From positions 1 through 64,000 of the forward strand of contig NZ_SJEE01000014.1 of NCBI RefSeq assembly GCF_006937785.1: DNA of 64,000 bases. Direction: 5' to 3'. The translations under genes were made by a program, and so were the position numbers. Below, in pieces: positions 1 through 64,000 of this stretch. The DNA comes from Pseudanabaena sp. UWO311. GTDB lineage: Bacteria > Cyanobacteriota > Cyanobacteriia > Pseudanabaenales > Pseudanabaenaceae. Position 1 is the stretch's first letter. Each line of letters opens with the position of its first letter. Under the pieces are notes generated by a model. It saw nothing but the letters and a program-made list of their open reading frames with translations. It searched no databases and was not told where the DNA came from.

Positions 1-11
1 ACCCTAACCCT

Positions 12-323
12 CCCCTTGCAAAGGGCAGGGATATTTCAAAAACTAGGTAATTGAAGATAATAAGAGTAAATATACTTCTCAATATTTTCTTTATACTATT
101 TGACTCAAAACAACTAAATTTAGCTAATTTCTCTGATCGGCGTTAGTGCTAATCAATGTCTCAAATGGCTAAATCTCGTTTAAAGTCTGAGACTTTAATC
201 AAAAGTTAAAGACTAAATTTAGTCAAATAACAGTAAATACCAGAATAATCAACATTGAAAGCTATTTATCAATCCCTTACTCTGATTTACTCATTTTTGA
301 AATAGCCCTGCCTTTGCAAGGGG
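12..323. mobile_element. MITE-like element at left edge, about 30-bp inverted ends
   Basis: Bases 12-42 and 295-323 are near-perfect inverted repeats (core CCCCTTGCAAAG and GCAGGG.TATTTCAAAA, one indel and one mismatch). They enclose about 250 bp of AT-rich DNA with no convincing reading frame. The right end runs into more CCTTGCAAGGGGG motifs (to about 361). No transposase is present, so a non-autonomous element or old intergenic repeat fits. The element may continue left of the window. Confidence 0.45.
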
Positions 324-378
324 GAATTAAAGGGGGTAAGTCCGCCTTGCAAGGGGGCGGGGGAGCTAGACCATTCTT

Positions 379-482
379 ATACCAATTTCTGAAAGTGTGG
401 CTACACTTTCGTGAATTAAAAACCAAACCCTGTAAGGGTTTTAAAAACACAAAATGGCTACGCCATTTTGTGTTTTGGTATT
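379..482 (+). repeat. Dispersed ~103-bp repeat, copy R1 (complete)
   Basis: A complete copy of a family seen about nine times here. It starts ATACCAA and ends TTGGTAT (7-bp inverted ends). Inside are a hairpin with arms like GAAAGTGT/ACACTTTC, the small CCCTGTAAGGG hairpin, and a hairpin ACACAAAATGGC-TAC-GCCATTTTGTGT. It lies 10 bp beyond the ilvE stop, so it may also end the ilvE transcript. Confidence 0.75.
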
Positions 483-491
483 AAAGGTCGC

Positions 492-1412
492 TTAGACTTT
501 GGTCAACCAGTGATGATAATCGGGTAGAAGCCCTTGGACAGCCTTGCTGTATAAGTCGCGGAGCTTCTTTGTGATCTCACCGATAGTTCCATCACCAACA
601 GGGCGATGATCGAAGCTGGTGATTGGCGCGAGTTCCGTAGCAGTACCGACAAAAAACGCTTCATCGGCAATATATAACTCGGTGCGATCGATCGTACGGG
701 ATACAGTCTCTATTCCTAGTTCTTTTGCCGCTAACTCCATTACCGAACTACGAGTGATACCTTCGAGAATATTGTCAGTAATAGAACTAGTGATTAGTTT
801 TCCATCTCTTACCAAAAAGAGATTCATTGCACTTCCTTCGGCAACATGACCTTCATTAGTTAAAACCACAACATCATCAAAGCCAGAAGCATAACCATCA
901 GTTTTAGCGAGAGCTGTATTTACATAAGCACCATTCACTTTTGCCCTAGCAGGGATAGCATTGTCATCTAAACGTCGCCATGAAGACACACCCACTTTGA
1001 TACCATTGCTAGTATCAAGGTATCCATCCATCGGCACAGAGAACAGGCAGAAATCATCATGGGTATGAGGCACTTTAAGAATTGGTCCAATCCGAAGGTC
1101 AGCTTTGTAGATAATCGGACGAATATATGTAGCTGAGTTGCATTGATTACGCTGAATTAACTCAGAAGTGAGATGAATCATCGTCTCAACATCGAGAGGA
1201 TGTTGTAAGCCAATAATGCGGCAACTTTGGATCAGTCGTTGGTAATGCTCTTTAAGGCGAAAAGCCGCCATACGGTTTTCTTCTGGTAGCCAATACGCCT
1301 TGATACCTTCAAAAACAGCCGTGCCGTATAGAAATGCGTGGGTGCGAATATTAATAGTGGCATCTTCGAGAGGGACGAATGTTCCGCGTATATAGGCGTA
1401 CTGTAAGGTCAT
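492..1412 (-). CDS. ilvE: Branched-chain amino acid aminotransferase
   Basis: Fold-type IV PLP aminotransferase (306 aa, normal length) for the last step of Val, Leu and Ile synthesis, with 2-oxoglutarate/glutamate as partner. Visible family features are the N-terminal YGTAVFEGIKAY segment, the PLP lysine in ARAKVNGAY (about K158), and EGSAMNLF, whose Glu contacts the cofactor. The late GTATELAPI segment also fits IlvE rather than D-amino acid transaminase or lyase relatives. It is divergent from moaA with about 135 bp between starts. Its pathway partner ilvB is far away in this window (58 kb). The ATG start directly precedes the family's conserved N-terminus. Confidence 0.93.
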   Translation of the reverse strand: MTLQYAYIRGTFVPLEDATINIRTHAFLYGTAVFEGIKAYWLPEENRMAAFRLKEHYQRLIQSCRIIGLQHPLDVETMIHLTSELIQRNQCNSATYIRPIIYKADLRIGPILKVPHTHDDFCLFSVPMDGYLDTSNGIKVGVSSWRRLDDNAIPARAKVNGAYVNTALAKTDGYASGFDDVVVLTNEGHVAEGSAMNLFLVRDGKLITSSITDNILEGITRSSVMELAAKELGIETVSRTIDRTELYIADEAFFVGTATELAPITSFDHRPVGDGTIGEITKKLRDLYSKAVQGLLPDYHHWLTKV

Positions 1413-1579
1413 GGTTTAACACATCTTGATCAATTATTTTTCTATCATATAACTAGGATTAATTAAAACTCAGAAAATTATCGGCAGCAATTCGCGCCGT
1501 GCCTGAAAAAATAGAGATTAATCGTGGTTTAAAGCGCCACAATTAATTGCCGCAATGCACACCACAAGGACATAAATCT

Positions 1580-2563
1580 GTGAATACTGTTGACTACCTT
1601 CGCATCAGTTTGATCGATCGCTGCAATTTTCGTTGCACCTACTGTATGCCTGAAGGCGCAGAAGTTGATTATATTCAAGCGCAGGAAAGCCTCACCAATG
1701 ATGAATTAATCGCATTATTAAAAGAGGTATTTATTCCCCTTGGCTTTAAGAAATTTCGACTAACTGGGGGTGAACCTTTACTGCGGCGAGATTTGGTGAG
1801 CTTGGTAGAAGCGATCGCAAATTTACAGGGTGTCGAAGATTTGTCGATGACCACTAATGGTTTTATGCTAGGCGAATTAGCAAAACCTTTGTACGAAGCT
1901 GGGTTACGGCGAATTAATATTAGTCTTGATTCCCTCGATCACGATGTGTTTCGGCAGATTACAGGGCGCAATCTCTGGGAAAAGGTATGGGGAGGAATTT
2001 TAGCGGCTCACGAAGTGGGTTTTGATCCACTTAAGTTAAATGTGGTGGTCGTGCCAGATATGAACGATCGCGAAATATTAGATTTAGCGGCTTTGAGTAT
2101 CGATCGCAATTGGCATATTCGGTTTATTGAATTTATGCCGATCGGTAATGACAGCCTTTTTACCCATAAAGGTTGGGTAGACTCAGCAACCTTGCGCCAA
2201 CAAATAGGCGATCGCTATGGCTTAGATGCTGGTAATTGCAAAGGCAATGGGCCAGCCGATGTATTCAAAATCCCAAATGCGAAAGGGACTTTGGGCTTTA
2301 TTAGTCAAATGTCTGAATGTTTTTGCGAACGCTGCAATCGGATGCGCCTCTCTGCGGATGGCTTGTTGCGTCCATGTTTATTAAATGAAGCTGGACAAAT
2401 TGATCTCAAAACGGCATTACGTCAGGGTCAAGATTTTACTGAGCTAAGAATCGCGGTACGTGATTTGCTGAATCTCAAGGATGAAATTAATTTTAAAGAA
2501 CGCGATCGGGGAACTGGTGAGCAAAAAAGTTATCTTCGCACCATGTCTCAAATTGGCGGCTAG
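1580..2563 (+). CDS. moaA: GTP 3',8-cyclase MoaA (molybdenum cofactor)
   Basis: Radical-SAM enzyme that converts GTP to 3',8-cyclo-GTP, the first molybdopterin step. The SAM cluster motif CNFRCTYC is near the N-terminus. The second cluster shows as CERC then a Cys 14 positions on (DGLLRPC), and the protein ends in the family's Gly-Gly. The frame is open from a TTG at 1547, but GTG at 1580 has a good AAGGA site at 1566-1570 and places [12 protein letters not shown] at the start as in other MoaA proteins, giving 327 aa. No other moa gene is in the window. Confidence 0.92.
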
Positions 2564-2596
2564 CAGCAATGGTTTTTGCCGCGAACCCCTATTACT

Positions 2597-2629
2597 AAAA
2601 ATAAAGCTCGCGATGCGAGCTTTATTTTT
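2597..2629. terminator. Palindromic terminator after moaA
   Basis: A 15-bp perfect stem with a 3-nt loop (GAT): arms AAAAATAAAGCTCGC and its complement, ending in T-rich sequence. It lies 33 bp after the moaA stop. The A-rich left arm would let it work in both directions. Confidence 0.8.
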
Positions 2630-2630
2630 T

Positions 2631-2869
2631 ATTTGGTTTTAGAAATACAAAATATCCCTTCGGCATCAGTAGCCACCATACCGTATGTGTAGCGGATAGC
2701 TTTAGGTCTACTAATTTGCGCTTACCCCTTTCGGAAGTAATTGCCATTTCGGGGATACCAGACCCACACGGGGGGGAATAGGATGGGTCTATTGATAATC
2801 TATCCTATTTCCTACTTATTTGCAATAGTTTATGACAAATTTTTTTGGAGGTTGGCTAAAAGCTCAGTA
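2631..2869 (-). other. Intergenic stretch with possible decayed reading frame
   Basis: No gene is supported. On the minus strand, frames from about 2790 to 2633 read like protein (WYPRNGNYFRKG, in-frame TAA, then RYTYGMVATDAEGIF, then stop) and end just before the bidirectional hairpin at 2597-2629. This could be a gene remnant or chance; I do not recognise a family. Confidence 0.2.
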
Positions 2870-2930
2870 AAACAAAAAACAAAAGGCAGTTGCTGTACAA
2901 AGTACCGCAACTGCCTTTTGTTTTTTGTTT
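2870..2930. terminator. 24-bp palindrome in the moaA-agrE gap
   Basis: Arms 2870-2893 and 2907-2930 pair perfectly over 24 bp (left arm ends GGCAGTTGC). The 13-nt centre can pair further (GTAC/GTAC). It is followed by T-rich DNA. It is 168 bp before the agrE start and could be a terminator or a leader structure. Confidence 0.6.
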
Positions 2931-3097
2931 GAGATCGCAACAATTATCAAGAGATGATAACTTTTGTAAGGGTTTACCGCATAAACCATTAGGTATGATT
3001 AAAGATTGGCAGCTTTGCAATTGTTTGGCAATTTTTGGTGGCTGCCAGTATGGATGTGACCAAAAATTGCATTCTCCTCTAATTATTTACTTTATTT

Positions 3098-5206
3098 ATG
3101 ACTGCCCAACTGAATTATCTGATGTGTGCCCCCGATCACTACGACGTAGACTATGTGATCAATCCTTGGATGGAGGGCAATGTTCACAAATCTAGCCGCG
3201 ATCGCGCTGTAGTGCAATGGCAAAAACTGCATGAAGTCCTCAAAGGCTTAGTAAATGTCGAGCTAGTGACACCTGCTAAGGGCTGGCCAGACATGGTATT
3301 TACCGCCAACGCTGGATTGGTATTAGGTGACAAAGCGGTATTGAGTCGTTTTTTACACAAAGAGCGTCAAGGCGAAGAACCTTATTTCAAAGCATGGTTT
3401 GAGTCTAAGGGCTTTACAGTGTTTGAACTGCCCAAGGATTTACCTTTTGAAGGTGCAGGTGATGCCCTATTTGATCGCAATGGTGGTTGGCTATGGGCTG
3501 GCTATGGTTTCCGTTCAGAACTAGATGCTCATCCTTATTTGGCGAAATGGCTCGATGTCGAAGTTCTTTCGCTACGTTTAATCGACAATCGCTTTTATCA
3601 TCTCGATACCTGCTTCTGTCCTCTTACAGGTGGCTATTTACTTTACTATCCCCCCGCTTTTGATTCCTATTCCAATCGTTTGATTGAGATGCGTGTTCCA
3701 TCTGATAAGCGCATCATCATCGAAGAAGCTGATGCCGTTAATTTTGCTTGTAATGCAGTTAACGTCGATCGCAATGTGGTCATGAACAAAATCAGCGATC
3801 GCTTAAAACAACGCATTACCAATGCTGGGTTTACGGTGATCGAAACGCCTCTTACCGAGTTTCTAAAAGCAGGTGGAGCCGCTAAGTGCTTGACTTTACG
3901 AACTATTGAAGTTCCGATCAGTAGCGAACAGGAGGCAATTGAGCCAAGTGGTGTAGAAGCTCGTATTGTCGAGTTAACAGGACATTTACTCGACTCAGGC
4001 ATTATCAATCGCGCTCTTGATTTAGTAACTGATAATGGTGGCAGTTTCCAAGTACTAGAGTTCAACCTTGGTGAACAGAGACAAAGTACGTCCCTAGCTC
4101 GAATTCGCATCTCTGCGCCATCTCATGACCTCATGGAAACGATCATGGGTGAACTGATTGAAATTGGTGCAGTATTGCAAGATCGTGACACATGCGCTGC
4201 CAATCTTGAGCCTGTATTACAAGATGGAGTCGCTCCTGATGATTTCTATGTCAGCACGATTTATCCTACTGAAGCCTGTGTTGATGGCGAATGGATTCGT
4301 TGCACCAATCAGCGTATGGATGCCGCGATCGCAATTAGTGCCGATGGCTCTGCTAACTGTAAACTTTTGCGCGATCTCGTGGTCGGCGATCGCGTAGTTG
4401 TTGGATATGACGGTGTACGGACTGTCCGTAAACCTGAAGCTAGAGATACTGCAAAGAAGGAAGAGTTTTCCTTCATGGGTGCGGGTGTGTCCAGCGAACG
4501 TCGCGTCGAACTTATTGTCGAACAGATCGCATGGGAACTTCGTCAAATTCGCGATCGCGGTGGCAAGTTGGTTGTCTCCTGTGGCCCTGTCGTTGTACAT
4601 ACTGGCGGCGCTCCTCACCTTGCCTACTTGATCCGTGAAGGCTATGTACAATCAATGCTAGGTGGCAATGCGATCGCTGTTCACGACATGGAACAATCAT
4701 CGATGGGTACTTCCCTCGGTGTTGATCTCAAGCGTGGTGTCAGCGTCAAGGGAGGACATCGCCATCACCTGAAAGTGATTAACTCAGTCCGCCGCTATGG
4801 CAGTATTCATAAGGCTGTAGAAGCTGGTTTTGTAAAAACTGGCGTGATGTACGAATGCGTAACTAATAATATTCCTTTTGTCCTTGCTGGCTCCATTCGC
4901 GATGATGGTCCCCTGCCTGATACCGTAATGGATTTGCTTGAAGCTCAGCGACTTTACAGCGAACAGATTCGCAATGCCGATATGATTTTAATGCTTTCTT
5001 CTATGTTGCATTCTATCGGTGTGGGCAACATGACTCCTGCTGGTGTGAAGATGGTTTGTGTAGATATCAATCCTGCGGTTGTGACCAAACTATCTGATCG
5101 CGGTTCGGTGGAGTCTGTTGGCGTGGTCACCGATGTTGGTCTATTTCTCAGCTTGCTGGTTCAGCAATTGAAGAAGATGGATAGCCCTGTAGCAGTTGGC
5201 GTTTAG
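3098..5206 (+). CDS. agrE: Bifunctional arginine dihydrolase / ornithine cyclodeaminase-like enzyme
   Basis: This 702-aa protein has the AgrE (Anabaena) / ArgZ (Synechocystis) layout. Residues 1 to about 275 are a guanidine-modifying domain that turns arginine into ornithine, CO2 and two ammonia. The rest is a LOR/SDH bifunctional-enzyme-type domain; in Anabaena AgrE this half is reported to make proline from ornithine. Key residues are in place: N22 (VINPWM), N71 (TANAG), the nucleophile C264 (GGAAKCLTL), and His168 in RFYHLD. The role is turnover of arginine released from cyanophycin or taken up, returning nitrogen. It stands alone with a 530-bp upstream gap. There is no clear Shine-Dalgarno site before the ATG, but MTAQLNYLMC matches the family start. 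Confidence 0.92.
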   Translation: MTAQLNYLMCAPDHYDVDYVINPWMEGNVHKSSRDRAVVQWQKLHEVLKGLVNVELVTPAKGWPDMVFTANAGLVLGDKAVLSRFLHKERQGEEPYFKAWFESKGFTVFELPKDLPFEGAGDALFDRNGGWLWAGYGFRSELDAHPYLAKWLDVEVLSLRLIDNRFYHLDTCFCPLTGGYLLYYPPAFDSYSNRLIEMRVPSDKRIIIEEADAVNFACNAVNVDRNVVMNKISDRLKQRITNAGFTVIETPLTEFLKAGGAAKCLTLRTIEVPISSEQEAIEPSGVEARIVELTGHLLDSGIINRALDLVTDNGGSFQVLEFNLGEQRQSTSLARIRISAPSHDLMETIMGELIEIGAVLQDRDTCAANLEPVLQDGVAPDDFYVSTIYPTEACVDGEWIRCTNQRMDAAIAISADGSANCKLLRDLVVGDRVVVGYDGVRTVRKPEARDTAKKEEFSFMGAGVSSERRVELIVEQIAWELRQIRDRGGKLVVSCGPVVVHTGGAPHLAYLIREGYVQSMLGGNAIAVHDMEQSSMGTSLGVDLKRGVSVKGGHRHHLKVINSVRRYGSIHKAVEAGFVKTGVMYECVTNNIPFVLAGSIRDDGPLPDTVMDLLEAQRLYSEQIRNADMILMLSSMLHSIGVGNMTPAGVKMVCVDINPAVVTKLSDRGSVESVGVVTDVGLFLSLLVQQLKKMDSPVAVGV

Positions 5207-5222
5207 AAGACTAAATTGGTGT

Positions 5223-5275
5223 AAGCCAAAAAAATGAGTAGAGGTGCCAAGCACCTCTACTCATTTTTTTGGCTT
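5223..5275. terminator. 25-bp palindromic terminator after agrE
   Basis: Arms 5223-5247 and 5251-5275 form a 25-bp stem (left arm ends GAGTAGAGGTGC) with loop CAA, 16 bp beyond the agrE stop. Runs of A and T in the arms suit intrinsic termination. Confidence 0.8.
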
Positions 5276-5332
5276 TATTTTTCTACAGCATTTTATGCTT
5301 TGACATACAACAATTGCCGATCAAACGAGCCA

Positions 5333-5383
5333 CAAGAAAAAATTTAAAAGCGTTGCTTTGCAACGCTTTTAAATTTTTTCTTG
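5333..5383. terminator. 24-bp palindrome with TTT loop
   Basis: Arms 5333-5356 and 5360-5383 are perfect complements (core AAAAGCGTTGC). This is the same style as the agrE terminator, about 60 bp further on, and lies on the 3' side of the minus-strand gene at 5453. Confidence 0.65.
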
Positions 5384-5410
5384 ATTTGTTTTTGAGCGCA
5401 AAGCGCTGTA

Positions 5411-5453
5411 ATACCAAAACATAAAAAGGCGTAGCCATTTTATGTTTTGGTAT
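5411..5453. repeat. Dispersed repeat, partial copy R2
   Basis: This is only the 3' hairpin half of the dispersed family: ATACCAAAACATAAAA, GGCGTAGCC, TTTTATGTTTTGGTAT. It is preceded by a GCGCAAAGCGCTGTA motif that also precedes R3 and, in diverged form, R9. Its right end abuts the stop codon of the next minus-strand gene. Confidence 0.6.
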
Positions 5454-5923
5454 TAGTCTTCAAAATATGGTTCGACCGTAACTTCGAGTTTGTCGATCGC
5501 AGTCATTACAAAAAGGCGATCTTTGTAACGGAAGATAAATGATGTTGGGCTTAGCCAACGCATAAACCTAAATCCAGAGATTTCGCCAGCGAAGCCAAAT
5601 TTTGCAGAGAAATTTTTTATATCAAACCGCCGTACGCTTGATACTTTTTTGCAGCAACCTTCTATACCAAAGGTGACCTGCTCAATAAATACACTGTTAT
5701 ATATATCTTCAAGAAGAACCACTACACGGTATGCTCGACCCTTAACCTTTGCATTGACATCGCTCTCAAACCAATCAGTTGGACTTTGGGAGAGTTGTAC
5801 GATCCAAGGATAGTAATTTGTATTTGCAGCAGGTGCTGTTTTGATAACAATGGGCTCTGCAAATGCAGCACTGGGAATTAATGATAAAAACAGAACTGCT
5901 ACAAGGTGAAAAGTTGATTTCAT
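5453..5923 (-). CDS. Secreted hypothetical protein
   Basis: I do not recognise this 156-aa protein. Residues 1-22 are a clear signal peptide (MKSTF, hydrophobic stretch, SAAFA cleavage site). The mature part is beta-rich in appearance, with a GCCKK cysteine pair near the middle and an acidic C-terminus (VEPYFED). It should be periplasmic or extracellular. The TAA stop is formed at the junction with repeat R2. It stands alone, divergent from the gene at 6024. Confidence 0.6.
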   Translation of the reverse strand: MKSTFHLVAVLFLSLIPSAAFAEPIVIKTAPAANTNYYPWIVQLSQSPTDWFESDVNAKVKGRAYRVVVLLEDIYNSVFIEQVTFGIEGCCKKVSSVRRFDIKNFSAKFGFAGEISGFRFMRWLSPTSFIFRYKDRLFVMTAIDKLEVTVEPYFED

Positions 5924-5969
5924 TTTGCGGCGTTGGCTAAGGAATTAAAATGAGGCGTAATGACATTGC

Positions 5970-5998
5970 TTGAAGAAACGTTATCTTTAAAATATATA
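5970..5998 (+). promoter_or_regulatory. Sigma70-type promoter for the 6024 gene
   Basis: TTGAAG (5970-5975), 17-bp spacer, TATATA (5993-5998). It predicts transcription from about 6005 and a leader of roughly 20 nt before the ATG at 6024. Assigned by pattern only. Confidence 0.4.
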
Positions 5999-6023
5999 GC
6001 GATCGCAATCTCAATATAACCCT

Positions 6024-6842
6024 ATGAATCAAAACACTTACGAAATCCTGAGTCAAACCCAACGGCAGCGTGTTGGCGATGGCGCGATCGCCTCAATTCT
6101 TGAAGGCTGTGAATCTGCGCAACGCAAACTAATTTTAGTACTACCCCAATTAGGCGATTTTGACAGCCTTGAATATATTTGGTGGATGCAAAGAGAAATC
6201 GATCGCATTAAATCAGCAGGAATAGCTATTCGCGCTATTGGTATTGGCGATCGTCAGTCGGGAGAATATTTTTGTAAATTTACAGGCTTCGATAAAAATT
6301 GGTTGTTTGTCGATCCTACAGGTGAATTACATCGTCAATTAAATCTCTATTCAGGGTTAACCACTAAATTCCCTCTCCTTTCATCAGGACAGAGCGCTTG
6401 GGTGAATCTAATGTTGATGTGCGCAGGGATTGGCAGCCAAGGCACATTAGCTGAAGTATTTCGCGGCTACCGAGGCGATCGCAATGCACCACAACTAATC
6501 GGTGATGAAGAAATTATCAAAGCCGCACCATTACCACCATTAAAGGGTTCTTTCTTTAAATGGGCTGGTGGTAGCGGATTTCAACGTCCTTTTGAACTCG
6601 CAACATTGCGACTGCGAAATATGGCTGAGGTTTTAGGCAATTGGACAGCCTATGTTCCTGATGCATCGCACATGACACAGCGCGGCGGCACTTTTCTGTT
6701 TGATGCTGAGAAAAAATTAACCTACGAACATAGAGATCGCGGCATTTTAGGATTTTCTGCTAATCCCAGCTATCCATTAGCGTTTTTATTTTCTGATCAA
6801 TTTTCTGAACAATCATCTACGCAAAAAGTAACCTCTCCTTAA
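6024..6842 (+). CDS. Peroxiredoxin-like (AhpC/TSA-type thioredoxin-fold) protein
   Basis: This 272-aa protein matches a conserved cyanobacterial family annotated as peroxiredoxin-like or AhpC/TSA. Typical segments are VLPQLGDFDSLEYIWWMQRE, IGIGDR, a FCKFTGF stretch where the thioredoxin fold is expected, LFVDPTGELHRQLNLY, and a long C-terminal part (GTLAEVFRGYRGDR, TQRGGTFLFD). No CxxC active site is present, so classic peroxidase chemistry is uncertain; plastid relatives exist. Its stop overlaps that of the convergent ComFB gene by four bases. A likely promoter is at 5970-5998. Confidence 0.7.
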   Translation: MNQNTYEILSQTQRQRVGDGAIASILEGCESAQRKLILVLPQLGDFDSLEYIWWMQREIDRIKSAGIAIRAIGIGDRQSGEYFCKFTGFDKNWLFVDPTGELHRQLNLYSGLTTKFPLLSSGQSAWVNLMLMCAGIGSQGTLAEVFRGYRGDRNAPQLIGDEEIIKAAPLPPLKGSFFKWAGGSGFQRPFELATLRLRNMAEVLGNWTAYVPDASHMTQRGGTFLFDAEKKLTYEHRDRGILGFSANPSYPLAFLFSDQFSEQSSTQKVTSP

Positions 6843-7396
6843 ACTTTTTCCTCAAAGTCAGGGGCATAAGCTTGGAGTAGGTTGCTTAGCTGTGAAAGGA
6901 CAGAATCTTTATTGACAGAGCCAAAACTAGAGCGATCGGGGAAGAATTCTGGACGATCTAGATTGCGATCGATCGCTTCTTTAACCTGCTGCGCGATCAA
7001 ATGCTGTAGATCGGCAAGAGCTCTGTCCCGTTGATAATTAGCCCCTTGCTCAGTGGTGGCATACAAAGGCGGTAAACGGTTGAGCGCATAAGCGGCAATA
7101 TCCCCCAAATCCAAAACTTTATTAGTATTGGCTTCGATCTCAGCGACTCTTGCCACAGCTTCACTCAAAACCAATTCTTCCATGACATTGATAAACTGCT
7201 TGCGAGGTACAGCAACGACTTCCCCCGTAAGCAATGCACCCATCAGACGATCAAGAGCCATATACTCTTCAACTGATAGCTCAAACGCGCTATCGCAAAT
7301 CCGCCCCACTTCGGCTTCCATCGCAGGAGTTAGGTAGCCATCTTGTAAAGCCTGTTCGACAATCGACTCAATGCTGGTTTTTACTATCTTTTCCAC
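6839..7396 (-). CDS. ComFB-domain protein (cyclic dinucleotide receptor family)
   Basis: The 185-aa protein carries a ComFB domain at about residues 65-145: INVMEELVLSEAVARV, a middle LDLGDIAAYALNRLPPLYATTEQGA stretch, and a following helix with QQVKEAIDRN. Cyanobacterial ComFB proteins have been described as receptors for c-di-GMP and c-di-AMP affecting competence and cell size. Here it is a free-standing receptor with a helical N-terminal extension. The window also holds three GGDEF proteins, so a signal source exists. It is convergent with the peroxiredoxin-like gene (shared TTAA) and lies just downstream of the GH57 gene on the same strand side. Confidence 0.75.
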   Translation of the reverse strand: MEKIVKTSIESIVEQALQDGYLTPAMEAEVGRICDSAFELSVEEYMALDRLMGALLTGEVVAVPRKQFINVMEELVLSEAVARVAEIEANTNKVLDLGDIAAYALNRLPPLYATTEQGANYQRDRALADLQHLIAQQVKEAIDRNLDRPEFFPDRSSFGSVNKDSVLSQLSNLLQAYAPDFEEKV

Positions 7397-7420
7397 TGTT
7401 ATCTCTTTAATAACGCAACA

Positions 7421-9640
7421 CTAAGGTACTTCAATAGGAATAATCGTATACTCAGGCAGAGACATCTGGAAATGCTCTTTTTGGCTGAGCAAGATCACCA
7501 GTCGTGCTACAGACTGGGGCTTAACAGCCAAATCGCTCCAAGGTATAGCAACTTCTAGGCATTGCTCAAAGCCTATTTTCGTATGAGTTGCGATAGTTTC
7601 CCACTGAAATTGTTCTGTAGATTCTTGAAGCTGGACTGACTTATCAGCAAAATTGATCGTTAGGTGATGGCGAAACAAATAATTTAGCGGCGACACATCA
7701 GGCATGTCAAGAAGTTGCACAGGACTGTTGGGATGAATCCGACTAGGATAAAACCACAACAAATGTAGTTTACTTTGAGCGACGCTCTCTAGATTACTAA
7801 ATTCTAGGCGCAAGTAGCAATAAAAATGATCGTAACCGTACCATAGTCGCTTGACGGGCGTATTTTGATGCATTGCCCCCCTTGCCCCACTAACTTCAAT
7901 TTTGCCAGCCCCTTGCCAATCATCATTTTCAAATCGGCCATTAATCATTGGCTCAATGAGGCTAGTAGGTCGATCGCTAGTGGAGACATCATGAGGCTCA
8001 AGAGGATATAGCAATGCGTGGGGTACTGGCTCATTGAGAGCACGATAAATCACCTGCAAATGCTCACGAAATAGGCGATCAAACATCGCGTCGTCATTTG
8101 AACTATGTCCTTCGCCAAACCACCAAAACCAATCCGAGCCTTCGGCTGCCATTAGGCTTTCCCATGCTTCAGGATTATTTTCTGGTGTAGCTTCTGCGTG
8201 CATAGCCAATATTTGCCGTGCTTCTGCAAGTAACTCCCAAGCGCGGTTTTTAACTGGATCGCCGATCCATGTGGTAAAGCTAGAGTCAATCCATGAGCCA
8301 CTATGCAACTGGTGAGGTGGGATTTTTTCAGTGGGTGAGAATTTCTCTAGATATTCAGAGGGTGTAACCAGTTTTAGATTTTCATTGTTGGAAAGATTTT
8401 CGTAAAGAGTTTGCAAGAATGGGTTGCCATCTTGAGGATAAAATTCCCAGCAATTTTCGCCGTCAAGGGCGATCGTCACTAGCCAAGGCTTTCCTTCAGG
8501 ATGCTGTGCGAGATATTCATTTTGTTGCTTTTGAATAGTCATCAAACGATCGCACAAATCATCGCTAGCAGCTTGAGGCAAAAGTGCACCATAACTAAAA
8601 CCGATCAAATCCGAGAGTAGGCGATCGCGGAAAATAATTGCTAAGTCCCCATGAATTGTTTCAAGTCGATAGGGTTGATAGAGCAAATGTGGTGCATCGA
8701 TCGCCCCGCGCTCATCTCGTCGGAAATAATGTCCAAGACTCCAGCCTAATACACCTTCGTCAGAACATAACCAAGAAAATCCTTGCTTAGAAACATGCGG
8801 CAAGATGGCAGGGCTAACAGACTGCTCTGAGGGCCATAAACCTCTGGGATCGCAGCTAAAGTGTTGGCGGTAAACTTCTTTTGCTTTTTCTAGATGTAGC
8901 GTAATGTCTGGCTCATGGCGGAAGCGATGATTGGGCAGATACATCTGTGGCACAGCGATCCTACCTGCTTGCGTATCGGCTAAAAGCGGCATGATCGGAT
9001 GCGTGTAGGGCGTGGTGGTAATTTCTAGTTGCCCATTTTTTTGCATTTTTCGATGCTGCGGCAAAATTCGGGAAATAATATCTCGCTGCTTACTATAAAT
9101 TCTTTGTCGATCAGCGAGGGTAAAATCCTTGCCGCGATCGTACCATTCAGCAATTTCAGGATCGGCATCTCGGAATAGAGGATCAATCCATGCCAAGTTA
9201 TGCAATGCAAGTAAATCGCTAAAATCTGGTGCTAGCCAATTATTGACACACCACTCAATCCCACAGGCTTGTTTCTGAGCTAATAGATCGGCATAGCGAT
9301 GATATGGCTCGATCATCGTCTGATGATTAGCATCAAAGAAATGCTCGACTATGAAATGTTTTTGCGATCGCGTTAATGTATCGACAGGTGTTAAAGTCAA
9401 AGCCAAGTAAGGATCAAATGCATTTCCTTCAACATAATCCTGCAATTGCAGGATCAGCGATGGCACAAGATTGATCGTTTGATGTAGCTTAGGATATCTT
9501 GACAACATCAACGCTAAATCCAAATAATCTTTTACGCCATGCAACCTCACCCAAGGCAAATGATACTTACCTGCGATTGCGCTTTTGTAGAGAGGTTGAT
9601 GTTGGTGCCAGATAAATGCGATATGTAGAGGATATGACAT
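7421..9640 (-). CDS. Glycoside hydrolase family 57 protein
   Basis: About 739 aa. GH57 motifs appear in order: HQHQP near the start, GLWPSEQS, WLCSDEGVLGWS (nucleophile region) and ALDGENCWEFY (acid/base region), then FWWFGEGHSSNDD. The C-terminal quarter is a beta-rich extension, perhaps carbohydrate-binding. The likely role is cytosolic alpha-glucan (glycogen) hydrolysis or transfer; the exact specificity is not readable here. The frame is open to an ATG at 9709, but that start overlaps the divergent DUF192 gene and adds 23 unusual residues. ATG 9640 begins MSYPLHIAFIWHQHQP as in the family. Confidence 0.85.
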   Translation of the reverse strand: MSYPLHIAFIWHQHQPLYKSAIAGKYHLPWVRLHGVKDYLDLALMLSRYPKLHQTINLVPSLILQLQDYVEGNAFDPYLALTLTPVDTLTRSQKHFIVEHFFDANHQTMIEPYHRYADLLAQKQACGIEWCVNNWLAPDFSDLLALHNLAWIDPLFRDADPEIAEWYDRGKDFTLADRQRIYSKQRDIISRILPQHRKMQKNGQLEITTTPYTHPIMPLLADTQAGRIAVPQMYLPNHRFRHEPDITLHLEKAKEVYRQHFSCDPRGLWPSEQSVSPAILPHVSKQGFSWLCSDEGVLGWSLGHYFRRDERGAIDAPHLLYQPYRLETIHGDLAIIFRDRLLSDLIGFSYGALLPQAASDDLCDRLMTIQKQQNEYLAQHPEGKPWLVTIALDGENCWEFYPQDGNPFLQTLYENLSNNENLKLVTPSEYLEKFSPTEKIPPHQLHSGSWIDSSFTTWIGDPVKNRAWELLAEARQILAMHAEATPENNPEAWESLMAAEGSDWFWWFGEGHSSNDDAMFDRLFREHLQVIYRALNEPVPHALLYPLEPHDVSTSDRPTSLIEPMINGRFENDDWQGAGKIEVSGARGAMHQNTPVKRLWYGYDHFYCYLRLEFSNLESVAQSKLHLLWFYPSRIHPNSPVQLLDMPDVSPLNYLFRHHLTINFADKSVQLQESTEQFQWETIATHTKIGFEQCLEVAIPWSDLAVKPQSVARLVILLSQKEHFQMSLPEYTIIPIEVP

Positions 9641-9643
9641 AGG

Positions 9644-10273
9644 ATGACTGGCAATATGACTGGCGATACTTCTAGAAATTGTGACACACCTAATCATAGT
9701 TCGATCCAAACACTTTGTATAAAGCTATGTACGGTTAGCCTCTATCTTTGTTTGATGGGCTGTGCACCTGTATCTAGTGATACAGCTAAGAACCCCACAG
9801 CATCAGAGATACCCGCGACATCATCTCCACAAACGATCGCACCTCAAGCTAAACCCAAACTAGTCTCAGAACTGGCTCAATATTTGCCAATTACTGCCAT
9901 AGCGACAATTTCAGGACGCGAAATTCAGCTTGAGGTAGCCAATACTTTCAAGGAACAAGAAAAAGGGCTAATGTTTCGTCCCCCATTGGCTGACGATCGC
10001 GGGATGTTGTTTGTTTTTACGCCTGCACGTCCCGTAGCCTTTTGGATGAAAAATACCCCTTCACCTCTTGATATTATTTTCTTACTAGATGGCGAAGTTA
10101 AGGCGATCGCCCGCAACGCTACGACTTGTAAGAGCGATCCTTGTCCTGTTTATCCTGAGGGAGGCGTAGTTGCGGACAACGTACTTGAAGTGAGAGCGGG
10201 GCTAACCCAAGAAATTGGCTTGAAGGAAGGCGATCGGATTACTGTTAAATTCTTGTTGCCAAAAAATCAATGA
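9644..10273 (+). CDS. DUF192 lipoprotein
   Basis: 209 aa. A signal segment ends in the lipobox LMGC (Cys about 40), followed by a Ser/Thr/Pro/Ala linker. Residues about 85-205 are a DUF192 domain (PF02643): KGLMFRPPL, GMLFVF, FWMKNT..LDIIF, VLEVRAG. The function of DUF192 is unknown; members are small beta-barrel exported proteins. The start is almost back-to-back with GH57 (4 bp between proposed starts), so the two promoters must lie inside each other's coding DNA. A second in-frame ATG lies four codons on. Confidence 0.85.
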   Translation: MTGNMTGDTSRNCDTPNHSSIQTLCIKLCTVSLYLCLMGCAPVSSDTAKNPTASEIPATSSPQTIAPQAKPKLVSELAQYLPITAIATISGREIQLEVANTFKEQEKGLMFRPPLADDRGMLFVFTPARPVAFWMKNTPSPLDIIFLLDGEVKAIARNATTCKSDPCPVYPEGGVVADNVLEVRAGLTQEIGLKEGDRITVKFLLPKNQ

Positions 10274-10440
10274 CCACTATAATTCTATAGTCCGAAATTG
10301 TTTGCAAATTCAAAGATATTGCATGGCAATATTGAACAAAAGTAAATAAATTTCAAAATGTTCAAAACTACTTAGTAATTTCTCCCTGAAAGTGCTAAAA
10401 GTAGCAGTGGTGAATCTTGAGTGAAAGAAGAGTAAAAAAA

Positions 10441-10941
10441 ATGACAGCTAGCAGAGCAAGAAGCCCTGAACCACAGAGATACCCGCAGCCTCTTGATCGC
10501 AAGAATAAACTTCGGCAGGCAAGTCCCCAACCGATCAAAAATCGCAATGTAAAGCGGTTGCCTCGTACTAACTCATTTCCTCTGCCTCTGTGGTTGCGGG
10601 TCTTGATGACCACTCAAAAGCTGTCTATCGCTGCGACTGTAATCCTCACTATTTCAGTATTCGCGATCTACGGTTGGACTGTATATGCCCAAGAGCAGTG
10701 GAATCAGCAATATAAAAAGCTCGAACAACTCCAGCGTCAAGAGCGTCAATTAACAAATGCCGCAGGTTCATTTGATAATGAGATGCTGCAATCAATTCAA
10801 AAGAAGCCGGGGGATTTGGTTCGCGAAAGTCCCGAGAAGTCAATTTTTTTGCAAGCTGCTCCTCTCCGCCCAAAGCGTGAAGTCCCGTCTACTGTGTCTG
10901 AGCTTCCAAAGAAAAAGCAAAATGAAAGCCTAGGATATTAA
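10441..10941 (+). CDS. Small bitopic membrane protein, FtsL/DivIC-like layout
   Basis: 166 aa from ATG 10441, which has a purine-rich site (GAAAGAAGAG) about 8 nt upstream; a TTG at 10417 would add eight residues. Residues 1-45 are basic and Pro-rich, about 55-85 form one membrane segment (SIAATVILTISVFAIYGWTV), followed by a short Gln-rich coiled coil (EQWNQQYKKLEQLQRQERQL) and a Pro/Lys-rich tail. This topology matches the septal FtsL/DivIC class and proteins known near division genes in cyanobacteria, but no division gene is adjacent (glmS follows), so the role is inferred. Confidence 0.6.
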   Translation: MTASRARSPEPQRYPQPLDRKNKLRQASPQPIKNRNVKRLPRTNSFPLPLWLRVLMTTQKLSIAATVILTISVFAIYGWTVYAQEQWNQQYKKLEQLQRQERQLTNAAGSFDNEMLQSIQKKPGDLVRESPEKSIFLQAAPLRPKREVPSTVSELPKKKQNESLGY

Positions 10942-10960
10942 TGTAGGAACTTCACATGGT

Positions 10961-11013
10961 TAAATACGATCATGATTCCTTGCGCGATGCGCAAGGAATC
11001 ATGATCGTATTTA
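10961..11013. terminator. 25-bp palindrome between the bitopic gene and glmS
   Basis: Arms 10961-10985 and 10989-11013 are perfect over 25 bp with loop GAT (core CCTTGCGC). It is 19 bp after the upstream stop and 15 bp before the glmS ATG, so it should end upstream transcription or fold in the glmS leader. Confidence 0.75.
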
Positions 11014-11028
11014 TCTCAACTTGACATT

Positions 11029-12924
11029 ATGTGTGGAATTGTTGGCTACATCGGACATCGCTCGGCAAATGAAGTTTTAATCTCAGGGTTACGCAAACTC
11101 GAATATCGCGGCTATGACTCCGCAGGCGTTGCCACAATTCCCTTACTTGATCACCCAGCCGATCGCCCAATTGATCGTTATTTACATCGGGTCAGAGCCA
11201 AGGGCAAGCTAATCCAACTAGAGGAAAAGTTAAAGGCTGATACCGCTCCTCAAGCATCGATTGGTATTGGTCACACACGCTGGGCAACTCATGGCAAGCC
11301 TGAAGAGCATAATGCTCATCCCCATACCAATACCATGGGAAATCTTGCGGTTGTGCAGAATGGGATTGTTGAGAACTACCATATTCTTCGCTCTGAGTTA
11401 AAACAGCTTGGTCATATTTTTGTCAGCGAAACTGATACAGAAGTAATTCCCCATATGATTGCCGAATTTCTAACTCAGTTGGAAAAGCAAGGCAATATGA
11501 TTCCTGACAAGTCTCCCTCAGTGCTGTTTGAAGCAGTAAGACTGACGATCGCAAAATTGCAAGGAGCCTATGCGATCGCAGTTATTCATGCTGATTATCC
11601 CGATGAAATAGTTGTTGTACGTCAGCAAGCGCCGCTAGTCATTGGTATTGGCAAAGATGAGAATTTTTGTGCTTCGGATACGCCTGCGTTAGTCGCCTAT
11701 ACGCGCACCGTGATTTCTCTGGAAAATGGTGAAATTGCACGACTGACTAGAGAGTCGGTACAAGTCTATAACTCCAAAGGCGATCGCCTCCGCCGCGCAC
11801 CCCAAACTCTCAACTGGAATCCCACGATGGTGGAGAAGCAAGGCTTTAAGCACTATATGCTCAAGGAAATTTATGAGCAACCTGGGGTGTTTCGGACAGG
11901 ATTAGCAATTTATGTTAGTGAGACTAATAAAGTTGATCTAGGACTACCCACAGGTTTCATCGAGCCGATTGAGCGGGTGGAGATTATTGCTTGTGGAACT
12001 AGTTGGCACGCCTCTCTCGTAGGCAAATATTTATTAGAGCAGCTTGCAGGTGTACCAACTAGCGTTCAATATGCTTCTGAGTATCGCTATTCGCCGCCGC
12101 CTTCTTTAAAGAATACCCTTGTGATCGGTGTAACTCAGTCGGGCGAAACGGCGGATACTCTGGCTGCGTTGGAGCTTGCCAAATCAAGAGGCGATCGCTG
12201 TCTGGGTATTACCAATCGTGTGGAAAGCTCCATAGGACGAATTTCGGATGCAGTAATTGATACTCAAGCAGGAATTGAGATCGGTGTGGCGGCGACAAAA
12301 ACCTTTGTGGCTCAATTGCTGATGTTCTATTTATTAGCATTAGAGTTTGGTGCTGCTAAAGGCACATTAACCGAAGCGAGAAGTCAAGAATTAATTGAAG
12401 GATTACGACAACTTCCTGCCTATATGGAACGAATTCTCGAAGGTCAAGAACGCTATATTGAAGATCTTTCGCGCCAATTTACCCATACTAAGGATTTCAT
12501 CTTCTTAGGTCGTGGGATTAACTTCCCGATCGCTCTCGAAGGTGCACTCAAGCTTAAAGAGATCAGCTACATTCATGCTGAGGGATATCCCGCAGGTGAG
12601 ATGAAGCATGGACCGATCGCATTGCTTGATGAGGATGTACCTGTAGTTGCGATCGCTACCCCTGGGTCGGTCTACGAGAAGGTTCTTTCTAATTCACAAG
12701 AAGCGAAAGCGAGGGATGCGAAATTGATTGGGGTTGCGCCTCTTGATGATCCTGCGGCGCATGAGGTATTTGATTACATTTTGCCGATTCCTGTGGTTGA
12801 TGAGATTTTCTCGCCAATTCTGACCGTAATTCCGTTGCAACTGCTGTCCTATCATGTGGCTGCACATCGTGGTTTAGATGTCGATCAACCCCGAAATCTC
12901 GCAAAATCTGTCACGGTTGAATAG
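11029..12924 (+). CDS. glmS: Glutamine-fructose-6-phosphate aminotransferase
   Basis: 631 aa, normal length. It makes glucosamine-6-phosphate from fructose-6-phosphate and glutamine, the first step to UDP-GlcNAc and peptidoglycan. The protein begins MCGIVGYIG, so Cys2 becomes the glutaminase nucleophile. The N-terminal Ntn domain has GHTRWATHG and a QNGIVENY loop. Two SIS sugar-isomerase domains follow (GTSWHAS and SQSGETADT; LGRG, EGALKLKEISY, GEMKHGP), with the C-terminal LAKSVTVE signature. I see no glmS ribozyme upstream; the 15 nt before ATG hold only the palindrome end. Confidence 0.96.
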   Translation: MCGIVGYIGHRSANEVLISGLRKLEYRGYDSAGVATIPLLDHPADRPIDRYLHRVRAKGKLIQLEEKLKADTAPQASIGIGHTRWATHGKPEEHNAHPHTNTMGNLAVVQNGIVENYHILRSELKQLGHIFVSETDTEVIPHMIAEFLTQLEKQGNMIPDKSPSVLFEAVRLTIAKLQGAYAIAVIHADYPDEIVVVRQQAPLVIGIGKDENFCASDTPALVAYTRTVISLENGEIARLTRESVQVYNSKGDRLRRAPQTLNWNPTMVEKQGFKHYMLKEIYEQPGVFRTGLAIYVSETNKVDLGLPTGFIEPIERVEIIACGTSWHASLVGKYLLEQLAGVPTSVQYASEYRYSPPPSLKNTLVIGVTQSGETADTLAALELAKSRGDRCLGITNRVESSIGRISDAVIDTQAGIEIGVAATKTFVAQLLMFYLLALEFGAAKGTLTEARSQELIEGLRQLPAYMERILEGQERYIEDLSRQFTHTKDFIFLGRGINFPIALEGALKLKEISYIHAEGYPAGEMKHGPIALLDEDVPVVAIATPGSVYEKVLSNSQEAKARDAKLIGVAPLDDPAAHEVFDYILPIPVVDEIFSPILTVIPLQLLSYHVAAHRGLDVDQPRNLAKSVTVE

Positions 12925-12959
12925 ATTAAAAAGACAGTACATTGCGCCGCCTTAAAACT

Positions 12960-13010
12960 CAGAGAAACTTGTAAAAGCTACGTTTCGCGTAGCTTTTACA
13001 AGTTTCTCTG
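12960..13010. terminator. Palindromic terminator after glmS
   Basis: Arms 12960-12982 and 12988-13010 pair over 23 bp (core GTAAAAGCTACG) with a 5-nt TTTCG loop, 36 bp after the glmS stop. Confidence 0.75.
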
Positions 13011-13053
13011 GACAATTTAAAGCCTCAACAGGCTAGGACAATGAAAAAAATTT

Positions 13054-14499
13054 ATGGACAAATATAATCGTCGAAAATTTTTACTTCATGCTCGGAACTT
13101 GACCTATGCTGGAGCGGCAAGTTGGCTTTGTAGCTGTGGCGGTGCATTGAGCAACTCTGATGATCGCTCAGTCAATCCATCGCCAATGGATAGCGAAGAT
13201 AAACAACAAATTATCGTCATTGGTGCAGGGATTGCAGGAATCACTGCGGCAAAAAAATTGCAAGCTCAAGGATATCGGGTAATTATCTTAGAAGGTCGCG
13301 ATCGCATCGGGGGGAGAATTTGGACAGATAATTCTTTAGGCTTTCCTTTGGATCTCGGTGCTGCGTGGATTCATACCGTTGACGGTAATCCTATCTCGCC
13401 ATTAGTCAAGCAATTTGACATTCAGACTGTCATCTCAGATCTTAAATCGCAATGGAATTATAAGGGTGTCAAGCAACTGCTAAGTGAATCTGATGAACTG
13501 CTTATAGACAAAGCTTTTCAATCATTTATGAATAGAGTTAACCAGCTAAAAAAAGACCCACGATCATCGCAGCAGATAACTCTAGCAGATATCGCTCAAC
13601 AAATAATTGAATCAGAAGAACTCACAGGAGTCACTCTTAAAGGATTTCGGGCAACCCTAGCTTCGACGATTGAGAGTGAAGTTGGCGATGATATTGCGAA
13701 TTTAGGAGTCAAAGGTTTCGATGAAGATTCCGAATTTTCTGGCGCAGATGTAGTTTTTCCGCAAGGTTATAAGCAGATTGTACAGGCTCTATCCAAAGAT
13801 TTAGATATTCGGACTAAGCATCTTGTGCAGCAGGTTGACTATGATGACACTGGCGTACAAGTGACCACTGATCGCGGAGTTTTTAATGGCTCAAGGGTGA
13901 TTGTCACTGTTCCTTTAGGTGTATTGAAACGTGGTTCTATTAAGTTCTCGCCAGAATTGCCAGATGCAAAGATAGCAGCAATTGAACAATTAGGTATGGG
14001 AGCTTTAAATAAATTAGTATTAAAATTCCCTAATCAATTTTGGCCATCACAGCCTCACACCATGGCATATATCAATGGCAATATTCCCGATCGCTATGTT
14101 GAATTTTACAACTGGCAGAAATATATTCAGCAGCCGATTTTAGTCGCTATGTTTAGCGGTAATTTTTCGCGATCGCTCTCACAAATATCTCAATCTGAAG
14201 CAACGCAGAACATTATGTCTGATTTACAAGCAATGTTTGGTAAAGATATTCCGTTGCCAACTGCTACAATATTGACCAAATGGCATGATGACCCATTTGC
14301 CTATGGTTCCTATTCCACCTTCTCAATCAATGGTTCCATTCAAGACTGCGATCGCCTGGCGGAACCTATAGGCGATCGGGTGTTTTTTGCGGGTGAGGCA
14401 ACCTATGGTAAACATATAGGAACTGTCCATGGAGCTTTATTGAGTGGAGAGAGAGAAGCTAATAGAATCGCTACTAAAAAATCGTCCCTCAAGTTTTAA
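13054..14499 (+). CDS. Tat-exported flavin amine oxidase
   Basis: 481 aa. The N-terminus has a Tat-like NRRKFLLHA motif and a lipobox-like LCSC, so export, perhaps lipid-anchored, is likely. After a polar linker the FAD Rossmann motif VIGAGIAGITAAKKL appears, then RDRIGGRI and LGAAWIH, typical of the flavin monoamine/polyamine oxidase and L-amino acid oxidase family. The C-terminal VFFAGEATYGKHIGTVHGAL closes the FAD site. It oxidises an amine or amino acid, releasing H2O2 and an aldehyde or keto acid; the substrate is not decidable here. Its last five codons are duplicated at 15101-15115 (see MITE). Confidence 0.85.
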   Translation: MDKYNRRKFLLHARNLTYAGAASWLCSCGGALSNSDDRSVNPSPMDSEDKQQIIVIGAGIAGITAAKKLQAQGYRVIILEGRDRIGGRIWTDNSLGFPLDLGAAWIHTVDGNPISPLVKQFDIQTVISDLKSQWNYKGVKQLLSESDELLIDKAFQSFMNRVNQLKKDPRSSQQITLADIAQQIIESEELTGVTLKGFRATLASTIESEVGDDIANLGVKGFDEDSEFSGADVVFPQGYKQIVQALSKDLDIRTKHLVQQVDYDDTGVQVTTDRGVFNGSRVIVTVPLGVLKRGSIKFSPELPDAKIAAIEQLGMGALNKLVLKFPNQFWPSQPHTMAYINGNIPDRYVEFYNWQKYIQQPILVAMFSGNFSRSLSQISQSEATQNIMSDLQAMFGKDIPLPTATILTKWHDDPFAYGSYSTFSINGSIQDCDRLAEPIGDRVFFAGEATYGKHIGTVHGALLSGEREANRIATKKSSLKF

Positions 14500-14663
14500 C
14501 GGATGTTACGTGGAACTCAGATGATGAATTTCTTGCTGCTAGCAAAGCAGGGCAACCACGGGGGGATTGCCCCTACTCCAAAATCTAGAGGTTACCGTAG
14601 GGGCTGCGCCCCCGTGCCAGCCCTAAACCTATGCCATTAAAGGAATACCTTCCACGTAACATC
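14500..14663. mobile_element. MITE copy A with perfect 14-bp inverted ends
   Basis: Inverted ends GATGTTACGTGGAA (14502-14515) and TTCCACGTAACATC (14650-14663) match perfectly. Inside is a second dyad of GGGCAACCACGGGGGGATTG / CCCCCGTGCCAGCCC type. AGTTTTAA flanks it at 14492-14499 and 14664-14671, a probable 8-bp target duplication. A similar locus at 15101-15195 lacks the element. Copy B lies inverted at 20988-21150. No transposase is encoded. Confidence 0.75.
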
Positions 14664-14684
14664 AGTTTTAAGCTCAAATAGCGA

Positions 14685-14760
14685 TCGCAATCTAATCTCA
14701 AATCAACAGCGATCGCATTCAGTTGTAGCGTGTGTTAGCGAAGCGTAACGCACAAATAAT
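14685..14760. repeat. Duplicated intergenic block, copy 1
   Basis: The sequence from TCGCAATCTAATCTC to GTTAGCGAAGCGTAACGCAC is repeated at 15132-15195 with minor differences (about 12 bp are absent in copy 2). The 3' end contains a hairpin-forming TTAGCG-AAG-CGTAA motif. Together with the copied tail of the amine oxidase gene it marks a local duplication of about 100 bp. Confidence 0.7.
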
Positions 14761-14832
14761 TAGCATAAAAAAGACTTGAGTTCATTACATTCTATTAATT
14801 CACCATATTGGATAGATTTTTAGATTTAGGAG

Positions 14833-15039
14833 CTATTTCAAAAGTTGTAGCATATCAGTTAACACTTTTTCTGCTGAGAAAGCGTTGTATGGCGACCAAA
14901 TTTCATAGTTTTTTCCATTTTCGAGAATATCTGAGGTTTGTTCGTCTTTAGTTAGTTCTGTTGCTAAAAACTGGATGGCTTTAACCTTTTCAAAGTGGGA
15001 TAGCTTTTGTAGTGATGGCAAGATCTCTGTTAATGTCAT
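14833..15039 (-). CDS. Small cyanobacterial protein, possible antitoxin-like
   Basis: 68 aa: MTLTEILPSLQKLSHFEKVK, then IQFLATELTKDEQ and a WSPYNAFSAEKVLTDML segment. I recall a widespread group of short cyanobacterial proteins with this layout (helical N-terminus, then a WSPYxAFxAAxxL motif) that often sit beside toxin-like genes. No toxin partner is adjacent here. It lies between the two copies of the duplicated block. Function unknown; the reading frame and start look sound. Confidence 0.55.
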   Translation of the reverse strand: MTLTEILPSLQKLSHFEKVKAIQFLATELTKDEQTSDILENGKNYEIWSPYNAFSAEKVLTDMLQLLK

Positions 15040-15100
15040 AGAAATACAGGAGAAATATTAGCTAGATTATAGTGCGATATTTTATAAACTCAAAAAAACA

Positions 15101-15195
15101 TCCCTCAAGTTTTAATTCCGAGGGGCGCGAATCGCAATCTAATCTCAAATCATTCAGTTGTAGCGTCTGTTAGCGAAGCGTAACGCACCAATAAT
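15101..15195. repeat. Duplicated block copy 2, empty MITE site
   Basis: Starts with TCCCTCAAGTTTTAA (15101-15115), identical to the last five codons of the amine oxidase gene at 14485-14499, then continues into the block shared with 14685-14760. There is no MITE between the parts, so it resembles the pre-insertion state. Confidence 0.6.
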
Positions 15196-15484
15196 AATGT
15201 GACGATCGACAAATCGCTTAGGGGCATAGCATTACCACAGCCATCTATCAATTTTAAGATTCCCTTGATTTGGGAATGCTTTGCCCACAACCTCACAACG
15301 CAGGGACAATTTATCAGTGAAAGCGAAGAGGGTTATGCATTTGCGAATAAATATGGTCATGGTGTGTTGAGAAATTGTGGCGCAAATGCAAAACCCCTAC
15401 ATCCGTGAAATCCATTAATCCGTCTAATCTGTGTTCTAGCGGCGAGAGGGGAAAAGAGAAAGAAGGGTAAAGTGAAAGTTGTCC
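15196..15484. other. Non-coding stretch downstream of the caspase gene
   Basis: No gene is supported: a 69-codon plus-strand frame at 15199-15408 starts with GTG and has no recognisable family. 15410-15440 contains ATCCGTGAAATCC and CCGTCTAATCTG, wording typical of old cyanobacterial intergenic repeats. 15445-15480, read on the minus strand after the caspase stop, is a long pyrimidine tract. No reverse transcriptase or template repeat is found here. Confidence 0.4.
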
Positions 15485-17626
15485 TTACGACAAGACAGAG
15501 GCAACAACCCGAAAACCGGCCTTGATGACCACCCCGTCATCCGCGTGCCACCTACGACGATGCGCAGAACGACAACTGAACGCATAGTATTTAAAAGAAC
15601 CACCACGGAGAAGCCTTTGACCCTGTTCACCGCCATCTAGCCAAGCAGAGCCATCTTGTGGGATTCCATTATAGTTTTCATGCCAGATATCTTCGCACCA
15701 TTCCCACACATTACCATGCATTTGATATAAACCCCATGCATTTGGTGAGAAGCTCTCAACATTAACAGTCTTTTGGCGATATTCTCCTTTTGGCGCATCA
15801 CCATAAGGAGCATTACCGTCATAGTTAACTAGATCAGGAGTAATCGTCTCGCCAAAATGAAAAGGAGTAGTTGTGCCAGCACGACAAGCATATTCCCATT
15901 CAGTTTCACTAGGCAATCTAATCGATTTTCCTGTTTTCTCCGAAGCTTTCTTGCAGAATTCTTTAGCATCATCCCACGAAACGCCTACCACTGGCTGGCT
16001 ATCATATTGTTTTGATGGCTTCGTTCCCATTATCGCTTGCCACTGAGCATTAGTGACAGTATATTTCCCCATCCAAAACTCTTTCAAAGTTGCTTCATGG
16101 ATAGGCTGTTCAGTGGAATATTCATTGCTTCCCATCATGAATTTCCCCGTAGGAATCCGCACCAGAACTAGAGTTACGCCATTGGCTAGATTTTCTCGAA
16201 TATATTGCGCTTTTCCTTTTTTACGCTCTAACTCAACTTTAGTTTTCGTGCCAAGCCCCAGAAAACCACTACTTTCTTTAACCAAACGGACTTTGAGAAT
16301 TTCAAATTCAAATTCTGGTTGAACAGGTTTACTCTTGCGTTCAGCTTCCTCTCGTTGACGTTTTCGCCGCTCTTCCTCTTCAGCTTGTCTTTTCAATTGC
16401 TCCAATAGAGAAAGCCGATCCTGTTCTTGCTTCTGCCTCTCCGCTGCTGCGACTTGTTGCAATCTCAATTGTTCAGACTCTTCTTGCTGCCGATTCAATC
16501 TTGCAGCCTCAGCAACCTTTTTCTGTTGATCCTCAAACAATCGATCATGTTCAGTCTGTCTTGGTTCAAAAATGCGTTCCTTAACTTCTTTAATATCATT
16601 TGGACGCAGACCAAAATCAATCTCGCAATTCTCTATTTCTAATTGTGTGATTTCGCTAAAGGGAAACTCATGTTTAATCGTTTCCTTAATAAGACTTTCA
16701 TAGGCTTTGAGGTTGTTGTCATATTCTATAAAAGGTTTTAAAATTTCTTGTTCAATCTCTAGAGCATCAGTCTCAACGATTTTATATTTGAGCTTTGCAT
16801 TAATGATTAACTGACGAGTAGCGGGAAATATTTTACCGTTTCGGAAAGAAATAATTTTAGTAATTTCCTTCCGAAACTTAAGCTTGGGATCATCTTGAGC
16901 AGCCCTTGCTAATACGATCCGATGTCCCTCTTTTACTGGATAAAACTCTGGCGACATATTATTATTCGCACTCTTCACCTTATCCCGCACATACTCATAC
17001 AACTCATCCACCGATACATGCCCATCATCATCTCGATCCGCCGCACCTGTCCGCAATCCTTCTACCAAAAAATGCGTATAGAGCGACAACTCAAAACCCT
17101 CTTGCTCAAACGCATATTGAGTCGAATCCGAAGCCGTCAAAATCGCCCGACCTTCACCACCCAACTTCGGCAACAGATTCGCCATCCCAATATCTTTTGC
17201 CGTCATTCCCGTAGGAAACGCCCCACTATGGCAACAGTCCAAAATCACTACTTGACGCTTAGATCGGCTCTGATTCATCAAACTGTGGACATAAGTTGAT
17301 GAAACTGCTGTTGGCGGCAAAGCATCCTTGCGCGTTTTTGTCCCTGTAAAATAAAAATCATTCCGACTGTCAGTCACCCCATGTCCAGAAAAATACAAAA
17401 GCAACAAATCATCAGTTTTACGATTAGCGAATAGATCGTAAATCGCTGACTCGATCGCCCCTTTCTCTGCATCCACCAATACCGCCACATCCAACTCCGC
17501 AAAGCCACCAATTTCAGGATTAACCAAAACTTGCCGCAGAGCCTCAACATCCTTCGCTGCACTAGGCAAAGGCTTAAGATCGACGGTGTAATTACTAACC
17601 CCAACTAGCAATGCATATCGTCCCAT
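15485..17626 (-). CDS. Orthocaspase with C-terminal FGE/C-type-lectin domain
   Basis: 713 aa. Residues 1 to about 240 are a caspase-fold (C14) domain with the dyad H82 (YFSGHGV) and C132 (LDCCHSGAF); bacterial members cut after Arg or Lys. About 370-450 is a charged coiled coil (EERRKRQREEAERK). About 475-710 is a formylglycine-enzyme-like C-type-lectin domain (IPTGKFMMGS, TNAQWQAIMG, LPSETEWEYACRAG, GNVWEWCED, LLRGGSF, CRSAHR, GFRVV). Only one late Cys is present, so true FGE catalysis is unlikely and ligand binding more likely. The last 40 codons resemble a retroelement-diversified variable region. Its ATG overlaps the stop of the EACC1 gene (TAATG), implying coupled translation. Confidence 0.88.
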   Translation of the reverse strand: MGRYALLVGVSNYTVDLKPLPSAAKDVEALRQVLVNPEIGGFAELDVAVLVDAEKGAIESAIYDLFANRKTDDLLLLYFSGHGVTDSRNDFYFTGTKTRKDALPPTAVSSTYVHSLMNQSRSKRQVVILDCCHSGAFPTGMTAKDIGMANLLPKLGGEGRAILTASDSTQYAFEQEGFELSLYTHFLVEGLRTGAADRDDDGHVSVDELYEYVRDKVKSANNNMSPEFYPVKEGHRIVLARAAQDDPKLKFRKEITKIISFRNGKIFPATRQLIINAKLKYKIVETDALEIEQEILKPFIEYDNNLKAYESLIKETIKHEFPFSEITQLEIENCEIDFGLRPNDIKEVKERIFEPRQTEHDRLFEDQQKKVAEAARLNRQQEESEQLRLQQVAAAERQKQEQDRLSLLEQLKRQAEEEERRKRQREEAERKSKPVQPEFEFEILKVRLVKESSGFLGLGTKTKVELERKKGKAQYIRENLANGVTLVLVRIPTGKFMMGSNEYSTEQPIHEATLKEFWMGKYTVTNAQWQAIMGTKPSKQYDSQPVVGVSWDDAKEFCKKASEKTGKSIRLPSETEWEYACRAGTTTPFHFGETITPDLVNYDGNAPYGDAPKGEYRQKTVNVESFSPNAWGLYQMHGNVWEWCEDIWHENYNGIPQDGSAWLDGGEQGQRLLRGGSFKYYAFSCRSAHRRRWHADDGVVIKAGFRVVASVLS
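15490..15610 (-). other. Candidate DGR variable region (VR) in the caspase gene
   Basis: Read on the minus strand, constant-looking islands RGGSF, CRSA.R and GFRVV flank codons such as CAT CGT CGT AGG TGG CAC GCG GAT GAC GGG GTG GTC ATC AAG GCC. These are more GC-rich and more heterogeneous than the rest of the gene, as expected if template AAC/AAT-type codons had been adenine-mutagenised. The stop and a pyrimidine tract follow directly. No template repeat or reverse transcriptase is in the window, so any such element would act from elsewhere. Confidence 0.45.
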
Positions 17627-17982
17627 TATGCAGCCTCAATAAATTCCTTAGCCTTCTGCATCGCAAACTCCAACTCTTCGCGGCTACTAGCACTCACCTT
17701 CAGTTTCTTGCCATTGCCCTCCACCTCAAACGAGATCGGCTTATTACCAAGGCGATCGCCTAAAAAGCCCAAAACTTTTTTCGCATTCGCCACACTCACT
17801 TCCGCCATCAGCACTCCCACCAAAAAAGCACCACCGCTCTTATTGCCATCTGGTGGATTGGGGTCACGCACACGGTCTACTGCATCAATATCACTACGAT
17901 CACTTAATTCTTCCAGCAACCTTACTACCTCATCATCTCGCTCTTCACTCTTCAAGTCTGGATCGGTAAAGGTAATCGTCAA
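17626..17982 (-). CDS. EACC1-type effector-associated component
   Basis: 118 aa. It resembles the effector-associated constant component 1 (EACC1) family known beside caspase, trypsin-like and other effector genes in predicted biological-conflict systems: an N-terminal beta strand (MTITFTDPDL), a helix (VVRLLEELSDRSDI), a PPDGNKSGG glycine stretch, a second helix, and a beta-beta-alpha end (ISFEVEGNGKKLKVSASSREELEFAM). The biochemical role is unknown; it may regulate or recruit the effector. It is the upstream gene of a two-gene unit with the orthocaspase, with TAATG overlap. Confidence 0.75.
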   Translation of the reverse strand: MTITFTDPDLKSEERDDEVVRLLEELSDRSDIDAVDRVRDPNPPDGNKSGGAFLVGVLMAEVSVANAKKVLGFLGDRLGNKPISFEVEGNGKKLKVSASSREELEFAMQKAKEFIEAA

Positions 17983-18080
17983 AGCGATCGTGCCAGTATT
18001 GTTCTCAGAGTTAATAACTTCAGTAGATTTTTATTGATTGGCGATTATTCTATAATATTTCGTAAAATCCACAAAGACGC

Positions 18081-18773
18081 ATGAAATGGTTTGACAGCCT
18101 AGCCAACACAATTACCAACTCTCTTTGGCAAGCAAGCTGTCCATTGTGCAAACGCCCTAGCGATCGCATTTTATGCAAAGACTGCGATCGCCAAATAGCC
18201 GCCTATCAATCACCAGATTTTTTGCAAAAAGATTACCCCATTACACCAGAGATTCCGCTTTATAGTTGGGGGATTTATGACGGCGCATTAAAACGGGCGA
18301 TCGCCGCTTGCAAATATGACAATCATCCTGAAATTATGGAAGCGATCGCTGAAAAAATTGCCGACACATGGAAGCGATCGGCAAATACTAAAACCCCAAG
18401 TTTAAAAAAAATTTCCGTAATTCCCATTCCCCTTCATGCAAACAAATTAAAATCGCGAGGCTTTAACCAAGCAGAACTGATGGCACGTCGTTTTTGTGAT
18501 TTGACAGCAATGACATGTAAACCGCAATTGTTGCGGCGAGACAAGGATACTAAGGCGCAAATGCAAACCAAGAGCAAACAAGAACGTGAAGAGAATTTAT
18601 CTAAAGCTTTTACAGTTCCGTTAAACCAACAGTCCAAGCCCCAAGATGTAATTCTATTTGATGATATTTATACGACTGGCGCAACTATCCGCGAAGCGAT
18701 CGCCACTCTCGCCGCCAATAACATCAAAGTAAAAGGAGTTATCGTCCTAGCTCGTCCCCAATTCAAAAGCTAA
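18081..18773 (+). CDS. comF: ComF-family phosphoribosyltransferase-like protein
   Basis: 230 aa. The N-terminus holds a zinc-ribbon-like CPLC and CKDC (Cys pairs 15 residues apart). The C-terminal half has the PRPP-binding signature VILFDDIYTTGAT, so the fold is type-I phosphoribosyltransferase. ComFC homologues are required for natural transformation, probably helping DNA through the inner membrane or its handling. It is divergent from EACC1 and nearly touches the convergent DUF1825 gene. Its 3' end shows short repeats of GCTAAAAGCTAATA. Confidence 0.85.
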   Translation: MKWFDSLANTITNSLWQASCPLCKRPSDRILCKDCDRQIAAYQSPDFLQKDYPITPEIPLYSWGIYDGALKRAIAACKYDNHPEIMEAIAEKIADTWKRSANTKTPSLKKISVIPIPLHANKLKSRGFNQAELMARRFCDLTAMTCKPQLLRRDKDTKAQMQTKSKQEREENLSKAFTVPLNQQSKPQDVILFDDIYTTGATIREAIATLAANNIKVKGVIVLARPQFKS

Positions 18774-18790
18774 AAGCTAATAGCTAAAAG

Positions 18791-19114
18791 CTAATTATGA
18801 GGTTCAAGTTCAGATTTCATTTTTTCGAGCGTAATATTCATCTGCTCAAACATTTGCTGAGGCGTGATCCCAAAATTACCTAACTGATTTTCCAATTGCT
18901 TTAGGGTCATCTGCGCCATAAAATCATCGGACAGCTCAAATCGTTTCATAAAAATCTTATAACGATCCATCATCTCTTCCATTTTTTCGATAAAGAGAAT
19001 TTTACCCTCGCGATCAAACTTGCCATAACTACCGCCAAGCTGAGTTAGAGCTTGATAATCTTGAAATAGATTACGAGCCTCGTGTTGAACGATTTCAGAA
19101 TCAAAAAATGCCAT
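18791..19114 (-). CDS. DUF1825 family protein
   Basis: 107 aa, matching the cyanobacteria-specific DUF1825 (PF08855) over its full length: MAFFDSEIVQHEA, LTQLGGSYGKFDREGK, MDRYKIFMKRFELSDDFMAQ, FGITPQQMFEQM. All-helical and cytosolic in appearance, function unknown. It is conserved in most cyanobacteria and thus part of the lineage core. It is convergent with comF, 17 bp apart. Confidence 0.88.
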   Translation of the reverse strand: MAFFDSEIVQHEARNLFQDYQALTQLGGSYGKFDREGKILFIEKMEEMMDRYKIFMKRFELSDDFMAQMTLKQLENQLGNFGITPQQMFEQMNITLEKMKSELEPHN

Positions 19115-19205
19115 TTTATTGCTCTGCTTTCTTTACATCTATTCTAATTTTACAATCTAGGTCAACTTTACAGAAGTTAACTGAAGTGGAGATATCCACC
19201 CTTAC

Positions 19206-19234
19206 AAAAAAGTCGCGCCGTGCGCGACTTTTTT
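19206..19234. terminator. Hairpin terminator
   Basis: AAAAAAGTCGCGC - CGT - GCGCGACTTTTTT, a 13-bp stem. It lies 4 bp downstream (minus strand) of the gene ending at 19238, with a T run on either strand. Confidence 0.8.
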
Positions 19235-19237
19235 GGA

Positions 19238-19501
19238 TTAAGTCATGATTGGAACAGCGCGATCGCGTTTTCGCGGCAAAAATCTAACTGAAACTCGCTT
19301 TAGTCCAACCTGAGATTCAAGCTCATGAACGTAGTCTACTGCTTCACCTTTATGTTCACGGTCATCAAGAGCTTCGAGTAAACTCAAAATCTCGGTATCC
19401 AAGCCTGGCTGACCGATGAATAAGTGCATTAGGGTTTCGCAATTATCATCGTCAGGATAGATCGGAATATAGTAAATGTAAGGGGTTTCCATAATCTCCA
19501 T
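19238..19501 (-). CDS. Hypothetical acidic protein
   Basis: Not recognised. About 87 aa from ATG 19501; ATG 19492 has a better site (GGAG four bases upstream), and the frame is open to 19525. The sequence is YIYYIPIYPDDDNCETLMHL, then FIGQPGLDTEILSLLEALDD, then a basic end (RFLPRKRDRAVPIMT). No signal peptide. It has its own terminator at 19206-19234 and lies upstream of DUF1825 on the same strand. Confidence 0.55.
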   Translation of the reverse strand: MEIMETPYIYYIPIYPDDDNCETLMHLFIGQPGLDTEILSLLEALDDREHKGEAVDYVHELESQVGLKRVSVRFLPRKRDRAVPIMT

Positions 19502-19814
19502 AGTACTGCGTAGATTTAGACACACTTTAAATAATCTAAATTTTTGTAAATCTTAGATCGAAGTTATGGCAGTTAAGCCAACTGCAACAAACATACAACA
19601 TTGCATTAAAGCGTAAACTAGAAAACTACAATAGATATACAAATACACGCCAAATCAGCAAAGGCGATCTCCATACAGCAATTTATGATCATCTAAATCA
19701 TAATAAATTCTTAAAAAATGTTGCAAAGCAAAGCTTTTAAAGAATTTATTGATTCGGGTTTGCAATCAAAGTGCTGTCGGTTGCCTAAGCAAACAAAGTG
19801 CGATTCATTTAATC

Positions 19815-20987
19815 ATGCTCAACCCAGACCCAAATTCCATTCAACTCACCCAAGATGACTACGAGCGCTACTCGCGTCATCTGATCTTGCCTGAGGTTGG
19901 CGTAGAGGGACAAAAAAGACTCAAGGCTGCCAGCGTACTCTGTATCGGCACGGGCGGCTTGGGTTCCCCTTTATTGTTATATCTCGCTGCCGCAGGTGTC
20001 GGACGCATTGGTATCGTGGACTTCGATGTGGTGGACACATCTAACCTCCAGCGTCAAGTCATTCATAGCACTAGCTCAGTCGGTAAACCGAAGATCGAAT
20101 CCGCAAAGGCGCGAATCTTAGAAATCAACCCTTATTGTCAGATTGATCTATATAACACCCATTTATCTTCAGCCAATGCGCTGGAGATCATGGCTCCCTA
20201 CGACATCGTTGTCGATGGTACGGATAACTTCCCCACACGCTACCTTGTCAATGATGCCTGTGTATTATTAAACAAGCCTAATGTCTACGGCTCAATTTTC
20301 CGCTTTGAAGGACAGGCAACTGTCTTTAATTATGAAGGTGGCCCCAACTATCGCGATCTCTACCCAGAGCCACCACCTCCAGGATTAGTGCCCTCCTGCG
20401 CCGAAGGCGGCGTTTTAGGTATTCTGCCTGGAATCATTGGTGTAATCCAAGCTACTGAGACTGTCAAAATCATTCTTGGACAGGGAAATACTTTGAGCGG
20501 ACGTTTGTTACTTTACGATGCCCTCAAGATGACCTTCCGAGAGCTAAAGCTCCGTCCAAACCCAGTCCGTCCTGTAATCGAAGAATTGATTGATTACCAG
20601 ATGTTCTGCGGTATTCCCCAACAACAAGCAAACGAAATGGAAGCACAACAGGCGATCGCCGAAATTACTGTTACCGAACTTAAAGCAATCATTGACGCTG
20701 GCGCTGAAGACTATGTGATCATTGATGTTCGTAACCCCAACGAGTGGGAAATTGGCAAAATTCCTAACACAGTTCTAGTACCTTTACCAGAAATTGAAAA
20801 TGGCAATGGTGTAGAGAAAGTTAAGGCTTTGCTAAATGGACATAAGTTAATCGCCCATTGCAAAATGGGTGGGCGATCGATGAAGGCTTTGGGCATTCTC
20901 AAGCAAGCTGGTATTGACGGGATCAATGTACAGGGCGGCATTAATGCTTGGAGCGATCAAATCGATCCTTCAATTCCCAAATATTAA
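19815..20987 (+). CDS. ThiF/MoeB-type adenylyltransferase with rhodanese domain
   Basis: 390 aa. The E1-like domain (1 to about 265) shows RYSRHLILPEVG, the ATP loop GTGGLGSPLLLYL, and D-N-LQRQ. The motif LVPSCAEGGVLG carries the conserved cysteine. The C-terminal rhodanese domain (about 285-385) has an active Cys in HCKMGGRS. Such fusions activate ubiquitin-like sulfur carriers (MoaD, ThiS, tRNA thiolation) by adenylation and sulfur transfer. The same pathway links to moaA at 1.6 kb, but it is not in an operon with it. The frame is open from 19749; ATG 19815 fits the family start (TQDDYERYSRH). Confidence 0.9.
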   Translation: MLNPDPNSIQLTQDDYERYSRHLILPEVGVEGQKRLKAASVLCIGTGGLGSPLLLYLAAAGVGRIGIVDFDVVDTSNLQRQVIHSTSSVGKPKIESAKARILEINPYCQIDLYNTHLSSANALEIMAPYDIVVDGTDNFPTRYLVNDACVLLNKPNVYGSIFRFEGQATVFNYEGGPNYRDLYPEPPPPGLVPSCAEGGVLGILPGIIGVIQATETVKIILGQGNTLSGRLLLYDALKMTFRELKLRPNPVRPVIEELIDYQMFCGIPQQQANEMEAQQAIAEITVTELKAIIDAGAEDYVIIDVRNPNEWEIGKIPNTVLVPLPEIENGNGVEKVKALLNGHKLIAHCKMGGRSMKALGILKQAGIDGINVQGGINAWSDQIDPSIPKY

Positions 20988-21150
20988 CTGATTTCGCGCG
21001 GAACGAATTCCTCTAATAGCCGAGGTTTAGGGCTGGCACGGGGGCGCAGCCCCTACAAGTCACAAATTCTCAGGTAGGGGCAATCCCCCCGTGGTTGCCC
21101 TGCCATGCTAGTAGCAAGAGATTTATAATCTACGTTTTAAGGAAAATCAG
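20988..21150. mobile_element. MITE copy B, inverted relative to copy A
   Basis: 163 bp with decayed ends CTGATTT/AAATCAG. The core GGTTTAGGGCTGGCACGGGG ... GGGGCAATCCCCCCGTGGTT matches the reverse complement of copy A (14500-14663) along its length, and both are about 163 bp. It begins 1 bp after the stop of the ThiF gene. Its ends are more diverged, suggesting an older insertion. Confidence 0.7.
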
Positions 21151-21152
21151 AT

Positions 21153-21203
21153 TTTAAACCGATAAAGAAAGGGCGCTGAGCGCCCTTTCTTTATCGGTTT
21201 AAA
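21153..21203. terminator. 24-bp palindromic terminator overlapping livM 3' end
   Basis: Arms 21153-21176 and 21180-21203 are perfect (core AAAGAAAGGGCGC, loop TGA). The right arm contains the last codons (TLNR) and stop of the minus-strand permease gene (ending at 21191), so coding and termination functions share bases. Confidence 0.8.
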
Positions 21204-22087
21204 GTTAATTCTTTTTTATTACCTAAAATTCCCTGTGGTCGCCAGACCATTAGCAAAATTAAAGTAACACCAATCAGCATTAACTGAATTGCCTCAAACC
21301 TGCCACCATCAGCACGAATTTGTTCGGGCAGAAATCGAGGAAGAGCATTGTAAACCTGAAAAATCACCGCACCGAGAATTACGCCAAGATTATTACCTGC
21401 GCCACCAATGGTAACAATCGTCCATGCTTGGAACGTAATCAGGGGAATAAAATTATCGGGATAAACTGTGGTTAATTGCCAAGCGTAAAATGCTCCCGCT
21501 AAACCACCGATCGCACCACCGATCGCAAATGCTTGGAGTTTGTACCAAAATACATTTTTGCCCAGTGCCTTGGCAACTTCCTCATCTTCCCGAATTGCCT
21601 TTAGCACCCGTCCCCAAGGCGATCTCACGAGCCACTCTAAGCGCCAGTACACTACAGCCACGACCACCAATAGCAAAGCAGCTAACACAAAAGAATAATA
21701 TTGCCGTGAGACGAGATTAACCAATGGCAGTGGGAAATCCTGAACGCCCCTTGTACCTTTGGTCAGCCATTCTTCATTGTTGACAAATAGACGCACCATT
21801 TCGGACACGCCGATGCTAACGATCCCTAGATAGTCTTCACGCAATTTTAAGGCGGTGCTGCCGATAACTATGCCCAGCAACCCTGCGATCGCTGCTGCGA
21901 TCAGAAAAGCAAGGAACCAAGGCACACCATTGAGACTGAGCAACACCGTTGTATATGCCCCAACCGTCATAAACGCCACATGACCAAAGTTAACTAAACC
22001 TGCAAATCCCCATTGCAGATTTAGCCCCAGACTAAACAAAGCAAAGATTGCCGCGTTAATGAAAAGTGTTGAGATGTATTCGATCAT
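21191..22087 (-). CDS. livM: Branched-chain amino acid ABC transporter permease (LivM-type)
   Basis: 298 aa, multi-spanning. LivM/BPD_transp_2 features are GLNLQWGFAGLVNFGHVAF at about 20-40, the paired YLGIVSIGVSEMVRLF, the EAA-like cytoplasmic loop SPWGRVLKAIREDEEVAKALG, AIGGAIGGLAGAFYA and TIVTIGGAGNNLGVILGA. It would import branched-chain or other hydrophobic amino acids, or act within a Nat-type cyanobacterial system. No ATPase, binding protein or second permease is adjacent in this window, so partners must lie elsewhere. It is divergent from the kinase gene, with an imperfect palindrome (22104-22144) between them. Confidence 0.85.
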   Translation of the reverse strand: MIEYISTLFINAAIFALFSLGLNLQWGFAGLVNFGHVAFMTVGAYTTVLLSLNGVPWFLAFLIAAAIAGLLGIVIGSTALKLREDYLGIVSIGVSEMVRLFVNNEEWLTKGTRGVQDFPLPLVNLVSRQYYSFVLAALLLVVVAVVYWRLEWLVRSPWGRVLKAIREDEEVAKALGKNVFWYKLQAFAIGGAIGGLAGAFYAWQLTTVYPDNFIPLITFQAWTIVTIGGAGNNLGVILGAVIFQVYNALPRFLPEQIRADGGRFEAIQLMLIGVTLILLMVWRPQGILGNKKELTLNR

Positions 22088-22103
22088 AAATAAATTTACC
22101 CAG

Positions 22104-22144
22104 CCATAGAATTAGGGCATGTAAAACATCCCTTAATTCTATGG
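22104..22144. other. Imperfect palindrome in the livM-kinase divergent gap
   Basis: CCATAGAATTAGGG and CCCTTAATTCTATGG pair around a 12-nt loop with one bulge. It is about 17 bp from the livM ATG and 63 bp from the kinase ATG, so it could be an operator or leader hairpin for either gene. Confidence 0.35.
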
Positions 22145-22207
22145 GTTTGCTATAAATTGACTGCGCTAGCGATATAGTAAGTCTAGACTGGTACGCTTGA
22201 AAACACC

Positions 22208-24223
22208 ATGAGTCTATGCATTAATCCTACTTGCCCTATCCCAGATCACCCTGATAATGATAAGTACCCAACTTGTCAAGGATGCGGCTCTGAATTATTG
22301 ATTGATGGTTGTTATACGGTCACTAAACTATTAAGTGATTCTGGTGGCTTCGGCATGATCTATGAAGCTACCGATCGCGCAGGCAATCCCAAAATCCTCA
22401 AGATCCTTAAACAGGAATTGAATGAAGATAGTAAAGCTGTGTCGCTGTTTCAGCAAGAAGCTTTTGTCTTAGGACAAATAGAACATGCAGGCATACCCAA
22501 AATTGAGACCTATGTACATCACAATCTCGAAAATGGGACAATGCTGCATGGCATTATCATGCAAAAAATTGAGGGGCTAAACCTCGAACAATGGATCAAC
22601 CAGCGCGATCGCAAACCGATCGCACAAAAGCGGGCGATCACTTGGCTGCGGCAATTGGTGGAAATTCTCGCCTTAGTTCATCGCAACAAATATTTTCATC
22701 GCGATATTAAGCCCGCAAATATTATGTTGTCCCCTTCAGGACAGCTAGTTTTAATTGACTTCGGTACAGCTCGTGAAGCTACGCATACCTATCTTGCCAA
22801 GATTGGCGGTGTACAGGGCATTACGAGCATTTGCTCGGTGGGATATACAGCACCCGAACAGGAAAAAGGCTTTGCCGTCCCACAGTCCGATTTTTATGCT
22901 CTCGGCTGTACGATGATCCATTTGGTGACAGGAAAATATCCTCTCGATACTTACAATCCCGAGCGCGACACCTTTGAGTGGCGATCGCACGCGCCTGAAA
23001 TTTCGGACGAGTTAGCCGATTTAATTGATGCGCTGATTGCGCGTAAGCCCAGCGATCGCCCAATTAATTGTGACGCGATTTTAAAAGTTATCAGGGAAAT
23101 TGAACTAATTGATAAGCTTGCGCCAAACGATAAGAACAAAGCCAAGCGGAAATCAATTAAACAATCGATTAAAGACTCAACCCGCAAACCGACTTCACCG
23201 ATTTTATTAACTATATCGGTAATGATTGCTGCATTTGTAGGACTGGGCATCGGTACAGTGATTAAGGTTTCTACGATCGGCAATTTTGATGATTTTAGTA
23301 TTCAACTGCCAGTTTTCCAGAAAAAGCGCCTGACTCCGACAAAATTTTTGCAAAAACATAGTGATGCGGTTCAAAGCGTAGCGCTTAGTCCCGATGGCAA
23401 AATAATTGCTAGCGCTAGTGATGACGGAACCGTTAAGCTCTGGGAATTAGAAGGAGATAATACTAGTCCGATTAAGGAAATAAAAGATCAAGGCGGATGG
23501 GTACGAGCAGTAGTCTTTCTATCCAATCGCCAAATCATTACTGCTGGTCAAGATAAAAACATCAAAATCATCGATATAGCGACTGGGAAAGTAGTCAAAA
23601 CTCTGAGTGGTCATACAAATCTGATTAATAATTTGGCGATCGCCCCTGCGAGTGATCTACTAGTTAGCGGCAGCTATGACAATACGGTAAATCTCTGGCA
23701 AATCTCTACGGGCAAACTACTGCGATCGCTAACAGGACATACTGATAAAATTTGGGGGTTAGCCATTTCGCCCGATGGTAAGCAGGTTATCAGTGCCAGT
23801 CGCGACAAAACAGTACGCATTTGGGATGTGAAGACAGGCGAAAGCTTAAAAATTCTCGAACATCCATCAGGAGTTACCTGCGTATTAGTAACTCCTGATG
23901 GTAAGCGCGTAATTAGTGGCAATAGTGACAACTTAATTCGAGTATGGGATCTGGCTTCAGGTAAAAAGCTATTTGAATTAAGCGAACATAAAGATGCGAT
24001 TGGTGCGATCGCTATTACTAACGATGGTAAATATCTCTTTAGTGGCGGCAAAGACAGTCAAAATTCTATCCATTTATGGAATCTGCAAACGAAATCTCCC
24101 ATATGGAATTTGATTGGTCACACAGATTTGGTAACGTCTTTAGTGATTACTCCAGATAATCTCAAACTAATTAGCAGCAGCCAAGATAAAAATATTAATA
24201 TTTGGGAAATACCTGAACTTTGA
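22208..24223 (+). CDS. Ser/Thr protein kinase with WD40 repeats
   Basis: 671 aa. The N-terminus has four cysteines (C4, C9, C23, C26), a zinc-ribbon-like knob typical of a cyanobacterial kinase subgroup. The Hanks kinase domain follows: glycine loop LLSDSGGFGMIYE, catalytic HRDIKPAN (H164-R165-D166), DFGTAREA, and APEQ. A membrane segment is near 335-355. The rest is a WD40 propeller of about seven repeats (LSPDGKIIASASDDGTVKLW and similar), which would face the outside if the segment spans. It probably senses or scaffolds through the propeller and phosphorylates cytosolic targets. It leads the signalling block, 54 bp before the first FecR gene. Confidence 0.9.
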   Translation: MSLCINPTCPIPDHPDNDKYPTCQGCGSELLIDGCYTVTKLLSDSGGFGMIYEATDRAGNPKILKILKQELNEDSKAVSLFQQEAFVLGQIEHAGIPKIETYVHHNLENGTMLHGIIMQKIEGLNLEQWINQRDRKPIAQKRAITWLRQLVEILALVHRNKYFHRDIKPANIMLSPSGQLVLIDFGTAREATHTYLAKIGGVQGITSICSVGYTAPEQEKGFAVPQSDFYALGCTMIHLVTGKYPLDTYNPERDTFEWRSHAPEISDELADLIDALIARKPSDRPINCDAILKVIREIELIDKLAPNDKNKAKRKSIKQSIKDSTRKPTSPILLTISVMIAAFVGLGIGTVIKVSTIGNFDDFSIQLPVFQKKRLTPTKFLQKHSDAVQSVALSPDGKIIASASDDGTVKLWELEGDNTSPIKEIKDQGGWVRAVVFLSNRQIITAGQDKNIKIIDIATGKVVKTLSGHTNLINNLAIAPASDLLVSGSYDNTVNLWQISTGKLLRSLTGHTDKIWGLAISPDGKQVISASRDKTVRIWDVKTGESLKILEHPSGVTCVLVTPDGKRVISGNSDNLIRVWDLASGKKLFELSEHKDAIGAIAITNDGKYLFSGGKDSQNSIHLWNLQTKSPIWNLIGHTDLVTSLVITPDNLKLISSSQDKNINIWEIPEL

Positions 24224-24277
24224 GCAAGGGTAGTTTATATATAGAGAATTCTTAACAAATGGCAAAATGCGTAAAAA

Positions 24278-25162
24278 ATGCTGCAAAAACAAAAAAAACT
24301 AAATCTAATTTTTATTTCTTTCTTGGGAATTCTCATTAATGTCTCAGGAACAATCTTACTACCCCCAGATCAGCAAAAGATAGAAGCTCAAAGAGCGATT
24401 CAAGTTCGGACTGACCAATGGTTAAAAGTTGAACAAGTGTCGGGAAATGTCACTTATCACAATTTGTACAATTATGCGAACCGACCAGCAAGGGTAGGCG
24501 ATCGCTTACAATCGGCAAGTGATGAAATTTCTACGGGCGCAAATAGCTCCGCTGTCTTGAGCGTTGATACTGGTGTTGGGTCAATCTATGTGACAGAAAA
24601 TACAACTATCCAAATCCGTTCTTTTCGGATTGCCTCAGATAATGGGCGGATCACCAATCTGTTTGTGCCCAGAGGTAAGGCAAGACTACAGATTCGTAAA
24701 TTTACAAATCGTGGTTCTCAACTCAATATACAGACTCCTGCGGGCATAAGTGGGGTACGGGGTACAAAGTATGTTGTGCACGTCAAACCTAACGGCAATA
24801 TGCTTCTGACAACATTTCAGGGAAGCGTGGCAACAGCAGCTCAGAATCAAACAAAAATAGTTAATGGGGGGTTTCAGAATTTGACAGTTGTTGGTAACCC
24901 GCCATCCAATGCAGTACCAATTCGCAACGATGCAAGCTTGAACTATGTAATTAATAAAAAAACATCAGGTTCAGGACGTTCTATTGTTTTATCTGGTTAC
25001 ACTGATCCTTTTAATACTGTTAAGGTAGATGGGTTGGAACAGTCTTTAGATAGTAGCGGAAGGTTTTCTCTACAATTGCCTGCCACATCAAATTTAAAAG
25101 TAAAAATAACAGTGGAAACTTCTTTGGGGAAAGTACAAATCTATGAGATTCCGATTCTCTGA
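24278..25162 (+). CDS. Secreted FecR-domain protein 1
   Basis: 294 aa. The N-terminus is an export signal (KLNLIFISFLGILINVSGTI). Residues about 40-200 form a FecR-type beta-sandwich: RVGDRLQSASDEISTGANSS, SIYVTENTTIQIRSF, LFVPRGKARLQIRKF, IQTPAGISGVRGTKY. About 215-294 form a small beta domain ending KVQIYEIPIL. FecR modules act in the periplasm as signal relays; here no sigma factor or TonB receptor is nearby. It is a close paralog of the next gene, whose ATG lies 20 nt inside this gene's end. Confidence 0.85.
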   Translation: MLQKQKKLNLIFISFLGILINVSGTILLPPDQQKIEAQRAIQVRTDQWLKVEQVSGNVTYHNLYNYANRPARVGDRLQSASDEISTGANSSAVLSVDTGVGSIYVTENTTIQIRSFRIASDNGRITNLFVPRGKARLQIRKFTNRGSQLNIQTPAGISGVRGTKYVVHVKPNGNMLLTTFQGSVATAAQNQTKIVNGGFQNLTVVGNPPSNAVPIRNDASLNYVINKKTSGSGRSIVLSGYTDPFNTVKVDGLEQSLDSSGRFSLQLPATSNLKVKITVETSLGKVQIYEIPIL

Positions 25163-26063
25163 ATTTATTTCTCAACTTTTTCCTAAAAAACTTATAAATC
25201 AAAACATAATTTTTTTTGCTTTTCTAATGTTCATGATCGATATATCTGGGATTTCTCTATTATCTCAAGAACATCAAAAAGTTGAAGCTCAACAAAATAT
25301 TCAGATTCGGACTGATCAATGGTTAAAGGTTGAAGAAGTGACAGGAAATGTCACATATCGTAATTTTTACAGCTATGATAACCGTCCTGCAAGAGTAGGA
25401 GATCTTTTACAAATTGCTAGTGATGAAATTTCGACAGGAGCACACAGCTCGGCAGTTTTGACCGTAGATACAGCAGTAGGCTCTATCTATGTCGGCGAAA
25501 ACACAACTATCCAAATTCGTTCTTTTCAGATTGCCTCTGATAATGGGCGGGTTACCAATTTATATGTACCACGCGGGAAGGTAAGATTGCAGATTCGTAA
25601 ATTTACCCATCGGGGATCTCAGATTAATATCCAAACCCCTGCTGGTATTAGTGGCGTGCGGGGCACACAATATATTGCACTCGTCAAGCCAAATGGAAAT
25701 ATGTTGATTACCACAATTGAGGGGAGTGTAGCGACGACTGCTCAAAATCAGACAGAAATAGTTAATGGTGGATTTCAAAACATCACAGTTGTTGGTGAAC
25801 CGCCTTCGACACCTATTCCTTTTACCGATGATGCAAGTTTGAGATATATAATTAATAGACAAGTATCAGGTTTAAGCCGTTCTATAGTTGTGTCGGGTTA
25901 CACCAGTCCTTCTAACACCGTTAAGGTAGATGAATTGGAACAATCTTTAGATGGCAATGGAGAGTTTTCCCTAAAATTTCCTGCAACTTCAAGCCTAAAA
26001 GTTAAAGTAACAGTGGAAACTCCTACGGGAAAGATACAAGTTTATGAGATCCCCATTCTCTGA
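25143..26063 (+). CDS. Secreted FecR-domain protein 2
   Basis: 306 aa, visibly a tandem duplicate of FecR protein 1 (the same segments QIRTDQWLKVEEVTGNVTY, STGAHSSAVLTVDTAVGSIY, RGSQINIQTPAGISGVRGTQ and the end IQVYEIPIL). It starts 20 nt upstream of the previous stop, so its first codons (MRFRFSEFIS) read the FecR1 tail in another frame. A hydrophobic stretch at about residues 21-40 serves as export signal. Its own tail in turn contains the start of the CHASE2 gene. It probably supplies a periplasmic partner for that receptor (inference from coupling). Confidence 0.85.
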   Translation: MRFRFSEFISQLFPKKLINQNIIFFAFLMFMIDISGISLLSQEHQKVEAQQNIQIRTDQWLKVEEVTGNVTYRNFYSYDNRPARVGDLLQIASDEISTGAHSSAVLTVDTAVGSIYVGENTTIQIRSFQIASDNGRVTNLYVPRGKVRLQIRKFTHRGSQINIQTPAGISGVRGTQYIALVKPNGNMLITTIEGSVATTAQNQTEIVNGGFQNITVVGEPPSTPIPFTDDASLRYIINRQVSGLSRSIVVSGYTSPSNTVKVDELEQSLDGNGEFSLKFPATSSLKVKVTVETPTGKIQVYEIPIL

Positions 26064-28575
26064 GTTTATTTCTCGATTATTTCCTAAATTGTTAACAACT
26101 TACCAAACTAAACGCTGGCGATCGCGTTTAGTTAGTTTGATGTGTCGAGCCTTGCCCACTCTGTTTGCAATAATTGTCATAATTCCCATGGTTTACCTAG
26201 GGTTTATACAAACAATCGAATTTTGGGCATACAACAGTTTTACTAACTGGCGCGGCGATAGACCTTGGGATGAGCGCGTCATAATTATTGCCATTGACGA
26301 TAAGAGCCTCAGTAAAATTGGCAGATTTCCGTGGACTCGCAATCTATATGTGCAGCTTATCCAAGAGCTTGAAAAAACTGAAGCCAGTATTGTGGGTTTT
26401 GATATTTTATGGTCTGAATCAACTCTTGCTGATCAGCAATTAGCCGCTGCAATTGCTAGATATCAGAAAGTCGTTCTAGCTATGGCTTGGGATAAGTCTG
26501 GGCAGCCACTACTGCCGATCGCACCTATCAATAATGTAGGTGTGGCAATTGGGCATATTCTTAAGCGTGAAGATACAGATGGAGTTGTGCATCAAGTTGA
26601 TTTGCAAATCAAAAATATTCCAACTTTCGCTGTGTCAATATTGCAAGCCTATGACTTAACAACTGCCTCCAATACTTTATTGCCAGAGCTGGATCAAACA
26701 TTAACTATTAATTGGACAAAGAGAGCCAAAGATACACCTCAAGTATCATTTAGTGATGTCATTGATGGCAAAATCCCTGTTTCAACCTTCCGCAATAAAA
26801 TTGTCTTGGTTGGCGTAACAGCTTCAGGCCTAGATGATTTAGTAACTCCGCTTGATCGAAACCCTCCAGCAAGTGGAGTCCATTTACATGCAATGGTTTT
26901 GCAAAATCTACTGCAAAAAAATTCTTTTGGGGTTGCTAAACCTATCAATGTTTGGAGCATTGCTCTATTAGGGAGTCTGATTATTGGCTTGATCTTACCA
27001 AGACAAAATTTATGGACTGGAACTATAAGTGCTTTTGTTCTATCTGGGCTATGGCTGATCGTTGCTTTTATCGCTTTTAAAGCTAACTACTTAATTGAGA
27101 TTGCTGTTCCCATTCTGATGTTTCTATTAACGGGTTTCGCGATCGCTTTGCAAGAGCGTTGGCAAATGCAGCAATCGCTAAAGATTGCCAATTCTCAACT
27201 TCAATACGAATCTACCCATGATCATTTAACAGGATTATATAATCGGACTCTGATCGAAACCCGTTTGCAAAATCTGCTTCATCCCAAAGATTTAACCTTT
27301 CAAAGCGGTGACAGCCAAAATCTTATAGCTATTTTTTGGATTAATTTAGATCGCTTTAAAACCATTAATGACACCTTTGGTCATCCTGTTGGCAATCTGA
27401 TCCTAGTTACAGTCAGCCAATGTTTGAGTAATTCTATTCCTCCTAACGCATCGATTGCTCGTTTTGGCGGTGCTGAGTTTGTCATCCTCCTAGAAAAATT
27501 AGGCGATCAACAAGAGGCGATCGCGATTGCCGATCGCATTCAAGTAAACTTGCAAAATCCTTTTACGATCAATGACCATGAGATTAAGATTGAGGCTAAT
27601 ATTGGCATCAAGTTTCATCAAGTTAATAGCATTGACGAACCTGATTATCCTGAAATAATTTCTGCTGAGATTCTCCTCAGAGATGCTGACACAGCGATGT
27701 TTTATGCAAAAAAGCTGGGTAACTCATGCAATAAGGTCTTCGATATTTCTATGCGTGAACGTGTGCTCAAACGATTAAAGCTCGAAAAGGATCTCCGAAA
27801 AGCGGTTTCTTTCTGTCAAGATCATAGCAATCAAGACGAGCAAGAATTTCTAATCTACTATCAACCAATTCTATCTCTCAGTGATATGGAGATAGTTGGG
27901 TTAGAAGCATTAATTAGATGGAAACATCCTGAACGCGGCTTAATATCACCAATCCAATTTATACCTTTAGCCGAAGAGACAGGGCTAATTATTTCTATTG
28001 GAGATTGGATTATGCGCAATGCTTGCTTGCAGGTAAAATCTTGGCAACAACGCTTTCCTAAAGCCAAAGATATAACAATTAGTGTCAATCTATCTCCCAA
28101 ACAATTAGCACAGAATGATGTATTAGAAAAATGCCTTTGCATTCTCCAAGAGACACAACTATCTTCTGAATATCTCAAAATAGAATTAACGGAAAGCTCG
28201 ATCATGGAGAACCCCGATTTTGCAATAAGTGTACTCAGTCAGATGCGGCAAGCAGGGATTAAGATTTATATTGATGATTTCGGCACAGGATATTCATCGC
28301 TTGCCTATTTACATGAGTTTCCTTTTGATGGCTTAAAAATAGATCGATCTTTTGTCAACAATATCCATAAAAATTCAAATGGAATGGAAATTCTTCAGGC
28401 GATTATATCCTTAGCACATAGTGTCAAGGCTCATATTGTCGCAGAAGGGATTGAGAACTTAGCTCAGTTAAATTATTTGCAAGATTTACTTAGTGAAGAA
28501 GGTGATGGTCAGGGATTCTTTCTATTCCGTCCTCTTGATGTTGATGCGATCGAAGCAATTTTTCAAACGACATGA
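26044..28575 (+). CDS. CHASE2-GGDEF-EAL membrane receptor
   Basis: 843 aa. One membrane segment (about 38-56), a CHASE2 extracytoplasmic domain (about 60-300; DERVIIIAIDDKSLSKIGRFPW, NKIVLVGVTASG), three segments (about 303-368), a GGDEF domain (about 390-565) and an EAL domain (about 595-840). The GGDEF motif reads GGAEF (475-479), so diguanylate cyclase activity is doubtful. The EAL domain keeps EAL (621-623), the N of VNLSPKQ, IDDFGTGYSS and AEGIEN, and should hydrolyse c-di-GMP. The ATG is 20 nt inside FecR gene 2, so translation is likely coupled. Confidence 0.92.
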   Translation: MRSPFSEFISRLFPKLLTTYQTKRWRSRLVSLMCRALPTLFAIIVIIPMVYLGFIQTIEFWAYNSFTNWRGDRPWDERVIIIAIDDKSLSKIGRFPWTRNLYVQLIQELEKTEASIVGFDILWSESTLADQQLAAAIARYQKVVLAMAWDKSGQPLLPIAPINNVGVAIGHILKREDTDGVVHQVDLQIKNIPTFAVSILQAYDLTTASNTLLPELDQTLTINWTKRAKDTPQVSFSDVIDGKIPVSTFRNKIVLVGVTASGLDDLVTPLDRNPPASGVHLHAMVLQNLLQKNSFGVAKPINVWSIALLGSLIIGLILPRQNLWTGTISAFVLSGLWLIVAFIAFKANYLIEIAVPILMFLLTGFAIALQERWQMQQSLKIANSQLQYESTHDHLTGLYNRTLIETRLQNLLHPKDLTFQSGDSQNLIAIFWINLDRFKTINDTFGHPVGNLILVTVSQCLSNSIPPNASIARFGGAEFVILLEKLGDQQEAIAIADRIQVNLQNPFTINDHEIKIEANIGIKFHQVNSIDEPDYPEIISAEILLRDADTAMFYAKKLGNSCNKVFDISMRERVLKRLKLEKDLRKAVSFCQDHSNQDEQEFLIYYQPILSLSDMEIVGLEALIRWKHPERGLISPIQFIPLAEETGLIISIGDWIMRNACLQVKSWQQRFPKAKDITISVNLSPKQLAQNDVLEKCLCILQETQLSSEYLKIELTESSIMENPDFAISVLSQMRQAGIKIYIDDFGTGYSSLAYLHEFPFDGLKIDRSFVNNIHKNSNGMEILQAIISLAHSVKAHIVAEGIENLAQLNYLQDLLSEEGDGQGFFLFRPLDVDAIEAIFQTT

Positions 28576-28695
28576 TGATAATCATGTAGGCTGTGATTAC
28601 CACAAATCAGAATCATCATAGAACCTTATACTCAAGTAAAGACTAATTTTGGAATCCATATAGTGCTCCTACAGCAATTACCAAAAAAGAGCCAT

Positions 28696-28744
28696 AAGAC
28701 AAATTTTGAAAGCTTTGCTTTGCAAAGCTTTCAAAATTTGTCTT
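28696..28744. terminator. 23-bp palindromic terminator after the CHASE2 gene
   Basis: Arms 28696-28718 and 28722-28744 with loop TTT (core GAAAGCTTTGC), 120 bp beyond the stop at 28575. A GAGCACAAAGCGCTA motif and repeat R3 follow, the same arrangement as at 5333-5453. Confidence 0.7.
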
Positions 28745-28769
28745 GGTTTAGATTTGAGCACAAAGCGCT

Positions 28770-28872
28770 ATACCAAAACAAAAAATGGCGCAGCCATTTC
28801 TTGTTTTTAAAATCCTTACTAGGTTTAGTTTTTAATTCACGAAAGTGTTGACATACTTTCGTGAATTGGTAT
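28770..28872 (-). repeat. Dispersed repeat, copy R3
   Basis: Complete copy on the minus strand: ATACCAAAACAAAAAATGGC to ACTTTCGTGAATTGGTAT, with both hairpins and the AAATCCTTACTAGGTTTAG middle. It lies in the gap between the two FecR-CHASE2 modules. Confidence 0.75.
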
Positions 28873-28995
28873 AACAGCTTATTTCTAAGAGATTTTAGGA
28901 ATTAAAGCTATAGTAAATTATTTAGAGTTACTATAAAAGCCTAAATGATTTGCATATTTTTAAGTAAGTATGAGAGGCTAACCCTTACTGGGAAA

Positions 28996-29042
28996 CGAAT
29001 CATTAAGTGTGCACAGCTTTGCTGCGCACACTTAATGATTCG
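28996..29042. terminator. 22-bp palindrome with TTT loop
   Basis: Arms 28996-29017 and 29021-29042 (left arm CGAATCATTAAGTGTGCACA.GC) pair with a single mismatch. No gene end is within 400 bp, so it is either a second terminator before FecR gene 3 or a mobile hairpin unit. The rest of 28873-29165 holds no recognisable feature. Confidence 0.5.
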
Positions 29043-29165
29043 CGGGGAAGGGAGTAACTATCTTTGGAATTGCTATATATTGATTAAAATGCCACAAACT
29101 TATCCAGTAGTTGGTATATTAATCTAAGGTTCTCAGTTGTACACTTCATCGCTACATTCAATTCT

Positions 29166-30068
29166 TTGCATTTACAAATGATCAACAATATCTCTTGCCA
29201 AAACTTATGGAATAAAAAGTTTTTTGGCATTCTTAGCTATGGTAGTGCAGCCTTTATTTTGGTGCTATCGGGGAATGTTGACCTTAGTGATGCCCAATCT
29301 CAACTACAAGTAAAAACAAACCGATATTTGCAAGTAGAACAAGTTAGAGGCAAAGTTTTTTTTCGTAACCAAAATACTAATCGTCCTGCGCGTAAAGGCG
29401 ATCGCCTTTCAACAATTGGTGATGAAATCGCCACAGATGGAAAATCCACAGCAGTATTAAGTGTTGATACAGGCATAGGCTTTGTCAATGTAAGCGAGAA
29501 AACAGTAGTTCGCATCGATAAACTGCAAATTACTAGCGATGATGGAAGAATTACGATTTTGCAAGTACCCAAAGGACAAGTACGCTTGCAAATTAGACGA
29601 TTCTCTAATCCTAGTTCACGATTTAATATTCAGACTCCTGCTGTCGTTACGGGAGTTAGAGGCACAGAATATGTATTAAATGTGAAAGATGATGGTCGCA
29701 CGATCCTCTCTACCTTTGATGGTGCAGTTATGACTGAAGCCCAAAACACAGAGGTTTTAGTGGATAAAGGATTCCAAAATCAGACTATATTAGGAGAACC
29801 ACCTTCTCAGCCAGTTCCTATTCAGGACAATAATGATCTGGAGTATCAAGTTATCAAGCAATTTGAAGAAGGCGATCGCAAAGTGATCCTAATTGGAAAG
29901 GTAGATTTTGCAAACACAGTATCAATTGATGGAGTTGAGCAAAGTGTTGATCGAAATGGTCAATTTAGGGCTGTATTAACCACCAATTCAATCTATAGAG
30001 CTGAGATCAAAGTCATCGTCTCCAACCCTTTGGGCAAACAACGTACCTATGAACTGGTTATTTTCTAA
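29166..30068 (+). CDS. Secreted FecR-domain protein 3
   Basis: 300 aa, more diverged than FecR 1 and 2 but collinear: export signal at about 20-42, then LQVEQVRGKVFFRNQ, RKGDRLSTIGDEIATDGKS, FVNVSEKTVVRIDKLQI, VPKGQVRLQIRRFS, IQTPAVVTGVRGTEY, and a C-terminal beta domain ending RTYELVIF. The upstream ATG could also be the internal one at 29178 (MINNIS). As with the other modules, the next gene starts 20 nt inside its end. It probably works with the CHASE2-GGDEF protein at 30049. Confidence 0.85.
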   Translation: MHLQMINNISCQNLWNKKFFGILSYGSAAFILVLSGNVDLSDAQSQLQVKTNRYLQVEQVRGKVFFRNQNTNRPARKGDRLSTIGDEIATDGKSTAVLSVDTGIGFVNVSEKTVVRIDKLQITSDDGRITILQVPKGQVRLQIRRFSNPSSRFNIQTPAVVTGVRGTEYVLNVKDDGRTILSTFDGAVMTEAQNTEVLVDKGFQNQTILGEPPSQPVPIQDNNDLEYQVIKQFEEGDRKVILIGKVDFANTVSIDGVEQSVDRNGQFRAVLTTNSIYRAEIKVIVSNPLGKQRTYELVIF

Positions 30069-31644
30069 ACGAGTAATAAAAAGATCTATTCCTTGGACAG
30101 TCTCAACGGCAATCGTCTCCATTTTATACAGTTTCGGCGCTTTTCAACCCCTTGAACACTTTGTCTATAATCGATTTACCAACTGGCGTTTTGATCGAAA
30201 TTGGGATGAGCGTCTAGTAATTATTGCTATCGATGATGCGAGTATCGAAAAATTAGGACGCTTTCCGTGGACACGCGATCGATATATACCCTTAATCCAA
30301 AAGCTCACAAAAGCTAATGCGAGTACAGTTGCCATTAATTTAATTTGGTCAGAGCCTAGCTCTGCTGATACATTGCTAGCCAAAGTAATGTCTGACAATA
30401 GACATGTTGTTTTATCTCAAGCTTGGAACACTCAGGGCAAAATGTTACTACCAGTTCCACAACTTGGTGAAGCAGCGATCGGTACAGGACATATTCTTGA
30501 GCCGAAAAGTAGTGATGGGATTGTCCGACGGGTAGAGTTATATAAGGATGATGTGCCCTCGCTAGCAATGGCGACCCTACAAGCCTACAACCTAGTTTGG
30601 GGAAATGTACCAATGCCAAACCCAGATTTAGAATTCGGCATAAATTGGACATATCGTTCTTCACAAATGCGCCAATATTCTTTTGTTGATGTAATCGAAG
30701 AGCGTATTCCTCTAGATACTTTCCAAAACAAGATTGTTCTTGTGGGCGTAACTGCTACTGGGAATGATGCATTGGTTACACCTTTTGATGGAAATGATTC
30801 GGCTCACAATGTCCATTTACATGCCAACATTCTCCAAAATCTATTACAGCAGAATCAGTTACGAGTTCCTGAAATACATTGGACTTGGTGGGTACAGCTA
30901 TTCGTTGGGATGGCGTTAGCTTGGATACTTGGGCAAAGTAAAATTTTTCAACAAATAGTAATAGTGATAGTCCTTTCTGGTGGTTGGGGAATCTGTACTT
31001 TTGGATTCTTCATACTTGGCTATTGGTTGCCAGTAGCTATGCCTATCACCTTAATCATGTCTATTGGATTATTCAGTATTGTTCAAAATCAAATTGAATC
31101 AAGGCAGCATCTGCAACAAATGAACTCTAAGCTTTCCTATGAAGCTTTTCATGACCATCTTACTGGCTTAGCCAATCGCATTTTACTTATCGATCGCATT
31201 AATCATGCGATTTCTCTCTACCAAAGACATGGTTATCTATTTGCAGTTATTTTGGTGGATTTGGATGGATTCAAGGCTATTAACGATAATCTAGGTCATT
31301 TAAACGGAGATCGCCTACTGATCGAGGTGGCAAAACGCTTAAGTGCATCAATTCGCACAGGTGATACTGCTGCTAGGCTTGGAGGCGACGAGTTTGTGGT
31401 TTTGCTAGACAATCTTAAGGAAAAGCAAGATGCAATCATTACGATTGAAAGAATTCAAGCAGCCATGGCTCCAACTTGTTGTCTTGATGGCAACAAGATC
31501 AACATTTCCATGAGTATGGGCATGGCTTTTAGTATTGAATCCTATCAAAGTCCAAAAGATATCCTCGCTGATGCTGATATTGCCATGTATCAGGCTAAAT
31601 CTCTTGGTAAATCCTGCTATCAAGTTTTTGATAATTTAATCTAA
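30049..31644 (+). CDS. CHASE2-GGDEF diguanylate cyclase
   Basis: 531 aa. One N-terminal membrane segment (about 14-32), CHASE2 domain (about 35-280; DERLVIIAIDDASIEKLGRFPWTR, NKIVLVGVTATG), three segments (about 285-350) and a C-terminal GGDEF domain with intact GGDEF (445-449) preceded by DGFKAINDNLGHLNGDRLL. It should make c-di-GMP under control of an outside signal. It lacks the EAL domain of its paralog at 26044, so the two modules may act in opposite directions. It starts inside the FecR3 tail and ends 2 bp from the convergent ABC gene. Confidence 0.92.
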   Translation: MNWLFSKRVIKRSIPWTVSTAIVSILYSFGAFQPLEHFVYNRFTNWRFDRNWDERLVIIAIDDASIEKLGRFPWTRDRYIPLIQKLTKANASTVAINLIWSEPSSADTLLAKVMSDNRHVVLSQAWNTQGKMLLPVPQLGEAAIGTGHILEPKSSDGIVRRVELYKDDVPSLAMATLQAYNLVWGNVPMPNPDLEFGINWTYRSSQMRQYSFVDVIEERIPLDTFQNKIVLVGVTATGNDALVTPFDGNDSAHNVHLHANILQNLLQQNQLRVPEIHWTWWVQLFVGMALAWILGQSKIFQQIVIVIVLSGGWGICTFGFFILGYWLPVAMPITLIMSIGLFSIVQNQIESRQHLQQMNSKLSYEAFHDHLTGLANRILLIDRINHAISLYQRHGYLFAVILVDLDGFKAINDNLGHLNGDRLLIEVAKRLSASIRTGDTAARLGGDEFVVLLDNLKEKQDAIITIERIQAAMAPTCCLDGNKINISMSMGMAFSIESYQSPKDILADADIAMYQAKSLGKSCYQVFDNLI

Positions 31645-31646
31645 TA

Positions 31647-33401
31647 TCATCTGATAGCAACTTCAAGTTTGTGCTGATTCCAGAGCTTTTGATAAAGCTG
31701 AGACTCAGCGAGTAGCTCAGCATGAGTGCCAGCTTGGACGATTTTACCAGCATCCATAAGGATAATCCGATCGCAAGTTGATGCAGCAGACAGATTATGG
31801 GTAATAAATAACACCGTCTTATCCCGAGGAAGATTCCCCAAAATCCCTGTAGCAGTTTGATTGTCCACACTTGAGAGCGCATCATCTAACACCAAAATTG
31901 GGGTGTCAACGAGTAAGGCTCTGGCGAGGGCTGTACGCTGTCTTTGTCCACCTGACAGAGTAATTCCTCGCTCACCGACTAGCGTGTCATATTGTTGCGG
32001 GAACTTGAGAATCTCTTGCTCGATGCGGGCTTGATTGGCAAAGTTTTCCACTTCATGATCGTAGGCTTGGGGTTTGCCGTAACGAATGTTGTCACGCATC
32101 GTCGCACTAAACAAGAAACTATCCTGCGGCACGAAAGAGATAATCTCTCGCAAATCTGAGATCTTCATTTTAGTGATGTCTACACCATCAATAAAAATTT
32201 GATCTGATGGAACTTCCACTAAACGCATTAAGGCGCTCGCAAAAGTAGATTTACCAGAACCAACAGTTCCTAAAATGGCGACTGTTTCAGATGGATAAAT
32301 TGTAAAACTAACGTGATTAAGAGCAGGTTGACTAGAGCCGTCATAGGTGAAAGTAAGATCGCGTGCTTCGATTTTGCCTGTAACTTGATCTTTGGTGAGT
32401 GCGATCGCATCGGCTCTATCAACAATTGCTGGGGGCATATCGAGAATGCCCTGAATTCGGCCAATGCTGACTAGTCCGCGCTGATAAGTGACCATCACAA
32501 ATCCCAAAATCGCAGTGGGGAAAATTAATCGTTCTACATAAATAATCAGGGTCAGCAAATCGCCTATTTTAAAGGTCGTATTCGCTGGATTAGCTAACTT
32601 TTCGCCGCCAAACCAAATTAATACTAGGAAGCTAATACTAGCAATTCCGCCCAATAGTGGAAATAGAATATTACGGCTACGCGCCATTCTAAGATTGGCA
32701 TCGAGTAAGCGATCGTTTAACTTCCCAAAAGCGCCCCGCTCATTGTCCTCCTGAGCATATGTTTTGATCAATGCCATGCCATTGAGGTCTTCTTGCAAGA
32801 GCGAACTTACATTTGATAATTCTTCTTGAACTTCCAACTGTTCATCACGCAATTGGCCGCTAAATCTCTGTACAATCACTAGCATAATCGGGTAAACAGA
32901 GACCGATAGCAAAGTCAACATCGGATCGATCGCTACCATCGCAGGTAGTGTCAGGCTATACACAAATACTGAGTTGATAATGCTGAGCAGTGCAAATCCC
33001 ATCAAGCGGCGGATATTCTCCACATCACTAGTAACGATGCTAATAGTTTCGCCTGCGGAATTGTTGGCAAAATAGCTTGGCGGCAATTTGAGTAAATGTT
33101 CAAAAATTTGTTGCTTAAGGCTGTACTCAATTTTGCGACCGATTCCAAAAATCCAGACGCGGGAGGTCATACGGATGATCCACATCAGCGACGACAAGCC
33201 GATAATCATCCACACATATTGCATTAAAGTATGAATATCGCCAGATGTAATCTTGTTAAGATCGTCAACTGCGGATCTAATCAGCCAAGGGATATATGTA
33301 CCAAGACAGTTTGCCGCTAGTAGGGCAATTGTGCCAACGGCTAGGTCACTCCAGTAAGGACGGAGATAGTTTTTGAGGTTTTGAAATTGCGATCGCGCCA
33401 T
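31647..33401 (-). CDS. ABC transporter, fused membrane and ATPase domains (type I exporter)
   Basis: 584 aa. Residues 1 to about 315 form six membrane helices of the ABC_membrane class. The nucleotide-binding domain has Walker A GTVGSGKST, signature LSGGQRQRTALARAL, Walker B ILVLDDALSSVD and the H-loop ITHNLS. It belongs to the MdlA/MdlB-like multidrug or lipid exporter group and works as a homo- or heterodimer; only one half is present here. The substrate cannot be read from the sequence. It has no terminator palindrome at its 3' end, where it nearly abuts the CHASE2-GGDEF gene. Confidence 0.9.
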   Translation of the reverse strand: MARSQFQNLKNYLRPYWSDLAVGTIALLAANCLGTYIPWLIRSAVDDLNKITSGDIHTLMQYVWMIIGLSSLMWIIRMTSRVWIFGIGRKIEYSLKQQIFEHLLKLPPSYFANNSAGETISIVTSDVENIRRLMGFALLSIINSVFVYSLTLPAMVAIDPMLTLLSVSVYPIMLVIVQRFSGQLRDEQLEVQEELSNVSSLLQEDLNGMALIKTYAQEDNERGAFGKLNDRLLDANLRMARSRNILFPLLGGIASISFLVLIWFGGEKLANPANTTFKIGDLLTLIIYVERLIFPTAILGFVMVTYQRGLVSIGRIQGILDMPPAIVDRADAIALTKDQVTGKIEARDLTFTYDGSSQPALNHVSFTIYPSETVAILGTVGSGKSTFASALMRLVEVPSDQIFIDGVDITKMKISDLREIISFVPQDSFLFSATMRDNIRYGKPQAYDHEVENFANQARIEQEILKFPQQYDTLVGERGITLSGGQRQRTALARALLVDTPILVLDDALSSVDNQTATGILGNLPRDKTVLFITHNLSAASTCDRIILMDAGKIVQAGTHAELLAESQLYQKLWNQHKLEVAIR

Positions 33402-33486
33402 AATATATCCATACTACTTTATTTTGTTAAAAGCTTTCTTAGTAAGCTTTTATAGCCATAGTCAGAGAAGTTAGGACAAAAATTAA

Positions 33487-33535
33487 ACGCCAAAGAAGAG
33501 TTGCGGCGCTTCGCGCCACAACTCTTCTTTGGCGT
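33487..33535. terminator. 23-bp palindromic terminator after hflX
   Basis: Arms 33487-33509 and 33513-33535 (core AGAGTTGCGGCGC, loop TTC, one mismatch), about 30 bp beyond the hflX stop on the minus strand and about 85 bp before the ABC gene start. Confidence 0.75.
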
Positions 33536-33566
33536 TGGGGATTAATTTCCTCTTAGACAGCCGCTG

Positions 33567-35237
33567 TTAGAGTTCCCCGATCGCATATTCGATCAACTTT
33601 AACAGTGACTTACTCATTTGCTCGAAGCCTTGACGCTTGAGGGCAGAAATCGCGATCGCATCGGGATATTGCTCTAGAATTGCCTTGGGATCTTCAACCG
33701 CATCGATTTTATTAAAAACTAATAAAATTGGACCCACAGCAATCGGCATATCTTTGAGGATTTTATCCACTGATTTGAGTTGAGCTTCCCAAGAAGAATG
33801 AGAAGCATCGACTAGATGCACTAACACATCAGCTTCTGAGACTTCTTCGAGCGTGGCGCGAAAAGCATCAACAAGAGATTTTGGCAGTTCATGAATGAAT
33901 CCTACAGTGTCAGTAAGTAGAACCGTGTGGATTTGGTCATTTTCACCAGTGAGTCTGAGGCGGCGTGTAGTGGGGTCGAGGGTGGCGAATAACTTGTCGG
34001 CTGCATAGACATCGGCTTTAGTCATAGCATTTAGCAAAGTCGATTTGCCAGCATTGGTATAACCGACGATCGCAACTGTGGGAACCTCTTGATCAACGCG
34101 CTTTTGCCGAATGCGCGATCGCTGTGCTTGCAGATGATTAACTTGTTGCTGAAGGAACGTGATGCGCTTCTGGATCACACGGCGATCAGTTTCTAATTTG
34201 GTTTCACCAGGTCCTCTTGTGCCAATACCACCGCCGAGTCTGGATAGTGCTTGTCCATGCCCTGCTAAGCGCGGTAACCGATATTCGAGTTGGGCTAGCT
34301 CAACTTGTAACTTCCCTTCCGAGGACTGGGCACGTTGGGCAAAAATATCGAGAATTACTTCCGTGCGATCGCTAACTCGTAAGCCGATCATTCTTTCAAT
34401 ATTACGAGTTTGGGAAGCCGTAAGTTCGCGATCAAATACTACTAGATTTGCACCTTTCGTTTGAGCAGCGATCGCTAGTTCTAATACTTTGCCTTCACCG
34501 AGAACGGTTTGAGGATGAGGTCGTTCGCGTTTTTGCCAAAGAGCATCTAACACTTTGCCGCCTGCGCTTTCTACTAAATGACCGAGTTCGATCATTGCAA
34601 AGGGCATGGAGTCGGATTTTTCTTTTTGAAGCATCAATCCTACTAGCATCACCCGATCTTGATTATCGTCAGTAGCAAGTCCAGCAAAATTACGACTAAA
34701 TTCTTCTTCTAGCCCTTCTACTAATTCTAAGAAATCTTGCTTAGACAGCGCCTCCACCGCCATTAGTTTGGACACGCGCCAAGCATTCTGTTGTTCGGGT
34801 AATTCTGTATCAGTAGCTGGCAATAAATGCGCCAAATAGCCACGTTCAGTATGACCTTTAAGATTTACAGACAAAATCACCAACGCATCAAGGCGTTGCA
34901 TCAACATCGCCGTTAAGTCGGTGGGATTGGGATACTCCGCATCTGGACTTGCACAAATACAGCGCAATCCACTAAGGCGATCGCTACCATAGCGAGGCAA
35001 TTCCAAAGGTGGGATCTTGGTTTGATTTGGAGTACCAATCGCAACACGGATCACCTGTCCGCGTCGATTGACATAAATGCAGATAGATTCCTTTAGCTCA
35101 GCACTGACTGCGGCAAGGCGTTGAGCTAATTCGGGTGTGACAAGGCTATCTTGAGGCAACCGCGATCGATATAGCCGATCTAATTGCTTTAATTGATGAG
35201 CCTTCAGTCCTTGGGTTTTTCCGTAAATAGTTTCGAT
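33567..35237 (-). CDS. hflX: GTPase HflX (ribosome-associated)
   Basis: HflX binds the 50S subunit and splits stalled or heat-damaged ribosomes. It has an N-terminal HflX domain, a middle VVFDRELTASQTRNIERM and GGIGTRGPGETKLETDRR segment, and a G domain with G1 GYTNAGKST, G3 DTVGF, G4 NKID. The first normal start codon is TTG at 35159 (530 aa). The frame stays open upstream and encodes ETIYGKTQGLKAHQLKQLDR, which matches the conserved N-terminus of cyanobacterial HflX. The family Met position is occupied by ATC at 35237-35235, with a stop four codons further up. I place the start there (556 aa) as a likely non-canonical AUC start; the TTG start is the alternative. Confidence 0.88.
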   Translation of the reverse strand: METIYGKTQGLKAHQLKQLDRLYRSRLPQDSLVTPELAQRLAAVSAELKESICIYVNRRGQVIRVAIGTPNQTKIPPLELPRYGSDRLSGLRCICASPDAEYPNPTDLTAMLMQRLDALVILSVNLKGHTERGYLAHLLPATDTELPEQQNAWRVSKLMAVEALSKQDFLELVEGLEEEFSRNFAGLATDDNQDRVMLVGLMLQKEKSDSMPFAMIELGHLVESAGGKVLDALWQKRERPHPQTVLGEGKVLELAIAAQTKGANLVVFDRELTASQTRNIERMIGLRVSDRTEVILDIFAQRAQSSEGKLQVELAQLEYRLPRLAGHGQALSRLGGGIGTRGPGETKLETDRRVIQKRITFLQQQVNHLQAQRSRIRQKRVDQEVPTVAIVGYTNAGKSTLLNAMTKADVYAADKLFATLDPTTRRLRLTGENDQIHTVLLTDTVGFIHELPKSLVDAFRATLEEVSEADVLVHLVDASHSSWEAQLKSVDKILKDMPIAVGPILLVFNKIDAVEDPKAILEQYPDAIAISALKRQGFEQMSKSLLKLIEYAIGEL

Positions 35238-35244
35238 ATGCGTT

Positions 35245-35278
35245 ACTCAGTATAATTATTACTACAATTATACTGAGT
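35245..35278. promoter_or_regulatory. Symmetric divergent promoter palindrome, hflX / cbiX
   Basis: ACTCAGTATAATT (35245-35257), 8-nt spacer, AATTATACTGAGT (35266-35278): perfect 13-bp arms. Each arm carries a TATAAT -10 box reading outward (35251-35256 for cbiX, 35272-35267 for hflX). Predicted leaders are about 24 nt either way (to ATG 35287 and to ATC 35237). Only one polymerase could bind at a time, and a dimeric regulator could use the dyad. No good -35 boxes are seen. Confidence 0.5.
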
Positions 35279-35286
35279 TTGATGCG

Positions 35287-36021
35287 ATGAAAGCCACAGC
35301 CCTTTTTTTGGTAACCCATGGCAGTAGCGATCGCCGTTCATGGACAGCATTGCAAAATTTAGTCACAGTAGCGCGATCCCAAAGTGATCGCTATATTGGC
35401 GGCGGGTGTCTGGAAGGTCAAGAACTCAGCCTATCGCAGCAATTAGAACAATTTGCTATTGAGGTAAACCGAGTCGGGATTTCAGAAATAGCTATTTTGC
35501 CTTTGTTTTTACTAGAAGGGTTTCATGTTAGCGATGATATTCCCGAACAAGTAGCTATCGCCCAAAGCAATTTACCAAAGATGTTTCCTGAACTACTGCC
35601 AAATAAGTTTGTATTTCGGACAATGGCTCACTTGGGTACAGCTTTTCAGATTCCGAATATACTATTACAGCACTTTGAGAAATATACTGAACATAGCAAC
35701 TTAGAAAAGCAAGGACGCATTTTAATGTCGCATGGGAGCCGTCGGGCTGAAGCAAATCAGGTGGTTGAGGACTTGGCAACGCATAGTCAAGCGATTGCTG
35801 CCTACTGGGGAGTAGAGCCAAAAATTGAGACTCAAATCGAACACTTAATATCACAGGGAATAAATAAAGTGACTGTGCTGCCGTATTTTTTATCTGAAGG
35901 TGGGATTACTGAAGCGATCGCCAATAAACTAAAAGCATATAGCGATCTCATTCAGATTCAACAGTTACCTGTACCATTATTGAATGAGCAAATCGTAGAT
36001 TTAGCATTGAAATTCGCCTAG
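35287..36021 (+). CDS. Sirohydrochlorin chelatase (CbiX/SirB type)
   Basis: 244 aa with two tandem CbiX half-domains: LFLVTHGSSDRRS at the start and ILMSHGSRRAEANQ at about 144, each with the metal-binding His. It inserts Co or Fe into sirohydrochlorin in the cobalamin or siroheme pathway. The long two-domain form is common in cyanobacteria; the metal is not decidable by eye. A hairpin overlaps its stop, and its last codons are repeated 56 bp downstream. Confidence 0.85.
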   Translation: MKATALFLVTHGSSDRRSWTALQNLVTVARSQSDRYIGGGCLEGQELSLSQQLEQFAIEVNRVGISEIAILPLFLLEGFHVSDDIPEQVAIAQSNLPKMFPELLPNKFVFRTMAHLGTAFQIPNILLQHFEKYTEHSNLEKQGRILMSHGSRRAEANQVVEDLATHSQAIAAYWGVEPKIETQIEHLISQGINKVTVLPYFLSEGGITEAIANKLKAYSDLIQIQQLPVPLLNEQIVDLALKFA

Positions 36022-36045
36022 TAAGGTGGGCAATGCCCACCTTAC
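36021..36045. terminator. Small hairpin after cbiX
   Basis: GTAAGGTGGGC - AAT - GCCCACCTTAC, an 11-bp perfect stem starting at the last base of the cbiX stop. It is flanked by 20-bp direct repeats GATTTAGCATTGAAATTCGC (35998-36017 and 36054-36073). Confidence 0.6.
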
Positions 36046-36100
36046 TGATTATCGATTTAGCATTGAAATTCGCTTATTAAGCCCGACAAGGTAAAAAAAG

Positions 36101-38638
36101 TTGGCTGAAAGATATAAACATCTTAATCCTATATATCAAGAGATCCTCAAGCAAGAGCGTCTCAAAAACTTGATGCGAATAGCTAAATGTATTGAGAATA
36201 GTACAGTTGGTATTTTTGAGACATCTTTAGATGACCAAATTCGGGGGATTAGCGTATCTTTTTGTGATTTGTTAGGATATAGCGCTGAGCAAATCTGCCA
36301 ACTTAAGTATGAGCAGATTTGTCATCCAGATGATTTATCCGCTTACTATTTTCTCAAAGAGCGATTACTGTCAGGAGAAATCGATCATTGTTATATCAAT
36401 GTGAGATATATTCGTGAAGATGGTCAGATTGTACAAGTTCTCCAAAGTACAGATCTTGATATTAGTGGATCGAAAGAACCTCATTTTGTAAATCGATTTG
36501 AAGATATTACTGATTGGGAACAGACGGCGAAAAATCAGCAAGATTTTGAAAATCGGACTCGCTATTTATTCGAGAATAATCCTCATCCCATGTGGATCTA
36601 TGATCTGGAAACACTGGGATTTTTGGCTGTAAATCAAGCCGCAATTAATCACTATGGCTATAGTGAAGAAGAATTTCTGTCGATGACAGTGCCGGACATT
36701 CGACCTCCTGAAGATATTCCAAAACTCTTAGAGGCGATATCTAAAGTGTCAACTGGATTTACTGTACCTGAGGTATGGAGACATAGCAAAAAAGATGGTA
36801 CGCATATCTTAGTGGATGTTTCAGCACATACATTGGACTATCAAAATCGAAAATGCGAACTGATTCTGGTAAATGACGTTACTCAAAAAATGCAGGCTGA
36901 AGAATCCCTCAAACAAGCTGAAGCAAGGTATCGCGGTATTTTTGAACATGCTATTGAAGGGATTTTTCAGTCCACTCTTGATGGAAGATTTTTAATTTCC
37001 AATCCAATGCTAGCTGAAATATATGGATATGCATCTCCAGAAGATTTGATTGCTAATCTTACGGATATCGAGCATCAACTCTATGTTGATCCTCAACGAC
37101 GGTTGGAGTTAATCAAACTTTTGGAAGAACAAGAAGATGTTAAATTTTTTGAGTCTGAGGTTTATCGCCAAGACAAATCAATCATCTGGACTTCAGAAAA
37201 TGTTCATGCAGTGCGGAATAAGGCTGGGAATATTCTCTATTTTGAGGGAACGGTTGAAGATATTACGGCTAGTAAGCGGGCTAAAGCCGAGATCGAACAT
37301 CTTGCTTTTCATGACTCTCTCACCAATTTGCCAAATCGCGTTCTCTTTCGAGATCGTCTTTCAACCGCTTTAGTAAATGCCCATGATCATCTACAAATAG
37401 ATCTTGATCAAAATAGTTTCATCGAAATTAAATCCACTTCTCCAATACTAGCGGTAATGTTTCTTGATTTAGATCGCTTTAAGTTAGTAAACGATACGAT
37501 GGGACATGCCGCAGGCGATCGCCTGCTGATCGAAGTTGCTAAAAGGCTGACCGAATGCATGTTTGACAACACTTTTTTGGCAAGAATGGGTGGAGATGAG
37601 TTTATGATTCTTGTGCCTGAATTGCAAAGTGTGGAGTCAATCCAGCAATTTGCCCAAATGATTTTACAATCCTTTGAAAGTCCTTTCTTTGTCGAAGAAA
37701 TGCCGCTTTATATCGGTACTAGTATTGGGATAAGTCTCTACCCCAATGATGGTCAAGATGAAGAGACCTTGATGAAAAATGCTGATACCGCAATGTTTCG
37801 CGCTAAAGAGCGTGGGCGTAATCATTATCAACTCTACAACCATGCGATCGGAGCAAAAGTTAAGGAATATGTGGCGATCGAGTATGGGATTCGCCAAGCT
37901 CTTGAACGTTCAGAGTTTCAGGTATTCTATCAACCACAAATGAATCTTGTCACTGGCGAAATTGATTGTATGGAAGCTTTGGCACGTTGGCTACATCCTG
38001 AACTCGGATGGGTTCCCCCTAATCAATTCATTCCTGCTGCGGAAGAGCATGGCCTGATAGTCCGCTTGGGCGAATGGGTGCTAAGGACAGCCTGCAAACA
38101 AAATCGGGCTTGGCAAATACAAGGATTACCACCAATTCGGATGGCTGTGAACTTCTCGGCAAAACAGTTTCAAGTGGTCGATCTTTGCGATCGCATTATG
38201 CAAATTCTTGTAGAAACTGAGCTTGAAGCACAATATTTAGAATTAGAAATTACCGAAAGCTTGGTGATGCAAGACCAAAATACTACGATTACGATGTTGA
38301 AGCAATTAAAATCCCAAGGCATGAGTATATCGATTGATGATTTTGGAACTGGATATTCTTCGTTGAGTTATTTGCGATTATTACCTGTTAGCAAGGTCAA
38401 AATTGATGCTAGTTTTATTCGAGAAACTCCTCAAAATCAAGATGATGCTGCCATTACATCAGCAATTATTGCCATGGCTCATAATCTCAACCTGAGAGCG
38501 ATCGCCGAAGGAGTAGAGCGCAAAGAGCAATTAGAGTTTTTGAGATCGCATGATTGCGATGCCGTACAGGGCTATCTCTTCAGCCGTCCCGTGCCTGCCC
38601 ATGAAGCAACTTTGTTACTGCAAGCACAACTCAAATAA
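36101..38638 (+). CDS. PAS-PAS-PAS-GGDEF-EAL cyclic-di-GMP enzyme
   Basis: 845 aa, no membrane segment. Three PAS domains (about 22-135, 145-265 and 275-400, with PAC ends such as VNRFEDITDWE and FEGTVEDITASKR) are followed by GGDEF (about 408-580; GGDEF at 497-501, intact) and EAL (about 590-845; EAL at 625-627, IDDFGTGYSS, AEGVER). Both halves look catalytically complete, so it may make or break c-di-GMP depending on PAS ligands or redox/light cofactors, which cannot be assigned. The start is TTG at 36101 with AAGG about 10 nt upstream. Its end shares a palindrome with the convergent gene; both proteins end QLK. Confidence 0.9.
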   Translation: MAERYKHLNPIYQEILKQERLKNLMRIAKCIENSTVGIFETSLDDQIRGISVSFCDLLGYSAEQICQLKYEQICHPDDLSAYYFLKERLLSGEIDHCYINVRYIREDGQIVQVLQSTDLDISGSKEPHFVNRFEDITDWEQTAKNQQDFENRTRYLFENNPHPMWIYDLETLGFLAVNQAAINHYGYSEEEFLSMTVPDIRPPEDIPKLLEAISKVSTGFTVPEVWRHSKKDGTHILVDVSAHTLDYQNRKCELILVNDVTQKMQAEESLKQAEARYRGIFEHAIEGIFQSTLDGRFLISNPMLAEIYGYASPEDLIANLTDIEHQLYVDPQRRLELIKLLEEQEDVKFFESEVYRQDKSIIWTSENVHAVRNKAGNILYFEGTVEDITASKRAKAEIEHLAFHDSLTNLPNRVLFRDRLSTALVNAHDHLQIDLDQNSFIEIKSTSPILAVMFLDLDRFKLVNDTMGHAAGDRLLIEVAKRLTECMFDNTFLARMGGDEFMILVPELQSVESIQQFAQMILQSFESPFFVEEMPLYIGTSIGISLYPNDGQDEETLMKNADTAMFRAKERGRNHYQLYNHAIGAKVKEYVAIEYGIRQALERSEFQVFYQPQMNLVTGEIDCMEALARWLHPELGWVPPNQFIPAAEEHGLIVRLGEWVLRTACKQNRAWQIQGLPPIRMAVNFSAKQFQVVDLCDRIMQILVETELEAQYLELEITESLVMQDQNTTITMLKQLKSQGMSISIDDFGTGYSSLSYLRLLPVSKVKIDASFIRETPQNQDDAAITSAIIAMAHNLNLRAIAEGVERKEQLEFLRSHDCDAVQGYLFSRPVPAHEATLLLQAQLK

Positions 38639-38673
38639 AGGCAGTGCAAAGCGCCGCCTTTATTTGAGTTGTG
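38625..38673. terminator. Palindrome shared by two convergent gene ends
   Basis: Arms 38625-38647 and 38651-38673 pair over 23 positions (one mismatch and one wobble), loop AAA. The left arm encodes CAA CTC AAA TAA of the plus-strand gene, and the right arm encodes the same CAA CTC AAA TAA on the minus strand. Both stop codons are inside the stem. Confidence 0.8.
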
Positions 38674-40204
38674 GGGTGGATAAGAATGGCAATAAATTTT
38701 GAGCAAGAGTCACAGGATCAACACCCATTTCCGTGCGCTGACTAGCTAGCCAGATCGCTGTTTGAGAATGCCAAACTGTTGCGGCGATCGCAACATCATT
38801 TGCCGTAAGCCCTTGCGCTAACATCCCGCCGATCAGCCCTGCTAAAACATCACCACTGCCTCCTCTTGCTAAGGCTGGCGTACTTTCTGGATTGATCCAT
38901 ATCTGTGATGTGGTGTCATGAGGGAACGCGATCGCTGTTCTTGCACCCTTAAGCAAAATAGTTGCTTGCGTTTGATTGACAGCAGTTTGCAGAGCTTCTA
39001 ATCTTTCAACTTCACGCAAATCTGGAAATAAGCGACAGAACTCACCCCAATGGGGTGTCATAATCAGCGCACTAGTACGCTGATTTAATTTTGGGGTGAT
39101 TTGAGATTTACCCATACTCGCTAAAGCATTTAATCCATCGGCATCCAGAACTAAAGGGCGATCGCTATTGAGCACCTGTTCCACAATTGGGAAAGCTTCC
39201 GCAGAAAGACCACAACCACAGACGATCGCTTGATACTTTTGTAAGTCGAGATCAGGAAGTGAAGAGATAGCGCCAGATTCCGTTTCAGAGCAGCCAATCA
39301 CGAGAGCGTCAGGAACTTGGGCAAGCATCAAAGATTTGAGCGAATTAGGAACTGCGATCGATAACATTCCCACACCTGTCGCCTTAGCACCCATAGCGGC
39401 AAGAAGTGCAGCACCACCATATTTCTGAGAACCCACAACTAGCAGTAAATGTCCAACTTCATATTTATGAGCTACGGGATTGCGAGCAATAGGAAGGCGA
39501 TCTCGTATTACTGATTGGGGATTAATTCGCCATAATCGATGTTGCTCACCAAGAATTTGAAGTACAAATTTTTCGGGAATATCGAACCCGATTCTTTCCA
39601 ACTTCCCAACATAGGGCGTTGCAGATTCTGTCAGCAAACCTCGCTTCCATAAGCCTAAACAAAATGTATTAGTAGCACGAATCGCCATTCCCATTACATC
39701 GCCGCGATCGGTATGGATTCCCGATGGGATATCAATACTGAGAACTGGAATTCGCCAATTATTGATTGTGTTAAATGCGATCGCGACATCGCCAACCACA
39801 TCACGCTCTAATCCAAAGCCAAAGATGCCATCGATTAGCAAATCACAATCTTGCAATACTTCCAAACTAACAAAAGGAATACCTAAACTTTTGGCATAGC
39901 AGCCATGAACTCGCGTTAAGGGTTTAGATTTTGGGAACGGTGCATAAATTTTGACTTGTCGTCCTTGATGATGTAATTCTCTAGCGACGACTAAGGCATC
40001 GCCACCGTTATGCCCTGAGCCAACTAGTACACCAATACGCGGATGGGATTTAGCAGGATAGAGTTCGGTTAACCTTTGAGTGATCCTCAAGGCAACTTTT
40101 TCCATTAGGGCTGCTACGGGCATACCCGACTGAAAAATCAAATTCTCGATCGCTTGCATTTGTGTAGCCGTTGCGATCGCCTGCGCAGAGAGAAAGTCAT
40201 TCAT
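38660..40204 (-). CDS. nnr: Bifunctional NAD(P)HX epimerase / ADP-dependent dehydratase
   Basis: 514 aa. It repairs hydrated NADH and NADPH. The N-terminal YjeF domain (about 1-220) has GSGHNGGDALVVARELHHQG and DGIFGFGL. The C-terminal ribokinase-like domain (about 240-510) has VVGSQKYGGAALLA, LVLDADGLNAL, MTPHWGEFCRL, and the dehydratase signature GGSGDVLAGLIGGMLAQG. Length is normal for the fused form. It follows the PP2C gene by 3 bp on the same strand, so the two are probably co-transcribed. Confidence 0.93.
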   Translation of the reverse strand: MNDFLSAQAIATATQMQAIENLIFQSGMPVAALMEKVALRITQRLTELYPAKSHPRIGVLVGSGHNGGDALVVARELHHQGRQVKIYAPFPKSKPLTRVHGCYAKSLGIPFVSLEVLQDCDLLIDGIFGFGLERDVVGDVAIAFNTINNWRIPVLSIDIPSGIHTDRGDVMGMAIRATNTFCLGLWKRGLLTESATPYVGKLERIGFDIPEKFVLQILGEQHRLWRINPQSVIRDRLPIARNPVAHKYEVGHLLLVVGSQKYGGAALLAAMGAKATGVGMLSIAVPNSLKSLMLAQVPDALVIGCSETESGAISSLPDLDLQKYQAIVCGCGLSAEAFPIVEQVLNSDRPLVLDADGLNALASMGKSQITPKLNQRTSALIMTPHWGEFCRLFPDLREVERLEALQTAVNQTQATILLKGARTAIAFPHDTTSQIWINPESTPALARGGSGDVLAGLIGGMLAQGLTANDVAIAATVWHSQTAIWLASQRTEMGVDPVTLAQNLLPFLSTPQLK

Positions 40205-40207
40205 GCA

Positions 40208-42094
40208 TTAAGGGACAAATCTCTGGAGATTAGTAGGTAAGTTTTGACGCACCCAATTTTTAACTTGAGGAAACTGCATCGCAGCTAAGCCGCTACCCAA
40301 AATCAGAGCTACTAAAATCAAAATGATAATAAAAGTACTATTGGTTTGCTTCGGCACTGCAAATTCTGTTTTTGCCGAATTTATATCAATATTTTTACTC
40401 CTAGCTCTGACCTCAAACTCGGTATCTTCTGAGTCGGTCGATTCTGATGATGTCAATGCTAAAGCTCCTGCTGGATCTCCAGACTCAGGCTGAATATCTT
40501 CAGTATCAACATCTTCTTCAGCAGTATCAATCGATGCAGGGATATTATTTTCGATTACTAGCTCCTCCTCATCGGCGGGTGCGAATCGACAGCGCATCAG
40601 TGCAACCGTAATATTGTCATGACCATTAAGTTCATTTGCCTTATCAATCAGATCTTGGCAACTGCGGTCAAGAGGCTTATTTTCATTTACAACTGGAAGT
40701 AGATAGCCTTCATAAATCTGATCGACCCGATCAAAATCACTCAACCCATCTGAGCAAAGCAGCAAGAGACAATCTTCATCGATAAAAAACCTTTGCACAC
40801 GAGGAATCAACATATCAGAACCTCTTGTGCCTAAAGCCTGAATCAAAGCACCGCCATCAATGCGTTGGGATGAATAGGCATAAAAGTTATAACCCAACGT
40901 GGTTTCGCGAGTAGCTACATCATCATCAAGGGTAACTTGACGCAAGTTGTCTTTGGTGACGCAGTAGAGGCGGCTGTCGCCCACATGCACGACATAGACC
41001 TCATTGCTGTTATTACCGTTAGGACGGGGCATAACTGCCATTACCAAGGTTGTGCCCATGCGTTGCTGTGCTTGACGCTGCTGTTGGTCATTGATGGCAA
41101 CAATTTGATTGTTAACAACGCGAGCCACCATTTCCAGTTGGGCAATAAAGCCCTGAGCCGAAAAATCGGGATCGTTTTCGGCTTGTTGTAATAAAGTTTT
41201 CAGTTGTTGTTCGAGGGTCTTGATTGCGAGAGAGCTAGCCACCTCGCCGCCTTCATGTCCTCCTAGACCATCACAAACGATCGCAAGGCGATCGCGAAGA
41301 CTATCAGCTTGTTCAGAGCGTTTTTGTCTCTTCACGTCAGGATAGCAAGCATCTTCGTTATGTTCGCGCTGCTGGCCTACATCAGTGGCACTGGCAATCC
41401 GCACCGTGAGTGGCTGATTTTCCATGACCTTAAGTGACATTTGATCGAGATAGACGATCGCACTATTGATGTCATATTCGCCACGACCAAGACTATAGAA
41501 AAATTCAGCGATCGGTTCAGCAATCTCAGGCTTAGCCAGATCTAACCACTGCACCCAGATATCACCCAATTGCGAAATATGTACAGCGGCAACATCCGCC
41601 TGCAATTCCAACAAGCGTACCCACATGCCATCGACCCGCACTAATTTGGGATCGATCAAGGTACGAGCCATATTTTGCTCAGCAAGGGGTTGCCAGAGGT
41701 TTAGGACTTGCCAGAGCAAGTTAATTTGCCGTAAAGCTGATGCTTCCGCCCATACCTCAGTTAGGGTCGGGCAAAGATTGCCGTTGCGATCAATCGGCAC
41801 ATTTTCTAATAAAAATATTTCAGAAAGACTTAGTTCTTCCCCCATCAGCAATAAGCCGTAAGGGCGGGGCAAATGTAAGCTCAGCCTAGATAGCTTCAGA
41901 TAAGACACCACATAAGTCTGGAATTCAAGGGGTAACTCTGGCAGGGAGTAAGCATCCGTATCAACAACAATTTGTGAGGAGATGACACGATAGCGATCGC
42001 CAATCAGCGCATTGGGCGGAAATGCATCGGTATCAAGACCGACTGCCCAAAGATATTGCTGCTCAACTGCCGTAGCTTGCTCTTGTTTTTCCAT
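40208..42094 (-). CDS. PP2C-type Ser/Thr phosphatase, C-terminal membrane anchor
   Basis: 628 aa. Residues about 1-230 are a divergent N-terminal region (VGLDTDAFPPNALIGDRYRV) resembling a kinase-like regulatory half. A PP2C domain spans about 240-505 with metal ligands in REHNEDA, VCDGLGGHEGGEVAS, HVGDSRLYC, LLCSDGLSD and NGHDNITVAL. An acidic linker and one membrane segment (FIIILILVALILGSGLAAM, about 591-609) follow. It probably opposes Hanks kinases such as the one at 22208. It is the upstream gene of the unit with nnr. Confidence 0.88.
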   Translation of the reverse strand: MEKQEQATAVEQQYLWAVGLDTDAFPPNALIGDRYRVISSQIVVDTDAYSLPELPLEFQTYVVSYLKLSRLSLHLPRPYGLLLMGEELSLSEIFLLENVPIDRNGNLCPTLTEVWAEASALRQINLLWQVLNLWQPLAEQNMARTLIDPKLVRVDGMWVRLLELQADVAAVHISQLGDIWVQWLDLAKPEIAEPIAEFFYSLGRGEYDINSAIVYLDQMSLKVMENQPLTVRIASATDVGQQREHNEDACYPDVKRQKRSEQADSLRDRLAIVCDGLGGHEGGEVASSLAIKTLEQQLKTLLQQAENDPDFSAQGFIAQLEMVARVVNNQIVAINDQQQRQAQQRMGTTLVMAVMPRPNGNNSNEVYVVHVGDSRLYCVTKDNLRQVTLDDDVATRETTLGYNFYAYSSQRIDGGALIQALGTRGSDMLIPRVQRFFIDEDCLLLLCSDGLSDFDRVDQIYEGYLLPVVNENKPLDRSCQDLIDKANELNGHDNITVALMRCRFAPADEEELVIENNIPASIDTAEEDVDTEDIQPESGDPAGALALTSSESTDSEDTEFEVRARSKNIDINSAKTEFAVPKQTNSTFIIILILVALILGSGLAAMQFPQVKNWVRQNLPTNLQRFVP

Positions 42095-42555
42095 GAAGAT
42101 TATTGATCGCTTGCCAAAATTGTGTGGTGGACTTAGGGAAGAATATAGCGAAAAGCTCAGGTGTCTTAGAATTTATTTACAGTAACAAATTTAAGGTCAG
42201 GATAAGCAGCTCTGAGCGATATCCACCTATAAATTAGAAGATTTGACCTGTTTGTTCAAGAGACATTTGGCTATTGTAGCGAAACGGCGGGATTATTTTT
42301 ATGGATTTGCATCTTGATTTGGGGCGCTCAAAACTGCAAATGTTAAATGACTGTACAACTTGTTACCAGATTTCTTTAGAATCTGGTTATTGTAGTAACT
42401 AGTCTCTAATCAAAAGCTTAATTTAACAGTAAAAATTTAATACTTACTTTTTAATACTTACTTTTTTTCTTTCGTTTATTTTTTAATTTGTTTTTTCGAT
42501 TTTTATCAAAACCTTTTTTTATAAATCTTTCAACATTATTTCACTGCCGTAACCT
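42095..42555. other. AT-rich divergent gap before hrcA
   Basis: No gene is seen in 461 bp. It holds a small hairpin ACCAGATT/AATCTGGT (42365-42387) and a perfect 14-bp tandem repeat TTAATACTTACTTT (42437-42464), followed by long T tracts up to the hrcA ATG. No CIRCE operator (TTAGCACTC-N9-GAGTGCTAA) is visible, so hrcA does not appear autoregulated through one here. Confidence 0.5.
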
Positions 42556-43620
42556 ATGAAGCAACATCTCACCGATCGCGAACAAAAAGTTCTTTGGGCA
42601 ACTATCGATCACTATATTTTAACGGCGGAACCAGTTGGTTCTAAGGCTTTGGTGTCAGGTTATGACTTTGATATTAGCCCTGCCACGATTCGCAATGTGA
42701 TGAATATGCTCGATCGCAGTGGTTTGTTATTTCAGCCACACACATCTTCGGGGCGCGTCCCCTCAGACTCTGGCTATCGAGTCTATGTCGATGAGTTGAT
42801 TGATCCTGCAAGTGAGCTCACCTATAGCAAACACCAGTTTTTGGCGAGTAAGAGCGATCGCCTCGGCAAGTCCAGTCTCGACGGGGTGATGCGTGATGTT
42901 GCTCAGATTCTAGCGACCCTGAGCGGTTGCATCGCTGTAATTACATCTCCGAATATGCAAACGATGCGGATACGGCATTTGCAATTAGTAATGGTGGATG
43001 ATTGCAAAGTCATGGCGATCGCCGTTAGCGATACTTATCACACTGCCTCAGTAACGATGGATTTACCCACCGAAACTAAGCCCGAAGTTTTGGAAGGCGA
43101 ATTAAATATTCTTAATAATTTCTTGAATGAACATTTGCGTGATAAGAACTGGTCGGAGCTAAATAGCGCTTTGCAATGGGACGATCTCGATCGCCAGTTT
43201 CAGAATTATGCGGTGTTGTTACAGCAGTCTTTGCAGCAACTTATGAAGCTATGCGATCGCACTGCTCTAGGACAAATGTTTATTAGTGGCTTAACCGAGC
43301 TATTACGCCAGCCTGAGTTTTCTAATCTGCGTCAGGTGCAAAATATTGTGCAGTTACTGGAAGCAGATCGCGCTTCGTTAATGGCGCTAATTATCGATCA
43401 GCCCACTCCTTCCGCAAATTCCGTAAGCATCAGAATTGGTTCCGAAATCTCGATTGAGCCAATTCAAAACTGTACATTTATTTCTAGTACCTATCTCTGT
43501 GATGATAAGCCCGTAGGGACAGTGGGCGTATTAGGTCCAACCAGATTGGGTTACACAAGGGCGATCGCTTCTGTACAGGCGGCAGCATTACATCTAACCG
43601 ATGCGATTAGTAAATGGTAG
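42556..43620 (+). CDS. hrcA: Heat-inducible transcription repressor HrcA
   Basis: 354 aa, full length. The N-terminal winged helix (MKQHLTDREQKVLWATIDHY, SPATIRNVMNML, HTSSGRVPSDSGYRVYVD) binds CIRCE operators upstream of groEL-type genes. The rest is the HrcA ligand domain, ending with GPTRLGYTRAIASVQAAA. It represses chaperonin genes until GroEL is titrated by unfolded protein. No chaperone gene lies in the window. Confidence 0.95.
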   Translation: MKQHLTDREQKVLWATIDHYILTAEPVGSKALVSGYDFDISPATIRNVMNMLDRSGLLFQPHTSSGRVPSDSGYRVYVDELIDPASELTYSKHQFLASKSDRLGKSSLDGVMRDVAQILATLSGCIAVITSPNMQTMRIRHLQLVMVDDCKVMAIAVSDTYHTASVTMDLPTETKPEVLEGELNILNNFLNEHLRDKNWSELNSALQWDDLDRQFQNYAVLLQQSLQQLMKLCDRTALGQMFISGLTELLRQPEFSNLRQVQNIVQLLEADRASLMALIIDQPTPSANSVSIRIGSEISIEPIQNCTFISSTYLCDDKPVGTVGVLGPTRLGYTRAIASVQAAALHLTDAISKW

Positions 43621-43623
43621 ATC

Positions 43624-43662
43624 AACAGGCAAAGCACCTGCTAAGCAGGTGCTTTGCCTGTT
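43624..43662. terminator. 18-bp palindromic terminator after hrcA
   Basis: AACAGGCAAAGCACCTGC - TAA - GCAGGTGCTTTGCCTGTT, 3 bp beyond the hrcA stop. Confidence 0.8.
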
Positions 43663-43752
43663 TGGATAAAAAAATGGCTACGCCATTTTTTTATCCAAAC
43701 AGGGTTTGGTTTTAATTTACAAAAATGTGACGACACTTTTGTGAATTGGTAT
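43661..43752 (-). repeat. Dispersed repeat, copy R4 (diverged)
   Basis: Minus-strand copy. Its hairpin half is TTTGGATAAAAAAATGGC-TAC-GCCATTTTTTTATCCAAA (43661-43699), followed by CAGGGTTTGGTTTTAATT and the ACTTTTGTGAATTGGTAT end. It lies between convergent hrcA and the TVP38 gene, 3 bp from the latter's stop. Confidence 0.65.
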
Positions 43753-43755
43753 TAC

Positions 43756-44541
43756 TTAATTGCTGATTTCAGAGATCGCCTTACGAGCAATACTTGTCAC
43801 ATATAGAGTCACAGCAACTGTGGCTATAAAACCAACAATCCGAATTACCCACTGAAGAGTGGAGTCTGTAGGTTGATTTTCACTACCAATACGGGCAATA
43901 TCTCCAGCCAGAGAACCAATATAGACATACATCACTGTTCCAGGGAACATGCCCACTGAGGCTAGAGCATAGTCTTTGAGCGTAACTCCCGTGACACCAA
44001 ATGCATAGTTAAGTAAATTAAATGGAAATACTGGGGATAGTCGCGTTAAGAGAACTATTTTGAATCCCTCATGGGCAACAGCTCGATCAATCGCAGCAAA
44101 CTTTTGATTGCCCTCAATCTTTTTCCCAATCCAGTCACGAGCTAAATATCGCCCAACCAGAAAAGCCGCGATCGCACCCAAAGTCGCACCAACAAAAACA
44201 TAAAGAGAGCCTAAGACAACGCCAAATAGCACGCCTGCACCTAAAGTCAAGAGCGAACCTGGAATGAAGGCGACCGTAGAAACGATATAGATGAGCATAA
44301 AGACAAGCCCGCCAATATAGCCTAGGCTTTCTACCCATTTCAAGGCTGAGCGTAGGAATTCTTGGGGATTGAAGCTTTGGATCGCGGGATCTTGTGCAAA
44401 GGCGGGACTAACCATAAATCCATTGCTCAATAACAATGCGATCGCTACAAAAAGACATAGCATCAAATACGAAGATCTGTTGAATTCTTGTCCCCCTCTC
44501 CCTCTGGGAGAGGGGAGAAGAGTGAGGGGATTCTTATTCAT
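43756..44541 (-). CDS. TVP38/TMEM64 (DedA-like) membrane protein
   Basis: About 261 aa. Residues after about 30 form an export or first membrane segment (MLCLFVAIALLLSNGFMVSP), and the core SNARE-associated/VTT domain shows FIPGSLLTLGAGVLFGVVLG, GATLGAIAAFLVGRYLARDW, LTRLSPVFPFNLLNYAFGVT and GMFPGTVMYVYIGS. Family members are lipid scramblase-like proteins. ATG 44541 overlaps the arsM stop (TAATG), suggesting coupling and perhaps a role in the same arsenic pathway. The first 20 residues (NPLTLLPSPRGRGG) come from a GC-rich intergenic-type repeat, so the functional start may be ATG 44463. Confidence 0.85.
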   Translation of the reverse strand: MNKNPLTLLPSPRGRGGQEFNRSSYLMLCLFVAIALLLSNGFMVSPAFAQDPAIQSFNPQEFLRSALKWVESLGYIGGLVFMLIYIVSTVAFIPGSLLTLGAGVLFGVVLGSLYVFVGATLGAIAAFLVGRYLARDWIGKKIEGNQKFAAIDRAVAHEGFKIVLLTRLSPVFPFNLLNYAFGVTGVTLKDYALASVGMFPGTVMYVYIGSLAGDIARIGSENQPTDSTLQWVIRIVGFIATVAVTLYVTSIARKAISEISN

Positions 44542-45524
44542 TAGCAACACCCACCACCGTTATAGTGCCAAGTCGAATCCGTAATAATCACTTCTTGAGG
44601 AAATTTGTCAGCGAGTTTTGCTGCGGTCTTATCGCATACAGAAAGTGGATTGCCTCGCTGTAAAACATGTCCAGCGTGGTCGTCTAGAGATGATTCAGAG
44701 CCACTATAAACTGCGGTTTTACCTGTAAATACACAGGCTCCATCACTGGGAATGGGAACCTTGAATGAGACAGAATCTAAACTCTCTAACATTAATGGTG
44801 ATTCTAACTCAAAGCTATGGGTGTCGAGCAAACGATAGGGACGACGAGCCCGAACTTCTATCTGTCCAAATCCTACTTCAATGAGATAATGGATATATTG
44901 ATCATAAGTCAATGCTCCTGATAAACACATGGCGCGGAGACGTTCATCAGATTGGAGGTTAACTGGAATTGGACGAGTTGCGATCGGGTCACTCATAATT
45001 AATCTTCCCTTAGGCTTGAGAACTCGATAGACTTCTTTTAAAGCTCGTTGTAAGTCTTGAGGCTCAAAAATATTAAATAGACAGTTTTGGGCTACCACAT
45101 CAACCGAGGCATCGGCAACTGGTAAGGCAAAAGCATCTCCTTCTAGGATATTTACAAAATCAGGATCAAACCAATCATTCTCTTGAGCCGCTAATTGCAA
45201 ATTATGTCCAGCAACTTCGCGCATCGCCGCAACAGGATCGACGGCGATCACACCTCCTTTTCGGCGACAGAAATACGCAAATTGAAGAGCCTCTAAACCA
45301 CCGCCAACGCCAATATAAAGTACTGTTGGGTTTCCGCGTAATTCTGTAGGATGGATGGTTGTCCCACAGCCATAATTCATCTGCTCAATGATTTGAGGGA
45401 TTTTGAGATTTGGATATTGCATTGGTGGTGTGCTGATGCAGCACAAACCAACTTGAGGAGTTTTTGCGGCTTCCGCATAAAATTCGGCGGTAGTTTCGAG
45501 ATAGCTCATGAAGAATTGACTCAA
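44541..45524 (-). CDS. arsM: Arsenite methyltransferase ArsM (arsenosugar type)
   Basis: 327 aa. A class I SAM-dependent fold: YIGVGGGLEALQFAY, AVDP, EGDAFALPVADASVDVVAQN, LKEVYRVLKPKGRLIMSDP. Cysteines likely to bind As(III) are C28-C29 (GLCCIS), C53 (NYGCGTT), and a C-terminal GGGCC. This pattern fits the ArsM of arsenosugar synthesis in cyanobacteria, which usually works with the radical-SAM protein ArsS. No arsS is in the window, but the TVP38 gene directly downstream is a frequent companion as I recall. It makes mono- and dimethylated arsenic in the cytosol. ATG 45515 (MSYLE) is an alternative start. Confidence 0.8.
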   Translation of the reverse strand: MSQFFMSYLETTAEFYAEAAKTPQVGLCCISTPPMQYPNLKIPQIIEQMNYGCGTTIHPTELRGNPTVLYIGVGGGLEALQFAYFCRRKGGVIAVDPVAAMREVAGHNLQLAAQENDWFDPDFVNILEGDAFALPVADASVDVVAQNCLFNIFEPQDLQRALKEVYRVLKPKGRLIMSDPIATRPIPVNLQSDERLRAMCLSGALTYDQYIHYLIEVGFGQIEVRARRPYRLLDTHSFELESPLMLESLDSVSFKVPIPSDGACVFTGKTAVYSGSESSLDDHAGHVLQRGNPLSVCDKTAAKLADKFPQEVIITDSTWHYNGGGCC

Positions 45525-45598
45525 GAAGAATGATTGGATCTACAACAACAAATTACTGCCTTAGTTTAGCTTTTTTCCATGTTGCATCATCGTCGCAT

Positions 45599-45653
45599 AA
45601 GCCCAAAAAGATGAGAGGCGGCACTTCGTGCCACCTCTCATCTTTTTGGGCTT
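45599..45653. terminator. 26-bp palindromic terminator after the PhoH gene
   Basis: Arms 45599-45624 and 45628-45653 (core ATGAGAGGCGGCAC, loop TTC, one mismatch). It touches the stop codon of the PhoH gene at 45652. Confidence 0.8.
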
Positions 45654-47004
45654 AAAGAAGTTCGGTAGAACGTTCTGCTAACTGAGAGCGTTCACCCTTA
45701 CTGAGGGTAATATGCCCCGCCAGAGGATCATTTTTAAATCTTTCAACTACATAGGTTAGCCCGTTACTTGCAGCGTCGATATAGGGATTATCGATTTGTT
45801 CAGGATCACCTGTTAGCACAACTTTTGTCCCTTCGCCAGCACGGGTAAGAATAGTTTTAAGCTCATGGGGCGTGAGGTTTTGGGCTTCATCCACAATCAG
45901 AAATTGCTGAGGAATAGTTCTTCCTCGAATGTAGGTGAGAGGTTCAATCTGAAGCAGTCCTCTTTCCATTAGATCTTCATGTCCTCGTCGAGTATGGGGA
46001 TGAAGACTTCGCTTTTCTTTAGGATCTTTAGGAGACTGCGAGCCAAAAATCAAATCAAAATTATCGTAAATCGGTTGCATCCAAGGCGTGAGTTTTTCTT
46101 TGATATCCCCTGGGAGAAAGCCAATATCTTTACCCATTGGAATTACAGGACGTGAGATCAGCAGTCTGGTATATACTCGCTCATCGGCAACTTTGTGCAA
46201 TCCCACCGCGATCGCTAACAAAGTCTTCCCAGTTCCAGCTTTACCAACGAGAGTCACCAAGGGAATTGCATCATTGAGCAAAAGATCGAGGGCAAATTTC
46301 TGTTCGCGATTACGCGCATTGATGCCTACAATCCCCGAATTGACCAGCTTATTGATGGTTACGAGCTTGGTCATATTTTGGCTACTACTAATGGCGATCG
46401 CTAGCGCAGTATGAGATGGATTGAATTGATCAATCAGCATTACTGCTTGATTAGGGCAGAGTTCGCCATCAATTGTAATCGCGTCGTTTTTAAAAAGTTG
46501 ATCGATTTTTGTCGGATCTACGGTTACTTCAGTAATACCTGTATAGAGTTCTGAAATATCAACCTTATTGGTTTCATAATCTTGGGCTTCCAGTCCTAAA
46601 GCATCGGCTTTGATGCGAAGGTTGGTATCCTTGCTGACCATGACGACTCGACATTGGCAACTGCGCTTGAGTTCGAGCGCAACTGCGAGAATAGCATTGT
46701 CATTGCGATCGCCTTCAAGTTCAATAGGCAGGGTTTTTAAAGTTTCGCGATCGCATAGGGCAACTCGTAGTACCCCCCCATTTTCAAGCTCAATTCCTTG
46801 GAGAATATTCCCCTGAAGACGTAACTCATCCAAGGATCGTGAAGCTTGACGTGCATTACGCCCGATCATCTCAGGCTGCTTTTTAAAACGATCAAGCTCC
46901 TCAATAATAGTCATTGGTAAGACGACTTCATTATCCTCAAAGCGCCTCATGGCAGATGGATCATGCAACAGCACATTAGTATCAAGCACAAAAATCTTTT
47001 TCAT
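45652..47004 (-). CDS. PIN-domain PhoH family ATPase
   Basis: 450 aa. An N-terminal PIN nuclease fold (about 1-145; FVLDTNVLLHDP, IEELDRFKK, NDNAILAVAL with acidic metal ligands) and a C-terminal PhoH P-loop domain (about 235-445; VGKAGTGKTLLAIAVGL, FLIVDEAQNLTPHELK, VLTGDPEQIDNPY). This PIN-PhoH fusion (YlaK/PhoH2 class) is thought to be an RNA helicase-nuclease, by analogy with characterised actinobacterial PhoH2. No toxin-antitoxin partner is seen. It follows a 478-bp gap full of repeats. Confidence 0.9.
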   Translation of the reverse strand: MKKIFVLDTNVLLHDPSAMRRFEDNEVVLPMTIIEELDRFKKQPEMIGRNARQASRSLDELRLQGNILQGIELENGGVLRVALCDRETLKTLPIELEGDRNDNAILAVALELKRSCQCRVVMVSKDTNLRIKADALGLEAQDYETNKVDISELYTGITEVTVDPTKIDQLFKNDAITIDGELCPNQAVMLIDQFNPSHTALAIAISSSQNMTKLVTINKLVNSGIVGINARNREQKFALDLLLNDAIPLVTLVGKAGTGKTLLAIAVGLHKVADERVYTRLLISRPVIPMGKDIGFLPGDIKEKLTPWMQPIYDNFDLIFGSQSPKDPKEKRSLHPHTRRGHEDLMERGLLQIEPLTYIRGRTIPQQFLIVDEAQNLTPHELKTILTRAGEGTKVVLTGDPEQIDNPYIDAASNGLTYVVERFKNDPLAGHITLSKGERSQLAERSTELL

Positions 47005-47146
47005 ATCGGTGCCTTTTAAATTGTTGTAAAACAGACGTTTCTTTACGCTTTCTGTCCTTACAGTTCAATCTTGACACCTTCGAGAGCTTCTGTGGGATTT
47101 GTGTAGCGATCGCTACAATGCTTAACTCAATGCAATCTACTCCAAA

Positions 47147-47199
47147 CCAATAAATTTTTTAAAAGTGTTGATTTACAACACTTTTAAAAAATTTATTGG
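47147..47199. terminator. 24-bp palindrome in the PhoH upstream gap
   Basis: CCAATAAATTTTTTAAAAGT... arms 47147-47170 and 47176-47199 are perfect over 24 bp with an ATTTA loop. It is followed by repeat R5, as elsewhere. Confidence 0.6.
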
Positions 47200-47224
47200 G
47201 GTTCTTTTGATCGAAAATTACTGT

Positions 47225-47329
47225 AATACCAATTCATAAAGGTGTGCCGACACTTCTGTGAATTAAACCCCAAACCTTGTAAGGGTTTTAAAAACACAAA
47301 ATGGCTACGCCTTCTTGTGTTTTTGTATA
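47225..47329 (+). repeat. Dispersed repeat, copy R5
   Basis: Plus-strand complete copy: ATACCAATTCATAAAGGTGT ... CCTTGTAAGGGTTTTAAAAA ... CACAAAATGGCTACGCC, ending TTTTTGTAT. Confidence 0.75.
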
Positions 47330-47338
47330 AGACTTCAG

Positions 47339-47385
47339 ACCCAAAAGAGAGTCTCGGCGCTTTGCGCCGAGACTCTCTTTTGGGT
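47339..47385. terminator. 22-bp palindrome between R5 and R6
   Basis: ACCCAAAAGAGAGTCTCGGC.. arms 47339-47360 and 47364-47385 are perfect, loop TTT. Confidence 0.65.
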
Positions 47386-47387
47386 TT

Positions 47388-47448
47388 AGCTTTAAAAATC
47401 TCACTGGGTTTAGTTCTTAATTCCCGAAATTATAATTTCGGGAATTAA
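47388..47448 (-). repeat. Dispersed repeat, partial diverged copy R6 with 32-bp palindrome
   Basis: The stretch AAATCTCACTGGGTTTAGTT is the family's middle, reading on the minus strand. The end hairpin has become a perfect loopless 32-bp dyad (47417-47448, TTAATTCCCGAAATTA and its complement). Confidence 0.55.
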
Positions 47449-47487
47449 ACTAAAAAAGAGACGCTAAGCGCCCCTTTTTTAGTTAAA
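47445..47487. terminator. Palindromic terminator overlapping the stop of the 47483 gene
   Basis: TTAAACTAAAAAAGAGACGC - TAA - GCGCCCCTTTTTTAGTTAAA, an imperfect 20-bp stem. The TAA stop at 47483-47485 is in the right arm. Confidence 0.7.
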
Positions 47488-49093
47488 ACAAGGTCGAAAT
47501 GCCATTTGGACGCAAATCTTTGAAATCTAGAATCTTGCGAACTACGTCGAATGTAGACTGTGAGTCAGTAATAGGAATTACTGACGCTAGCTGCCCAGGT
47601 AGAACTTGCATTACAGGAGGCATGTCTTGAGTAAACACGTTAATCGTACGATTAATTAGTGAATAGTCACCTTTGGTAAAAGCATTAGTATAGGTAGATT
47701 GATTGGTTGCTTGGGGTAGCCCTGCAACATTAAACAAACCGATGGGAATACCTTGAGATGTTGTCAAAAAGCGGGCAACTGTTTGAGTGAGAACAGTTGT
47801 CGTCTGAATTTGAGTGAAGTAGTCATAGACTTTCACATTGCGATCAATTTTGCCAACGCGCTGAGAGTCAATACCACAGACGGTACGAATAGTGCCATAG
47901 GCTAGTGGATCACTGGGCAAAATCAGACTAATAGTTGAGAAGTTCTTTAGCAGTTGCACTTCGCTATAGCCCAGAGGACGATTATTCAAATCGAACAAAC
48001 GGACAATTAGGCGATCGCCTGGATTCAATCCACGGATGAAAGTTGCTCTCTGATTAATATTAAAGCGATAATCACCGACAAAGCGCTCTACGAGAAATCC
48101 GTTAGAACGCTTTGACCTGATCGATATCCGCGCAATTACCTGAGATAGACGTGGCTGGTTTTGTAAAATGGCAAGGCTAAAATGCCCACGATGAGGATTC
48201 TTCTTGGATAGCTCAACGCCATCACGCTCCTTTCGTTCTTTGCGATCTTTTCGGCTACGGTCATCATAATCATCATCTTCATCGTCATCCTCATATTTTT
48301 TGGAGACAACAATGGGCTTCATTGGTTTAACAGAACTACCTGTCTGGACATTTGTATTTTCAATGACCACCGTTTGAGTAGACTGTGTAGTCGTTGATTG
48401 CGAAGTATTTGTAATTCCTAAGTCGCGATCAGAAAGTACGGCATTATTAGAAGAGTTGTTGGATATATTTGTAGAAGGGTTACTGGTATTGGTATATACC
48501 ACCGAAGAAATTCGTCCAGCTTTTACCTCAGACGCACTAGCTGTGACAATTGATGTAAAAGATTTTACTTCTTCGATTTCAAATCTTGCATCTTTGACCC
48601 CATTTGGTAAGTCATAGCGAATACTAGTAACTGCCTTGAGATCCCCATTGTAAATATCATCAAGGGAGATTTTTTCGCTCAGCGAACTTAGAGAAATCAT
48701 TTCTACAGTCGTAAACTGTCGCCCTGCATTTTTGGAGAGCAATCTTGCGCCTGAATTGGTATAAACTTCGCGCCATTCCCCAGCGCGTTTTACGTAAAGC
48801 TGATACACCGCATTTGCGTAGGTAGTCGAAGGCTTATTGGCAATATCTAGTAAAATACCAATGCTTGAAAGGTTGCCAGAGTTGTCCAGCAAACGCAATA
48901 GCTGTACCCCTGTTTGCCAGTCCTGTGGAACTTGAGCAACTATTTGGGGAACAGATGGAGCTGCGATCGCTTCTATAGTACTTAGAAAAGATGCTGAAGT
49001 AAGAGAAGTAAGAGTTGCTGCTAGAAAACATAGAGATGTCTTCTGGAATCTATTGCTTATTTGGCTACGAAGTTTTTTACTGACCATATTCAT
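47483..49093 (-). CDS. Large secreted protein of unknown function
   Basis: 536 aa, family not recognised. Basic N-terminus and hydrophobic stretch (SLCFLAATLTSLTSASFLST) form a signal peptide ending near EAIAAPS. About 55-185 form a folded domain (WQTGVQLLRLLDNSGNLSSIG, YQLYVKRAGEWREVY). About 195-300 is low-complexity Ser/Thr/Asn-rich with an acidic-basic run (DDDEDDDYDDRSRKDRKERK), followed by a second beta-rich region (GLNPGDRLIVRLFDLNNRPL). Probably surface-exposed or periplasmic. It is a single gene with its own palindromic terminator. Confidence 0.6.
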   Translation of the reverse strand: MNMVSKKLRSQISNRFQKTSLCFLAATLTSLTSASFLSTIEAIAAPSVPQIVAQVPQDWQTGVQLLRLLDNSGNLSSIGILLDIANKPSTTYANAVYQLYVKRAGEWREVYTNSGARLLSKNAGRQFTTVEMISLSSLSEKISLDDIYNGDLKAVTSIRYDLPNGVKDARFEIEEVKSFTSIVTASASEVKAGRISSVVYTNTSNPSTNISNNSSNNAVLSDRDLGITNTSQSTTTQSTQTVVIENTNVQTGSSVKPMKPIVVSKKYEDDDEDDDYDDRSRKDRKERKERDGVELSKKNPHRGHFSLAILQNQPRLSQVIARISIRSKRSNGFLVERFVGDYRFNINQRATFIRGLNPGDRLIVRLFDLNNRPLGYSEVQLLKNFSTISLILPSDPLAYGTIRTVCGIDSQRVGKIDRNVKVYDYFTQIQTTTVLTQTVARFLTTSQGIPIGLFNVAGLPQATNQSTYTNAFTKGDYSLINRTINVFTQDMPPVMQVLPGQLASVIPITDSQSTFDVVRKILDFKDLRPNGISTLF

Positions 49094-49200
49094 CGTTATT
49101 TATTCCAAAGCTCGATCTCTCTAAGAGACGAGCTTCTTAATTTTTTGTTCCACCACAAAAATAGGGTTTGCACTAAATAAGCCCAGCATAACTATAAATC

Positions 49201-49253
49201 AAACCCAAAAAGCTGTGCCGCAAGCTAAGCTTGCGGCACAGCTTTTTGGGTTT
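49201..49253. terminator. 25-bp perfect palindrome
   Basis: Arms 49201-49225 and 49229-49253 (core CTGTGCCGCAAGC, loop TAA). It lies about 70 bp past the stop of the 49325 gene on the minus strand. Confidence 0.75.
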
Positions 49254-49324
49254 TCAGTTTACTTATGCCAAACTACTCAGATTTGATTGAAAAATCAAGG
49301 CTCTATCAGAGAATTTTGAGGATT

Positions 49325-49744
49325 TTACAGAAATCGCGATATTTGAATTTGCGCCCAAAAATTTTGGCAACGATCGCCTAAACTCGCGATTGGAAATCTT
49401 GTTTGCGATCGCCATTTATCCAATAATAAATGCCCCATTGGTGTCAGCCGAAAACTATCAGTAATACCCTGTCCATCAACTTCGCGGCGCAATACTCCAA
49501 CTTGGATTAACCATAACAAATCATTTTCCGTACTGATTAAATTCGTAGGCTTGGTTGAATATTGATTTTTGATCCCCTCATTACCTGCGATCGCTCTGAG
49601 ATTTACACCCTGTATTGCCATATTCGCAAACAACTTCACCGTAAATGGAGCACATCGTAAAGCCACTTCGGCTCTTCGTAATATTTGCGGGGGGTATTCA
49701 GCAAAATTTTTGCTGTTTTGTTTACTTAAAGTATCCATTGACAT
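49325..49744 (-). CDS. Npun_F0494-type cyanobacterial protein
   Basis: 139 aa, resembling a conserved cyanobacterial family named after Npun_F0494: ILRRAEVALRCAPFTVKLFA, AIAGNEGIKNQYS, LLWLIQVGVLRREVDGQGIT, DSFRLTPMGHLLLDKW. The middle looks like a winged-helix fold (helix-turn-helix then a VLRREVDG wing), so a DNA- or protein-binding role is possible but unproven. ATG 49738 (third codon) is an equal start candidate. Confidence 0.7.
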   Translation of the reverse strand: MSMDTLSKQNSKNFAEYPPQILRRAEVALRCAPFTVKLFANMAIQGVNLRAIAGNEGIKNQYSTKPTNLISTENDLLWLIQVGVLRREVDGQGITDSFRLTPMGHLLLDKWRSQTRFPIASLGDRCQNFWAQIQISRFL

Positions 49745-49797
49745 AGCAATTTGTAATTACTGATATAAATAGGGAGACATAATTAAATATAAAAACC

Positions 49798-49842
49798 TAA
49801 AAGCCTTATTCTGAACGCTAAGCTGGCAGGATAAGGCTTTTA
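49798..49842. terminator. Hairpin terminator of the 31-aa gene
   Basis: TAAAAGCCTTATTCTG / CAGGATAAGGCTTTTA (49798-49813 and 49827-49842) with a 13-nt loop, 125 bp downstream of the small minus-strand gene at 49968-50063. Confidence 0.65.
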
Positions 49843-49967
49843 TTCTATTTTTTGGGATTGAAACAACTAGTTTAATATTTAATAACTAATGTTAGCAGCA
49901 CTATCAGTCACTAGCATTAACCTTTCGATATAAGAAAACTTAGTTTTTTTTACCTACTAAATTCAAA

Positions 49968-50063
49968 TTAATTGTATCTATTAGGATCTTTTTTCTCTTT
50001 CTTTTCAGAAGGATCTTTCTTAGGTTTTTTGGTCTCTTTATTGCCCTTTTGTTCTTTAGACAT
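49968..50063 (-). CDS. 31-aa lysine-rich small protein
   Basis: ATG 50063 to TAA 49968 encodes MSKEQKGNKETKKPKKDPSE followed by KKEKKDPNRYN. A GGAGA ribosome site lies 6 nt before the ATG, and a hairpin terminator follows. About 40 percent of residues are Lys. It resembles short MSKEQK.NKE.KKPK proteins that I recall from many bacteria, of unknown function, perhaps nucleic-acid or ribosome binding. Confidence 0.6.
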   Translation of the reverse strand: MSKEQKGNKETKKPKKDPSEKKEKKDPNRYN

Positions 50064-50269
50064 TATTTTCTCCACTGTCGATAAAAAACGAGAATAAGCA
50101 TTATTTAATAACGCCTACTACTATTATTCTACCTTAATCCTAAATAATCTGTGAGCTTTATCCCGAAAGCAATGCAATCCAATAGGGTGAAGTGTAATCA
50201 ATGAAGATCGCCATATATTTGAATCAATAGTTGCAAGCAGCTAAATGTCTAAGCTAGAGAGCGATCGTC

Positions 50270-50857
50270 ATGATGTCCATTCAAGATTCTAAAACTCATC
50301 ACTCTCCCACAACTAATGCCCTTGCTATGGGAATGGCTGTAAAAAAAATGTATGAGATGGGTCGCAAGGATTTTGACTCAGAAAATTTTTCGGGACTGAA
50401 ATTATCCTGCTGCAAGCTATCATCTATTAGCTTTACCAGTTCAGATTTGCGAAATGCTGATCTTGATCTAACTGATTTAAGTGAGTCTGACCTGAGGGGT
50501 GCAAATTTGGAGCGGTCTACTCTTAATTTTACTAACCTGACTAATGCAGATTTGAGTAACGCGAATTTGAAAGAAGCAAATCTGGGGGGAGCCGATTTGA
50601 GTGGGGCTATTTTGAGGGGGGCGAATCTGAGCAACGCAAATTTACGGGGTGCAAATTTGAGTAATGCTCGTCTTGAATTTGCTAATTTACAGGGGGCAGA
50701 CTTAACGGGGGCTAATTGTTTTGGTTGCGATCTAAGCTTTGCAAATCTAAAACATGCGAACTTGACTGAAGCATGTCTGGATAGTGCAAATTTATTAAAA
50801 AGTAATTTTGAATATGCTCTGCTAGATGGCACAACGCTAAGCAACGCCAGCTACTAA
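50270..50857 (+). CDS. Pentapeptide-repeat protein 1
   Basis: 195 aa. Residues about 45-195 are continuous A(D/N)Lxx pentapeptides (LRNADLDLTDLSESDLRGAN, LSNANLKEANLGGADLSGAI), predicted to form a right-handed quadrilateral beta helix of about seven coils. The N-terminus (1-40) is helical with no signal peptide, so it is probably cytosolic. The role of such proteins is usually unknown; some mimic DNA. An in-frame ATG at 50273 is an alternative start. The last codons (NASY) are part of a large hairpin. Confidence 0.85.
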   Translation: MMSIQDSKTHHSPTTNALAMGMAVKKMYEMGRKDFDSENFSGLKLSCCKLSSISFTSSDLRNADLDLTDLSESDLRGANLERSTLNFTNLTNADLSNANLKEANLGGADLSGAILRGANLSNANLRGANLSNARLEFANLQGADLTGANCFGCDLSFANLKHANLTEACLDSANLLKSNFEYALLDGTTLSNASY

Positions 50858-50908
50858 AAAAGTGTGGAGCGGTGCTTCGCACCCTCCACACTTTTAGTAG
50901 CTGGCGTT
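50843..50908. terminator. Long palindrome between convergent genes
   Basis: Outer arms 50843-50869 and 50884-50908 (AACGCCAGCTACTAAAA..., two extra A in the left arm) plus inner GGTGC-TTC-GCACC give a stem of about 30 bp. The left arm includes the last four codons and the stop of pentapeptide gene 1. The right arm ends 3 bp before the next gene's stop. Confidence 0.8.
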
Positions 50909-50911
50909 ATT

Positions 50912-52252
50912 TTATTCGATACCGATCGCAAGTCTTGTATATACAGTAGCCAATGCATTTGCATCACCTACATTCCCAGGAAATAAGACAACTGGTAAAT
51001 CGGGGAAACGAGGATGATCTTCGGGAGTGCGCACGACGGAACAACCAGCAAGAATTTGTCCTAATAGTCTTGCGGTTGGTAAATTCAAACCCGTACTCAA
51101 AACATCATTGGATGTAATGCCACCTTTACTAATTAGGAATCCAATATCTGCGGGTAATTCCTGCACGATCGCCATCAAAAGAGCCGAGACTGCCTGACCA
51201 AAAGCAAGACGGGTAGAGGTATCGGCAAATTCCAATTCTTTTCGACTGGTAAACACCACAGCGGTTTTGCCTGATGCGTGGGCTTGCTGAACTTGGGCTA
51301 GCGCTTCTTGTTTAAGCATTGCTGATTGAGCATCGGCATCATTTAATAGACGCGAGACATCAATCTCCACAGCAAATGTATTGGGTGCTTTGAGCAAATG
51401 TTCTAACTGCTCAGTAGTTTTTTTGACATGGGAGCCAACGATCGCTACACCCGCCTTGTGCGATCGCATATATTTCGACATGTCCTCGGCAGCGATCGGC
51501 TGGGGCGGTAGCTTCGCAAGGGCAGTCAATAAACTGGCAGCGCTGCGGAATAAAAACCTTTTACCAGTCGTTGCCACTGCCAAAATATCCGAGGCAAATT
51601 GATTAAGATCGGCTTGGTTTTCTGCATCTACCACACCGCACTGGTTGTCATGTAAGCGTGTTAAGCGCTGACGTACACCTGCACGAATTTCTCCTAATAA
51701 AAATCGCTGGACATCTGCAGCAAGAATTTTTCCCTTGGTTTTTTCTTCGACATAATCAGGCAAATAGCTGTGCGTATAGCCAAATACAGAGTCCTTGGCA
51801 AATTCAGTCTCATGGACTGGTGTTGGTACACCATTGACGACTAAATAATGCACACTCGATTTGGTAAAGCGCCCACCTTCAAAAAATGCTGGCACAAGAA
51901 AATGTGCGTCAAAATTACCTAGCTCTTCAGCGATCGCATCCGTCTCGATGGGATAATGCCCCCTCAATGTCGAGTCAGAACGACTAACGATCATAAATTC
52001 TTGGATGCCCTCAGCTTCGAGCGCAGGCTTAAGGTTGCGACAAACTTCGCGAGTCACACTGGTGGCATCTTCGGGCGTAAGTGATCGCGTATTTGTCAGC
52101 ACAAACATAATCGGAGAAGCATCGGCTAATCCAATCCGCAAAGTTTCCACATCCCATTTAGTTAGCAGTAGGCAGCTATGCACAGTTTGCGAACCCGTCG
52201 GATCGTCATCAAGAACAATAATCTTAGGCTGTCGGGAAGAAGTAGCTGCCAT
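50912..52252 (-). CDS. Four-carbon acid sugar kinase family protein (DUF1537)
   Basis: 446 aa. N-terminal DUF1537 domain: KIIVLDDDPTGSQTVHSCLL, RSDSTLRGHYPIETDAI, PAFFEGGRFTKSSVHYL. The C-terminal nucleotide-binding half has VVFTSRKE, GGITSNDVLSTGL, PVVLFPGNVGDANAL. Characterised members (DtnK, OtnK, PdxK-like) phosphorylate tetronate-type sugar acids with ATP. No aldolase or dehydrogenase of such a pathway is adjacent, so the substrate is open. Single gene. Confidence 0.85.
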   Translation of the reverse strand: MAATSSRQPKIIVLDDDPTGSQTVHSCLLLTKWDVETLRIGLADASPIMFVLTNTRSLTPEDATSVTREVCRNLKPALEAEGIQEFMIVSRSDSTLRGHYPIETDAIAEELGNFDAHFLVPAFFEGGRFTKSSVHYLVVNGVPTPVHETEFAKDSVFGYTHSYLPDYVEEKTKGKILAADVQRFLLGEIRAGVRQRLTRLHDNQCGVVDAENQADLNQFASDILAVATTGKRFLFRSAASLLTALAKLPPQPIAAEDMSKYMRSHKAGVAIVGSHVKKTTEQLEHLLKAPNTFAVEIDVSRLLNDADAQSAMLKQEALAQVQQAHASGKTAVVFTSRKELEFADTSTRLAFGQAVSALLMAIVQELPADIGFLISKGGITSNDVLSTGLNLPTARLLGQILAGCSVVRTPEDHPRFPDLPVVLFPGNVGDANALATVYTRLAIGIE

Positions 52253-52379
52253 TGCTTATCTATATGAAAACTAATGTTTGTAGAAGCTTATCTTGATTTA
52301 CGTGAAAATAGCCAATCTTTACAATAGTGAAGTGTAAAGCCTTTATCTGAAATTTCTATAATTTTTTTATGCCGCACTA

Positions 52380-53270
52380 TTATTGACTAGATTTAAATTG
52401 AGCGCTTCTACCCAAAGCTACACATACCAATACCGCCGACGCAAAACCCAATGTGATGAAAGTCATTGGCTCTCCTAGCAAAATCGCTGAGGCAAGAATG
52501 GTCAGAAATGGTTGAAAAAGTTGTAGCTGACCAATTCGAGCAATCCCTCCTAAAAATAAGCCGCGATACCAAGCAAAAAAGCCCAAAAACATACTGAAAC
52601 AACTGATATACAAGAAACCAAGCCAAGCATTGCTAGATATATTTGTAAAAGAAGATGGCAAATGTTGTAATACGATTGGAAGCACGAGCGGAAACGAAAG
52701 TACCAACGCCCAACACACAACCTGCCACGACCCAAAAGTACGCGCTAATACCGTTCCTTCTGCATAGCTTAAACTTGCGGCAAAAACTGCTCCGAGTAAA
52801 GACAAATCCGCAAAACTAATATTTCCTGTCCCCGATATCAGCGCAAAAGTAATCACCAATCCACTACCCGCGATCGCAAAAATCCAAAATTTTACTGATG
52901 GTCGCTCTCCTGCTCGTAAAACTCCAAACAAAGCCGTAGCAAGCGGCAATAGACCAATAATTACAGCTCCATGGGATGCAGAAGCGTCGCGCATTGCTAA
53001 TGTTGAGAGTAATGGAAATCCCACAACAGCACCAACTACGACAACAGCAAAGTTGGGTAGAAATCGCCAAGAGGGGATTGGTTGCCTTGTAGAAATCAAT
53101 AAAATTAATGACAACCCTGTAGCAATTACTGCTCGCCCTAGCCCCACAAATACTGAATCGAATTCGGTTAGAGCAATACGAGTTGCTGGCAAAGTGATGC
53201 TAAAAATTATGACACCTAGAAGCCCATAAACAAGTCCCATCGTCGCGTCTTTAGTTTGCGGACTAGTCAT
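52380..53270 (-). CDS. DMT-family (EamA) transporter
   Basis: 296 aa with ten predicted membrane helices in two EamA halves. N-half: GLVYGLLGVIIFSITLPATR, VFVGLGRAVIATG, AMRDASASHGAVIIGLLPLATALF. C-half: LLGAVFAASLSYAEGTVLAR, CFSMFLGFFAWYRGLFLGGI, FLTILASAILLGE. Drug/metabolite transporters export amino acids, nucleosides or other small molecules; the specificity is not visible. Confidence 0.85.
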   Translation of the reverse strand: MTSPQTKDATMGLVYGLLGVIIFSITLPATRIALTEFDSVFVGLGRAVIATGLSLILLISTRQPIPSWRFLPNFAVVVVGAVVGFPLLSTLAMRDASASHGAVIIGLLPLATALFGVLRAGERPSVKFWIFAIAGSGLVITFALISGTGNISFADLSLLGAVFAASLSYAEGTVLARTFGSWQVVCWALVLSFPLVLPIVLQHLPSSFTNISSNAWLGFLYISCFSMFLGFFAWYRGLFLGGIARIGQLQLFQPFLTILASAILLGEPMTFITLGFASAVLVCVALGRSAQFKSSQ

Positions 53271-53292
53271 TTTGCCTCGACGTTTAACTTGA

Positions 53293-53400
53293 TATTATCC
53301 CAAAACACAAAAGTGTGGCGACACTTTTGTGTTTTGAAAACCAAATCCCATAAGAGTTTTATAGCAGTTCAAACAAACCAAGATGGCTTTTGGTTTGGGA
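53293..53400 (+). repeat. Dispersed repeat, diverged copy R7
   Basis: TATCCCAAAACACAAAAGTG ... CACTTTTGTGTTTTG hairpin, AAAACCAAATCCCATAAGAG middle, then a decayed second half AAACAAACCAAGATGGCTTT with ending TTTGGTTTGGGA. The two halves have partly swapped arm sequences compared with R1. Confidence 0.5.
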
Positions 53401-53420
53401 TTGAAAAGCACTGTAGCTTT

Positions 53421-54146
53421 TTAATAGAAAGGTTTGATGGCTTGTAAAATTACGGCAGCAGCGCGTTTAGCATCTTCGGGTTGATCTAGAGTTTGGCTTA
53501 CTTCAGCTAGCCTCGTTTCAAGGGCTTCGACAGTTTCATAAGTTTGAAAGATAAGCTGAATCAAATCATCAATATCGTAGGTGTAGAGCGCAGACCAGTC
53601 ACGCTCTTGCGGGCTAAAACGATAGTTTAGGGCTGAGAACAGCAGTATTTTGGCATGAAGCGGACTGACATTTCTCGAAATATCAGCTCGCAAATCAAAC
53701 AGATTCGTTAAATACTTAATATTGTGTTTATGTGGAATCGTATCACTCTCAGTTTTCTCAACAGCCTCATTTTTAGCTACAAGAGATCCATTTTGAGAGC
53801 CCAAAGATATCTCAGGATTTAAAAAACTATGGGGTAGTTTTCCTTCATCACGCAGAGTATAGAGAAACCCAAGACAATCGATAATGTTGTCAGCAGCAAG
53901 CAGATAGTCTGACTGTTTGCTCAGTTGCTTAACTTGGCTGTTTAGCTTGTGCTTGAGCTTATTGAGATCGGGAAACATGATCATCAATTCTTGGACAAGC
54001 CGACGCACATGCAACGCTTTAACTTCGTTGACATCATTTGACCAAGAATCACGACAGGTAAAGAGGATCAGTCGTTTGATGCGAAGAACATTGCTGTCTT
54101 GCTCCAAGCTATCTATAACTTCCTCTAGAAGATTTAAATCTTCCAT
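53421..54146 (-). CDS. Hypothetical helical protein downstream of pentapeptide gene 2
   Basis: Not recognised. 241 aa from ATG 54146 (MEDLNLLEEVIDSLEQDSNV). The frame is open to a GTG at 54266, but that start lies 50 nt inside the pentapeptide gene. Mostly helical (VKALHVRRLVQELMIMFPDL, KLNSQVKQLSKQ), with a C-terminal part LLFSALNYRFSPQERDWSAL and LIQLIFQTYETVEALETRLA. No membrane segment or known motif. It directly follows the pentapeptide gene on the same strand, so co-expression is likely. Confidence 0.55.
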   Translation of the reverse strand: MEDLNLLEEVIDSLEQDSNVLRIKRLILFTCRDSWSNDVNEVKALHVRRLVQELMIMFPDLNKLKHKLNSQVKQLSKQSDYLLAADNIIDCLGFLYTLRDEGKLPHSFLNPEISLGSQNGSLVAKNEAVEKTESDTIPHKHNIKYLTNLFDLRADISRNVSPLHAKILLFSALNYRFSPQERDWSALYTYDIDDLIQLIFQTYETVEALETRLAEVSQTLDQPEDAKRAAAVILQAIKPFY

Positions 54147-54216
54147 ATTTTTGTTAGGCGCTGCAATGCTCAGTTGACATATTGATTGATCGAGGCAGTT
54201 TAAGTCAAGAATATAG

Positions 54217-55191
54217 CTAAGGCATAGTTGCGCCGCTAAAGATTGTACCAATGGTGCTAGCGCCACTCATCTCGGCTCTGGTCAGTACCGCATCAGTAAA
54301 ATCGGCTCCATCGAGATTGGCTCTGACTAAATAAGCGTCAACGAGACTAGCTTGACTAAGATTGGCTTTGTCTAGTAACGATCGCGATAGATCACTACCA
54401 TTAAGTATTGCCTGAATCAGACCTGCATTACTTAATGTTGTCATGCTCATATTCGCTTTAGTTAGATTAGCCCCAAATAAGTTGGCGAGGCGCAGATTCG
54501 CATTTTTGAGATCGGCTTTAGTCAGGTTTGCACCTTTGAGGTTTGCCTCTGTAAGGTTTGCATTACTCAGATTAGCCTCAGTAAAAATTGTACCGCTCGC
54601 GATCGCACCACTCAGATTAGCTCCTTGCAAATTCACTCTTGAGAGAGTCGCTTCACTAAGATTTGCACAGGAAAGATCAACTCCCGTGAGATCTGCTCCA
54701 CTTAGGTTTGCCCCTCGCAAATCGGCTTTACGTAAATTTGCACCACTCATGTTTGTCGGAGGATAACCCCTCTCTTCGCGCATGAGGGTCGCGCTCAAGA
54801 TTGCACCTCGTAAATTTGCGCCACGGAGATTTACGCTGCGTAAATCCGCCTCACTAAGATTTGCATCCATTAAGTTGGCAAGGGAAAGATTTGCTCCAAA
54901 TAGATTCACCCTTTGCAACATTGCCCCATGCAAATCCGCCTCGGATAGATTGGCACTCATCATGATTGCTTGGTTAAGAGTTGCGCCACCGAGTTTTGCA
55001 CCCAATAAATTGGCATGATTAAAGGTGACCTTGTTAAGAAATGCAAATACAAGATTTGCCCGCCTCAGGTCTGCTTTGGTCAGGTTAACGCCAATTAAAT
55101 CGCTATTAAACAAATTGGCATTAGCTAGATTTAAGCCAGCAAAGTCTCGCCTACCAGAAGCATATTCTTTCAGGAGTTTTTCTGCGCTCAT
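54217..55191 (-). CDS. Pentapeptide-repeat protein 2
   Basis: 324 aa, almost entirely A(D/N)LxxA(N/D)L pentapeptides (about 58 units), predicted as one long beta helix of about 14 coils. A short irregular insert RGYPPTNMSG near residue 140 breaks the register once. There is no signal or membrane segment and only a short cap at residues 1-15. It may act as a protein or DNA-surface mimic. It is upstream of and overlapping or near-abutting the unknown 241-aa gene. Confidence 0.88.
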   Translation of the reverse strand: MSAEKLLKEYASGRRDFAGLNLANANLFNSDLIGVNLTKADLRRANLVFAFLNKVTFNHANLLGAKLGGATLNQAIMMSANLSEADLHGAMLQRVNLFGANLSLANLMDANLSEADLRSVNLRGANLRGAILSATLMREERGYPPTNMSGANLRKADLRGANLSGADLTGVDLSCANLSEATLSRVNLQGANLSGAIASGTIFTEANLSNANLTEANLKGANLTKADLKNANLRLANLFGANLTKANMSMTTLSNAGLIQAILNGSDLSRSLLDKANLSQASLVDAYLVRANLDGADFTDAVLTRAEMSGASTIGTIFSGATMP

Positions 55192-55242
55192 GATTTAGTT
55201 GTGAAATTGCTCATAGCCTTACAATCTTTATGTTGGAGGGTT

Positions 55243-55347
55243 TATACCAATTCACAAAAGTATGAAGACACCTTTGCGAATTAAAAACCAAACCCTGTAA
55301 GGGTTTTAAAGCCACAAAATGGCTACGCCATTTCGTGGCTTTCTATT
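55243..55347 (+). repeat. Dispersed repeat, copy R8, overlapping a kinase gene 3' end
   Basis: ATACCAATTCACAAAAGTAT ... AACCCTGTAAGGGTTTTAAA ... CACAAAATGGCTACGCCATT, ending TTTCTAT. Read backwards, bases 55323-55343 encode the last six residues (ESHEMA) and the stop of the histidine kinase. Confidence 0.75.
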
Positions 55348-56651
55348 AGATATGGTAGCTTGATCGTAATCCATACTCCACCAATATCTGGATGGTTTTT
55401 GGCAGAGATCGCTCCTTTATGTAATGTGACAATCTGACGACAGATCGCTAGCCCTAAGCCACTCCCCCCACGATCCATCCCCGATCTAGTCCGTGATGGA
55501 TCGACTTTATAAAAGCGATCAAAAATATGGGGTAAGGATTCTTCAGGAAAACCTTCGCCTGCGTCAATTATCTCTATTAGTAGGTTAGAGTCTATCACGC
55601 TGGTTTTGATTGTAATCGACTGAAGCGCTGGACTGTGTTTAATACTGTTATCTAATAGGTTCAGCAAAAGCCGATAAATGCGCGATTCGTCAAGTAGCCA
55701 GAGTAATTGTTCGTTGCCAATGTATTTGAGCTTGACTTGTTTACGATTGGCTAATGGCTCAAGGGTTGCCCAGACCGATTTCACTATTGACGATAAATTT
55801 ACTTCACTTAGATGCAGTACAGACTCAATTCCCACATCCATCTGCCCTAATTCGAGTAAATCTTGGACAAGTTTGGTAATCCGCTCTATTTCGCTGAGCA
55901 AACGCTCTACCCAAATTCTTGCCGCAGGATCGACACGGGGTTCGAGCGTCTCCGCGACCAGACGAATCGAGGTTAGAGGTGTTTTAAGTTCATGGGCAAT
56001 GTCAGAAGTCCAGCGATCGCGTTGCTGAGTAATTGCTACCGCTTCTTGACGATCTATCAAAAAAATGCCAATTTGCCCATACCCCAAATAAATACTAAAA
56101 GCTCGAATTGGTCTACCTATCTGCGGCACTGGATCGACAGGATCAGGTATGGCAGGATGAAATACCCAATCAACTTGGGAGCCTAGACTAAGCGATCGCG
56201 TTTGTTCGACAAGATGATCAAGTTCATAAGAACGAATTAGTTGCAGCAAAAATGGCTTGCGAATTAATCCTTGTCGATGGTTAGCGATCCCCATCATGTT
56301 TGCGGCTTGTTGATTACAGATTACTAAGCGGTTATCTTGATTGACTTGGATATAGCCGATGGGAGACAGTTCAACAATTTTCGCCCAAAGTAAGCGCTCG
56401 TCTCTATCCTCTGTAGTTTCAATTTCCAGTAATTGAGCATTAAATTGCCCACTATAGTTTTGCTGAATATTTTTTTGGATGTTCTGCGCCCAAGACTTAA
56501 AACTACGGATCGATTTTGCTTTAAATACATGACGCGATCGCTTTCGCAACTTACGATTACGTCTCTTCTTGGCATAATTCCAGCTAAACCAGCAAGCGCC
56601 AGTAGCGATCGCACCGATGCCAATTCCGACAATCAACCAGAAAAATTCCAT
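55323..56651 (-). CDS. Sensor histidine kinase, SphS/PhoR-like layout
   Basis: 442 aa. One N-terminal membrane helix (WLIVGIGIGAIATGACWF, 5-22) and a basic segment (KKRRNRKLRKRSR), then a PAS domain (about 90-200; LSPIGYIQVNQDNRLVICNQ), HisKA with H220 (SDIAHELKTPLTSIRL) and HATPase_c (LLLNLLDNSIKHSP, IIDAGEGFPEE, GGSGLGLAICRQIV). There is no extracytoplasmic sensor domain, as in the cyanobacterial phosphate sensor SphS, but no response regulator is adjacent, so the pairing is unknown. The C-terminal ESHEMA comes from repeat R8. Confidence 0.85.
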   Translation of the reverse strand: MEFFWLIVGIGIGAIATGACWFSWNYAKKRRNRKLRKRSRHVFKAKSIRSFKSWAQNIQKNIQQNYSGQFNAQLLEIETTEDRDERLLWAKIVELSPIGYIQVNQDNRLVICNQQAANMMGIANHRQGLIRKPFLLQLIRSYELDHLVEQTRSLSLGSQVDWVFHPAIPDPVDPVPQIGRPIRAFSIYLGYGQIGIFLIDRQEAVAITQQRDRWTSDIAHELKTPLTSIRLVAETLEPRVDPAARIWVERLLSEIERITKLVQDLLELGQMDVGIESVLHLSEVNLSSIVKSVWATLEPLANRKQVKLKYIGNEQLLWLLDESRIYRLLLNLLDNSIKHSPALQSITIKTSVIDSNLLIEIIDAGEGFPEESLPHIFDRFYKVDPSRTRSGMDRGGSGLGLAICRQIVTLHKGAISAKNHPDIGGVWITIKLPYLIESHEMA

Positions 56652-56683
56652 TTTTACGCTTAAGCAGTAGCAGATTTAATTAC

Positions 56684-56726
56684 AAATAAAAATAAAGGCT
56701 CGCTAAGCGAGCCTTTATTTTTATTT
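56684..56726. terminator. 20-bp palindromic terminator after petH
   Basis: AAATAAAAATAAAGGCTCGC - TAA - GCGAGCCTTTATTTTTATTT, perfect, 5 bp downstream of the petH stop (minus strand). Confidence 0.85.
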
Positions 56727-56731
56727 AGGTT

Positions 56732-57631
<900 letters not shown>

Positions 57632-57764
57632 TTATATGGACGCTATATGACAGAAGAACACGAAGTCATTATATTTTCAAATGTGACTTGTCTGTATTTT
57701 GTAGCTTAAAGATCTGTTTAGTGGGGCAAACATTACATGTTTGTTAATATTTCGCACATTTCTG

Positions 57765-57825
57765 ACCCAAACCCAAAAAATGAGTTGCGGAGCTTCGCGC
57801 CGCAACTCATTTTTTGGGTTTGGGT
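57765..57825. terminator. 26-bp palindrome between petH and ilvB
   Basis: Arms 57765-57790 and 57800-57825 (ACCCAAACCCAAAAAATGAG..., centre AGCTTCGCG). Both neighbouring genes start on either side (divergent), so it is not at a gene end; it may be a leader structure or a mobile hairpin. Confidence 0.5.
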
Positions 57826-57860
57826 TTGTTTCTGGCTAAGTAACATAGACAAAATTTGAG

Positions 57861-58073
57861 GTGGACTATGCTTTTTCTAGCAAATTTTGGATAATCAAGA
57901 CATTGTTCTTAGCAGCTTTGGGGCAGCTTGTCTATGTTATTATCGATACAATTGCTACAAATTATCAACTTAAGGTACTTGCTACAAACTACTTGTTCGT
58001 AGTAGTGAGCGAAAAGTATCTGGAAATGCTTCAAAAACAAGTTTTGCTTAGATCGCGAACAAGATCAGTATGA
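57861..58073 (+). CDS. Doubtful 70-codon leader frame before ilvB
   Basis: A GTG-started frame ([20 protein letters not shown]...) whose TGA overlaps the ilvB ATG (ATGA). About a third of residues are Ile, Leu or Val. It could be a translated leader tied to branched-chain amino acid supply, or chance in AT-rich DNA. There is no clear ribosome site for the GTG. I hold it as a weak candidate only. Confidence 0.2.
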
Positions 58074-59845
58074 GTCTAGAGGAGGCTACTTTGCGAACAA
58101 CGGGTGCATTTGCTCTCATCGATAGTGTGAGACGACAGGGTGTTAAGCATATTTTTGGCTACCCTGGTGGAGCAATCCTGCCAGTGTACGATGAAATTTA
58201 TAAGTCTGAGGCAAGAGGGGAAATTAAACATTACCTCGTGCGTCATGAGCAAGGAGCCGTCCATGCTGCTGATGGATATGCTCGTGCCACTGGAAATGTG
58301 GGTGTATGCGTTGCGACTTCAGGTCCTGGAGCAACCAATCTGGTGACGGGTATTGCTACAGCGCAAATGGACTCGATTCCAATGGTGGTGATCACAGGGC
58401 AAGTTCCTTCCTATGCGATCGGTACTGATGCATTTCAAGAAACGGATATCTGGGGCATTACTCTTCCAATTGTTAAGCATTCCTATGTGATTCGTAGAGC
58501 TGAAGATATTGCGCGGATCGTTACTGAGGCTTTTCACATTGCAGGGACTGGTCGCCCCGGCCCCGTATTAATCGATATTCCTAAGGACATTGCGCAGCAA
58601 TCATTTGAATATAATCCTGATGTGAAGATTAATTTGCCTGGTTATCAGACCAAGGTCAAAGGATATTTGCATCAAATTGCAGCTGCGATCGCGTTGATTC
58701 GTGAAGCCAAAAGACCATTACTTTACGCAGGCGGCGGTACGGTACTTGCCGATGCCCATGTTGAGCTTGCTGAATTAGCCAAACGCTTTCAGTTGCCTGT
58801 GACCACTACCCTGATGGGTAAAGGTGCTTATGACGAAAATAATTACCTTTCCGTTGGCATGTTGGGAATGCATGGTACTGCCTACGCTAACTTTGCCGTA
58901 CAGGGTTGCGATCTATTGATTGCTGTTGGGGCAAGATTTGACGATCGCGTTACAGGTCGTCTAGATACATTTGCGCCTGAAGCTAAAGTTATTCATATAG
59001 ACATCGATCCAGCTGAAGTTGGTAAAAACCGCAAACCTGACGTGCCAATCGTTGGCGATGTGAAGGAAGTATTGCAGGCGATTCTTGAAGCCACCAGTTA
59101 CGAAGAAAATATTCAAACCAAAGATTGGTTTGTTCAGCTTGATGAATGGAAAGAAGATTATCCTCTCGAAGTTCCTACCTATGACAATGTGCTATCACCG
59201 CAACAAGTCATCTATGAATTTGGTAAGCAAGCGCCCAATGCTTATTTCACTACTGATGTAGGTCAGCACCAAATGTGGGCAGCCCAGTTAATTAAAACTG
59301 GTCCTCGCAAGTGGATTTCAAGTGCTGGTCTTGGCACGATGGGCTATGGAATGCCTGCGGCGATGGGAGCAAAAGTTGCTCTTCCAGATGATCAAGTGAT
59401 CTGTATTAGCGGCGATGCTAGTATTCAGATGAATATTCAGGAGCTTGGCACATTGGCGCAGTATGGCATCAAGGTCAAAGTGATCATTATTAATAATGGT
59501 TGGCAAGGCATGGTGCGTCAGTGGCAAGAAAGTTTCTATGATGAGCGATACTCCTCTTCTAATATGGAAGTGGGTATGCCTGATTTTGTGAAGCTTGCTG
59601 AAGCCTTTGGCATCAAGGGCATAAAGGTAATTGAGCCAAGCAATTTGCAATCTGCGGTTGCAGAAATTCTGGCTTATGATGGCCCAGTGTTTGCTGATTT
59701 CTGTGTTAAGCGCAATGAGAACTGTTATCCGATGGTTCCCCCAGGAGCAAGCAATGCGGAAATGGTTGGCTTGCAAACTCCTAAGCGGAGACTAAGCCAA
59801 GAAATGACAGAGCCTGTGCCTCAGTTGGAACGAGTCTTAGTCTAG
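58070..59845 (+). CDS. ilvB: Acetolactate synthase, large subunit
   Basis: 591 aa. It condenses pyruvate with pyruvate or 2-ketobutyrate using ThDP, FAD and Mg; first common step to Val, Leu and Ile. Motifs are [34 protein letters not shown] (catalytic Glu), [14 protein letters not shown], the FAD-region [12 protein letters not shown], and the ThDP motif [20 protein letters not shown]. The regulatory subunit (ilvN/H) is not adjacent. ATG 58070 is followed at codon 8 by a TTG (58091) that has a strong GGAGG site (58081-58085) 5 nt upstream and begins [13 protein letters not shown]; that may be the real start. Confidence 0.94.
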
Positions 59846-59859
59846 GACTACGCCTCGCA

Positions 59860-59902
59860 GATAATTCAGCAAGTGATGCAAAGCATCACTTGCTGAATTA
59901 TC
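59860..59902. terminator. 20-bp palindromic terminator after ilvB
   Basis: GATAATTCAGCAAGTGATGC - AAA - GCATCACTTGCTGAATTATC, perfect, 14 bp past the ilvB stop. Confidence 0.85.
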
Positions 59903-59928
59903 TATGGGTTTAAGCACAAAGTGATGTA

Positions 59929-60031
59929 ATACCAATTCACAGAAGTGTTGCCATACTTTTGTGAATTAAAAAACAAACCCAGTAAGGGTTTTAAAAACAC
60001 AGAATGTCTAGGCCATTTTGTGTTTTGGTAT
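59929..60031 (+). repeat. Dispersed repeat, copy R9
   Basis: ATACCAATTCACAGAAGTGT ... CCCAGTAAGGGTTTTAAAAA ... AGGCCATTTTGTGTTTTGGTAT; preceded by AGCACAAAGTGATGTA. Complete plus-strand copy between two terminator palindromes. Confidence 0.75.
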
Positions 60032-60070
60032 AAGAGAAAATCCTCGCACTGAGAGCGAGGATTTTCTCTT
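60032..60070. terminator. 16-bp hairpin
   Basis: AAGAGAAAATCCTCGC - ACTGAGA - GCGAGGATTTTCTCTT, followed by TTTG. It begins 1 bp after repeat R9 and ends 55 bp before the rppH start. Confidence 0.6.
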
Positions 60071-60124
60071 TTTGATGAAAATTAGTGACGGTGCTATGCT
60101 TTTGCTTTGTTTATGTGAAAATCT

Positions 60125-60610
60125 ATGACACCAGAAAAATCTTATCGCCCAAATGTGGGGATTATTGTTTTTAACCGTAAAGGTGAAGTGCTAGTCGGTG
60201 AACGTGTTGGTGTGCCTGATTCATGGCAATTTCCGCAGGGTGGAATCGATGAGGGTGAAGATCCTCAAGCAGCAGCTTTGCGTGAACTATATGAAGAAGT
60301 AGGCATAAATAATGCTGTCTTGGCTTATGTACATCCTGAATGGTTGTATTACGATTTCCCGTCAACCTTAAAACTATCGGGAAAATGGGCAAACTATTGT
60401 GGACAAAGACAACGTTGGTTTGCTTTTTATTGGGATCATCCTGCGTCTGACTGTAAGTTAGATATCCACGATCGCGAGTTTCGAGTGGTGCAATTTATGG
60501 CGATCGATAAGACTCTCGATTCGATTGTAAGATTTAAAAGAGAAGTGTATCAACAGGTAGTTAAAATCTTTACGCCCGTAATTCGCGATTACATTGGGAA
60601 ACTACCATAA
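60125..60610 (+). CDS. rppH: RNA pyrophosphohydrolase RppH-type Nudix hydrolase
   Basis: 161 aa, one Nudix domain. The Nudix box GGIDEGEDPQAAALRELYEE fits Gx5Ex7REUxEExGU. Flanking family features are YRPNVGIIVFNRKGEVLVGE, DSWQFPQGG, WLYYDFPS and GQRQRWFAFYW. RppH removes pyrophosphate from 5'-triphosphate RNA ends to start decay; relatives hydrolyse diadenosine polyphosphates. Single gene, ATG start. Confidence 0.9.
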   Translation: MTPEKSYRPNVGIIVFNRKGEVLVGERVGVPDSWQFPQGGIDEGEDPQAAALRELYEEVGINNAVLAYVHPEWLYYDFPSTLKLSGKWANYCGQRQRWFAFYWDHPASDCKLDIHDREFRVVQFMAIDKTLDSIVRFKREVYQQVVKIFTPVIRDYIGKLP

Positions 60611-60734
60611 TGATAATTAAGCTCAAGAATTAAGAAATCTGAAGCCATTGAATTAACTAGATAGGTATTCCTATAGGCTTACACTATTGCCAGAAAGTAA
60701 TACCGATCTTGCTCTGGTTTTAGGAGTATAAAAA

Positions 60735-61337
60735 GTGAATTTTTCTAAATATATACGCTTTACTCATCTAGGGATAATTTGGCGTAGATTTGCTCTGTTT
60801 TTGATTACTATGTTCGCTGTGATTGGCTTACAGCATTTTATTGTTGAGCCTAGTTTCTCTGCTTCTAGTTCATTGTCTAATGCGATCGCTTCGTCTTCTC
60901 TAATTACCAAAAACAATAGCGATCGGCTCATTGCTCAGGATAGCAATGTGGATTCACCTAGTCTTAGAACTTACGACTCTCTGAGTGAAGAAGAGAAAGC
61001 ACTCTTTAACAAAATCATACTTTTTGCCAGCATCTTTGGCTTAGTGGTTTATGTTTTCACCAGTTACTGTTTGATGAAAATTGCAGATAAGCTGGAAATC
61101 CCTAATAGTTGGCTGGCATGGATTCCGATCGCTCAAATCTGGGTCATGGTTCGTGCTGCGGGTAAACCTGGTTGGTGGCTAATTTTATTCTTTATTCCGC
61201 TTGTTAACTTTGTGATTGGCTTAATTGTCTTCTTTTCAATACCAACGAGCCTGAATAAATCATCTCTCTATGGTCTATTACTTTTTGTGCCGATATTAGG
61301 TGTATTTCTCTACTTTGGTCTGTTAGCCTTTACCTAA
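60735..61337 (+). CDS. DUF5684-type membrane protein
   Basis: 200 aa. GTG start with AGGAG 8 nt upstream. N-terminal segment (FALFLITMFAVIGLQHFIVE) is a signal or first helix, then a Ser-rich linker, then three helices with the DUF5684 pattern: YCLMKIADKLEIPNSWLAWI, PIAQIWVMVRAAGKPGWWLI, FFIPLVNFVIGLIVFFSIPT, LLFVPILGVFLYFGLLAFT. Function unknown; members occur near signal-peptidase-like genes elsewhere. Its stop lies in a palindrome shared with the CHAT gene. Confidence 0.75.
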   Translation: MNFSKYIRFTHLGIIWRRFALFLITMFAVIGLQHFIVEPSFSASSSLSNAIASSSLITKNNSDRLIAQDSNVDSPSLRTYDSLSEEEKALFNKIILFASIFGLVVYVFTSYCLMKIADKLEIPNSWLAWIPIAQIWVMVRAAGKPGWWLILFFIPLVNFVIGLIVFFSIPTSLNKSSLYGLLLFVPILGVFLYFGLLAFT

Positions 61338-61373
61338 AAAGAAAGGGACGCGATGCGTCCCTTTCTTTTTAGG
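61333..61373. terminator. Palindrome carrying both stop codons of a convergent pair
   Basis: CCTAAAAAGAAAGGGACGC - GAT - GCGTCCCTTTCTTTTTAGG, 19 bp perfect. The plus-strand TAA (61335-61337) and minus-strand TAA (61371-61369) sit at the same place in each arm. Confidence 0.85.
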
Positions 61374-64000
61374 GGCTAGTAAAGATTTCAGGCATTGCTG
61401 ACCAATTGCCAGAGGGTATAAAGGCTGCCCAGTAGTAAGGATATCCGTATTTTTTAAGCAAATCTAGCTGAATTGTTTTGAGGGACTGGCTGCGCCCTTG
61501 ATTTGCCTTGAGGTTTTTGTAGTAGCTCTCGACTAACTCCCTCGAAACTTGGTCATTGACTTTCCAGAGGCTCATCACTTGGCTCTCTGCTCCAGCGAGA
61601 GTAAAGGCGCGACGCAAGCCATACACGCCTTCGCCATTGGTGACTTTGCCTAGCCCTGTTTCACAGGCGGAGAGAAATACGAGTTTAGTTCCTCTGAGGT
61701 CGATAGTAGTGACATCTTGAGCGGTGAGTAAGCCGTTGCAGTTGGGATCATCGCCGCAGGATTGGCGCTGGTTGAAGTTGGCAAGCACTAGCGCTGACTG
61801 CGAGAGGGGATTTTGACGGATCGGGGTGTCGGGATTGGTGTTAGGTGGATCGGGTAGGAAGAAGCCGTGGGTGGCAAAGTGGAGAATGCTAGGGTTGCGA
61901 AGTTTTTTGGCGGCGGATTTGGTGGCTTGGGCTTGGCTCAATAATTGCGCCTGCGGCAATAGATTCTGAATGGCGCTAGTTTCGGCGGCGACGTTGGGGA
62001 GTTGACAGAATATTTGGTTGGCGAGGGAAGTTATTTCTTCACCTCTAGCAGCTATTTGGGTTGGGCAAGGATTGCGACCAATGCTGGCGATTAATTTGTC
62101 TGAGGGTTTGCCATAGTCAGGGTCGGAAAAGAGAACAGGATTTTGGAGATTGATGCCCTTGCGGTTTGGGCGGAGTAAGTCTCGTCCTGACGAGAGATAG
62201 GTGATGTCGTAGGTTTCGATGAGGAAGCGATTTTGCTGGTCAACAAGGGCGGCGAAGGGGATGAGGTTGAGATCGCTATCGGGTGAAATTAGTAAATGGC
62301 GGGCGTTGCCTAGCAAGGGGCGGATCGGTTGCATCAGCTTTTGGTCAAGTTCACGGGCAGTTTGTTTGACTTGGGCTACTGTTAATTGCGGATCGACTTC
62401 GCGATCGGGGTTTGTGGGTGGGCGGCTGATGGCTTGGCGAAATGTTTGAATTGATGGCTCTAGGGTTGCGGCTTCGCCGAGGTCTACCCATTTGGGTTCG
62501 CCTTGATTCTGAAGGATATAGGCAACATAGCGAGGCTTGCCCCATTTGTCTTTATCCAGTGCGGCTTTGGGGTTGAATGGACTGTAGCGAAAGAACTCAA
62601 TCAGGACTGCCTCGGTGGGGATTTGTTTTTGGACGGCTGCGATCGTGACGGTTTCGTTAATTGCTTGCAGTTCGGCACTTCGACGGTTGAGGTTGGATTC
62701 TAGTTCTTCGGCTTGTTGTTGGATTGGGCGATATTTGTCGATGGGGGTATTTTTGAGGGCAAGGTTGGCGAGTTGGCTTTTGAGGGTGAGCCATTGGTCA
62801 AATTGCGGTTGGATGTCGGGGGTGATGTATTGGCGCAGGGTTTGCAGGTTGGTTGATAGGATATCGAGGAGACGACCTTTGCGTTGCAAGATGGCGGTTA
62901 GGGCTAGACGAGTGGCGGCGGGGGTCGTGGGTGCGGCTTGGACGTGGAGGGAGACGGTGTAATTAGTTGTGCCCGAAACAGTTTGTATATAAGCCTGTTT
63001 TTGGGTTTCTGTGCCCGATCCTAGATTGAGTTTTAAGTTATATTCTTCAACTTCAATGCTTTTTTGTCGGAATGTAATGGCGGGATCGATATTCCCCTGT
63101 GACTGATACAACCCTGCAAGATTATTGAGGCTCGTGCCGACATCGGGATGATCTGCTCCTAATGCTTTTTCAGAGATCGCGAGAGAGCGTTTATAAAGTG
63201 GTTCTGCGGCTGGGTAGTTCCCCTGTGATCGATACAACTCTGCAAGACTATTGAGGCTATTGGCGACATCGGGATGCTCGGCTCCTAATGCTTTTTCTCG
63301 AATCGCGAGGGAACGTTTATAAAGTGGTTCTGCGGCTGGGTAGTTCCCCTGTTTTCTATACAACTCTGCAAGATTATTGAGGCTTTGGGCGACATAGGGA
63401 TGCTCGGCTCCTAATGCTTTTTCTCGAATCGCGAGGGAGCGTTTATAAAGTGGTTCTGCGGCTGGATAGTTCCCCTGTGAATCATACAACGCTGCGAGAT
63501 CATTGAGGCTATTGGCGACATAGGGATGCTCGGCTCCTAATGCTTTTTCTACAATCGCAAGGGCTCTTTTATAAAGTGGTTCGGCGGCTGGATAGTTCCC
63601 CTGTGCGAAATATAACCCTGCGAGATTATTGAGACCAGTAGCAACATTAGGATGCTCAGATCCTAGAGTCTTTTCTTTAATTGCAAGGGCTCTTTTATAA
63701 AGTAGTTCGGCGGCTGGGTATTTCCCTTGCTCGACATATAACCCTGCGAGATTATTTAGACTAGTGGCGACATCAGGATGCTCAGATCCTAATGCTTTTT
63801 CTAGAATCGCGAGGGAACGTTTATAAAGTGGTTCTGCGGCTGGGTAGTTCCCTTGTTCGACATATAACCCTGCGAGATCATTGAGACTATTGGCAATATC
63901 GGGATGTTCGGCTCCTAATGCTTTTTCTAGGATCGTGAGGATGCGTTGCGCTGGCGGAATGGCAGCTTGATATTTTCCCTGTTTGCGGAACTGAACCACC
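61369..64000 (-). CDS. TPR-CHAT protein (partial, N-terminus beyond window)
   Basis: At least 876 aa, running off the right edge. The visible N-terminal third has seven to eight kinesin-light-chain-like TPRs of 42 residues (EHPDVANSLNSLAELYRSQG, NYPAAEPLYKRSLAI). A linker and helical region (about 330-500) follow, then a C-terminal CHAT domain (caspase fold) with the dyad His in LHFATHGFF and Cys in LVFLSACETGLG, and a YYWAAFIPSGNW end. CHAT proteins are proteases or adaptors; some, such as Craspase, are activated by partner binding, with TPRs holding the sensor. The open GTG at 63999 is not trusted as a start. Confidence 0.88.
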   Translation of the reverse strand, partial: VVQFRKQGKYQAAIPPAQRILTILEKALGAEHPDIANSLNDLAGLYVEQGNYPAAEPLYKRSLAILEKALGSEHPDVATSLNNLAGLYVEQGKYPAAELLYKRALAIKEKTLGSEHPNVATGLNNLAGLYFAQGNYPAAEPLYKRALAIVEKALGAEHPYVANSLNDLAALYDSQGNYPAAEPLYKRSLAIREKALGAEHPYVAQSLNNLAELYRKQGNYPAAEPLYKRSLAIREKALGAEHPDVANSLNSLAELYRSQGNYPAAEPLYKRSLAISEKALGADHPDVGTSLNNLAGLYQSQGNIDPAITFRQKSIEVEEYNLKLNLGSGTETQKQAYIQTVSGTTNYTVSLHVQAAPTTPAATRLALTAILQRKGRLLDILSTNLQTLRQYITPDIQPQFDQWLTLKSQLANLALKNTPIDKYRPIQQQAEELESNLNRRSAELQAINETVTIAAVQKQIPTEAVLIEFFRYSPFNPKAALDKDKWGKPRYVAYILQNQGEPKWVDLGEAATLEPSIQTFRQAISRPPTNPDREVDPQLTVAQVKQTARELDQKLMQPIRPLLGNARHLLISPDSDLNLIPFAALVDQQNRFLIETYDITYLSSGRDLLRPNRKGINLQNPVLFSDPDYGKPSDKLIASIGRNPCPTQIAARGEEITSLANQIFCQLPNVAAETSAIQNLLPQAQLLSQAQATKSAAKKLRNPSILHFATHGFFLPDPPNTNPDTPIRQNPLSQSALVLANFNQRQSCGDDPNCNGLLTAQDVTTIDLRGTKLVFLSACETGLGKVTNGEGVYGLRRAFTLAGAESQVMSLWKVNDQVSRELVESYYKNLKANQGRSQSLKTIQLDLLKKYGYPYYWAAFIPSGNWSAMPEIFTSP
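63110..63960 (-). repeat. 126-bp tandem repeats encoding TPRs
   Basis: About seven copies of a 126-bp unit (42 codons), each with wording such as GCATCCCGATGTCGCC-type codons (minus strand) and CGTTTATAAAGTGGTTC on the plus strand. The copies are visibly similar at the DNA level, including silent positions, which suggests recent expansion or gene conversion. Confidence 0.8.

Follow-up and report, generated by a model that had tools for sequence, protein, structure and literature searches.

The gene at positions 15485..17626 (minus strand) of the analysed window, a stretch of 64,000 nucleotides from Pseudanabaena sp. UWO311, encodes a caspase fused to an FGE domain, and its last codons look like the variable region (VR) of a diversity-generating retroelement (DGR) target. 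This raises the question of whether a DGR wrote this segment and, if it did, where the reverse transcriptase (RT), Avd and the template repeat (TR) are now. The reading that we consider very probable is that this caspase-FGE fusion is a true target of a DGR, that adenine-directed mutagenic homing produced its VR, and that RT, Avd and TR are gone, leaving an orphan VR fixed in one version. The orphan VR is homologous to active-looking cassettes, its divergence is biased towards adenines, and the machinery is absent from the assembly.

Caspases as DGR targets and remnant VRs without a nearby RT are already published. Orthocaspase variable proteins and remote variable proteins are described in cyanobacteria by Vallota-Eastman et al. 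(2020, PMC7517822), who also report a remnant VR with no RT nearby and suggest that the machinery is removed after a good variant has been found. The orthocaspases described there are like the window gene in having a 3'-terminal CLec/FGE VR, a caspase at the N-terminus and remote targets; in PCC 7120, however, two DGRs remain in the genome according to that study, whereas no DGR was found in the assembly of the window genome. Less expected than a caspase target or a remnant VR is the pyrimidine tract, often followed by a hairpin, that was observed behind VRs and not behind TRs. In what follows, genomes carry G numbers (G000 is the window's own genome), and the profile and pattern searches across the genus covered 26 genomes.

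The caspase-FGE gene and its EACC1-like partner

The 713-aa protein begins with a caspase (Peptidase_C14) domain (aa 3-225; 16952..17620, minus strand), recognized by PF00656 with an E-value of 6.4e-19. The motifs SGHG and DCCHSG are visible in it, and we take these to be the motifs with the catalytic His and Cys. The domain matched the NCBIfam family NF047832, 'caspase, EACC1-associated type', with 183.7 bits against a cut-off of 140, while a PDB sequence search with it returned nothing at E 0.001. The FGE domain (aa 488-708; 15503..16165, minus strand) was recognized by PF03781 (E 1.5e-53), and its PDB sequence matches include the Treponema denticola variable protein 1 (2y3c, E 7e-19). From the family and these matches we infer a C-type-lectin/FGE fold for the VR-bearing domain; an AlphaFold model of the domain, built from four sequences, had a pLDDT of 46.7 and was too poor for use. 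The VR lies inside this domain at the 3' end of the gene, as in DGR targets, the fold being assigned by sequence matches.

Directly upstream of the caspase-FGE gene lies a gene of 118 aa (17626..17982, minus strand), which we regard as an EACC1-like partner; it matched Pfam EACC1 (PF19953) with an E-value of 0.0015 and 18.9 bits, under the cut-off of 23.6, and had no match in PADLOC. A two-gene EACC1-caspase conflict system was described by Kaur et al. (2020, PMC7159879), and the arrangement in the window is alike: a small EACC1-like gene comes first, and the gene after it combines an N-terminal caspase with a variable C-terminal module. The NF047832 match assigns the window caspase to the EACC1-associated type that belongs to this system. 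The same paper ties DGRs to VMAP-ternary systems with vWA-FGS fusions, and a DGR-varied FGS was not seen in its section on EACC1.

The closest ortholog, with 87% amino acid identity, is found in the genus mate G023; a wider search of genome contigs for related loci gave 12 relatives, the best with 63% identity and none nearer than the genus mates. Between the window and G023, dN/dS was 0.09 for the caspase, 0.21 for the linker, 0.11 for the FGE domain before the VR and 2.15 for the VR (25 VR codons compared). Judged from these ratios, the protein is under purifying selection outside the VR, and the intact ORF and the low dN/dS there indicate that it is still used.

Extent and composition of the variable region

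The VR, homologous to the template repeats of genus mates, extends over about 15484..15613 (minus strand), with limits taken from the VR and TR of G023. The first-pass annotation had placed it at 15490-15610, which is the right region, although the VR is a little longer. The motif RGGSF..CRSAHR..GFRVV that this annotation reported at the extreme C-terminus of an FGE fold was confirmed: the terminal peptide of the ORF is RGGSFKYYAFSCRSAHRRRWHADDGVVIKAGFRVVASVLS and lies within the PF03781 domain. The hypervariable codons are numbers 678-703 (15518..15595, minus strand).

For comparison we used 95 sites, from which identical sequences had been collapsed and which are not phylogenetically independent. 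They were split by peptide pattern after inspection into 49 VR-type sites, 13 TR-type sites and 31 conserved FGE paralog sites, with two (L069 and L166) set aside; in one of the 13 'TR' sites (L038, close to the edge of a contig in G008) part of the codons are not those of a template. The RGGS-GFRV span is 33 aa long at 91 of the 95 sites and 34 aa long in the window gene, which also has F in place of W after RGGS. At the IMH-like end of the VR (15481..15488, minus strand), the window has GTAAGGAC where 23 of 48 VR sites have GTGAGGAC, and the same change turns the stop codon from TGA to TAA. Private non-adenine changes in the VR were found in 6/56 columns for the window, 4/54 for G012, and 0/50 and 6/56 for the two copies of G019 (on C38 and C101, respectively). 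The 34-aa span, the W to F change, GTAAGGAC in place of GTGAGGAC and the absence of the hairpin described below suggest that the window VR is idling, but a different lost template could also explain them.

The rise in GC-rich codons pointed out by the first-pass annotation is real, with a GC content of 0.53 in the VR stretch against 0.43 in the whole gene. As proof of a DGR variable region it was rejected, since 24 of the 1899 117-nt segments of the gene that are clear of the VR also reach 0.53; the value is unusual in the gene, not unique.

DGR cassettes in the genus

RTs of 349-384 aa with the motif GLP(L/I)GNLTSQ were found in 11/26 genomes by the RVT_1 search, part of whose matches were inspected for the motif. 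The bAvd profile was above its cut-off in 10/26 genomes, and a TR-type pattern occurred without mismatches in 11/26 genomes and, at one mismatch, in a further two; the reversed control gave 0 hits. Orthologs of the caspase-FGE gene adjoin an RT or a cassette in five genomes (G006, G007, G011, G016 and G023). In G023 the cassette is complete, and the gene order is a small upstream ORF, the caspase-FGE gene with its VR, the TR, bAvd (PF22296, E 1.1e-19) and the DGR-type RT.

When VR and TR were compared within nine cassettes from eight genus mates, mismatches stood at 141/273 template adenines and at 1/870 other bases, which is the adenine-specific signature of a DGR, shown here in relatives of the window gene. 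The expectation of the first-pass annotation that mismatches are confined to template adenines holds for these cassettes.

Two further observations concern decay and repeats around such loci. In G005 (L212, C1:1604000-1615000) there is a decaying DGR, in which a TR-type repeat is present and RVT_1 matches only an open frame of 149 aa; no DGR RT motif was found in this stretch and no bAvd in G005. In the window, 15204-15400 resembles a dispersed repeat, with related, reversed copies in the neighbourhood of the DGR cassettes in G016 and G011.

Adenine bias of the window VR

Compared with the best genus TR, that of G023, the window VR differs at 16/28 adenines and at 11/71 other positions, besides a 3-nt insertion that was set aside; here mismatches are not confined to adenines. 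The Fisher value of 6e-5 for this comparison is flattered by the choice of the best of 13 TRs and 34 gap places, and with the same best-TR procedure one conserved FGE paralog gets to 3e-4. In this test conserved FGE paralogs have at least 20 non-adenine mismatches and the other VR-type sites 0-22, so that the classes touch; 13 VR sites have no non-adenine mismatch to a TR of the set. The TRs of other genomes differ from the G023 TR at 10-17 of the 65-69 common non-adenine positions, and the 11/71 of the window are therefore within expectation for a different template. A different template, since lost, may account for them instead of decay.

The bias is stronger when VRs are compared with one another, the adenine positions being taken from the G023 TR. 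The window VR and the G019 copy on C38 differ at 24/28 adenine and 7/71 other positions of the VR, and at 3/86 positions downstream (Fisher 2e-18). The corresponding differences are 20/28, 12/71 and 5/86 for G012, and 20/28, 13/71 and 4/86 for the G019 copy on C101, which is the positional ortholog of the window gene by its place beside glmS. In three groups of conserved FGE paralogs (14, 8 and 4 sequences) the ratio of adenine to non-adenine divergence was 0.68, 0.30 and 0.27; adenine positions diverge less than others in these groups, and the reverse holds in the window VR. The comparison of close strains that the first-pass annotation called for is thus adenine-biased, and together with the cassettes of the genus, this divergence mainly at template-adenine positions supports its view of the caspase C-terminus as a DGR-type VR.

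Search for the DGR in the window's own genome

The absence calls that follow rest on a draft assembly of 5.2 Mb in 61 contigs that is 99.98% complete. No DGR-type RT was found in it by the RVT_1 profile search, whose sole match is a retron-type RT, and tblastn with a genus DGR RT found only this same locus (E 0.002). A BLAST search with the VR for a TR in this genome found the VR itself alone, as did a 63-nt adenine-tolerant pattern built from the window VR and allowing at most 3 mismatches; the pattern should work because 13 VR sites have no non-adenine mismatch to a TR. Extended to 38 genomes of the family (63 nt, at most 3 mismatches), the search for a TR able to have written the window VR again gave only the VR itself. 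The genus TR pattern was absent from the window genome, and no bAvd/Avd was above cut-off there. The same RT, TR and bAvd searches do recover DGR parts in genus mates. An RT with a template repeat in the genome, on which the first-pass annotation had made its proposal depend, is therefore missing from the assembly, where there is only a retron-like RT and no TR.

Two candidates for DGR parts in this genome were rejected. The RT at C55:75267-75905 (L011 6707-8161) has an N-terminal extension and the motif LPQGAPSSP instead of LP(L/I)GNLTSQ; its best PADLOC model is RT_XIII (E 7e-198), and its best NCBIfam matches are retron families, though under their cut-offs. A bAvd match of 22.9 bits (cut-off 40) at C55:173436 was set aside as well, as similar weak matches occur in G004, G012 and G019, in which no DGR-type RT was found.

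In a glmS tree the nearest genomes are G012 and G020, followed by G019 and G014. The RVT_1 search found no DGR-type RT in G012, G019 or G014, and found one in G020, with a different template family, which makes the loss of the DGR look recent and perhaps repeated.

The window genome holds two more VR-type genes. At C16:77826-78614 (L003 778-2304; L093 8517) there is a second orphan VR-type gene, an nSTAND1-FGE fusion, whose VR differs from the TR of G015 at 15/28 adenines and 8/71 other positions. The third, at C1:170033-170689 (L008), is a VR-type FGE ORF of 353 aa with 13/71 non-adenine mismatches; a caspase-like ORF (229 aa, recognized by eye only) overlaps its start in another frame, and this may be a single caspase-FGE gene interrupted by a frameshift, or a pair of neighbouring genes.

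Pyrimidine tract and hairpin behind the VR

The pyrimidine tract noticed after the VR in the first-pass annotation is present at 15441..15480 (minus strand), where 35 of 40 nucleotides are C or T. Over the 60 nt after the stop codon, the mean C+T share was 0.75 at the 49 VR-type sites (range 0.52-0.87), 0.49 at the 13 TR-type sites and 0.50 at the 31 conserved paralog sites. In the pattern counts, for which 48 of the 49 VR sites were used (one was dropped for its short tail), a short G+C hairpin with a T run stood behind 21/48 VR, 0/13 TR and 0/31 paralog sites; this pattern was written after inspection of the flanks, and other, often longer hairpins behind conserved paralogs are uncounted by it. 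GTGAGGAC was found behind 23/48 VR, 3/13 TR and 0/31 conserved paralog sites. The two other VR-type genes of the window genome, on C16 and C1, retain both tract and hairpin.

The window gene itself has only part of this arrangement. At the site of the G023 hairpin TCGCC(GTTA)GGCGA (15430..15446, minus strand), other DNA has taken the place of the right arm, and the 150 nt from the stop codon on contain no perfect inverted repeat of at least 5 bp with loops of 3-8. The window, G012 and both G019 copies have a downstream junction in common, CTCTCGCCG(T/C)TAG then AACACAGATTA(G/A)ACGG, at the place where G023 has its hairpin, and in neither the window nor G012 does a cassette separate the VR from the gene that follows.

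For BPP-1, efficient homing depends on a hairpin located 3' of the VR (PLoS Genet 2011, PMC3240598), and the order of VR and hairpin there is alike. The phage-related hairpins of that report lie 4-34 bp from the VR, whereas those of the genus start 62-104 nt after the GFRV codons with the pyrimidine tract in between, and the window copy has none. From their position behind VRs but not TRs, tract and hairpin may be candidate homing signals, or else terminators. Our literature search found no paper joining DGRs with polypyrimidine or with Pseudanabaena.

Discussion

How the orphan VR came to differ from its relatives is the point on which the alternatives divide. The first is that VR alleles were exchanged by homologous recombination with DGR-bearing strains and that the window lineage itself never edited the gene, which we consider possible, if doubtful. 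The body of the gene is indeed mosaic between relatives: the window and G012 have a caspase dS of 1.6 although their flanks are 93% identical, and against the G019 copy on C38 the caspase dS is 0.22 and the FGE dS 2.5, with the G019 C38 FGE domain as the divergent one. Recombination has therefore contributed, and import of the VR from DGR-bearing strains may explain part or all of the pattern. In several pairs, however, the divergence changes near the 3' end of the VR, as expected from homing, and a DGR is still needed as the ultimate writer.

The second alternative, that a DGR on a plasmid or other DNA not captured in the assembly still edits the VR in trans, seems improbable to us. Cyanobacterial plasmid records, from Fischerella, Microcystis, Anabaena, Nostoc and Acaryochloris, carry relatives of the G023 RT, the best five at 54.6-58.5% identity. 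The two G019 copies show 1 difference over the 140 nt that follow the VR, yet within the VR they are unlike at 19/28 adenine and 7/71 other positions, and no DGR-type RT was found in G019. Against these stand the completeness of the window assembly, without a DGR RT, a TR or an above-cut-off Avd, and the 3-nt insertion, the IMH-like change and the missing hairpin, which suggest idling. The remote DGR of the first-pass annotation is acceptable only as history, or if it lies on such uncaptured DNA; for the genome as assembled, with no DGR-type RT and no TR, it is not supported. In Thiohalocapsa PB-PSB1 (PNAS 2024, PMC10907252), as described there, target loci likewise lack their own machinery, degenerate loci occur, some targets are diversified in trans and one (DGR1) showed no diversity; unlike in the window genome, complete DGR loci are present elsewhere in that genome.

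That the gene merely has an ordinary FGE domain, with RGGS..CRSA.R..GFRVV as a family motif and ordinary divergence, is very improbable: the motif is common to paralogs with no sign of DGR action and at a few VR-type sites the number of non-adenine mismatches (up to 22/68) comes within the paralog range, but the paralog ratios of 0.27-0.68 are opposite to that of the window and the closest ortholog sits in a cassette, so that we regard this reading as already refuted by the VR/TR counts of the nine cassettes and the paralog comparison.

Under our preferred reading, that of an orphaned DGR target, a DGR would formerly have varied the binding surface of the FGE domain. The tip of this domain would be the sensor and the caspase the effector, the tip binding a ligand (a phage or self signal) and triggering the caspase with the EACC1-like partner. 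After the cassette beside the gene had been lost, the VR was probably rewritten in trans, or else replaced by one from strains with a DGR. The cassette-less relatives that share the junction differ at VR adenines, a pattern compatible with former trans editing once the locus had lost its cassette, but also with recombination. Once the DGR was lost, the working variant would have been kept by ordinary selection.

A broader picture, which we put forward tentatively and think rather unlikely, is that Pseudanabaena populations share DGRs: VR genes without a cassette would spread and be rewritten in trans by a transient, perhaps plasmid-borne, DGR that recognizes the pyrimidine tract and the distant hairpin, and lineages that afterwards lost the DGR would be left with working receptors in a frozen state, the EACC1-caspase of the window among them.

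If the orphan reading is true, a receptor that used to mutate itself no longer does so, while its genus mates keep the machinery beside the same gene. Such an orphan VR makes testable the published suggestion that DGRs are discarded after a useful variant has been obtained. The tract and hairpin behind VRs, and not behind TRs, would be candidate homing signals for cyanobacterial DGRs that can be tested directly.

Follow-up and report, generated by a model that had tools for sequence, protein, structure and literature searches.

Two paralogous FecR-CHASE2 gene modules in Pseudanabaena sp. UWO311 and the probable history of their 20-nucleotide overlaps

The window analysed here is a stretch of 64,000 nucleotides from the cyanobacterium Pseudanabaena sp. 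UWO311. At two places in it a FecR-domain gene directly adjoins a CHASE2 gene on the same strand (Table 1). The first module has two FecR genes in tandem and the second has one; the window neighbours besides the CHASE2 genes are a kinase-WD40 gene and an ABC-transporter-like ORF. Pfam places FecR (PF04773) in the three FecR proteins with 35.7, 36.8 and 40.1 bits against a curated cut-off of 24, and CHASE2 (PF05226) in both receptors with 163.5 and 161 bits against a cut-off of 26.3, with the GGDEF and EAL domains after it. The transmembrane (TM) helices of the receptors were read from the sequence. An in-frame TTG is also present at 29166, and the likely start of FecR3 is the ATG at 29178, which is conserved in relatives.

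Table 1. Genes, gene overlaps and the duplicated segment of the two modules
Feature	Positions	Strand	Description	Evidence
FecR1	24278-25162	+	294 aa, predicted exported FecR-domain protein, upstream tandem copy	Pfam FecR 1.2e-8
FecR2	25143-26063	+	306 aa; first ~15 codons from CHASE2 gene start	Pfam FecR 5.7e-9
CHASE2-1	26044-28575	+	CHASE2, TM helices, GGDEF, EAL	Pfam CHASE2 9.2e-48, GGDEF 9.6e-32, EAL 6.9e-68
FecR3	29178-30068	+	296 aa, predicted exported FecR-domain protein, module 2	Pfam FecR 4.9e-10
CHASE2-2	30049-31644	+	CHASE2, TM helices, GGDEF	Pfam CHASE2 5.1e-47, GGDEF 4.9e-45
FecR1/FecR2 overlap	25143-25162	+	20 nt, by-product of tandem duplication	Offset-901 comparison
FecR2/CHASE2-1 overlap	26044-26063	+	20 nt at TAT-GAG	Kept in Pseudanabaena and other families
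FecR3/CHASE2-2 overlap	30049-30068	+	20 nt at TAT-GAA	Same in L018, L019, L024, L100
First copy of 901-bp tandem duplication	24285-25185		Second copy from 25186; junction in A-run	Local alignment 24285/25186 and offset-901 identity profile

The FecR proteins are 294-306 aa long, and the FecR domain is all that Pfam detects in them. A hydrophobic N-terminus is followed by an (E/D)A-Q site, whose Ala-Gln is invariant in an alignment of 14 relatives. We read this N-terminus as a Sec signal peptide, which would make these exported proteins. The layout of the E. coli type of FecR (cytoplasmic N-terminal segment, TM helix, FecR domain) is not seen, as the hydrophobic segment is N-terminal and carries the AQ site, and neither a fecI sigma factor gene nor a fecA receptor gene is adjacent. 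An anti-sigma segment of the E. coli kind is likewise absent. Leptospira surface proteins are found among the distant FecR-domain matches.

AlphaFold2 gave models of low confidence for FecR3 (pLDDT 62, pTM 0.42; 14 rows) and for CHASE2-2 (pLDDT 58, pTM 0.58; 12 rows). Foldseek found no match for them in the PDB at E<=0.001; the best for FecR was a gingipain K entry with an IgSF-like domain (E 0.026). An Ig-like C-terminal domain in FecR is therefore only a guess from the model; Pfam gave nothing convincing for the C-terminal region of FecR, and a sequence search for PDB relatives of FecR or CHASE2 found none. In the low-confidence FecR3 model, the residues encoded in the overlap lie in the last strand (288-295).

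What the receptors might do can be predicted from their motifs. CHASE2-1 has a degenerate GGDEF motif (GGAEF) without the intact A-site expected of a diguanylate cyclase, together with an intact EAL and DDFGTG, and the same is true of 7/7 orthologues checked. CHASE2-2 has the arrangement RTGD...GGDEF, with an intact A-site, an RxxD I-site, and GGDEF at residue 445. The first is thus a predicted c-di-GMP phosphodiesterase and the second a predicted diguanylate cyclase, so that the two modules would form an opposed pair of c-di-GMP enzymes.

All three overlaps are exactly 20 nt long and begin at the second base of TAT in TAT-GAG or TAT-GAA, a Tyr-Glu codon pair. This much of the original prediction, three 20-nt overlaps at a TATGA, is borne out by the ORFs and the raw sequence. 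How many events do they represent? In a self-comparison at an offset of 901 bp, the start of FecR2 (25143-25187) matches the start of CHASE2-1 (26044-26088) at 80-93% per 15-nt block, and beyond 25187 identity at that offset falls to 13-40%. From 24285/25186 onward, local alignment pairs FecR1 with FecR2. FecR2 thus opens with ~15 codons copied from the beginning of the CHASE2 gene (MRFRFSEFISQLFPKK versus MRSPFSEFISRLFPKL). The comparison indicates that a tandem duplication of fecR, reaching 45 nt into the CHASE2 gene, made both FecR2 and the overlap at 25143. FecR1 and FecR2 are 72% identical, FecR2 and FecR3 43%, and the two CHASE2 proteins of the window also 43%. Judged by these comparisons, the two modules are paralogous and the three overlaps are not independent events; with the tandem duplication and the paralogy, only one ancestral overlap need be assumed. 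Relatives with a single FecR (L018-L023) have one overlap per module. Only a few genomes (L017/G190 and G424) show the double-FecR form; G426 has a broken upstream copy.

Since duplication explains two of the three, the window by itself holds little independent evidence against the suggestion that their equal lengths are a coincidence. The survey of relatives refutes that suggestion, however, and we give it next to no weight. In a scan of a genome collection, FecR is followed by CHASE2 with an overlap of exactly 20 nt in 8/8 related loci (Pseudanabaena species, one Phormidium and one metagenome bin). FecR profile searches covered 291 Cyanobacteriota genomes, one family and the order. Among 50 cyanobacterial rows with FecR before CHASE2, the overlap is present in 35, of which 34 have exactly 20 nt and one has 17 nt, and these come from eight families: the resolved Pseudanabaena pairs have 20 nt, and likewise those of seven further families (17 nt in one member). 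The overlap occurs with several different CHASE2 outputs. On the CHASE2 tree, its state changes 3 times in the main clade (40 rows) and 5 times over all 50 rows, which is most simply explained by one inheritance and several losses. The anticipated conservation of a 20-nt overlap in relatives is therefore found in these 35 rows; elsewhere there are 4-nt or 1-nt overlaps, gaps or a reversed gene order.

Such persistence could mean that the overlap is a tuned device for translational coupling, in which ribosomes ending fecR start the CHASE2 gene and so fix a needed FecR:CHASE2 ratio. The start ATG and the open frame have been kept in those 35 rows and eight families, and the tree shows few changes. 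In overlapped pairs, the codon after Tyr-Glu is only CTG, TTG or one for Ile or Val, so that Leu is never encoded in other ways, as dual coding demands. Pairs that have TATGA and use another start mostly continue with the Leu codon TTA or CTA, giving ATGAATTAG or ATGAACTAG; in one such pair Gln replaces Glu. Against a tuned device stand the other pairs, with their 1-nt or 4-nt overlaps, gaps and reverse order. In prokaryotes generally, overlaps of 4 and 1 nt are the commonest and those longer than 4 nt are mostly in the phase seen here anyway (PMC3887535). FecRs without an overlapping gene still end in Y[EQ]LxVP, which makes Tyr-Glu a feature of the FecR protein. As the C-terminal peptide is conserved without the overlap, constraint on FecR alone can preserve TATGA. 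We find tuning doubtful. Some degree of translational coupling is probable, but the overlap is not a device that the pair requires: pairs without it persist, including those with CHASE2 before FecR (at a gap of ~0.5-1 kb) and one divergent pair, and its proposed role as the mechanism is not supported. The overlap has the look of an ancestral start codon that became frozen within the last FecR strand, an inherited trait of one lineage.

If the overlap is dispensable, is there still a link between the two genes? Among 39 Cyanobacteriota genomes, 19/49 FecR domains have a same-strand CHASE2 domain no more than 3.5 kb away, where 0.2 would be expected; by the same measure, 17/146 CHASE2 domains are FecR-linked. 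A profile search from the CHASE2 side gave 27 strong matches, with a FecR neighbour in 23 and none nearby in 4. In some more distant Cyanobacteriota, FecR is downstream of CHASE2 and not upstream, and in one large family many solitary-looking FecRs sit ~0.5-1 kb downstream of a CHASE2 gene. An early count of orphan FecRs was dropped after longer stretches showed many of them in that position. In one genome the two genes are divergent. Adjacency persists where gene order and overlap have changed, and this speaks for a functional link. The cyanobacterial CHASE2 domains that are FecR-linked group in a clade of their own (48 rows, SH-aLRT 99), apart from an unlinked cyanobacterial clade, in a test biased by a linked set gathered mainly via FecR matches. 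The adjacency foreseen for relatives has held, in 8/8 loci and recurrently in cyanobacteria and Proteobacteria; the pairing itself is well supported, and a functional link between the FecR and CHASE2 genes is supported. The word "obligate", which the original prediction used for the FecR partner, is too strong: besides the 4/27 closest CHASE2 genes, 9/11 CHASE2 genes of this genome lack a FecR gene in their vicinity, and several FecRs are solitary.

Behind the constant FecR-CHASE2 pair, the outputs vary: GGDEF, GGDEF-EAL, PAS-GGDEF-EAL, (hybrid) histidine kinase and adenylate/guanylate cyclase. It follows that FecR is to be grouped with the CHASE2 input, not with c-di-GMP. As to the expectation that an outside signal is passed to c-di-GMP enzymes, c-di-GMP is only one of several outputs of such pairs. 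Dgc2 of Leptolyngbya boryana (PMC10581220) and Alr1219 of Anabaena (PMC13075795) are CHASE2 diguanylate cyclases, similar to the window receptors in that a CHASE2 domain drives a GGDEF enzyme. They differ in that these two papers mention no FecR partner.

Proteobacteria were sampled via plasmids only. On these plasmids a FecR-domain gene adjoins CHASE2 in every locus read that has a gene table (four records without a usable table were left out): nsrA-cyaK of S. meliloti, and pairs in Methylocystis, Microvirga, Rhizobium, P. aeruginosa, Variovorax, Eleftheria, Bosea, Methylobacterium, Phyllobacterium and Methyloprofundus, where the neighbour is FecR by Pfam. Two CHASE2 genes on Calothrix plasmids have no annotated FecR neighbour, and a plasmid search with a window FecR protein as the query gave no match.

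The original prediction knew of no study of this pairing, and in this it was mistaken, as three related systems have been published. In S. meliloti, nsrA lies directly upstream of cyaK with a 1-nt overlap, and the response to uL2 needs both proteins (PMC7529298). NsrA has a beta-barrel at residues 600-1200, and its FecR domain goes unmentioned in that paper (PMC7529298); in a relative of NsrA from another strain, a FecR domain occupies the N-terminus and TPRs are also present. The likeness to the window lies in a FecR-domain gene that immediately precedes a CHASE2 cyclase gene, and in an outer protein combined with an inner-membrane CHASE2 enzyme. The differences are the length of NsrA (~1190 aa), its TPRs and C-terminal beta-barrel, the cAMP output and the absence of a 20-nt overlap. 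NsrA-CyaK is thus the one genetic precedent for signalling from a FecR protein to CHASE2, and a distant one, because its TPR and barrel parts set NsrA apart from the window FecRs, which have neither TPRs nor an outer-membrane barrel behind the FecR domain. In Campylobacterota, a cluster of CHASE2 adenylate cyclase, FecR, TPR and phosphodiesterase genes has been proposed as one pathway (PMC9239204). Here too a CHASE2 enzyme is clustered with a FecR-domain protein, but the output is cAMP, the FecR protein is in the outer membrane and there are four genes. The Burkholderia BiofilmReg operon (PMC5192318) has a FecR-domain gene immediately before the CHASE2 receptor gene, as in the window, and differs in its LysM-FecR protein, its histidine kinase output and its response regulator.

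The same literature offers another role for FecR: an output, or a co-regulated envelope protein that acts elsewhere, for example on the cell wall or at the surface, and is no input partner at all. Mutants in smc02177, the S. meliloti FecR gene near cyaD1 (smc02176), have an infection phenotype, yet the gene is dispensable for perception of the plant signal in a reporter assay (PMC5498481); redundancy with CyaD2 and CyaK could mask its effect. The Leptospira matches and the LysM-FecR forms of Burkholderia (PMC5192318) also fit such a role. On the other hand, FecR accompanies CHASE2 whichever of four enzyme classes forms the cytoplasmic output, and NsrA is needed upstream for signalling by CyaK (PMC7529298). 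We therefore judge an output role improbable, even more so than tuned coupling.

Our preferred reading, to which we assign a probability of roughly two in three, is that the locus consists of two paralogous two-part envelope-sensing modules in which an exported FecR acts on the neighbouring CHASE2 receptor, with an overlap that is inherited and not needed. Exported by Sec, FecR would work in the periplasm, where its target would be the CHASE2 domain of the inner-membrane receptor from the adjoining gene; the receptor would pass the signal to its cytoplasmic output, a predicted EAL phosphodiesterase in module 1 and a predicted diguanylate cyclase in module 2. That FecR works on CHASE2 we infer from the gene linkage, its spread, the varied outputs and the genetics of NsrA-CyaK. 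YfiBNR works in a similar way: there the activity of an inner-membrane GGDEF enzyme is governed by a periplasmic protein from the same operon; YfiR and YfiN have other domains and are not of the FecR and CHASE2 families. As for the overlap, the CHASE2 start codon would have come to sit inside the conserved C-terminal strand of FecR, where Y-E-[LI]-x-[VI]-x-stop contains TATGA. It would then have been inherited, copied once with the tandem FecR duplication and lost several times.

The window locus represents a known kind of gene pair in a c-di-GMP variant, and its history of gene overlap can be traced. A wider proposal, which we consider evenly poised, is that FecR and CHASE2 form a general, output-independent envelope-sensing module across phyla, in which FecR supplies the regulatory subunit so far missing from a distinct CHASE2 subfamily, and that here two such modules drive opposing c-di-GMP enzymes. 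CHASE2 receptors control motility, biofilm, cAMP and two-component outputs. If the adjacent FecR is their regulatory partner, the search for the signal that they sense shifts to a soluble exported protein and could be pursued in vitro. In strains of the Pseudanabaena type, with two paralogous modules of opposite predicted outputs, partner specificity could be tested by swapping the FecRs.

Two FecR units in tandem ahead of CHASE2 are seen in other genomes as well. One of these has the duplicated FecR pair at locus L084 (contig G426:C8), where the copy adjoining CHASE2 is intact and the one upstream of it is in pieces. In another (G008:C22:115178-117941), domain coordinates place two successive FecR domains before a CHASE2 domain. 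Since these tandem FecR domains are of another FecR type, such duplication has probably occurred more than once.

At locus L190 the FecR and CHASE2 genes are divergent, with about 0.6 kb between them, whereas the usual order is on the same strand. A FecR gene at L211 (G212:C114) overlaps by 20 nt the frame that follows it, which is open for about 311 aa and encodes a CHASE2 domain; no output domain was detected in this second frame. The CHASE2 frame may be a broken gene or, alternatively, a receptor that works together with a separate output.

The kinase gene upstream of FecR1 could share a transcript with it. Between the two modules there are two repeats, of which the perfect hairpin is probably a terminator or the remnant of a mobile repeat.

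Features in and around the two FecR-CHASE2 modules
Feature	Position	Strand	Details
Ser/Thr kinase gene with WD40 repeats	22208-24223	+	ends only 54 nt before FecR1
CHASE2 enzyme, module 1	26044-28575	+	GGAEF and intact EAL, conserved in orthologues
Perfect hairpin	28696-28744		arms 23 nt, loop 3 nt
Second repeat	28834-28867		arms 13 nt
CHASE2 enzyme, module 2	30049-31644	+	intact GGDEF with RxxD I-site

Judged by their sequences, the two neighbouring CHASE2 enzymes are predicted to have opposite activities.
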